DNA of 22,232 bases from positions 1 to 22,232 of IMG/VR virus record IMGVR_UViG_3300030419_004971; one strand, written 5' to 3'. The number at the start of each line of letters is the position of its first letter. Positions within the stretch are counted from its first letter, which is position 1. The notes under the pieces are model-generated. The model made no database searches and was not told where the DNA came from. It saw only the letters and a program-made list of their open reading frames with translations. Below, piece by piece: positions 1-22,232 of the stretch. The DNA comes from a virus. A program made the translations under genes and the position numbers.

Positions 1-420
1 ACAAGGGGGCACCCATCTGATGCTGGTCTTGATGTTTATTATTGTCCAGAGTCGATGGAGTTCGGCACAATTGAAATGGCCCCTGGCCAATCAATGTTGT
101 TTGCCACCGGTTTAAGATTTGGCATACCACACGGGTATATGTTAGAGGTAAAGAACCGCTCCAGCATGGCATCAAAACGCAGCTTGATTGTTGGGGCTTG
201 CGTGATTGATTCTGGGTACGATGGTGAAGTTTTCATTAATCTTCACAACATCGGACATAAAACTCAGTTTGTCGAGCCCGGTACAAAAATTGCACAAGTT
301 GTCATGGTTCCGGTTGTATCGTTTCGACCAATTGAAACTGCATCTGGCGATCTTTATGATTGGTATCCAATCGCAATTAGCGACAGAGGCGCAGGCGCTC
401 TTGGGAGCACCGGTGAATAG
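1..420 (+). CDS. dut: dUTPase (dUTP pyrophosphatase), 5' end missing
   Basis: Hydrolyses dUTP to dUMP and PPi, keeping uracil out of phage DNA and feeding dTMP synthesis. The frame is open from the first base, so the N-terminus lies outside the window; 139 residues are visible. All five trimeric dUTPase motifs are present in order: SDAGLDVY (visible residues 6-13), VKNRSSMA (50-57), GACVIDSGYDGEV (65-77, with the catalytic-region Asp70), PGTKIAQVV (93-101) and the C-terminal arm RGAGALGSTG (129-138). The internal ATG at 55 is not a real start because motif I lies upstream of it. The 3' end overlaps the next gene by 8 bases. The enzyme is probably active, since no motif residue looks lost. An IMPDH-family gene follows closely, suggesting a nucleotide-metabolism group. 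Confidence 0.95.
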   Translation, partial: TRGHPSDAGLDVYYCPESMEFGTIEMAPGQSMLFATGLRFGIPHGYMLEVKNRSSMASKRSLIVGACVIDSGYDGEVFINLHNIGHKTQFVEPGTKIAQVVMVPVVSFRPIETASGDLYDWYPIAISDRGAGALGSTGE

Positions 421-670
421 AGCCCAGCGCAGAGCCGCAGCAAAAGCAGCGAAGAAGGGTGGAGACAAAGAACTTTCCGAGAAAATTTTTTTATTTGACC
501 AGATGCCAGACGAGTGCTCCGCATGCGTAAAGCCATTTGACAAAACAAATAAAGATATGGTAAGATCGTGGAATGTGGTTGTAAGAGAAGAAGAAAAAGT
601 TGTTAGATTATATTGTCCAAATTGTTGGGACAAGGCTAAAACACTTATTGAACAATTGGAGGAAAAATGA
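413..670 (+). CDS. small basic protein with two CxxC pairs (putative zinc-binding)
   Basis: 85 residues if translation starts at the GTG at 413, which has GGGAG at 403-407 five bases upstream and overlaps the dUTPase stop. The frame is open further upstream (ATG at 356) but that stretch would overlap dUTPase deeply and has no ribosome site, so I reject the longer form. The N-terminus NRAQRRAAAKAAKKGG is strongly basic and resembles the start of many small marine phage proteins I remember. Downstream CSAC and CPNC, about 40 residues apart, could hold one zinc ion. No function is recognised; nucleic-acid binding is an inference from charge and cysteines. Its stop overlaps the next start (ATGA). 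Confidence 0.75.
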   Translation: MNRAQRRAAAKAAKKGGDKELSEKIFLFDQMPDECSACVKPFDKTNKDMVRSWNVVVREEEKVVRLYCPNCWDKAKTLIEQLEEK

Positions 671-1689
671 AAATCAAAGAGACACTTAGCTATGACGATG
701 TGCTTTTAGCCCCGCAATACTCAGATATAAACTCTAGAAAACAAATAAATATCGGAAACAAATTTAACAATGCAGAGTTTAGTTTGCCAATCATATCTGC
801 TCCTATGGACACTGTTACCGAGGCTGCTATGGCCATTGCCATGCAAGAGGCTGGTGGGTTAGGAATCATTCATCGATACAATTCTATAGACAGGCAATGC
901 AAGCTAGTCCACAATGCAATATCTGCCGGGGCAAAAAATGTCGGCGCAGCGGTCGGTGTCTCTGATGATTGTTTGAATCGCGCCATGGCACTGCACAACG
1001 CCGGGGCAAAAGTAATTTGTGTTGATGTTGCCCATGGTCACCATTCATTGGTAAAGCGGGCCTTAGAAAATCTAAAGAATATTTTTGATGATAGCATCCA
1101 CATCATGGCTGGAAATGTCGCAACTCTTGAAGCTTTTAACGACTTGGCTGACTGGGGAGCTGATAGTGTTAGGATTGGCATCGGTGGTGGCTCAATTTGT
1201 TCAACTAGGATTCAAACTGGACATGGTATACCAACCTTGCAATCTGTTATGGATTGTGCAAAATCAGATCGGGATGCGCTCCTAATCGCAGATGGCGGTA
1301 TCAAAACTTCTGGAGACATCGTTAAATCACTAGCAGCCGGTGCAGATTTTGTTATCGTTGGATCTTTGTTGGCAGGCACCACAGAAACGCCCGGCGAGGT
1401 TTTATATATTCGCGGCGATAAGTACAAGGCATATCGTGGCATGGCATCTGAAGAGGCGCAAAAAGACTGGAGAGGTTCGGCCTCCTCCTTAGAGGGAATC
1501 GCGACTAAGATCCCCTACAGAGGCCAGGTTAGTCCGATTTTAACGAAATTAGAGCGGGGTATACGCAGCGGCTTTTCTTATACTGGCGCAAAAAATATAA
1601 AAGAATTGCAAAACAAAGCAACCTTTGTGAAGCAAACTATTGCTGGTCAGTTTGAAAGTTCAACGCACATTGATAAAAGATACAGATGA
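667..1689 (+). CDS. IMP dehydrogenase / GMP reductase family enzyme
   Basis: A TIM-barrel purine enzyme of 340 residues that either oxidises IMP to XMP or reduces GMP to IMP. Visible motifs: SAPMDTVTE (44-52), MAGNVAT (147-153), the catalytic loop GGGSICSTR with nucleophile Cys178, phosphate-binding [10 protein letters not shown] (208-217) and VGSLLAGT (231-238), and flap YRGMAS (256-261). No CBS (Bateman) domains are present, since residues 70-100 connect directly. The IMPDH-typical Arg-Tyr dyad (RYF) is not visible in the flap, which reads [12 protein letters not shown]; the C-terminal pattern PYRG...[11 protein letters not shown]...ATFV looks at least as much like GMP reductase. I therefore do not assign guaB or guaC. 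It is translationally coupled to both neighbours by 4-base overlaps. Confidence 0.9.
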
Positions 1690-2012
1690 GTTATGGAATT
1701 AACAATAAAAAGATTATATTTTATGATACAGACAAGCGTCATGTTGAACTAAAAATACGATTGCAACACGATAGCCTGAAGCAGTCAGAATTTTTTCGTG
1801 CTGTAGTGACTGCGTATATTGAAAAGAATCCATTGTTTTTACAATTTTTAGACGATTATAGAGAGCAAAACAACACACAAAGCAAACAAAAGATTAAAAA
1901 ATCAAACAAATTAATTGAGAAAGGAAGAAAGTTGGAAAAGAAATTTAATTTAAAAGAAGACGAAAAAGAAAGTATTTTTGATTTGATTGCAAGGGAGCAC
2001 CCCGATTTATGA
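1686..2012 (+). CDS. putative ribbon-helix-helix-like small protein
   Basis: 108 residues. The N-terminal half (about residues 8-45: IIFYDTDKRHVELKIRLQHD, then SLKQSEFFRAVVTAYIEKNP) has the strand followed by two helices pattern of a CopG/Arc-type ribbon-helix-helix domain, and the C-terminal half is highly charged and probably helical. Similar proteins occur, from memory, beside IMPDH-like and sigma-like genes in marine T4-like phages. DNA binding is an inference. ATGA overlap with the IMPDH/GMPR gene upstream and with the HTH gene downstream puts it in the same operon. Confidence 0.7.
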   Translation: MSYGINNKKIIFYDTDKRHVELKIRLQHDSLKQSEFFRAVVTAYIEKNPLFLQFLDDYREQNNTQSKQKIKKSNKLIEKGRKLEKKFNLKEDEKESIFDLIAREHPDL

Positions 2013-2260
2013 AAAAATGTTCAACCCTTTGCTATAGAAATAATATTGATTGTAAATCGACTGAGTGTAGGTATTGGATTAAATTTTCAGAAGATCACAA
2101 CTGTAGCTTACTATCTATTTATAAGAACGGAAAAATGAATCTTAGAGAAATTGCAGTGCGTGAGGGTATCAGCTACGCAAGAGTCAAACAAATACAAGAT
2201 GCTGCGCTAACTAAATTGAAAAAACGCGGTTTTGATCTTAAGCAATTTTTATATGATTAA
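2009..2260 (+). CDS. sigma-region-4-like helix-turn-helix protein with cysteine cluster
   Basis: 83 residues. Residues 43-72 (MNLREIAVREGISYARVKQI then QDAALTKLKKR) match the sigma70 region 4.2 pattern of a helix-turn-helix followed by a basic recognition helix and an ALxKLKKR tail, the part of sigma that reads the -35 element. In front of it Cys4, Cys8, Cys15, Cys20 and Cys32 form a possible zinc knot. There is no region 2, so it cannot melt a promoter alone; it could be a co-regulator or adaptor of host RNA polymerase (inference). The start overlaps the previous stop. Confidence 0.75.
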   Translation: MKKCSTLCYRNNIDCKSTECRYWIKFSEDHNCSLLSIYKNGKMNLREIAVREGISYARVKQIQDAALTKLKKRGFDLKQFLYD

Positions 2261-2329
2261 AAAGCTTTTTACCGAAGACATAACTATTTAATAACAGTTG
2301 CTTGTTAAAGTATCAGGAGATAATTAAGC

Positions 2330-3196
2330 ATGAGTAAAAAAACACTTTTAAACGAAACACAGATTCGTAGGTTTATGAAACTTGCAGATCTTGGTGCTAC
2401 AGAAAAATTTCAAAGCCTTTCTGAAATGGGCGGTATGGGCGCAGCTTATGACCGCGATGAAGATATGGGCGATATGGATGATATGGGTGGCCCACCCGAA
2501 GACGAGGGCGCAGACCCCGTTGGCGATATGGGCGGCGACATGTCGCTTCCACCCGAAGCTGTTGAAGCTGTCGAACAGGCTGTTGAAGCCGCTGTCGATG
2601 CTATGGGTCAGGAGCTTGAAAAATTTGGCGTCTCAGTTGACGCAAGTCGTGAAGGCGATATGCCTGAGCCTGAAGCCGATATGCCCGACGCACCTGGCGG
2701 TGATGACGAGCTTATGGAAGATAGGACCGATAATTTAGGACACGGCCCTGGCAAAGAAGTTAAAGACGGCAACGGCAAGCCTACCGGTCGCTATCTTAAA
2801 GAAGAAGAGGACGAAGAGCTTGAGGAAGCTGCCCGCGTTGTTCGCGGAAAAGAAGCCAAAAAAGATCGCGAAGAAAAAGAAAAGCGCGAGAAAGAGGCTA
2901 AAGGCAAGAAGGGCTTCATGCAAGAAGGTGATGAAGAGGAATTGGAAGAACTTGCAAAAGCAACTCCAGGATCCACCCACCGTGATCGTTTGGAGAAGCG
3001 CAAAGAAGACGCAAGAAAAAGAAAAGAACAACAGTCCGAAGGTCTAGACGAAATTGACTACATTGATGACGAAGCCGTTGTTGAAGAGGTTGCCCGACGA
3101 GTTGCTGCGCGTTTGATGAGAGAGTCTCGCGCTCAAAAAAGAGAGCGTCAGATTGAAGAGCTTGCAGAAAAAATCGCAAATAAGTTAAACCAGTAA
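2330..3196 (+). CDS. acidic, low-complexity phage protein (possible head/core-associated)
   Basis: 288 residues, start ATG at 2330 with AGGAG upstream (2316-2320). The N-terminal LLNETQIRRFMKLADLG (residues 6-22) is a motif I remember at the start of several structural or head-associated proteins of marine T4-like phages. Next comes a Gly/Met/Asp-rich stretch (about 33-73, repeated GDM/DMG), an acidic helix, then long Lys/Glu runs (about 150-240), and a helical C-terminus (EEVARRVAARLMRESRAQ and so on). Such charge-dense sequence suits a scaffold or core protein, but that is inference. The gene is followed by an intrinsic terminator. Confidence 0.75.
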   Translation: MSKKTLLNETQIRRFMKLADLGATEKFQSLSEMGGMGAAYDRDEDMGDMDDMGGPPEDEGADPVGDMGGDMSLPPEAVEAVEQAVEAAVDAMGQELEKFGVSVDASREGDMPEPEADMPDAPGGDDELMEDRTDNLGHGPGKEVKDGNGKPTGRYLKEEEDEELEEAARVVRGKEAKKDREEKEKREKEAKGKKGFMQEGDEEELEELAKATPGSTHRDRLEKRKEDARKRKEQQSEGLDEIDYIDDEAVVEEVARRVAARLMRESRAQKRERQIEELAEKIANKLNQ

Positions 3197-3224
3197 GTGA
3201 TTTAGTGTAAAATACTTATGTAGG

Positions 3225-3253
3225 ATGCCACAGTGTTACTGTGGCATTTTTAT
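3225..3253 (+). terminator. rho-independent terminator
   Basis: A perfect 10-bp inverted repeat, ATGCCACAGT (3225-3234), loop GTT, ACTGTGGCAT (3238-3247), is followed directly by TTTTAT. It lies 28 bases after the stop of the acidic protein and just before the ribosome site of the next gene, so it closes the upstream operon. Confidence 0.93.
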
Positions 3254-3264
3254 TGGAGATTATT

Positions 3265-3648
3265 ATGGAATACGTTATTGGGATTAGTTGCTTTCTTTTT
3301 GGATTTGTGACCCACAGAATGTTAAATTTTATTTTTAACTTAGGAAAAAGCGGTCTTTTAGTCAAGGCGATTGGTTGCCAATCGTTATACCTGCTATCAA
3401 CAACTGCTGCAACTTTTGTAGTTATTAAACAAATTAGGCGGAAAGCCTTGATTGAAAGCGGCGTTGATGGTCAGGCACTGACAAACACAGAACGATTATA
3501 TGATGCGGCATATAATAACTGGAAACATTCGGCAATCCAAAACTTTTTACACTCCTATCCAGAGTTATTTAGAAATCAATTAGGATTTGATGATTGGGAT
3601 GGCGCCATGCGTTATTTGCGAAAAGAATATAAAAATGTAAAAATATAA
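3265..3648 (+). CDS. small membrane protein with two predicted TM segments
   Basis: 127 residues from ATG 3265, which has GGAG at 3255-3258 six bases upstream. An in-frame GTG at 3241 is inside the terminator stem and is rejected. Hydrophobic segments at about residues 3-20 (YVIGISCFLFGFVT) and 36-56 (IGCQSLYLLSTTAATFVVIK) suggest two membrane passes, followed by a soluble tail of about 70 residues rich in aromatic and charged residues (ending DGAMRYLRKEYKNVKI). No family is recognised. It begins a new unit right after a terminator, followed by the ClpP-like gene. Confidence 0.75.
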   Translation: MEYVIGISCFLFGFVTHRMLNFIFNLGKSGLLVKAIGCQSLYLLSTTAATFVVIKQIRRKALIESGVDGQALTNTERLYDAAYNNWKHSAIQNFLHSYPELFRNQLGFDDWDGAMRYLRKEYKNVKI

Positions 3649-3673
3649 CAATAAACAGGCTGGAGAAACTACA

Positions 3674-4324
3674 ATGCCAAAAAAATTTACTGAGAATGCA
3701 GATGAAAAAACAGATGACAATAAAACATTTATACTAGTTGGGTCTGATGAGAAGAGCGACGACGAGTTTCGAGTTTTTGGTATCGTAGGCGATATAAACG
3801 AGGAAAAGTCATCGGAAGCTATTTATTCGCTTATGCACTTTCACCGCACACGCGAAATAGAACAACTATCAGATCCTGCTGATGTTAATTCAGAGATTAT
3901 TAAAACTGTTCGACCTATTCAATTTATTCTATCTACCCACGGTGGATCCGCCGAGGAGATGTTTGGTATCTACGATGTCATGCGTAATGTAAAAAAAGAT
4001 TGCGACATTATCACCCGTGGCCTTGGAAAAGTTATGTCTGCCGGTGTTTTGCTGCTCGCAGCCGGAACCAAGGGTCAAAGGGAGATTGGCCGCAACTGTC
4101 GAGTAATGATTCATAGTGCGGTTGGTGGCTACGCTGGCTCTCTACATAATCTTGAAAATGAAATGGAAGAAGTAAGATATATTCAAGAACAATACGTTAA
4201 AGCACTTGTAGATGAAACAAACATGACCACCAGACAGTTGAAAAAAATGTTAGAAAAAAAGGTTAACGTTTATTTAAGTGCCGAAGAAGCGGTAAAATTG
4301 GGCATCGCTGACCTAATTATATAG
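3674..4324 (+). CDS. clpP: ClpP-like serine protease, catalytic Asp position is Asn
   Basis: 216 residues, start ATG with GGAG eight bases upstream. ClpP fold signatures: oxyanion loop STHGGSA (87-93), serine nucleophile in GLGKVMSAG (Ser122), histidine in RVMIHSAVGGYAG (His147), and the C-terminal YLSAEEAVKLGIAD. Aligned by eye with E. coli ClpP (Asp171 in DRFLSA), the third triad residue falls at Asn198 (NVYLSA), so the triad reads Ser-His-Asn. ClpP is normally a 14-mer fed by Clp ATPases; phage versions are proposed to work in head maturation or to associate with host ClpX/A. No ATPase gene is in the window. Residues 1-30 are a charged extension. Family assignment is firm; activity is open. 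Confidence 0.92.
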   Translation: MPKKFTENADEKTDDNKTFILVGSDEKSDDEFRVFGIVGDINEEKSSEAIYSLMHFHRTREIEQLSDPADVNSEIIKTVRPIQFILSTHGGSAEEMFGIYDVMRNVKKDCDIITRGLGKVMSAGVLLLAAGTKGQREIGRNCRVMIHSAVGGYAGSLHNLENEMEEVRYIQEQYVKALVDETNMTTRQLKKMLEKKVNVYLSAEEAVKLGIADLII

Positions 4325-4344
4325 TAAAAAGGAGTTATAGTTAG

Positions 4345-4971
4345 ATGGCAAAGATTACCGGTGTCGAAGCGCGAGTGCTTGTTAATCATTTTCGCTGCGT
4401 CATGGAAAAAAAGGGTTATGTATTTTTTGAAGGCAAAAAGCCATATGATTTAAATATTGTAGGCGTTCGTAGCTACAATATGCGTGCCAACAAGTTCGAT
4501 GACAATATTAATGTTTTTTATAAAAACACAAAAAAAGATTGGGAAGTTAGGGTTTATAAAATCACAACAGACCCAGGCTCTTATTATTTAAAAAATCCCA
4601 TGAGAGTTGCCGGAACTGCGATTATGGTGCCAGGACAGTATAGATCGGCATACACTATTGGTACCCATAAGACATATGAAGCACTGGTGCAAAGAGGTAA
4701 AAATCCAATAAAAGTATATCGCGATTCTAACTTGGATGAAATTTTAGACATGCATGCAGATTCAGTGATGGAGGGTTGGTACGGGGTCAACATCCATAAA
4801 GCAGGTTCTGACTCCACAATCGTTCATCGTTGGTCGGCTGGTTGCCAGGTTTTCAAAACTAGTAGTGATTTCAATGACTTTATGACACTAGTGAATCGTG
4901 CCGCAAAGTATTGGGGACCAACGTTCACATATACACTTTTAGAAGAAAAAGATTTTGAGGATTGCCAATGA
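4345..4971 (+). CDS. YkuD-like (L,D-transpeptidase-fold) phage protein, putative wall-active
   Basis: 208 residues. The C-terminal part carries GVNIHKAGS (147-155), then about ten residues later RWSAGCQVF (162-170), resembling the HxxG...SxGCxR signature of YkuD L,D-transpeptidases with His151 and Cys167 as candidate catalytic residues. The middle contains a beta-rich stretch (ITTDPGSYYLKNPM, GTAIMVPGQY). Proteins of this kind recur, as I remember, in marine T4-like phages, usually unannotated or called peptidases. Peptidoglycan cleavage is inference: the arginine following GC in canonical YkuD is replaced by Gln-Val. The gene has GGAG ten bases before ATG and overlaps the next gene by ATGA. 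Confidence 0.65.
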   Translation: MAKITGVEARVLVNHFRCVMEKKGYVFFEGKKPYDLNIVGVRSYNMRANKFDDNINVFYKNTKKDWEVRVYKITTDPGSYYLKNPMRVAGTAIMVPGQYRSAYTIGTHKTYEALVQRGKNPIKVYRDSNLDEILDMHADSVMEGWYGVNIHKAGSDSTIVHRWSAGCQVFKTSSDFNDFMTLVNRAAKYWGPTFTYTLLEEKDFEDCQ

Positions 4972-6560
4972 AAGATTTAGACAAGGCAGTTGAAAAGTTT
5001 TTTGCCAAAGATCAAAAAATAACTATTAAAACTTTATTTGAGGAAGTCGAAAAGGCTATGGAGCTTTTTGATTCACGACCTCTAACCGAGCAAGAAAAAA
5101 GAAAACCCGGTGGTCGCTTTAGTTATTCGATTCCAATTCCAAAATTAATTCCCACTGAGGCGTGGGGAGATCCTGATAGCCAATCACGCCAGGAGATCTC
5201 TAAAATATTTGCGGCGGTTACCGGTGGTGACAATATGAAGGCTCGTATACAATCTGTTAATAGTTTTTTAGATCCAAAGAGGGCCACAGGCAGACGATCT
5301 CAAACTAGAATCTTGAATATGATGATGATCATTGAGGCGCTTCAAGCGACTCTGAACGATTATAATGAAGCCTCTGCCGGATTCGTATTTGAGGCATTCA
5401 TGGCCGCACTTACCGGTGGTTTTCAAGAGTCCGGTCGGGTCGGAGGCACACTCCCAATCGAAGACTTCGCAACCCGAGCCGGTGAAAATGTCAGTCTCAA
5501 ACTTCTTAGCCCCGACACACCAATCCATGGCAGCTTTACTAATCTTATGGATTATCTTTTTATTCGTGGTGGCGAAGGTTTGCCTGAAATTAAATATTTG
5601 ATTGCTTTTAAGTTAACAATTGGTGGTCGAATTGGCGAGGGCGTTGTTGAGAGGTTGCAGATTTTTGATTTTATGATTACACGAGATAATGTGGTTGACT
5701 TAATGATAGGCACCGGAAACGCTGGTGTTATGGGTAAAAGAGCCGCAGAATTAAAAGCAGCGATTGAAATTTTCAAAAGCAGAGGCCCCCGCGAAGGGCA
5801 AGCAGCCCTTGCAAAAGTTCTGGTGGCAAACTTAATTCCTGATCCTAAACGAAAAGGTAAAAAAATGAAGGATCCAAAAGATCCTGGCGTCCCAGGCTAC
5901 ACTGTTAAGGGCATGTTTTATAAAAATTATGACAAACTGACCGGAGATGTTGTAAATATTTCTGACCCAGAGCACATCTGCATTGATCCAGATGAGCCAG
6001 ACCCAGAGAAAGCTAAGATACCAGACACTCCCGAGGGCCGCGAAAGATGTAAGGAAATTGAGCGGAACATTAAATTACAAAAGGGCAGTTACGCTGCGCT
6101 TTCAAGAAAAGCTGCAAAATATGATCAGCCGACCATACCCGATGAGGAAAGGCCAGAATCTATGACTGAGAGCTTCCATGCAAGAGAGAAAAGACTAATG
6201 GAGTGGGAGACACAACAAATGCTATTGGAGGCTCAAGCAGGCCCAGGTGACAAATCGCAGTGGTCTATCACCAGAACACAGATGGATGCCAACAAAGAGC
6301 TTGCAGCAACAGACTATCACGGCGAGGTCAATTTGTCGCAGGAAAATATTGACCAACTGGTTGAAATATATAGCGATATTCTTGGCGAACAAATGATTCA
6401 GCTTTTGGAATTAACAAAGAACTTTACAGAGAATGTTGGAAGATATTTTAGTGCCGAAGATAGAACTGAGGGTCAATCGGCAAACAGTGAAGCCCAGGAG
6501 CAAGGTAAGGAAATTATTACTAACCTTGCAGCGGATCCAATTAAACAGAAAGATACATAA
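4968..6560 (+). CDS. large conserved phage protein, possible virion protein
   Basis: 530 residues from ATG 4968 (TGAGG at 4956-4960, seven-base spacer); the in-frame TTG at 4962 is less likely. Central region: RILNMMMIIEALQATLNDYN, then EASAGFVFEAFMAALTGG, LPIEDF, VSLKLLSP and HGSFTNLMDYLF, then YLIAFKL. I associate this pattern (AGFxFExFxAALxGG, VSLKLL, GSxTNL) with an unnamed protein of T4-like marine phages. The order Glu, Asp, then Lys in a beta context vaguely resembles a PD-(D/E)xK core, but this is speculation. The C-terminal 100 residues are helical (HGEVNLSQENIDQLVEIYSD). Ends shortly before the groEL promoter. Confidence 0.8.
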   Translation: MKDLDKAVEKFFAKDQKITIKTLFEEVEKAMELFDSRPLTEQEKRKPGGRFSYSIPIPKLIPTEAWGDPDSQSRQEISKIFAAVTGGDNMKARIQSVNSFLDPKRATGRRSQTRILNMMMIIEALQATLNDYNEASAGFVFEAFMAALTGGFQESGRVGGTLPIEDFATRAGENVSLKLLSPDTPIHGSFTNLMDYLFIRGGEGLPEIKYLIAFKLTIGGRIGEGVVERLQIFDFMITRDNVVDLMIGTGNAGVMGKRAAELKAAIEIFKSRGPREGQAALAKVLVANLIPDPKRKGKKMKDPKDPGVPGYTVKGMFYKNYDKLTGDVVNISDPEHICIDPDEPDPEKAKIPDTPEGRERCKEIERNIKLQKGSYAALSRKAAKYDQPTIPDEERPESMTESFHAREKRLMEWETQQMLLEAQAGPGDKSQWSITRTQMDANKELAATDYHGEVNLSQENIDQLVEIYSDILGEQMIQLLELTKNFTENVGRYFSAEDRTEGQSANSEAQEQGKEIITNLAADPIKQKDT

Positions 6561-6568
6561 TAAATAAC

Positions 6569-6597
6569 TTGACAAAAAACTAAAAATAAACTATTAT
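6569..6597 (+). promoter_or_regulatory. near-consensus sigma70 promoter for groEL
   Basis: TTGACA at 6569-6574, a 17-base A-rich spacer, and TATTAT at 6592-6597: 11 of 12 consensus bases at ideal spacing, in the only intergenic gap between the 530-residue gene and groEL. The transcript would begin near 6604, giving a leader of only about 10 bases before the TTG start, with the ribosome site GAGGTG near its 5' end. Confidence 0.88.
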
Positions 6598-6614
6598 CAT
6601 ACAAGAGGTGTAAA

Positions 6615-8192
6615 TTGTCAGATTTAAAAATGCGTTTTGATTCAGAAACTTCTTTGAATCAAAAAATTATTGACGGCGTTAATGTGCTTGCCGATAACGT
6701 CGCTTCTACATTAGGTCCAAAGGGGCGTAATGTAATATTACAAGAAAAAGGAAAGAGCCCAATCATTACAAAGGATGGGGTTACCGTGGCTCAGTTTGTT
6801 CATTTGGATGATCCATTCATGAACGCTGGTGTACAAATTATTAAACAAGCAGCAACACAAACAAATAATATTGCCGGTGATGGTACAACGACCTCGACAG
6901 TCTTAGCACGCGCTATATTGACGCAGGCTCAAAAATACCTCACTGCTGGGGCTAGCCCGATTGAACTCAAGCGAGGGATTGACAAGGCTTCTGAGGCCAT
7001 TATTGATAATTTGAGAGAACTCGCTACGCCAATTACTAGCGAGGAAGATATCGCCCATGTTGCCACCATCTCTGCCAATAATGATAAGAGCATTGGCAAC
7101 TTAATTGCTATGGCGGTTGATCGCGTTGGTAAAGATGGTGCCATCACAATTGAAGAGGCCCGTTCTTCTGAGACTTCTCTTGACATTACAGAGGGTTTTA
7201 TTTTTGATTCGGGCTACCGCGCCACCGCTTTCATCACTGATGAAAGACGAGGGTTAATGCGGTACGATGAGCCGCTTATTATGGTGACCGATCACACAAT
7301 CTCGACTGTCGAACAAATTCTGCCCATCTTGGAAGTTATTGCAAGAGAGGGAAGGCCATTTGTTTTGGTCGCAGAAGAGATTGAAAACCAAGCACTTGCC
7401 GCCATGATCATGAATGCGATGCGTGGGACACTAAAGGTCGCCGCTATCAAGGCGCCTCGCTACGGTGAAGAGCGAAGAAGTATTTTGCAGGATTTGGCCA
7501 TTGCCGTTAACGCTACATTTGTTTCGCGTGAGTCTGGTATGAAGGCGCATGAAACTAAGTTGGAGGATCTTGGGTCTGCTAAGGTTATTGAATGTACAAA
7601 GACTTCCACAACCGTTGTGGGTGGAAATGCTAATTACGAATTGGTTGATCAACGCATCGAAACTTTAAAGGAGCAACTCAAAACAACTGAATCCATACGC
7701 GACTGTGAAAAAATTCAAGAAAGAATTACACGTTTAGCTAGCGGAATTGCAGTTATCCGAGTTGGTGCGGCAACCGAGGTTGAAATGGTAGAGAAAAAGC
7801 ACAGAATTGAAGATGCCTTAGAAGCTGTTCGATCTGCACAGGTCGAAGGTATTGTGCCGGGTGGTGGCGTGGCGCTAATTCGTGCCAGTAAAGAATTGAC
7901 CATTGATGCAGATAACGACGATCAGGCTATGGGTGCGAGCATTGTGCAGCATGCTGTTCGATCTCCACTAAGACAAATGGCTTTGAACGCTGGCTTGTCG
8001 CCTGATCTCATTGAATCGTTAGTCGAGAGTCTAAATGAAAATGAGGGTTATTGTTTTTACAATGGCGAACAATGCGATATGATCAAAGCAGGAATTGTTG
8101 ATCCAGTGAAGGTTACTGGCACAGCATTGTCGAACGCTGTATCGGTTGCTGGAACTTTAATTACCACCAATCACGCCATTATTGGTGTGTGA
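6615..8192 (+). CDS. groEL: chaperonin GroEL (60-kDa class I)
   Basis: ATP-driven folding chamber subunit, 525 residues starting at TTG 6615 (GAGGTG at 6605-6610; the ATG at 6630 is too far from it and would cut the conserved N-terminus). Class I hallmarks: LGPKGRNV (33-40), the ATP motif GDGTTT (88-93, Asp89), RGIDKA (120-125), KAPRYGEERR (279-288), GAATEVEM (384-391) and ED at 399-400 (E. coli catalytic Asp398 equivalent) followed by GGGVAL (416-421). It ends right after VSVAGTLITTNHAIIGV, so the flexible Gly-Gly-Met tail is absent. No groES is in the window; host GroES, or a co-chaperonin elsewhere, would have to serve. It probably folds phage capsid or other late proteins. Confidence 0.97.
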   Translation: MSDLKMRFDSETSLNQKIIDGVNVLADNVASTLGPKGRNVILQEKGKSPIITKDGVTVAQFVHLDDPFMNAGVQIIKQAATQTNNIAGDGTTTSTVLARAILTQAQKYLTAGASPIELKRGIDKASEAIIDNLRELATPITSEEDIAHVATISANNDKSIGNLIAMAVDRVGKDGAITIEEARSSETSLDITEGFIFDSGYRATAFITDERRGLMRYDEPLIMVTDHTISTVEQILPILEVIAREGRPFVLVAEEIENQALAAMIMNAMRGTLKVAAIKAPRYGEERRSILQDLAIAVNATFVSRESGMKAHETKLEDLGSAKVIECTKTSTTVVGGNANYELVDQRIETLKEQLKTTESIRDCEKIQERITRLASGIAVIRVGAATEVEMVEKKHRIEDALEAVRSAQVEGIVPGGGVALIRASKELTIDADNDDQAMGASIVQHAVRSPLRQMALNAGLSPDLIESLVESLNENEGYCFYNGEQCDMIKAGIVDPVKVTGTALSNAVSVAGTLITTNHAIIGV

Positions 8193-8230
8193 AACTAATT
8201 ACCCATGCAGTATGATTGGGGGATTGTTTA

Positions 8231-8521
8231 ATGGATAATCAAAGCTATGAACTTAAAGAGGCTTTTATTCGATTAGAATCGCAACTTGATAGAATGATGG
8301 ATGGAATCGGTGTCGTTAAAAGCGAAATTGAATCTATGGCTGAGGACATAACAAAAATTAAAGAAGCAGTATATAATCCAGATCAAGGAATTTATGCACG
8401 CTTACGCTCTTTAGAGGCTTGGAAGTCCACATCATCAAAAGTGATGTGGATTATGCTCTCTTCAATAGTTGGATTAGTTTCTTTGAGCGTGTGGCAATTA
8501 ATATTTCCAAAACTTAGTTAA
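8231..8521 (+). CDS. coiled-coil plus C-terminal TM protein, XhlA/holin-accessory-like
   Basis: 96 residues from ATG 8231, with GGGGGA at 8218-8223; an in-frame TTG at 8216 overlaps that site and is rejected. Residues 7-66 form a heptad-like amphipathic helix (LKEAFIRLESQLDRMMDGIG, IESMAEDITKIKEAVY), and 71-92 (VMWIMLSSIVGLVSLSVWQL) is one membrane span near the C-terminus. This layout matches XhlA-type haemolysin/holin-associated proteins found in lysis regions. No classic holin or endolysin is next to it, so a lysis role is only suggested; the YkuD-like gene about 3.3 kb upstream could be a partner. Confidence 0.65.
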   Translation: MDNQSYELKEAFIRLESQLDRMMDGIGVVKSEIESMAEDITKIKEAVYNPDQGIYARLRSLEAWKSTSSKVMWIMLSSIVGLVSLSVWQLIFPKLS

Positions 8522-8537
8522 TATTGTCGGAGCTTAC

Positions 8538-8837
8538 ATGAGAGTTAACATTCAATTTTCAGTTGATACTGATGAAATACCTGATCGTGTCGTTGGTTTT
8601 GTACAGGAAGCGGAAAATTTATTAGATTTTTTGAACAATGAAATGATTGCCAGTGAGACAAAAACACATCTAAATAATAAAAATGTTTTAGCTGCAATTG
8701 ATTTATTATCAAAGTTTCGTGAAACATTAGCTGAGGTGGACATACGATTAGATGACTGCATGAATATTTTAGGGGGCTATCAAAAATTATTGATGGGCGA
8801 ATTGCCACAAATCAATAGTTTACCCGAAGAGGTGTAA
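8538..8837 (+). CDS. hypothetical small acidic protein
   Basis: 99 residues, ATG 8538 with CGGAG about seven bases upstream. It starts with a possible beta strand (MRVNIQFSVDTDEIP) and continues as predicted helix with many Leu, Asp and Glu residues (LLDFLNNEMIAS, LLSKFRETLAEVDIRLDDC). I do not recognise a family. It is tightly packed with the following gene (three bases between), so it is probably co-transcribed with groEL. Confidence 0.65.
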   Translation: MRVNIQFSVDTDEIPDRVVGFVQEAENLLDFLNNEMIASETKTHLNNKNVLAAIDLLSKFRETLAEVDIRLDDCMNILGGYQKLLMGELPQINSLPEEV

Positions 8838-8840
8838 CAC

Positions 8841-9128
8841 ATGAAAGATTTTCAACCTGGAGACTTAGCTTATGTTCCGTCTGACGTTTCCCTGATTCAA
8901 TATAATGATGATGGCGGTGTTAGTAATTATTTTACAACCACTGAACCGCAATATGTTTTAATTTTGAATTCTCAATTAAAAAAAGGTAAACATGTTTTTG
9001 CATGTGAGGTATTATTTAGAGGACAAACTTGGTCAGCAAAGCCAATAGATTTATTTACAGTAGATAATCAAGAAAATGGAGTTAAAAATGGCGACTATTC
9101 GCTTAATAGAAGTGTCAAAAAGTTCTAA
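8841..9128 (+). CDS. small SH3-like 'PGDLAYVPS' protein
   Basis: 95 residues. It opens with MKDFQPGDLAYVPSDVSL and continues with alternating hydrophobic strands (QYVLILN, HVFACEVLFRGQTWSAKP), as in small SH3/KOW-like beta barrels. This makes it a distant structural cousin of the KVGDLV family in the right half of the window, although it lacks the shared joint sequence. GAGG lies close upstream (8829-8832). The next gene begins inside its 3' end, 41 bases of overlap. Function unknown. Confidence 0.65.
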   Translation: MKDFQPGDLAYVPSDVSLIQYNDDGGVSNYFTTTEPQYVLILNSQLKKGKHVFACEVLFRGQTWSAKPIDLFTVDNQENGVKNGDYSLNRSVKKF

Positions 9129-9384
9129 TGTTATAAAAAATTCAGCGTACACACTGAGAGAAGTGTACATCAATCCAGAGCATGTTGTTTGCTTACGAGA
9201 GGATATATTTACATCACAGCTTTTAAGAGAGGGTCAGTTACCCGAAGGCTTAGACGATCGCCAAAGGTTTACCCGCGTTCAATTAAATCGTGGCTCCACT
9301 GGGCTTGATTTGGTCGTAGTAGGTTCGCCAGATACGGTCGAGAATCAATTAAGAACTGGCGCAAAACAATTATTAAGAGGGTAA
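9088..9384 (+). CDS. hypothetical phage protein, FlbD-like beta pattern
   Basis: 98 residues from ATG 9088, chosen because GGAG (9078-9081) sits six bases upstream; the in-frame ATG at 9076 has no ribosome site. The sequence TIRLIEVSKS...YTLREVYINPEHVVCLRED, then RVQLNRGSTGLDLVVVGSP and DTVENQL, looks like a beta-rich small domain as in FlbD-type proteins. I remember close relatives in marine myoviruses without an assigned function. It overlaps the preceding gene by 41 bases. Confidence 0.65.
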   Translation: MATIRLIEVSKSSNVIKNSAYTLREVYINPEHVVCLREDIFTSQLLREGQLPEGLDDRQRFTRVQLNRGSTGLDLVVVGSPDTVENQLRTGAKQLLRG

Positions 9385-9385
9385 A

Positions 9386-9673
9386 ATGACAAATCATTTT
9401 CACATTTATGCCACCGGCACATGTCCATTTTGTATAGAAGCAATTAAAATTCTTGAAAATTCTGGGTACGAGTACGTTTTAACCATGCTCGATAAAAGTC
9501 CCGAGTTCCGAAATCAATTAAAGAAAAAGTGGAAGTGGGACACTGTGCCAATCATACTTGTCAGAGATATTAATGGTCAGGAGTGTTTGGTTGGTGGCTG
9601 TAGCGACTTAAAAGAGTATTTTGAAATAAAAAATAATTCTGATGAGTGTAAAGAGGAATGTTCAATAGAATAA
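9386..9673 (+). CDS. glutaredoxin
   Basis: A thioredoxin-fold dithiol oxidoreductase of 95 residues that would use glutathione to reduce ribonucleotide reductase or other proteins. Active site CPFC at residues 13-16 after the first strand (FHIYATG), cis-proline motif TVP (53-55), and GGCSDL (70-75), the glutathione-binding GG followed by an extra Cys72. Length is normal for the family. GAGGG sits before ATG 9386, and two bases separate it from the previous stop. Phage glutaredoxins usually accompany nucleotide-metabolism genes, and dUTPase and the IMPDH-family gene are in the same window. The last 14 residues are acidic with two more cysteines. Confidence 0.92.
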   Translation: MTNHFHIYATGTCPFCIEAIKILENSGYEYVLTMLDKSPEFRNQLKKKWKWDTVPIILVRDINGQECLVGGCSDLKEYFEIKNNSDECKEECSIE

Positions 9674-10422
9674 TCACACCCCTGCGTTTTCAAAATGACG
9701 CATCTAAAATTACACATATTGTTGCTCAAATAATAAGCGGAGCTACAAGAAACATCACCTCACCATTTTTTATGGGCGGTGGCTTGGAGGCCGGGTTATT
9801 AAATTACGGTTACAAAATTAAAGGATATACAGATTATAAAGATTTATTTGATTTTTGGAATTGTTTATTAAAAGATCCAGAGGCCGTCTTTCAAGCAGCA
9901 AAATGCTTGATGCCGATTGATGAGGATTTGTTTTATTTAATGCAGACCAATCTTAGTGAAAATGATGAGTGGTTCACTAAAGCTGCCATGTTTTTTGCAA
10001 TAAACAGAAGCACAGCACATGGCACCGTCTCATATGGCAAAATGCAAAAAAACCACCCACATTTTAACGAACATTCTTTGCGACTATTGAGAAACTTTAA
10101 CGCTAAAAACTTGCAAGTTTTCTATGAGCCCAACTATACAAATATTATTGACAATAGCGATGATATTATTTTGTGCTGCCCACCAACGTATATCTCAATG
10201 CCCGGACTAACAGGTGGCCCAGTGCCCCACCCAGAAAACAAAAATATTGATCATTCTAATTTATGTGAATTATTGTCTACAAAAAATAAATGGATTTTAT
10301 TCTTAAATTATCACGAAGATTTGATTAAAATGTATGAGTCGTTTAATATTATTTTTATCAATAAATTTTATAATAAAACAGAAGATGATCCTCAATACAT
10401 TTTAGTGACCAACGGAGTATAA
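9658..10422 (+). CDS. Dam-like DNA adenine methyltransferase homologue with altered DPPY motif
   Basis: 254 residues. Motif I-like SPFFMGGGLEAGL (35-47, SAM-binding loop), Asp59 in GYTD, and the Dam-family helix FFAINRSTAHGT (112-123, compare YFxLNR in Dam). At the place of the catalytic DPPY the sequence reads ILCCPPTYI (171-179): Asp replaced by Cys, with an extra Thr between the prolines and Tyr178. N6-adenine methylation needs this motif, so the protein may be inactive, may bind DNA only, or may use changed chemistry. GAGG is only one base before ATG 9658, an unusual spacing, and the gene overlaps glutaredoxin by 16 bases; I found no better start. Confidence 0.75.
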   Translation: MFNRIITPLRFQNDASKITHIVAQIISGATRNITSPFFMGGGLEAGLLNYGYKIKGYTDYKDLFDFWNCLLKDPEAVFQAAKCLMPIDEDLFYLMQTNLSENDEWFTKAAMFFAINRSTAHGTVSYGKMQKNHPHFNEHSLRLLRNFNAKNLQVFYEPNYTNIIDNSDDIILCCPPTYISMPGLTGGPVPHPENKNIDHSNLCELLSTKNKWILFLNYHEDLIKMYESFNIIFINKFYNKTEDDPQYILVTNGV

Positions 10423-10424
10423 CA

Positions 10425-10802
10425 ATGCCATTATTTGAATCACAACACGTTCAGAAACCATGGGGAAGCGTGACGACTATTGCAAAAAATAAACACTATT
10501 CTGCACGCATCCTAAGAATCAATCAAGGCCACAGAATTTCTAAACATTATCATATAGTTAAGGATGAAACAATCTACATAATGCGTGGAAGATTGATGAT
10601 TGAAATAGTCGAGGATGGTCATGAATCCGTGAGAATATTAAAGCGTGGTGATGTTTTCAGAATCAAGCCAAAAACGATACATAGATTTTGCGCTCACTGC
10701 AATTGTGATGTTAAACTTTTGGAAATAAGTGGTGCAAAAGTAGATGATGAGATTCGTCTTGAAGACGATTATGATCGCGAAGTTATGATTGCAAAAACTT
10801 AA
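10425..10802 (+). CDS. cupin, mannose-6-phosphate isomerase type II-like
   Basis: 125 residues matching the C-terminal cupin domain of bifunctional mannose-1-P guanylyltransferase/mannose-6-P isomerases: KPWGS near the start (11-15), metal-ligand pattern HYH (41-43) and Glu48, RGDVFRIKPKTIHRF (74-88, His86), and the family ending RLEDDYDRE (111-119). It could isomerise mannose-6-P or a related sugar, perhaps for nucleotide-sugar or surface glycan modification, but stand-alone cupins vary in substrate. It is the last gene before a terminator. Confidence 0.85.
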   Translation: MPLFESQHVQKPWGSVTTIAKNKHYSARILRINQGHRISKHYHIVKDETIYIMRGRLMIEIVEDGHESVRILKRGDVFRIKPKTIHRFCAHCNCDVKLLEISGAKVDDEIRLEDDYDREVMIAKT

Positions 10803-10825
10803 ATTTATAAATTTATTTTTTCAAT

Positions 10826-10852
10826 AAAGACACCCTTTGGGCGTCTTTTTTG
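10826..10852 (+). terminator. rho-independent terminator
   Basis: AAAGACACCC, loop TTT, GGGCGTCTTT and further T residues (10826-10851). The arms pair over ten positions with one A-C mismatch and run into a T tract. It lies about 25 bases after the cupin stop and separates it from the lipoprotein genes. Confidence 0.85.
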
Positions 10853-10889
10853 TTATGTCGCTTATAGTTACAAATGGAGGGCATGTTTA

Positions 10890-11687
10890 ATGCAACATGT
10901 TATGGGCTATAAATCCGCTCTGATTTTGTGGTTTGTTACCATATTCATGCTCTTAGGCTGCACACCTGTCCCGTCTCACTCCACAGCACAAGACGGCGTT
11001 GACATTGATACTGAGGGGCTTGAAGTTAATATTTCTGAAAACTCAGAATCAAGCGCAAATGTGTCGCGACAACACAGACGCACAGTTAAAATGTCTAAAG
11101 ATGCCTCTGTTGTTGTTTGGGGCTCAGTTGGTGGCAGAAGGGTTGTTAGTGGCACTGGAACTTATTTTGAGCACAAAGGCTATCACATAGTTATAACAGC
11201 TTATCATGTTTATGATGATCCGCGAATCGAGGGAGCTTTAGTGCAAAGTCAATCGGGCGAAATGGTTGCCGGAACAATAATCTATTCCAATGCTGATCGA
11301 GATATTTGTGTATTGTTGGTGCCGCAAATGCGTACTGTTGATGCTGCGCGACTGAACCCAATAAGACCTTCGCAAGCTGATGAGGGACTCAGTGTGTTGT
11401 ACACCGGGTTTCCTGGCCATCATAGCTACAATGAACCGCTAACTTTCAATGGCACGCTGGCTGGGATTAGCGATTCAAGTGGGTTCATAATTATGCAATC
11501 TTATGCGTGGATGGGTTCGTCTGGGTCGGGTGTTTTCGACACAAGAGGTCGATATGTCGGTGTTTTAGTTGCAATTGATGTCGAAAGAGGCATTTATGGT
11601 CCACAATTACAGGAAAATGTTGTGTATGTATCCCCCATATGGGCTGTTGGAGTTGAAGAAATAGAGGGGATATTGGAGGGAAGGTAA
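10890..11687 (+). CDS. secreted lipoprotein trypsin-like serine protease
   Basis: 265 residues, ATG 10890 with GGAGG nine bases upstream. The N-terminal signal peptide (about 7-23, hydrophobic core ALILWFVTIFMLL) ends in the lipobox LLGC with Cys24, so the protein should be lipid-anchored outside the inner membrane. After a Ser/Glu-rich linker (25-65) comes a chymotrypsin-fold domain: His106 in VITAYHVYD, Asp138 in NADRDICVLLV, and Ser213 in GSSGSGVFD, a complete triad. Such HtrA-like or trypsin-like proteases lacking a PDZ domain are unusual phage cargo. It is coupled to the VWA lipoprotein that follows immediately. It could act in envelope modification, superinfection exclusion or lysis; none is shown by the sequence. 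Confidence 0.88.
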   Translation: MQHVMGYKSALILWFVTIFMLLGCTPVPSHSTAQDGVDIDTEGLEVNISENSESSANVSRQHRRTVKMSKDASVVVWGSVGGRRVVSGTGTYFEHKGYHIVITAYHVYDDPRIEGALVQSQSGEMVAGTIIYSNADRDICVLLVPQMRTVDAARLNPIRPSQADEGLSVLYTGFPGHHSYNEPLTFNGTLAGISDSSGFIIMQSYAWMGSSGSGVFDTRGRYVGVLVAIDVERGIYGPQLQENVVYVSPIWAVGVEEIEGILEGR

Positions 11688-12731
11688 ATGTTGTGGTGCG
11701 CCACGAAAAGAATTATTGCAATTTTTATTTCAATGCTTTTTGTAACTGGCTGCACGACAAATATGGAATATTATATCGTTGGTTCGGGAACCGAAACAGT
11801 GGTCGAGACGGTTTATGAAACTGTTTACGAGGAAATAGAAATTCCAGTCTATATCGAAGTGGAGGTTCCCGCTAACCCTGGTGAGATTTGGGTTGATTCC
11901 TTTATTCAACCTCAGTCAGTTGATGGCGTAGACATTCTTTGGGTTATTGATACATCTGGCTCGATGAACGCCTATGACGAAGAACTGTTGGCAGGAATAC
12001 AGGCGATGTTACTAGCACTCCCAGAAAGCGGCTGGCGTTTAGCCATGTTGTCTAATGACCCAGGAGAGGCATCTATTGAATCTCAGTTTCCATTGGTTCC
12101 TGGCGATGATATTTTAGATGCTGAAAATATGTATCACAACATGGGAAGAGGCCATCGTGAGGAGGGGTTTGATGCGGCATATGAGTATTTGATGAATAAT
12201 ACTTATGCTCAAACATGGCTTCGATATGACGCTGCTTTGTTGGTGGTTTTTGTATCAGACGAAGAAGAGCAAAGCGATGATCATTTTCCTACAGTTGATG
12301 GATTTATTTCATGGTATCAAGGACTTAGAGGTGGCTCAACTTATTTATCAAGTGTTGTTAACTTAGACCCTTCTGAATCATTATGTAATCCGAGTACCTA
12401 CAATGCTGGATACAGATATATGCAAGCAACTAATCACTTCATGGGTCAAATCATCGATATTTGCTCTGAGGATTGGAGTGCTGGCGTGGTTGATGCAGCA
12501 AGAAGACTGGAGCCACATGAACACATTCAGCTTACACATGAGCCAATTGAAGAATCTATAAGAGTTTTTATAAATGGTGCATTAAATTATGATTGGACGT
12601 ATTCGTCCTCCGATAATACTATTTACTTTACAATAATACCAGGCGGAAATGATTTGGTGGAAGTTGGATACCGGTATTTTCCGGTCGATACTGGTGCTGC
12701 TGGCGATACTGGTATAGATACTGGCGCGTAG
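11688..12731 (+). CDS. lipoprotein with von Willebrand factor A domain
   Basis: 347 residues; ATG follows the protease stop directly, with GGAGGG eight bases upstream. The signal peptide (about 7-21) ends in VTGC, Cys22 being the probable lipidation site. A Glu/Val/Tyr repeat linker (33-60, ETVYETVYEE) leads to a VWA domain with the metal-ion-dependent adhesion motif DTSGS (88-92) and LLVVFVSDEEE (184-194). A beta domain follows (SIRVFINGALNYDWTYSSSD), and the tail is DTGAAGDTGIDTGA. This architecture, including the tail rich in Asp-Thr-Gly, recalls VWA lipoproteins of Myxococcota and Bdellovibrionota-type bacteria, so transfer from a host is possible (inference). It probably binds a protein ligand at the cell surface. 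Confidence 0.88.
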   Translation: MLWCATKRIIAIFISMLFVTGCTTNMEYYIVGSGTETVVETVYETVYEEIEIPVYIEVEVPANPGEIWVDSFIQPQSVDGVDILWVIDTSGSMNAYDEELLAGIQAMLLALPESGWRLAMLSNDPGEASIESQFPLVPGDDILDAENMYHNMGRGHREEGFDAAYEYLMNNTYAQTWLRYDAALLVVFVSDEEEQSDDHFPTVDGFISWYQGLRGGSTYLSSVVNLDPSESLCNPSTYNAGYRYMQATNHFMGQIIDICSEDWSAGVVDAARRLEPHEHIQLTHEPIEESIRVFINGALNYDWTYSSSDNTIYFTIIPGGNDLVEVGYRYFPVDTGAAGDTGIDTGA

Positions 12732-12742
12732 GAGGGTAAAAT

Positions 12743-12910
12743 GTGGAATTTACTGGAATTATACTATTAACAGTTGGATGCATGTGCGTTTTTGTGATGC
12801 ACAAACATTCACAATATAAAAAAAATGAAATGTACAGATTACAAATAATGGATTATGAAATGAGAAAATTTATGAATCAAGCGATTCATGATTTTGATAA
12901 AAAACGATGA
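12743..12910 (+). CDS. small single-span membrane protein, GTG start
   Basis: 55 residues. The frame starts at GTG 12743, six bases after GGAGGG (12731-12736); the ATG at 12741 opens only a nine-codon frame. N-terminal membrane helix (FTGIILLTVGCMCVFVM) followed by a basic helical tail (HKHSQYKKNEMYRLQIMDYE, ending HDFDKKR). The N-in, short charged-tail layout resembles small phage inner-membrane proteins, for example an inner-membrane spanin, but it is short for one. Its stop overlaps the next start. Confidence 0.6.
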   Translation: MEFTGIILLTVGCMCVFVMHKHSQYKKNEMYRLQIMDYEMRKFMNQAIHDFDKKR

Positions 12911-12999
12911 TTAATTGTGGCACTTATATTTTATTGTTGGACTTGGCTGCTGTTATAGGAATTGCAATTTACTGGCTACTTAGTAATAGAGAGGTGTAG
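12907..12999 (+). CDS. 30-residue membrane peptide
   Basis: ATG 12907 overlaps the previous stop (ATGA). The peptide MINCGTYILLLDLAAVIGIA and ten more residues is almost entirely one hydrophobic helix ending in SNREV. Its last codons (GAGAGGTG) supply the ribosome site of the next gene. Too short for family assignment; the case rests on overlap geometry and clean membrane character. Confidence 0.5.
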   Translation: MINCGTYILLLDLAAVIGIAIYWLLSNREV

Positions 13000-13000
13000 A

Positions 13001-13285
13001 TTGCCGCATAACATATTTTTGTTTGCATATGCTTGCTGTGTACTGTTCGGTATTTATTATTTAGTATCCGGTATAGTAATGCATAAAGAATCCAAAAGAA
13101 TAAAAAAACTTAATCGAACGGTCGATAATCTATTGAATAGCGATTACGACTATGATATAATAGATCCTGATAGTATGGGATTCGGCCACCCGATCCCAAA
13201 AAGAGATAGGAACAATCATGACACAGCATACAATAGACTCGTCTGGAACCCCGAGACAGAATCGTGGACAAAGATTAGACATTGA
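13001..13285 (+). CDS. small membrane-anchored protein, TTG start
   Basis: 94 residues from TTG 13001, with GAGAGGTG immediately upstream; the frame is open further back but overlaps the previous peptide without a ribosome site. Residues 4-26 (NIFLFAYACCVLFGIYYLVS) are a membrane anchor, followed by a basic stretch and a soluble tail with an acidic patch (DYDYDIIDPD) and a Trp-rich end (LVWNPETESWTKI). Function unknown. The next gene overlaps its last 68 bases. Confidence 0.6.
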   Translation: MPHNIFLFAYACCVLFGIYYLVSGIVMHKESKRIKKLNRTVDNLLNSDYDYDIIDPDSMGFGHPIPKRDRNNHDTAYNRLVWNPETESWTKIRH

Positions 13286-13556
13286 CGCGGAGGACAAGGC
13301 ATTAAAAGCAGTTGCTTCAGGTGTCGCCAAATGCGTTTTATATATTTGTTTGACAATTTTTCTTTGTTTTTATGTTTCATCTTGCAATTTGGATACTGAA
13401 ACAATTCAACAATGTGAGGCATCTTGTAGCACATCTGGCAACAGAATGAAATCTGTTTCAAATTCTACTTGCGAGTGTATTTCGCGACTTGAAAATGAAT
13501 TTGGCGGCTTAGACGATGATATCTGGGTTTTGCCCAGGACTTCCGCGCCGCAATAA
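13218..13556 (+). CDS. membrane-anchored cysteine-rich protein, possible atypical lipoprotein
   Basis: 112 residues from ATG 13218 (AGGA, six-base spacer). A hydrophilic N-terminus of about 35 residues precedes a hydrophobic segment (37-53, AKCVLYICLTIFLCFYV) that ends in VSSC, which fits a lipobox at Cys56. The outer part has Cys66, Cys70, Cys85 and Cys87, suggesting disulphides. No in-frame ATG closer to the hydrophobic segment was found, so it is either a type II membrane protein or a lipoprotein with an unusually long n-region. It ends the envelope-type gene group. Confidence 0.6.
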   Translation: MTQHTIDSSGTPRQNRGQRLDIDAEDKALKAVASGVAKCVLYICLTIFLCFYVSSCNLDTETIQQCEASCSTSGNRMKSVSNSTCECISRLENEFGGLDDDIWVLPRTSAPQ

Positions 13557-13593
13557 AATCATTATAATTTGAAAATGGAGCATAAAAAAATAT

Positions 13594-13836
13594 ATGGAGA
13601 GTCGATGGATCAGGGTCGAGTATGAAAATGTAAACGATGTTCGTTTATCAGACTTTGATAGAAAAGTAATTTTTGAAAGACACGGAGAAAAACCAGTATG
13701 GTTTCATATTTTTTTTTCTTGGAAACCAAATGAGACAATTGTCTTTGGTGAGAAATCTGTCGAGCGAATAGTGAAAAAGTATCCAGACTGTCATATATAC
13801 TATAGGCGCAGAATTAATGAAAAAAGACTTAAATAA
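13594..13836 (+). CDS. hypothetical small basic protein
   Basis: 80 residues, rich in aromatic and basic residues (WIRVEYENVNDVRLSDFDRK, IYYRRRINEKRLK). ATG 13594 has GGAG 14 bases away, a weak ribosome site, so the start is uncertain. No family recognised. The following ORF begins 20 bases before its end. Confidence 0.5.
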   Translation: MESRWIRVEYENVNDVRLSDFDRKVIFERHGEKPVWFHIFFSWKPNETIVFGEKSVERIVKKYPDCHIYYRRRINEKRLK

Positions 13837-14032
13837 AAGTTTGATACAGTTTTGCAATCTTCAACTTTCTTTATTGATTAAAGAAGAGTCACAACTTAGA
13901 CAATCTGTTTATAATATACAACTCCAGAGAAAATATCTAAAAGATGTGTTGCAGGAGTTAACTGGTGAAAAAATTAAGCCATTACCCGGAGAGGAAGAGT
14001 TTGATAACCTACTTCGTTTCCCTGATAAATAA
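13817..14032 (+). CDS. hypothetical helical protein
   Basis: 71 residues; nearly all predicted helix (LIQFCNLQLSLLIKEESQLR, QSVYNIQLQRKYLKDVLQEL), possibly a short coiled coil. The ATG at 13817 lies inside the end of the previous gene with no clear ribosome site, so it depends on translational coupling. Unrecognised. Confidence 0.5.
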   Translation: MKKDLNKSLIQFCNLQLSLLIKEESQLRQSVYNIQLQRKYLKDVLQELTGEKIKPLPGEEEFDNLLRFPDK

Positions 14033-14068
14033 GTTTGTAACTGTTGTATCAACTTTTTTCAAAAAAAA

Positions 14069-14096
14069 TCGAATTTTTGAAGAAGACGCGCGTCTA
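14069..14096 (+). promoter_or_regulatory. phage promoter-like element, copy 1 (variant)
   Basis: TCGAAT (14069-14074), 16 bases, CGTCTA (14091-14096). It is one of eight elements with identical spacing in this half of the window and differs from the others by one base in the upstream box. The palindrome GACGCGCGTC (14085-14094) overlaps the downstream box. It sits 70 bases before ATG 14166. Confidence 0.7.
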
Positions 14097-14102
14097 TTAC
14101 AC

Positions 14103-14122
14103 GTCTCAAATAAAAATGAGAC
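14103..14122 (+). other. leader hairpin
   Basis: GTCTCA (14103-14108), eight-base A-rich loop, TGAGAC (14117-14122), just downstream of promoter copy 1, at or near the predicted 5' end of the message. It could stabilise the transcript or bind a regulator. Stem is only six base pairs. Confidence 0.4.
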
Positions 14123-14165
14123 AAAACCTGAACCAAAAATCATTATTTTGAAAAAGGGCGAAAAA

Positions 14166-14423
14166 ATGGAAACTAATCTTGATTTGACCAACACTGAAAA
14201 AACGTTAACTCCACTTGAAAGTGCGATTGAACGTGCGCTACTGTTTGGGGAAAACATGTATTTCTCAACCATGGCCTTTAGCACGTCAGAGTCTCTGACT
14301 GATCCCGAAAAGGCTCCACCTAATTTGACACCAGAGGCATATACCGCTTTTTGCGAGTACACCGCCCAGTTATTTGCAACAGCGGCGGCTGCACGTCAGG
14401 AATTAAACGGCATTAGCGCGTAA
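14166..14423 (+). CDS. hypothetical small protein
   Basis: 85 residues from ATG 14166, with AAGGG seven bases upstream and promoter copy 1 in front. The frame is open back to a GTG at 13965, itself preceded by AGGAG at seven bases, so a longer 152-residue form is possible on read-through transcripts; its first 67 codons would cover the promoter. The protein is acidic, with Thr/Ser-rich first half and an Ala-rich helix near the end (YTAQLFATAAAARQEL). Unrecognised. Confidence 0.6.
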   Translation: METNLDLTNTEKTLTPLESAIERALLFGENMYFSTMAFSTSESLTDPEKAPPNLTPEAYTAFCEYTAQLFATAAAARQELNGISA

Positions 14424-14698
14424 TGGGTATTTTTTGGACTGGCAAAAAAGCTCCTAAGCCAGAAGCTAAAAAATGCTTGATGGAGCACATCGCAGATAAC
14501 TGGACCGGTGGTTTCGCTGCTGCCTTTCATCATGATGATGGTGGCGAACACATTATGGCAGTTTTAGAAGTTAACGACCCAGACGAAGCACTAAATGAGG
14601 AATTGCGTTCTAAATTTGGCGCTAAGTGGATGGGGTGGCGATTGGTAATATTAAAAGTTCCAATTGGCCACGTTAAAGTTTTTTACAACAAAAAATAA
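14423..14698 (+). CDS. hypothetical small protein
   Basis: 91 residues; ATG overlaps the previous TAA by one base, so coupled translation is likely. A basic N-terminus (KKAPKPEAKK) leads to an alpha/beta sequence (GGFAAAFHHDDGGEHIMAVL, GWRLVILKVPIGHVKVFYNK). No family is recognised. Confidence 0.6.
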   Translation: MGIFWTGKKAPKPEAKKCLMEHIADNWTGGFAAAFHHDDGGEHIMAVLEVNDPDEALNEELRSKFGAKWMGWRLVILKVPIGHVKVFYNKK

Positions 14699-14708
14699 AG
14701 GGAATAAA

Positions 14709-14933
14709 ATGTATAATTACATGGCGATTGTCGCCAGTTTGTTTTGTATTGGTGCGGTCGATGTGATTGATAATGGGGTGGCACATGTCATCTTTACAAC
14801 CGATGGGCCTGAGAGTTATGAGGCCGATATCCCAATTGAATTATTTCCATGCGAAATTTCAGAGGGTGATTTGTTCTATGCTCAAGTTATAAACGGTGTT
14901 ACTGAGATAAGGTGTGGACAGCCTGATTTATAA
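14709..14933 (+). CDS. DUF3006-like small protein
   Basis: 74 residues from ATG 14709 (GGG at 14700-14702, six-base spacer). The pattern VDVIDNGVAHVIF, then DIPIELFP, then EGDLFYAQVINGV resembles DUF3006-type small beta proteins (VDRIEDGxAVL, IPxxLLP, EGDVL) known mostly from Firmicutes and phages. The resemblance is by eye, and no biochemical role is known for that family. Last gene of the copy-1 operon; promoter copy 2 follows. Confidence 0.6.
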   Translation: MYNYMAIVASLFCIGAVDVIDNGVAHVIFTTDGPESYEADIPIELFPCEISEGDLFYAQVINGVTEIRCGQPDL

Positions 14934-14946
14934 TTTGAAAAAAATA

Positions 14947-14974
14947 TTGAATATTTTTGAATGTGACTCGTCTA
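14947..14974 (+). promoter_or_regulatory. phage promoter-like element, copy 2
   Basis: TTGAAT (14947-14952), 16 bases, CGTCTA (14969-14974), in a 69-base gap between genes and followed by AAAAAGGAG and a GTG start. Confidence 0.8.
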
Positions 14975-15002
14975 TGCACTGACAAGTAAAAAGGAGAAAC
15001 TT

Positions 15003-15137
15003 GTGAATACTCTTATCAAGTACGCATTTTTAGCGTTTGGTGTTTATTTTGTTATTTCTTTTCTTGCCGACAATCCGCATGCTTTTCGTGATTTGAAAAG
15101 CTGGATTGATGGCGTAATTGCGGGATTGATATCGTGA
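15003..15137 (+). CDS. 44-residue membrane protein, GTG start
   Basis: GTG 15003 is six bases after GGAG (14993-14996) and directly downstream of promoter copy 2. The product has one membrane helix (IKYAFLAFGVYFVISFLA) and a short tail (HAFRDLKSWIDGVIAGLIS) that may be amphipathic. Its stop overlaps the next start (GTGA). Unrecognised. Confidence 0.6.
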   Translation: MNTLIKYAFLAFGVYFVISFLADNPHAFRDLKSWIDGVIAGLIS

Positions 15138-15349
15138 GTGAAGACCCGCTGATTGTGGTTATCGAGCGTTCGCCGGATGAAACAATATTTGTGCAAGTGT
15201 TCGATGATTTTTTATTAAACTGCATTGATGAAAATGGTAACGATGTCGAACTGACTAAAGAAGAAAGAAAATATATTTTTATAAAATACAAAAATGGCGA
15301 GTGTGACGCTCGCTACTCTTGGGGGACTCATGAAAGTAACGCTAAATGA
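15134..15349 (+). CDS. hypothetical acidic small protein
   Basis: 71 residues, GTG start overlapping the upstream TGA, with GGGA eight bases before. Alternating hydrophobic and acidic residues (PLIVVIERSPDETIFVQVF) suggest a beta-rich fold. No family recognised. The HNH gene begins inside its last 20 bases. Confidence 0.6.
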   Translation: MSEDPLIVVIERSPDETIFVQVFDDFLLNCIDENGNDVELTKEERKYIFIKYKNGECDARYSWGTHESNAK

Positions 15350-15920
15350 ACATATTGAAATGGTTGACCAAAATTCGCAGGCGACCGCAAAAGAAATTGA
15401 AAGCCTGTGTGAGCGCATGCGTGGCAGATTTAGGGTGTGCGGCTTTGATAACGTATGGCAGAACTATAAGGCGCGTGGAAAACACAACGAGACAAAGCGA
15501 AAGCAGAGCAGGGCACTTGTTAGACAATACGTCGATATGATTCTTGAAACTCAAGACTATCGCTGCACCCACTGGCTGCATGTTGAGGATGATGAGCTAA
15601 ACGGAGTTTGGAACCGTCCAGGCGGCAACTATTGTAACTGGAAGATTACAAATATTATTTATGAAATTGACCATGTTCATCCGACAAATGCAGGTGGTAA
15701 GGACTGTCTGACCAATTATCAATTTCTATCATCTAACGCGAATCAATTTGTAAAGTGTTCGCTGACCTACGATGATTTGCTAAAGAGGGTTGATTTGTCT
15801 GACCGGCTCAAAGAAAGAATTTTGCACGTGCTCGACCAGAGACAAAAACTTTTTGCATCTAAGAGGTGGCAGATTTTTATGGATACGCTCAATAAATATG
15901 AGGAAACATTTAATGATTAA
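15330..15920 (+). CDS. HNH-type endonuclease-like protein
   Basis: 196 residues from ATG 15330 (GGGGGA just upstream, tight spacing); an in-frame ATG at 15294 has no ribosome site. The core YEIDHVHPTNAGG (111-123), LTNYQFLSSNANQF (127-140) and K142 follow the HNH pattern: Asp-His, a metal-binding Asn at 129, and N-x(n)-K at the end. A helical, basic N-terminus (KARGKHNETKRKQSRALVRQ) could bind DNA. Free-standing HNH proteins in phages are often homing enzymes or packaging nickases; which this is cannot be told. It ends just as the first KVGDLV gene starts. Confidence 0.75.
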   Translation: MKVTLNEHIEMVDQNSQATAKEIESLCERMRGRFRVCGFDNVWQNYKARGKHNETKRKQSRALVRQYVDMILETQDYRCTHWLHVEDDELNGVWNRPGGNYCNWKITNIIYEIDHVHPTNAGGKDCLTNYQFLSSNANQFVKCSLTYDDLLKRVDLSDRLKERILHVLDQRQKLFASKRWQIFMDTLNKYEETFND

Positions 15921-16110
15921 AGTTGGTGATTTAGTGAGACTTAACCCGGAACACCACGGGGGCATGGATAATTTGGTGTTTGTTATCGAGGTCCGTGACA
16001 ATACGCTGCCGCATGAATTGATTGTGCGTATGCAGGGCTATAATGGAGAAATTAGTGTTTATGAAGACGAAGTGGAGGTTATAAGTGAAGTATTACATAA
16101 GCAAGGTTGA
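15913..16110 (+). CDS. KVGDLV-family SH3-like protein A
   Basis: 65 residues, begins MIKVGDLVRLNPEHHGG and overlaps the HNH stop by 8 bases (GAGG nine bases upstream). The family layout is KVGDLVR, a Gly-containing turn, two or three hydrophobic strands (LVFVIEVRD, ELIVRMQGY) and a terminal VEVIS. I infer a small SH3/KOW-type barrel; a ligand cannot be named. Like other members it ends over the ribosome site and GTG start of the next gene (GGAGG at 16074-16078). Confidence 0.75.
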   Translation: MIKVGDLVRLNPEHHGGMDNLVFVIEVRDNTLPHELIVRMQGYNGEISVYEDEVEVISEVLHKQG

Positions 16111-16354
16111 TGTGAGGTATGGTGACCCTGACGCTGGGGAGCCTCGATTTGTTGCGAAAGAGAGGGTACTAACAAAGCCCAGCAACTACAAGGCTGCGAA
16201 ATATGCTGCTCAAAGGTACGAGAGCATGGGTATTGAAAATGTTTTTGTGAATGAACACAAGGCATCAAAATATAATAAGCTGATGAAGGCTCAAAGAAAG
16301 AAGGCGAAACCCGTGACACTACAGGACATAGCGGAGGCGATGAATGATTCTTGA
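16085..16354 (+). CDS. hypothetical basic protein
   Basis: 89 residues from GTG 16085, six bases after GGAGG. The sequence is Lys/Tyr/Ala-rich (YKAAKYAAQRYESMGIENVF, KLMKAQRKKAKP), probably helical and basic. Overlaps both neighbours, by 26 bases upstream and 11 downstream. Unrecognised. Confidence 0.6.
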   Translation: MKYYISKVDVRYGDPDAGEPRFVAKERVLTKPSNYKAAKYAAQRYESMGIENVFVNEHKASKYNKLMKAQRKKAKPVTLQDIAEAMNDS

Positions 16355-16553
16355 AGAGGGCGATTTGGTCGCGCTTAAAGAGTTTTATTACCTGTCACCA
16401 GAAAAAAGACACAAGTCGTTAGCCATTGTCATTGAAGCTCAGTGGAAACAATGCAGGATTCGCACGATTTACAATGGGATGACATGGTGGGTTCAAAACA
16501 ATGAATTAAAACTTCTTTCTGGTGGTTCAAAGTCGATAAGCAAAAAAGTTTAA
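16344..16553 (+). CDS. GDLV-type SH3-like protein B (divergent)
   Basis: 69 residues, ATG 16344 six bases after GGAGG. Begins MILEEGDLVALKEFYY and has strands LAIVIEAQW and CRIRTIYNGMTWWVQNNELK, the family layout with a diverged signature. The stop codon TAA (16551-16553) opens the AT-rich block in front of promoter copy 3. Confidence 0.65.
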   Translation: MILEEGDLVALKEFYYLSPEKRHKSLAIVIEAQWKQCRIRTIYNGMTWWVQNNELKLLSGGSKSISKKV

Positions 16554-16559
16554 TTTTTT

Positions 16560-16587
16560 TTGAATAAATCTCAAGGCTGCACGTCTA
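16560..16587 (+). promoter_or_regulatory. phage promoter-like element, copy 3
   Basis: TTGAAT (16560-16565), 16 bases, CGTCTA (16582-16587). A T-rich tract lies upstream. A dyad TGCAC (16578-16582), GTCTATT, GTGCA (16590-16594) encloses the downstream box. Confidence 0.8.
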
Positions 16588-16608
16588 TTGTGCATCGGAG
16601 TTAAAAAG

Positions 16609-16905
16609 ATGAAGACTGTAATCGTTTTGGATACTGAAGACACTAAGGGACTCGCGGCAGCAGTTCGCATTGCTAAACATCTTGAGCGCGAATACCTTAG
16701 CGACTTGATGCCAAATCAATACACCACTAAATATAGCAGTCACGATTTATCATTTAGTAGAATTCCGTTTATCAAAGTGCTGCGTGCTTTTGCAAAACAG
16801 ATTCGCGACGATGTTGAAAGCGGAGACTTAAAGCTGGAAGACGTTGGTGGGCTTCGATATACAAAACAATTTACCGATAGAGTGTGGAAAGATGAAAAAT
16901 TCTAA
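16609..16905 (+). CDS. hypothetical protein
   Basis: 98 residues from ATG 16609, GGAG eight bases upstream and promoter copy 3 in front; a TTG at 16588 would lie at the transcription start and is rejected. It begins with a strand (KTVIVLDTED), then helices (TKGLAAAVRIAKHLEREYLS), with IPFIKVLRAFAKQI in the middle, a segment I recall from other marine phage small proteins. Function unknown. Confidence 0.65.
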   Translation: MKTVIVLDTEDTKGLAAAVRIAKHLEREYLSDLMPNQYTTKYSSHDLSFSRIPFIKVLRAFAKQIRDDVESGDLKLEDVGGLRYTKQFTDRVWKDEKF

Positions 16906-17026
16906 AAAGAAAGTATCGCGCCCCTCTGTGGTACATGTCGCCGCTTTTCTGCGCTCCGGTGCAGGCAAGCACAAAAGCAAAAAGATTTATAGCCGCAAGG
17001 CAAAACATAAAGGAAGGGCACAATGA
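16892..17026 (+). CDS. 44-residue very basic protein
   Basis: ATG 16892 overlaps the preceding gene by 14 bases. Sequence: KKKVSRPSVVHVAAFLRSGA, then Lys/Arg-rich KHKSKKIYSRKAKHKGRAQ. It resembles a widespread class of tiny basic phage proteins (RNPxVxxxxFRxAGxHxK). The ending YSRKAKH also vaguely recalls ArfA ribosome-rescue factors, but the match is too short to claim. Nucleic-acid or ribosome binding is an inference from charge. Confidence 0.55.
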   Translation: MKNSKKKVSRPSVVHVAAFLRSGAGKHKSKKIYSRKAKHKGRAQ

Positions 17027-17103
17027 TTGTTGCAATTGTAATTTATAGTTTGGTTTTCTCATTCGCTTATTCGCATGCTCTTGATATGCACTTGGGTAAT
17101 TAA
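17023..17103 (+). CDS. 26-residue membrane peptide
   Basis: ATG overlaps the upstream stop, with AGGAAGGG a few bases before. The peptide MIVAIVIYSLVFSFAYSHAL plus six residues is a single hydrophobic helix. Its TAA overlaps the ATG of the next gene by one base. Kept because the overlap chain and ribosome site are consistent. Confidence 0.45.
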   Translation: MIVAIVIYSLVFSFAYSHALDMHLGN

Positions 17104-17309
17104 TGAAAGTTGGTGATTTGGTGCGCGTTGGCCCACCTTTGAGGCTTCAAAACAAAATTGGACTTATCGTCGGTCGTGATAGCAAATCAGACACGATGCA
17201 AATGGGACGCGACGGTGATTTTTTTTATACGATGTATTATAAAGTTGTCATTGATGGTCACGTTTATAGAATTGAAAAAAGTAATTTGGAGAAAATAAAT
17301 AATGGATGA
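17103..17309 (+). CDS. KVGDLV-family SH3-like protein C
   Basis: 68 residues, MKVGDLVRVGPPLRLQNKIG, then LIVGRDSKSD, a long insert around TMQMGRDGDFF, YKVVIDG, and the end RIEKSNLEKINNG. It has the family start and Gly-Leu-Ile turn but a diverged C-terminus. Ribosome site weak (GGGT). The next gene overlaps by 8 bases. Confidence 0.7.
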   Translation: MKVGDLVRVGPPLRLQNKIGLIVGRDSKSDTMQMGRDGDFFYTMYYKVVIDGHVYRIEKSNLEKINNG

Positions 17310-17475
17310 TTACGAGGCAGTTGGAATTGCAGAAGGGTTTGTCGATTGCGATGATGAAGAGAGAATCATCGAGGCATGGCAGCATCTAATCGACACCGGC
17401 TTGGCCTGGACGCTGCAAGGTGCGTTTGGTCGGATGGCGAAATCCCTGATTGATGCTGGTGTTTGCACGCCTTGA
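17302..17475 (+). CDS. small conserved phage protein (AWQxLIDTGLAW type)
   Basis: 57 residues. The segment AWQHLIDTGLAWTLQGAFGR followed by MAKSLIDAGVC is a pattern I remember from very many phages, where a short helical protein of this type is conserved but has no known function. ATG 17302 has GGAG ten bases upstream. The TGA at 17473-17475 leads straight into the AT-rich block of promoter copy 4. Confidence 0.75.
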   Translation: MDDYEAVGIAEGFVDCDDEERIIEAWQHLIDTGLAWTLQGAFGRMAKSLIDAGVCTP

Positions 17476-17493
17476 AAAATAATTTAATTTTTT

Positions 17494-17521
17494 TTGAATA
17501 TTCGCGGAACTCCTGCGTCTA
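17494..17521 (+). promoter_or_regulatory. phage promoter-like element, copy 4
   Basis: TTGAAT (17494-17499), 16 bases, CGTCTA (17516-17521). The AT-rich block AAATAATTTAATTTTTT lies just upstream, as in copies 5 and 7. The downstream box runs into GTCTAACGGGTGTCTAA, a direct repeat of GTCTAA with 11-base period, then CAAAGGAGA, the ribosome site. Confidence 0.85.
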
Positions 17522-17550
17522 ACGGGTGTCTAAGCAAAGGAGAGACATAC

Positions 17551-17925
17551 ATGGGATATCGCTCACAAGTCGTTCTCGTCGTCGGTAAAGAAATCATGCC
17601 CCAGTTCATGGTTACGATGGCAAAGTCGCCAGAGGCCCGCAAGCTCTGCTGGGGGGAAGCTGACCAGACGGTTAAAGATTATGATGGCGAGGGAAATTTT
17701 CTTTTCTCTTGGAACTGTATCAAGTGGTACGACTCTTTTGAGGAGATTCGCGCTATTGAAGATTTTTTGGACTGGGCATGCAGCGAGTCAATTGAAGTCG
17801 ATGGCAAGACCCGTGACGGTGATGAGTTTATCAAGTTTCTCCGCACAGGCGAAGAGTTAGACGACAATGAGCAACGCGGTTGGGGATTTGATGATGTTTG
17901 GATTACTCGGAGAATTGAATTTTGA
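17551..17925 (+). CDS. MGYRS-type conserved phage protein
   Basis: 124 residues from ATG 17551, with AAAGGAGAG upstream and promoter copy 4 in front; the earlier open frame covers the promoter and is rejected. It begins MGYRSQVVLVVGKE, a start shared by many small phage proteins I have seen, then has an acidic middle (WYDSFEEIRAIEDFLDWACS) and RGWGFDDVWITRRIEF at the end. Function unknown. Its TGA overlaps the next ATG by one base. Confidence 0.7.
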   Translation: MGYRSQVVLVVGKEIMPQFMVTMAKSPEARKLCWGEADQTVKDYDGEGNFLFSWNCIKWYDSFEEIRAIEDFLDWACSESIEVDGKTRDGDEFIKFLRTGEELDDNEQRGWGFDDVWITRRIEF

Positions 17926-18101
17926 TGAAAGTCGGTGATTTGGTGCGACACATATATTCAGAGCGTGGAATGATGGGAATCATTGTAGAAATGAAATCGT
18001 GGGCGCATACTGAAAGCAAAACTCCCTTTGTCTTATGGGATGACGGTAGAATAGCAAAGATCCAACGGGGTCTTATTGAGGTGGTTAGTGCAAGTCGGTG
18101 A
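17925..18101 (+). CDS. KVGDLV-family SH3-like protein D
   Basis: 58 residues: MKVGDLVRHIYSERGMMG, IIVEMKSW, FVLWDDGRIAKIQ and the end IEVVSASR. First of a run of four back-to-back copies (D to G). Its last four codons, AGTGCAAGTCGG with stop TGA, are also read, shifted by one base, as the start of copy E (GTG CAA GTC GGT GAT). Confidence 0.75.
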   Translation: MKVGDLVRHIYSERGMMGIIVEMKSWAHTESKTPFVLWDDGRIAKIQRGLIEVVSASR

Positions 18102-18279
18102 TTTGGTGAAGTTTGAAACCAAGTCGTGGGTGATGCAGCGCAATTATGCGAACCCTGGCGTGGTTTTAGGAGTGAGGATGTCGCAGCTTGGCAATAGGCG
18201 CATGCGGGTGATGTGGTCTGATGGAAGTATCACCTTTGAGCACGGTTGTTATCTGGAGGTCGTCAGTGAAGGTCGGTGA
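18088..18279 (+). CDS. KVGDLV-family SH3-like protein E
   Basis: 63 residues from GTG 18088: MQVGDLVKFETKSW, PGVVLGVRMSQLG, MRVMWSDGSITF and the end LEVVSEGR. GAGGTGG precedes the start. The frame opens slightly earlier but only across the joint. The 14-base overlap with D and the same-size overlap with F mark it as a cassette. Confidence 0.75.
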   Translation: MQVGDLVKFETKSWVMQRNYANPGVVLGVRMSQLGNRRMRVMWSDGSITFEHGCYLEVVSEGR

Positions 18280-18427
18280 TTTAGTTAGAGTTAAGTATGA
18301 TGGCACGACAGGCATAATTGCCAGAAAAGAAGTGACTCGCGTCCCCGTCCCAAGTATATGGATTTACTTGCATACTGGAGAGAGTTTCAAACCCGAATAT
18401 CTGGAGGTTATAAATGAAAGTCGGTGA
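18266..18427 (+). CDS. KVGDLV-family SH3-like protein F
   Basis: 53 residues from GTG 18266, with GGAGG seven to eight bases before. Sequence: KVGDLVRVKYDGTTGIIARK, SIWIYLHTGESFK, LEVINESR. It is the close paralogue of protein Q (20767), sharing IYLHTGESFK and LEVINESR also at DNA level (GGATTTACTTGCA). Confidence 0.75.
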   Translation: MKVGDLVRVKYDGTTGIIARKEVTRVPVPSIWIYLHTGESFKPEYLEVINESR

Positions 18428-18602
18428 CCTCGTTTATGCAAAGCAGGATTTGAGAAATGGCTTTCGATGCATCGGACTTATTCTGGAGTGTAGGGCCGCC
18501 ACCCTTGGACGCTTGGCAGAGTACAAAATTTTATGGAATTCTGAGAGCAACCCTATCGGCTGGTGGAGGATTAGCCAGCTACTACCTGCCATTGAAAAAT
18601 AA
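18414..18602 (+). CDS. KVGDLV-family SH3-like protein G
   Basis: 62 residues, ATG 18414 after GGAGG. MKVGDLVYAKQDLRNGFRCI, GLILECRAATLG, YKILWNSE, GWWRISQLLPAIEK. It ends the first run; its end differs from the joint because its stop TAA is part of the AT-rich block before promoter copy 5, as in protein U. Confidence 0.7.
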   Translation: MKVGDLVYAKQDLRNGFRCIGLILECRAATLGRLAEYKILWNSESNPIGWWRISQLLPAIEK

Positions 18603-18613
18603 TTTAATTTTCT

Positions 18614-18641
18614 TTGAATATTTTCAATTCTGGCGCGTCTA
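18614..18641 (+). promoter_or_regulatory. phage promoter-like element, copy 5
   Basis: TTGAAT (18614-18619), 16 bases, CGTCTA (18636-18641), with upstream AAATAATTTAATTTTCTT and downstream AACGGGTGTGCAACAAAGGG, nearly the same flanks as copies 4 and 7. Confidence 0.85.
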
Positions 18642-18666
18642 ACGGGTGTGCAACAAAGGGAGAGAT

Positions 18667-18849
18667 ATGATTAAGGTTGGCGATTTGGTAAGGATAGCGG
18701 AGCCCTTCATGAGCTATCAGGGTCAAGTGGGTATCGTTACAAAGATTCCGCTGACCGAGCGTGGCATGTGGGCTATCCTGCTCACTTCCGGCGAACTTAT
18801 CGCCACAAGACTCATGTCACGTCTGGAGGTTATCAGTGCAAATCGGTGA
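18667..18849 (+). CDS. KVGDLV-family SH3-like protein H
   Basis: 60 residues, ATG 18667 after AAAGGGAGAG; first gene of the copy-5 operon. MIKVGDLVRIAEPFMSYQGQ, VGIVTKIPLTERG, WAILLTSGELIA, LEVISANR. Close paralogue of J (19002): both share GQ(V/T)GIVTK and LLTSGELI. Confidence 0.75.
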   Translation: MIKVGDLVRIAEPFMSYQGQVGIVTKIPLTERGMWAILLTSGELIATRLMSRLEVISANR

Positions 18850-19015
18850 TTTGGTAAGGATGAAATGCATTAAGACTGCCGTCGCTTTCGGACCCGCTGC
18901 GATAGTGATAAGGAGAGGCCCATCGACTAAGTTCGTGAGAGTTTGGAACAGCGCGGAGCAGCAGCATGAATACTGGGATATTCGTTACATAGAGGTACTC
19001 AATGAAAGTCGGTGA
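18836..19015 (+). CDS. KVGDLV-family SH3-like protein I
   Basis: 59 residues from GTG 18836, after GGAGG. MQIGDLVRMKCIKTAVAFGP, AAIVIRRGPSTKFVRVWNSA, and the end IEVLNESR. Overlaps H and J by 14 bases each through the joint sequence. Confidence 0.75.
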   Translation: MQIGDLVRMKCIKTAVAFGPAAIVIRRGPSTKFVRVWNSAEQQHEYWDIRYIEVLNESR

Positions 19016-19178
19016 TTTGGTAAAGATGAGAGGTCCGTCCACGTGGCACGGTCAGACAGGAATCGTCACAAAGGTCCGTCGAAGCACAGGTGCGCCATGG
19101 GTTGTCCTGCTCACTTCTGGTGAATTGATTGAGACATACAGCAGACACAACATGGTGGTGATAAGTGAAAGTCGGTGA
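19002..19178 (+). CDS. KVGDLV-family SH3-like protein J
   Basis: 58 residues, ATG 19002 after AGAGG. MKVGDLVKMRGPSTWHGQTG, IVTKVRRSTG, WVVLLTSGELIE, VVISESR. Paralogue of H with strong DNA identity around the CTGCTCACTTC(T/C)GG stretch, so H and J probably arose by recent duplication. Confidence 0.75.
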   Translation: MKVGDLVKMRGPSTWHGQTGIVTKVRRSTGAPWVVLLTSGELIETYSRHNMVVISESR

Positions 19179-19347
19179 CATGATTAAAATGAAGAACCGG
19201 CGCGAGCTTCGCAAAGGCGATGCATGGGGTATCGTCCTTGAGATTCTTGGACCCATGGCCGGTGGCACGGGAAACAGAGTTAAAATTGCATGGCAAGGTA
19301 AAAACATCGGCACCATGCGAACTGATATTTTGGAGATAGTAAAATGA
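19165..19347 (+). CDS. KVGDLV-family SH3-like protein K
   Basis: 60 residues from GTG 19165. MKVGDMIKMKNRRELRKGDA, WGIVLEILGPMAGG, RVKIAWQGKN, ILEIVK. It ends the second run: the tail is not the joint ESR, and the stop overlaps the ATG of the zinc-ribbon gene. Confidence 0.75.
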   Translation: MKVGDMIKMKNRRELRKGDAWGIVLEILGPMAGGTGNRVKIAWQGKNIGTMRTDILEIVK

Positions 19348-19697
19348 TTAAAATTTGTAAGCACTGCAACGTCGAATTCGATACACGTTCGACCGCAAAG
19401 CGACAGGCAGGCGGGAAAATTAACGAGTGCCCGTCATGTGTCGAAGAACTCGGCACGGAGACTGCTGTAAAATATTTGGGCCTGTCTGCTGGTGACGGCA
19501 AAGCATCTGCTCTTTCGATTGTCGCCTTTGAAAATGACGAAGACCGCGAGGCATATTCGTCAGCATGGAAAGCGGTCACCGGATTCAACAAGGGTAAATC
19601 CTGTCATTTGTCAGGAACAAACACTAACATCGGTGGACGACCGATGCGCCATGTCACCTATGTCGGTGCCAATGGAAACCATAAGGGGAAAGGATGA
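19344..19697 (+). CDS. zinc-ribbon-type small protein
   Basis: 117 residues, ATG 19344 with GGAG nearby. CKHC at residues 5-8 and CPSC in INECPSCVEE (about 31-34) form a four-cysteine zinc knuckle as in many short phage nucleic-acid-binding proteins. The rest is basic/Gly-rich near the end (TNTNIGGRPMRHVTYVGANG). Function not recognised. ATGA overlap with both neighbours. Confidence 0.7.
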   Translation: MIKICKHCNVEFDTRSTAKRQAGGKINECPSCVEELGTETAVKYLGLSAGDGKASALSIVAFENDEDREAYSSAWKAVTGFNKGKSCHLSGTNTNIGGRPMRHVTYVGANGNHKGKG

Positions 19698-19768
19698 AAA
19701 GAATTAAACGAGGATTGAAATATACTTTCAAAATTCTTTTATGTGGGTATCCACAAGTAGACTTTTAA
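19694..19768 (+). CDS. 24-residue basic/hydrophobic peptide
   Basis: ATG 19694 overlaps the zinc-ribbon stop and is preceded by GGGGAAAGG. The product MKRIKRGLKYTFKILLCGYP plus QVDF is a cationic amphipathic peptide. It could be a real micro-protein or chance; the ribosome site and ATGA overlap support translation. Confidence 0.4.
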   Translation: MKRIKRGLKYTFKILLCGYPQVDF

Positions 19769-19791
19769 TTAAACAAAAAAGGAGAAACAAA

Positions 19792-19977
19792 ATGTTTAAT
19801 ATTGGAGAAATCGTTATCGACAGCAAGACCGGAGGCATGGGACTGGTGACTGACAGGCACTCGGATTCAAGTGTCGAACTCGACCTGACCTTGCTCGACG
19901 GACGGCAGACGGTAGTCACACGCGATACGGCAGACCTTGAAAGGACTGGCCGGTCCATGCGCTCCCGGCTTCGCTAA
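19792..19977 (+). CDS. small SH3-like protein N
   Basis: 61 residues, ATG 19792 after AAAAAGGAG. MFNIGEIVIDSKTGGMGLVT, SSVELDLTLLDGRQTVV and a basic tail (RTGRSMRSRLR). It has the length and strand pattern of the KVGDLV proteins with a diverged signature (NIGEIV), and it is not joined by the repeat. Confidence 0.65.
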   Translation: MFNIGEIVIDSKTGGMGLVTDRHSDSSVELDLTLLDGRQTVVTRDTADLERTGRSMRSRLR

Positions 19978-19994
19978 AAATAATTCAAAATAAT

Positions 19995-20022
19995 TTGAAT
20001 AAATCTCGCTCTGGCTCGTCCA
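19995..20022 (+). promoter_or_regulatory. phage promoter-like element, copy 6
   Basis: TTGAAT (19995-20000), 16 bases, CGTCCA (20017-20022), one change in the downstream box. Located in an 83-base gap. Confidence 0.75.
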
Positions 20023-20035
20023 ATCTATGATTGGA
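20019..20035 (+). other. perfect inverted repeat over the promoter's downstream box
   Basis: TCCAATC (20019-20025), TAT, GATTGGA (20029-20035): a perfect 7-bp dyad overlapping the downstream box of promoter copy 6 and the predicted transcription start. It could be an operator or a 5' hairpin in the message. Confidence 0.55.
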
Positions 20036-20060
20036 TGGCCAATGAGCCAGGAGATATAGC

Positions 20061-20420
20061 ATGAAAATCGAACTGACCGAGACTGAAATCACTCACATCA
20101 TGGACGCGCTGGATGCTCGCATCGAGGATTTGACAGGCTGCCTCGCTACGGTAGGCGACCCCGAAATCGAAGACGAGATTGCAGAACTGACAGAGTTGTG
20201 CATGGATTTGTTTGAAGCGTTGGGTCGCAAGGATGACGACTGGGGTCGCGAGAACGACGCTGTGCCCGATGCTGCTGTGGAATTCATCCAGGCAGGCATC
20301 GACGCCCGCGAAGAGGCCAAGGCTACCTCACGGGCCGCTCAGCGCCGGGAACAGGCATTGAGCGACCGTCTTATGGGTGGAACGACTGATACCCTCGCAA
20401 ATGACCCCATCGACTGGTAG
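20061..20420 (+). CDS. hypothetical acidic helical protein
   Basis: 119 residues, ATG 20061 with AGGAG upstream. Strongly acidic N-terminal half (LTETEITHIMDALDARIEDL, IEDEIAELTELCMDLFEAL) and a charged Ala/Arg-rich C-terminal half. Predicted all-helical. Unrecognised; acidic phage proteins sometimes mimic DNA or block host proteins, but nothing specific supports that here. Confidence 0.65.
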   Translation: MKIELTETEITHIMDALDARIEDLTGCLATVGDPEIEDEIAELTELCMDLFEALGRKDDDWGRENDAVPDAAVEFIQAGIDAREEAKATSRAAQRREQALSDRLMGGTTDTLANDPIDW

Positions 20421-20428
20421 GCGAGAGC

Positions 20429-20770
20429 ATGAATATTTGGATTTTATCTGGAAGTTATGAAGGCGAGCAATTTGCAAGCTCACACTTGACCGAGAAGGGC
20501 GCTATCCTCGCGGCTATCGGTGACGTGCTCCAGCTTCTCGGTGTCGAAGATGAAGAGACAGCCAAAGAAGTTGTCGGTCATCGTAATTTCATGCCAGATA
20601 TCAGCGATGATGAGCGACCTGACGTTGAGCCTCCCGAATGGGATATGGAAAAGATGAAGGGCATGGTTCGTAATGAACTGTGGGGCGTCTTTGGCGAATG
20701 GCTCGAACTAACATGGGATAATAGCCATGGCTACAATATCGAAGTGATTAAAACACAGGTGCAAGCATGA
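20429..20770 (+). CDS. conserved small phage protein (SGSYEGE type)
   Basis: 113 residues, start WILSGSYEGEQFASSHLTEK, then GAILAAIGDVLQLLG, and near the end LWGVFGEWLELTWD. I recall similar proteins in other marine phages with no known function. Weak ribosome site (AGGCGAG). Its stop overlaps the ATG of KVGDLV copy Q, and its last codons GTGCAAGCATGA partly resemble the joint. Confidence 0.65.
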   Translation: MNIWILSGSYEGEQFASSHLTEKGAILAAIGDVLQLLGVEDEETAKEVVGHRNFMPDISDDERPDVEPPEWDMEKMKGMVRNELWGVFGEWLELTWDNSHGYNIEVIKTQVQA

Positions 20771-20916
20771 AAGTCGGTGATTTGGTAAAAGTTATTTATG
20801 ATGGAACGGTGGGGCTTATCGTGCGTATCGAAGACGGTGCTCGTCCATGGATTTACTTGCACACTGGCGAGTCATTCAAGGCTAACAAGCTGGAGGTAAT
20901 CAATGAGAGTCGGTGA
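20767..20916 (+). CDS. KVGDLV-family SH3-like protein Q
   Basis: 49 residues, the shortest copy: MKVGDLVKVIYDGTVGLIVR, PWIYLHTGESFK, LEVINESR. Paralogue of F, from which it differs mainly by a shorter middle loop. Its joint with R overlaps by 14 bases. Confidence 0.75.
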   Translation: MKVGDLVKVIYDGTVGLIVRIEDGARPWIYLHTGESFKANKLEVINESR

Positions 20917-21097
20917 CCTTGTGAAAATTAAACGAGCATCCATCGGTGTGCCTTACGATAGCCTTGCTATGGTCATTCAAGACTTTGTAGTAGGCACGAG
21001 CAGTATCGGATATTGGAATATTCGATTCGTCGGTGGAAAACTAAACGGCAAGACCCGCCGGTATCTGACGCGAGACTTGGAGAGGATAAGCCCATGA
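20903..21097 (+). CDS. KVGDLV-family SH3-like protein R
   Basis: 64 residues, ATG 20903 after GGAGG. MRVGDLVKIKRASIGVPYDS, LAMVIQDFVV, YWNIRFVGGK and the end LERISP. Its end is not the joint tail; the stop overlaps the ATG of a membrane peptide. Confidence 0.75.
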   Translation: MRVGDLVKIKRASIGVPYDSLAMVIQDFVVGTSSIGYWNIRFVGGKLNGKTRRYLTRDLERISP

Positions 21098-21210
21098 TTG
21101 GATGGCTAATGATTGCCTGCCTCGTCGGGGGTATGACATGGTTTTCTTGTTTTGCTGCCGTGGTGCTGGTTCGCTGGTTGCGGCGGGACATTGACAATGA
21201 AAGTCGGTGA
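21094..21210 (+). CDS. 38-residue membrane peptide ending in the cassette tail
   Basis: ATG 21094 overlaps R's stop, with GGAGAGG upstream. A single hydrophobic segment (MIGWLMIACLVGGMTWFSCF and AAVVLVRWLRR) is followed by DIDNESR. NESR is the tail seen on KVGDLV proteins F, I and Q, here because the same DNA joint starts protein T. An unrelated protein therefore carries the tail for purely structural DNA reasons. Confidence 0.6.
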   Translation: MIGWLMIACLVGGMTWFSCFAAVVLVRWLRRDIDNESR

Positions 21211-21397
21211 TTTGGTGAGACGAACGCGCTACAGAAGCCCTGACGGTCGCATAACTGCACGGTCTGGAAAAGAGGCAGGTGTCGGGCTAATCGTTAACAA
21301 AACGAAATTTGGCTATAAAATTAAATGGCAAGATGATGGTGAAATAGGAGTTACCTGGGTATCAGAAACTGCTATTGAAATAGTGAGTGAAGCATGA
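21197..21397 (+). CDS. KVGDLV-family SH3-like protein T
   Basis: 66 residues: MKVGDLVRRTRYRSPDGRIT, a basic insert, VGLIVNKTKFGYKIKWQDDG and the end IEIVSEA. Typical layout with a longer first loop. Stop overlaps U's ATG. Confidence 0.75.
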   Translation: MKVGDLVRRTRYRSPDGRITARSGKEAGVGLIVNKTKFGYKIKWQDDGEIGVTWVSETAIEIVSEA

Positions 21398-21618
21398 AAT
21401 ATCCAGTTGGAACCTTGCTTAAATGCGATTCGTGGCGTATGCCTGCGTGGTACAAGCATGGGTATTGGATAATTCTTGAATTAAATGTTTTAGGTGGAGG
21501 GAACGCAAAAATAAAACAAATTGGTGGACCGCATGATAAGCACGGATGGTCAACCATGAATATGTCGTATGATGGAATTTATGAACACTTTCAATTACTT
21601 AGCTTAATTGAGAAATAA
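21394..21618 (+). CDS. SH3-like protein U (PVGTLLK type)
   Basis: 74 residues: MKYPVGTLLKCDSWRMPAWY, WIILELNVLGG, KIKQIGGPHDKHGWSTMNM, FQLLSLIEK. It is nearer to the C-terminal domain of protein V (21688) than to the KVGDLV copies: both have KYP(V/A)G and HGW(S/T). Its stop lies in the AT-rich block before promoter copy 7. Confidence 0.65.
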   Translation: MKYPVGTLLKCDSWRMPAWYKHGYWIILELNVLGGGNAKIKQIGGPHDKHGWSTMNMSYDGIYEHFQLLSLIEK

Positions 21619-21629
21619 TTTAATTTTCT

Positions 21630-21657
21630 TTGAATATTTTTGAATCTCAGGCGTCTA
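21630..21657 (+). promoter_or_regulatory. phage promoter-like element, copy 7
   Basis: TTGAAT (21630-21635), 16 bases, CGTCTA (21652-21657), upstream AAATAATTTAATTTTCTT as in copy 5, downstream GTCTAAGTGGATGTCTAA (direct repeat with 12-base period) and CAAAGGGGA. Confidence 0.85.
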
Positions 21658-21687
21658 AGTGGATGTCTAAACAAAGGGGACGCATAT

Positions 21688-22179
21688 ATGAAAGTTTCAG
21701 CCGCAATCAAGAAGACCCGCGCATATTTCAAGAAGCATGGAGTCGATATCGAAATTGATGAGCCCGGTGAGTTTGGGTGGAAGTGGACATTCACCCACAA
21801 CGGTCGTGTCGGCTCTTTTGGAGCTAATGGTGTGCATGCTACCGACCCTAACGTGGGCGATGCTGATGCTTGCCTGTTTCATACTCGTGGAGTTAATGAC
21901 CATAGTTGCAGCTATACCGATTATCACGCTGGTTCATATCGCGATAATCTGACGCAGGTGCTCCACAGCCTTCTGCCTCCACCTCCAAAGTATCCGGCTG
22001 GCTCTCTTGTCCGAGGCAAGGACAATAAGCGGGCGACCCGTCATGGATTCGCAGGCAAGGTCGGTTTGGTGGTGGAAGCTGCCGCTGGCTCTTATGTCAA
22101 AGTGGCATGGAACGGCGAACCAAAACCGCGCCATGGCTGGACTTCCATTTCACACCGCGATGTCGAGCGCGTGAGCTAA
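21688..22179 (+). CDS. two-domain protein V: unknown N-terminal domain fused to SH3-like domain
   Basis: 163 residues from ATG 21688 (GGGGA seven bases upstream); the earlier open frame crosses the promoter and is rejected. Residues 1-93: KKTRAYFKKHGVDIEI, GWKWTFTHNGRVGSFGANG, DADACLFHTRGVNDHSCS, DYHAGSY, a compact domain I do not recognise by name although I recall it in other marine phages. A PPPPKYP linker (about 94-100) leads to AGSLVRGKDNKRATRHGFAG, KVGLVVEAAAGSYVKVAWNG, HGWTSI, a complete SH3-like domain related to protein U. The fusion links the small barrel family to a larger protein. Confidence 0.7.
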   Translation: MKVSAAIKKTRAYFKKHGVDIEIDEPGEFGWKWTFTHNGRVGSFGANGVHATDPNVGDADACLFHTRGVNDHSCSYTDYHAGSYRDNLTQVLHSLLPPPPKYPAGSLVRGKDNKRATRHGFAGKVGLVVEAAAGSYVKVAWNGEPKPRHGWTSISHRDVERVS

Positions 22180-22195
22180 AATAATTTATTTTTAT

Positions 22196-22223
22196 TTGAA
22201 TATTTCTGAAGTTCAGGCGTCTA
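22196..22223 (+). promoter_or_regulatory. phage promoter-like element, copy 8
   Basis: TTGAAT (22196-22201), 16 bases, CGTCTA (22218-22223), followed by the start of the conserved leader (AACGGGTGTC) where the window ends. It predicts another gene or operon just beyond the window. Confidence 0.8.
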
Positions 22224-22232
22224 ACGGGTGTC

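Follow-up and report, generated by a model that had tools for sequence, protein, structure and literature searches.

The window, by which we mean the whole 22,232-nucleotide stretch of viral DNA analysed, contains a series of small genes whose products begin with a VGD signature (VGD genes, or cassettes). The original prediction, made from the sequence alone, had placed them in one array at 17925-21397. The VGD genes are present there but form two runs, 17925-19347 and 20767-21397, with unrelated genes between them, and a promoter-like repeat interrupts the first run. More VGD-like genes lie beyond these coordinates, at 15913, 16344, 17103 and 21394. The features are as follows.

17551..17925, + strand: leading gene (MGYRSQVVLVVGKE...), conserved, heading arrays in several relatives
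17925..18101, + strand: cassette B (MKVGDLVRHIYSERGMMG...), first array gene, 1-nt overlap with the leading gene
18088..18279, + strand: cassette C (VQVGDLVKFETKSW...), 14-nt joint
18266..18427, + strand: cassette D (VKVGDLVRVKYDGTTG...), 14-nt joint
18266..18285, + strand: example of a start block (GTGAAGGTCGGTGATTTAGT), with start codon and the stops GTGA (4-nt-class frame) and GGTGA (14-nt-class frame)
18414..18602, + strand: cassette E (MKVGDLVYAKQDL...), 14-nt joint
18595..18666, + strand: promoter-like/5' leader repeat (AAATAATTTAATTTTCTTTGAATATTT...GCGTCTAACGGGTGT), promoter role inferred from position only
18667..18849, + strand: cassette F (MIKVGDLVRIAEPF...), first gene past the promoter-like repeat, no overlap
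18836..19015, + strand: cassette G (VQIGDLVRMKCIK...), 14-nt joint
19002..19178, + strand: cassette H (MKVGDLVKMRGPST...), 14-nt joint, paralogue of F
19165..19347, + strand: cassette I (VKVGDMIKMKNRR...), 14-nt joint upstream, 4-nt ATGA overlap with an unrelated gene downstream
20767..20916, + strand: cassette J (MKVGDLVKVIYDGTVG...), 4-nt ATGA overlap with the unrelated gene 20429-20770
20903..21097, + strand: cassette K (MRVGDLVKIKRASIG...), 14-nt joint
21094..21210, + strand: 38-aa membrane peptide, NESR-stop tail from the start block of the next cassette
21197..21397, + strand: cassette L (MKVGDLVRRTRYRS...), 14-nt joint with the membrane peptide

For the leading gene, Pfam and PHROG gave no meaningful match, and a search of viral contigs with it as query returned no relatives. 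Cassettes D and J are close paralogues (79% across a common 76-nt 3' part), and the sub-family of cassette K has close relatives at about a dozen other loci. Further copies of the promoter-like leader repeat lie at 16541, 17475, 19976, 21611 and 22177.

Translation of the window gives an overlap of exactly 14 nt at eight junctions, with downstream starts at 18088, 18266, 18414, 18836, 19002, 19165, 20903 and 21197. Each of these joints reads (A/G)TGxAxxTCGGTGA, which in one frame is the start MKVGD, MQVGD, MQIGD or MRVGD and in the other the tail of the upstream gene (NESR, SESR, SEGR, SASR and similar) and its stop. On the 5' side of each joint start, CTGGAGGT or a near variant serves both as ribosome site and as the L-E-V codons of the upstream gene. 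The constant overlap, its dual coding and a ribosome site within the joint had all been predicted, and all are borne out, the last lying inside the LEV codons of the preceding gene. Other VGD starts differ: the overlap is 1 nt at 17925 and 4 nt at 20767, and there is none at 17103 and 18667; cassette F (18667) has no 14-nt-class stop because its Gly codon is GGC. The NESR end of the membrane peptide, once taken as a sign of interchangeable joints, is real, but it is simply the start of the next cassette translated out of frame, as it would be by every upstream gene in the corresponding frame. Neither this end nor the conserved tail of the other joints is therefore evidence on its own.

An AlphaFold model of cassette C (mean pLDDT 83) is a five-stranded SH3-like barrel with predicted strands at residues 6-9, 24-31, 37-43, 48-52 and 56-60. 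Its best structural matches included KOW, PWWP, Tudor, PsaE, PetP, YorP and R67 DHFR, at Z no higher than 8.9 and with many matches tied. A profile of 78 cassettes matched the NusG KOW domain (E 6e-4) and, more weakly, DNMT3B PWWP, uL24 and the Spt5 KOW domain; searches of the cassettes against Pfam gave no strong family match. For cassette J, modelling from the single sequence gave a poor, uninformative result (pLDDT 64). The SH3-like barrel fold of the original prediction is thereby supported, as a small barrel of the KOW/Tudor/PWWP type, by one well-modelled cassette and by the profile matches.

The start block in other viruses

Loci with the same joint were collected from other viruses, on about 110 viral contigs; all relatives compared are metagenome contigs. 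The joint is not a chance feature: of 778 VGD-type genes that have a gene upstream, 490 overlap it by exactly 14 nt, compared with 90 of 1,884 other genes at the same loci (Fisher P far below 1e-100, the genes not being fully independent). The start block pattern occurred in all 25 viral records searched, on one strand only and with as many as 22 strict matches within one record, whereas the reversed pattern, used as control, had no match in them. Both off-frames of the block are closed by stops in 758/956 VGD genes versus 670/2,560 others, and the block can therefore follow almost any gene.

Codon choice within the block is also unusual. At Val3, GTT would put a Trp into the tail; this codon occurs in 1 of 254 overlapping joints versus 23 of 171 elsewhere. 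Judged from this avoidance, constraint acts on the overlap frame. Even without the 14-nt overlap, 74% of VGD genes have GGT at Gly4, compared with 30% near other gene starts, and 61% (105/171) have GTC at Val3 (73% with the overlap; background 18-21%). Homogenisation of the joint within a phage was rejected as the main reading, its effect being only weak: Val3 codons agree in 67% of comparisons within and 57% between loci, a difference reached by 5 of 2,000 permutations.

Of 23 large array-bearing records, 21 encode the Gp23 capsid family, and one contig holds Gp23 together with start blocks and the family of the window's 532-aa protein. On this evidence, which comes from other records, the array host is a large marine T4-like phage; the contig of the window, itself a fragment, was outside the gp23 search. 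The arrays point to several hundred small barrel proteins without an annotated family, pooled in uncultured T4-like viruses. Searches of annotated phages with the whole window, the 532-aa protein or the leading gene gave nothing useful, and cassette C gave a single marginal, chance-like match, in an RNA phage; we therefore have no cultured relative.

Differences between related arrays and their breakpoints

Two viruses related to the window, one 99.1% identical to it (over 16.5 kb) and the other about 80%, have the same cassettes, but their number and order are different. The flanks are conserved, and between them the order is B-C-D-E in the window, C-X-Y-E in G001 and Z-B-U-Y-C-E in G002, with C and Y reversed between the latter two. 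The G002 copy of B is 89% identical in DNA; C is 82% identical at the first position of G001 and 71% at the fifth position of G002; E is 93.5% and 99% identical, respectively, with a different upstream cassette in each. The stretch 18667-19338 is absent from G001, where the break falls at the promoter-like leader, which there abuts the equivalent of gene 19344.

The most closely resolved change lies between the near-isogenic L019 and L017, whose flanks are 99.55% identical over 8,388 bp and 100% over 2,609 bp and which differ by exactly one 176-nt cassette. At the crossover the two starts have exactly 20 nt, ATGAAAGTCGGTGATTTGGT, in common and 0 nt of identity to the left, and L019 has the left flank of one joined to the right flank of the other. 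This recombined block sits at a 4-nt overlap rather than at a 14-nt joint; exchange at joints, as predicted, is seen, but its unit is the 20-nt start block and not the joint as a whole. Elsewhere, of L060 and L193 one has three additional cassettes in a run, one of them a tandem duplicate (in L193). L083 and L070 are 98.6% identical over 3,559 bp, beyond which cassette order differs; the last gene they have in common is followed by a cassette beginning MKTGD in L070 and MKVGD in L083, which gives that gene the tails NENR and NESR, respectively. As the tail varies with the next cassette, a LEVINESR tail conserved as a functional peptide is ruled out.

Breakpoints were also located statistically. 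The 5' ends of homology blocks fall within -25..+10 of a VGD start in 204 of 254 cases (15.6% for random positions nearest a VGD start) and the 3' ends within 0..+30 in 157 of 218 (random 13%); block ends are enriched about five-fold at VGD starts versus 2.6-fold at other starts. Clean insertion or deletion breakpoints concentrate in joints, as anticipated: 24 of 45 lie there, joints making up 4% of the sequence (24% of array sequence alone), and the remaining 21 are not at VGD starts. At 75-90% identity, neighbours are conserved for 14% of VGD cassettes versus 27-31% of other genes at the same loci, and at 90-99.9% identity for 48% versus 80-92%. A first control had exaggerated this contrast because many of its genes came from conserved structural loci; redone within the same loci, it puts VGD cassettes only about two-fold below other genes, and every neighbourhood in these loci is mosaic. 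Moreover, selection for intact genes alone would also be expected to leave surviving breakpoints at gene boundaries. Cassette shuffling, the central claim of the original prediction, is nevertheless supported, since viruses that are nearly identical differ in which cassettes they carry, how many and in what order. Neither a fixed cassette order with changes unrelated to joints nor unrelated folds, either of which would have refuted it, was encountered.

Proposed explanation and its rivals

We are confident that the locus is a gene-cassette array of a large T4-like marine phage, in which start blocks end one gene, open the next and recombine to shuffle genes. Each cassette would be one gene for an SH3-like barrel of 50-70 residues; a role of the barrels as accessory proteins that bind variable host targets is an inference. 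The first 20 bases (typically RTGAAAGTCGGTGATTTGGT) combine the gene start, the first barrel strand VGDLV and stops in both other frames, ATGA and GGTGA, which terminate any gene running into the block, and the upstream gene provides the ribosome site inside its last-strand codons (LEV). Recombination between blocks, within or between genomes, would delete, add or swap whole genes, and because every cassette has a start block, an exchange of any length still yields a single functional stop and a single functional start. A start block with stops in both off-frames is a simple rule under which any unit can be inserted into the array or deleted from it. Direct observations cover the anatomy, the fact that cassettes are gained, lost and reordered, and a single crossover inside the block.

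A further reading, which we offer only tentatively, makes the start block a recombination site that is under selection and propagates itself: a coding 'plug' for upstream genes in either off-frame, and an integrase-free analogue of the integron. The block would then be kept alike across the marine virus pool because its identity permits the trade of single-gene cassettes, and the lineage would have evolved a system to diversify small host-interacting proteins. It is unlikely, by our estimate, that joints are instead conserved only for the protein (VGDLV as first and LEV as last strand) and for ribosome binding, the shared DNA being irrelevant to recombination and the arrays stemming from tandem duplication and illegitimate recombination, with selection then retaining intact genes. 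Variation 5' of the start does fall mostly at wobble positions of the upstream gene, all genes of these regions are highly mosaic, and illegitimate recombination with selection is the literature's account of most phage mosaics (PMC3233612, PMC3029335). Against this stand the confinement of the L017/L019 crossover to an exact 20-nt identity, the excess of block ends at VGD over other starts, Val3 and Gly4 codons far off background even without overlap, and a cassette E 99% identical beside an unrelated neighbour.

As to mechanism, we infer that crossovers arise by ordinary homologous recombination with a phage RecA-type enzyme, not by replication slippage. RecA was present in all 23 large array-bearing records, which makes homologous recombination between blocks possible, in the absence of a recombination assay; RecT and Erf recombinases were not found in the large records, other annealing proteins being outside the search. 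Slippage or single-strand annealing between 20-30-nt direct repeats remains a serious possibility, if not the one we favour: the only event resolved in full is the loss or gain of 176 nt between direct repeats of 20 nt, and L193 has its tandem duplicate, yet reordering and the import of cassettes absent from a relative need exchange between molecules. That the relatives differ through assembly errors at repeated joints is very unlikely. Chimeric contigs from short repeats are known and every sequence here is a metagenome assembly, but the exact common repeat, at 20 nt, is below the final word size of common assemblers; identical cassettes also occur in virus pairs from different samples (L018/L058, six at 100%), and copies of one cassette across the window, G001 and G002 diverge by 1-30%, so they are not reads of one virus. 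A site-specific, integron-like system with the joint as its recombination site would suit orderly whole-gene cassettes sharing one junction, but is barely tenable: no integrase or resolvase of the tyrosine or serine recombinase families was matched in 25 array-bearing records, possibly incomplete, nor was PF00589, the tyrosine recombinase family of the integron integrase (0/25). Five joints, folded as single-stranded DNA, did no better than shuffled sequence and gave no stable fold; there was no Rfam match, and no tRNA was found.

Comparison with known systems

Whether phage mosaicism stems from shared boundary sequences or from random joining followed by selection is a long-standing question, and boundaries are usually invisible at the joints (PMC3233612, PMC3029335). 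The roughly 500 distinct joints on about 110 viral contigs are a large natural data set for this question; as the boundary can be seen, is short, lies in coding sequence and recurs, one can test directly where breakpoints fall, how long the homology is and in which frame. Searches of an open-access library, which leaves out most subscription journals, found no description of such arrays.

Like integrons, the arrays consist of single-gene cassettes that are gained, lost and reordered. Unlike in integrons, every phage cassette brings a start of its own, and coding sequence forms the junction; no integrase was found in the 25 records, and no attC-like fold was seen in the five joints, without use of an attC model. 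In mycobacteriophage Island3, a small extra gene (gp67/gp68), whose last 18 residues match its neighbour's, is explained by recombination between roughly 50-bp gene-end repeats (PMC3029335); that is a single isolated event, whereas the cassette system is a standing array with a universal junction. In the T4-related Campylobacter group II phages CP21 and CP220, repeats are linked to module rearrangement (PMC4546147), but these are long repeat regions between large modules rather than a coding start block between single genes.

Promoter early stem-loops (PeSLs) of T4-type phages are likewise repeats at variable-gene junctions in a T4-type context (here Gp23), with a proposed role in modular shuffling (as described in PMC4503421). 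PeSLs combine promoter and stem-loop motifs, whereas the cassette joints code in two frames and have no significant fold; the PeSL-like element in this phage may be the promoter-like leader of the window, at 18595 and elsewhere. In the boundary-sequence model of lambdoid phages, short sequences common to gene junctions let homologous recombination reassort whole genes (PMC3233612, PMC3029335). The cassette arrays similarly repeat one short sequence at many junctions, with mosaic breakpoints inside it. Unlike the lambdoid sequences, however, the block is repeated many times per genome, supplies a start and stops in both off-frames, and lies within the coding sequence of both genes as part of one protein family. 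The system resembles boundary-sequence mosaicism and PeSLs, with the difference that its boundary is coding.

Dual-coding joints and the start block

Translation of the window shows the upstream gene stopping exactly 14 nt into the next gene at the starts 18088, 18266, 18414, 18836, 19002, 19165, 20903 and 21197. The joint bases encode the opening M-K-V-G-D (or M-Q/R-V/I-G-D) of one gene and, in a second frame, the (N/S)-E-S-R-stop tail (or a near variant) of the gene before it; the L-E-V codons of that upstream gene contain the ribosome site, which is GGAGGT or similar. These eight dual-frame joints bear out the original observation, but its claim that the overlap is always 14 bases does not extend to other genes with the same opening, which overlap by 4 nt (ATGA, 20767), by 1 nt (17925) or not at all (17103 and 18667). 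Likewise, the cassettes and joints of the proposed single array at 17925-21397 are real, but they form two runs, 17925-19347 and 20767-21397, split by unrelated genes.

At least 120 matches to the strict joint pattern in viral contigs supplied the loci for our overlap counts. Among the matches listed, 490 of 778 VGD genes (cassette-type genes with a VGD start) share exactly 14 nt with their neighbour and 119 share 4 nt, compared with only 90 of 1,884 other genes with a 14-nt overlap in the same loci; the longest run has nine joints in succession (L039). The loci were selected by the joint pattern, yet 342 standard-spacing 14-nt joints, most of those counted, do not match it. The start block, the first 20 nt of a cassette, lies on a single strand in 25/25 long or close records, and a reversed-pattern control gave zero.

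Within the start block RTGAAAGTCGGTGATTTGGT, one off-frame stop at RTGA yields the 4-nt overlap and the other, at GGTGA, the 14-nt overlap. Among VGD genes, 758/956 have stops in both off-frames within 20 nt; in these loci, 670/2,560 non-VGD genes do. Because the block has stops in both off-frames, the NESR tail belongs to the start of the following gene, read out of frame, and is no feature of the upstream gene. The best direct proof that the next cassette's start dictates the tail comes from the locus pair L070/L083, in which the same gene ends NENR before an MKTGD cassette and NESR before an MKVGD cassette. The NESR of the membrane peptide, once taken as a sign of interchangeable joints, is fully explained by the following start read in another frame.

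Codon usage at the block is skewed. All 14-nt joints use GGT for Gly4, because the stop requires it, and so do 197/265 VGD genes without a 14-nt overlap (30% near other starts). For Val3, 73% of unselected joints use GTC (background 18-21%). The Val3 codon GTT, which puts Trp in the upstream tail, occurs in 1/254 overlapping versus 23/171 non-overlapping joints (window and related loci), suggesting selection against that Trp. The bias fits cassettes with past passage through joints, dual coding or both. Bases 5' of the start vary at the upstream gene's wobble positions; constraint there is therefore mainly on protein and ribosome site.

Gain, loss and reordering of cassettes

Sequence comparison shows that cassettes do move, and the predicted shuffling is upheld by changes of number and order among close relatives. 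Over 16,561 bp the relative G001 matches the window at 99.1% identity, yet its array is C-X-Y-E versus the window's B-C-D-E. In G002 (~80% identical overall) the array is Z-B-U-Y-C-E, with C after Y rather than before it as in G001; its cassette E is 99% identical to the window's over the compared part of E only. L083 and L070 have reordered cassettes adjoining 3.5 kb at 98.6%, and of L060 and L193 only one virus has a cassette run, which includes one tandem duplicate.

Loci L019 and L017 have flanks 99.55% and 100% identical around a single 176-nt cassette found only in L017. The two L017 starts have exactly ATGAAAGTCGGTGATTTGGT in common and share no bases further left; in L019, the left flank of one start runs straight into the right flank of its partner. 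Of the two L017 joints, one has the 4-nt overlap, and the L019 product has the 14-nt overlap; the unit is thus the start block rather than the longer joint, and the lost length need not preserve any frame.

Breakpoints were expected in the joints, and that is where they concentrate. In blocks of homology that are 75-90% identical and span 120 bp or more, 204/254 5' ends nearest a VGD start fall within -25 to +10 (15.6% of random positions) and 157/218 3' ends within 0 to +30 (about 13%); 5' ends are enriched ~2.6-fold at other gene starts. Distinct clean insertion/deletion breakpoints lie in joints in 24/45 cases; joints account for 4% of the total sequence, or 24% if just the arrays are considered. 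The counts are partly interdependent, and resolution is limited to block length because the alignment runs through the shared block. A same-loci control tempers any claim of cassette-specific mosaicism: other genes are mosaic too, and cassettes lose neighbours only about twice as often.

Six elements, grouped by sequence likeness, resemble promoters or 5' leaders:

16541-16596, + strand, promoter-like leader
17475-17530, + strand, promoter-like leader
18595-18650, + strand, promoter-like leader
19976-20023, + strand, promoter-like leader
21611-21666, + strand, promoter-like leader
22177-22232, + strand, promoter-like leader

Each has an AT-rich stretch, TTTGAATA, ~18 nt, GTCTAA or similar, then a ribosome site; most precede a gene block, and one lies within the first run. 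Since G001 joins its counterpart of the 18595 leader directly to the equivalent of gene 19344, shuffling may occur at leaders too, as a second type of site.

Fold, neighbours and phage context

The expected barrel fold is supported: structure prediction gives cassette C five strands arranged as a barrel (pLDDT 83), and a 78-cassette profile matches the NusG KOW domain (E 6e-4). Structural matches of C include KOW, PWWP, Tudor, PsaE, PetP and YorP, none outstanding, and no function can be deduced from the modelled barrel. At 60% identity, roughly 1,000 cassette genes group into 737 clusters, of which 569 are singletons. From their small size and extreme variability, together with the promoter-like leaders, we infer that cassettes are most likely accessory proteins binding variable host targets during infection.

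Gene 21688-22179 carries a VGD-like C-terminal stretch (YPAGSLVRG...VGLVVEA...VKVAWNGE...VERVS), apparently a cassette-type barrel fused to another domain; an L060 gene at 1401 has a similar start and the same neighbourhood. In many different viruses (the window, G001, G002, L009, L029, L060, L193 and L099), arrays begin with or sit beside the leading gene (17551-17925; MGYRS(E/Q)VVLVVGKE) or one resembling it, yet this gene has no meaningful match in Pfam or PHROG. Elsewhere the window encodes an IMP dehydrogenase-like protein (667-1689; PHROG, E 3e-100), a full-length GroEL (6615-8192; PHROG, E 6e-143) and, at 10890-12731, a trypsin-like protease with a lipoprotein-type leader adjoining a second lipoprotein that by eye looks like a VWA-domain protein, unusual cargo for a tailed phage.

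Among large array-bearing records (130-293 kb), 23/23 encode RecA and 21/23 encode Gp23, the capsid protein of T4-type phages. By inference, the window is most probably part of such a T4-like phage genome, since its 532-aa protein family occurs together with Gp23 and start blocks on contig G028 (L135). The strict pattern also occurs in five contigs from bacterial genome bins, probably viral. The same joints were seen in L197, L198, L199, L200 and L201, probably viral contigs whose bins are assigned to Deltaproteobacteria, Flavobacteriales, Acidiferrobacteraceae and a WOR-3 chromosome (CP070664); these bins may hint at hosts. A cassette family, VIRK...AES.MEVISESR, is common to L193, L197 and L198.

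Mechanism and known systems

Slippage between repeats could account for deletions and tandem copies, but not for cassette import and reordering. Most likely, though no assay supports it, identical start blocks would pair during recombination or replication. The RecA of the large records is a candidate for recombination; no tyrosine or serine recombinase was found in 25 records, and no notable fold was found in the joints.

The array differs from an integron, an identity we rejected because no integrase was found in the 25 records. PeSLs, the promoter early stem-loop elements of T4-type phages, work alike, but the joints are coding and have no stem-loop, and identity with PeSLs was rejected on those grounds. 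The array also works like boundary-sequence mosaicism.
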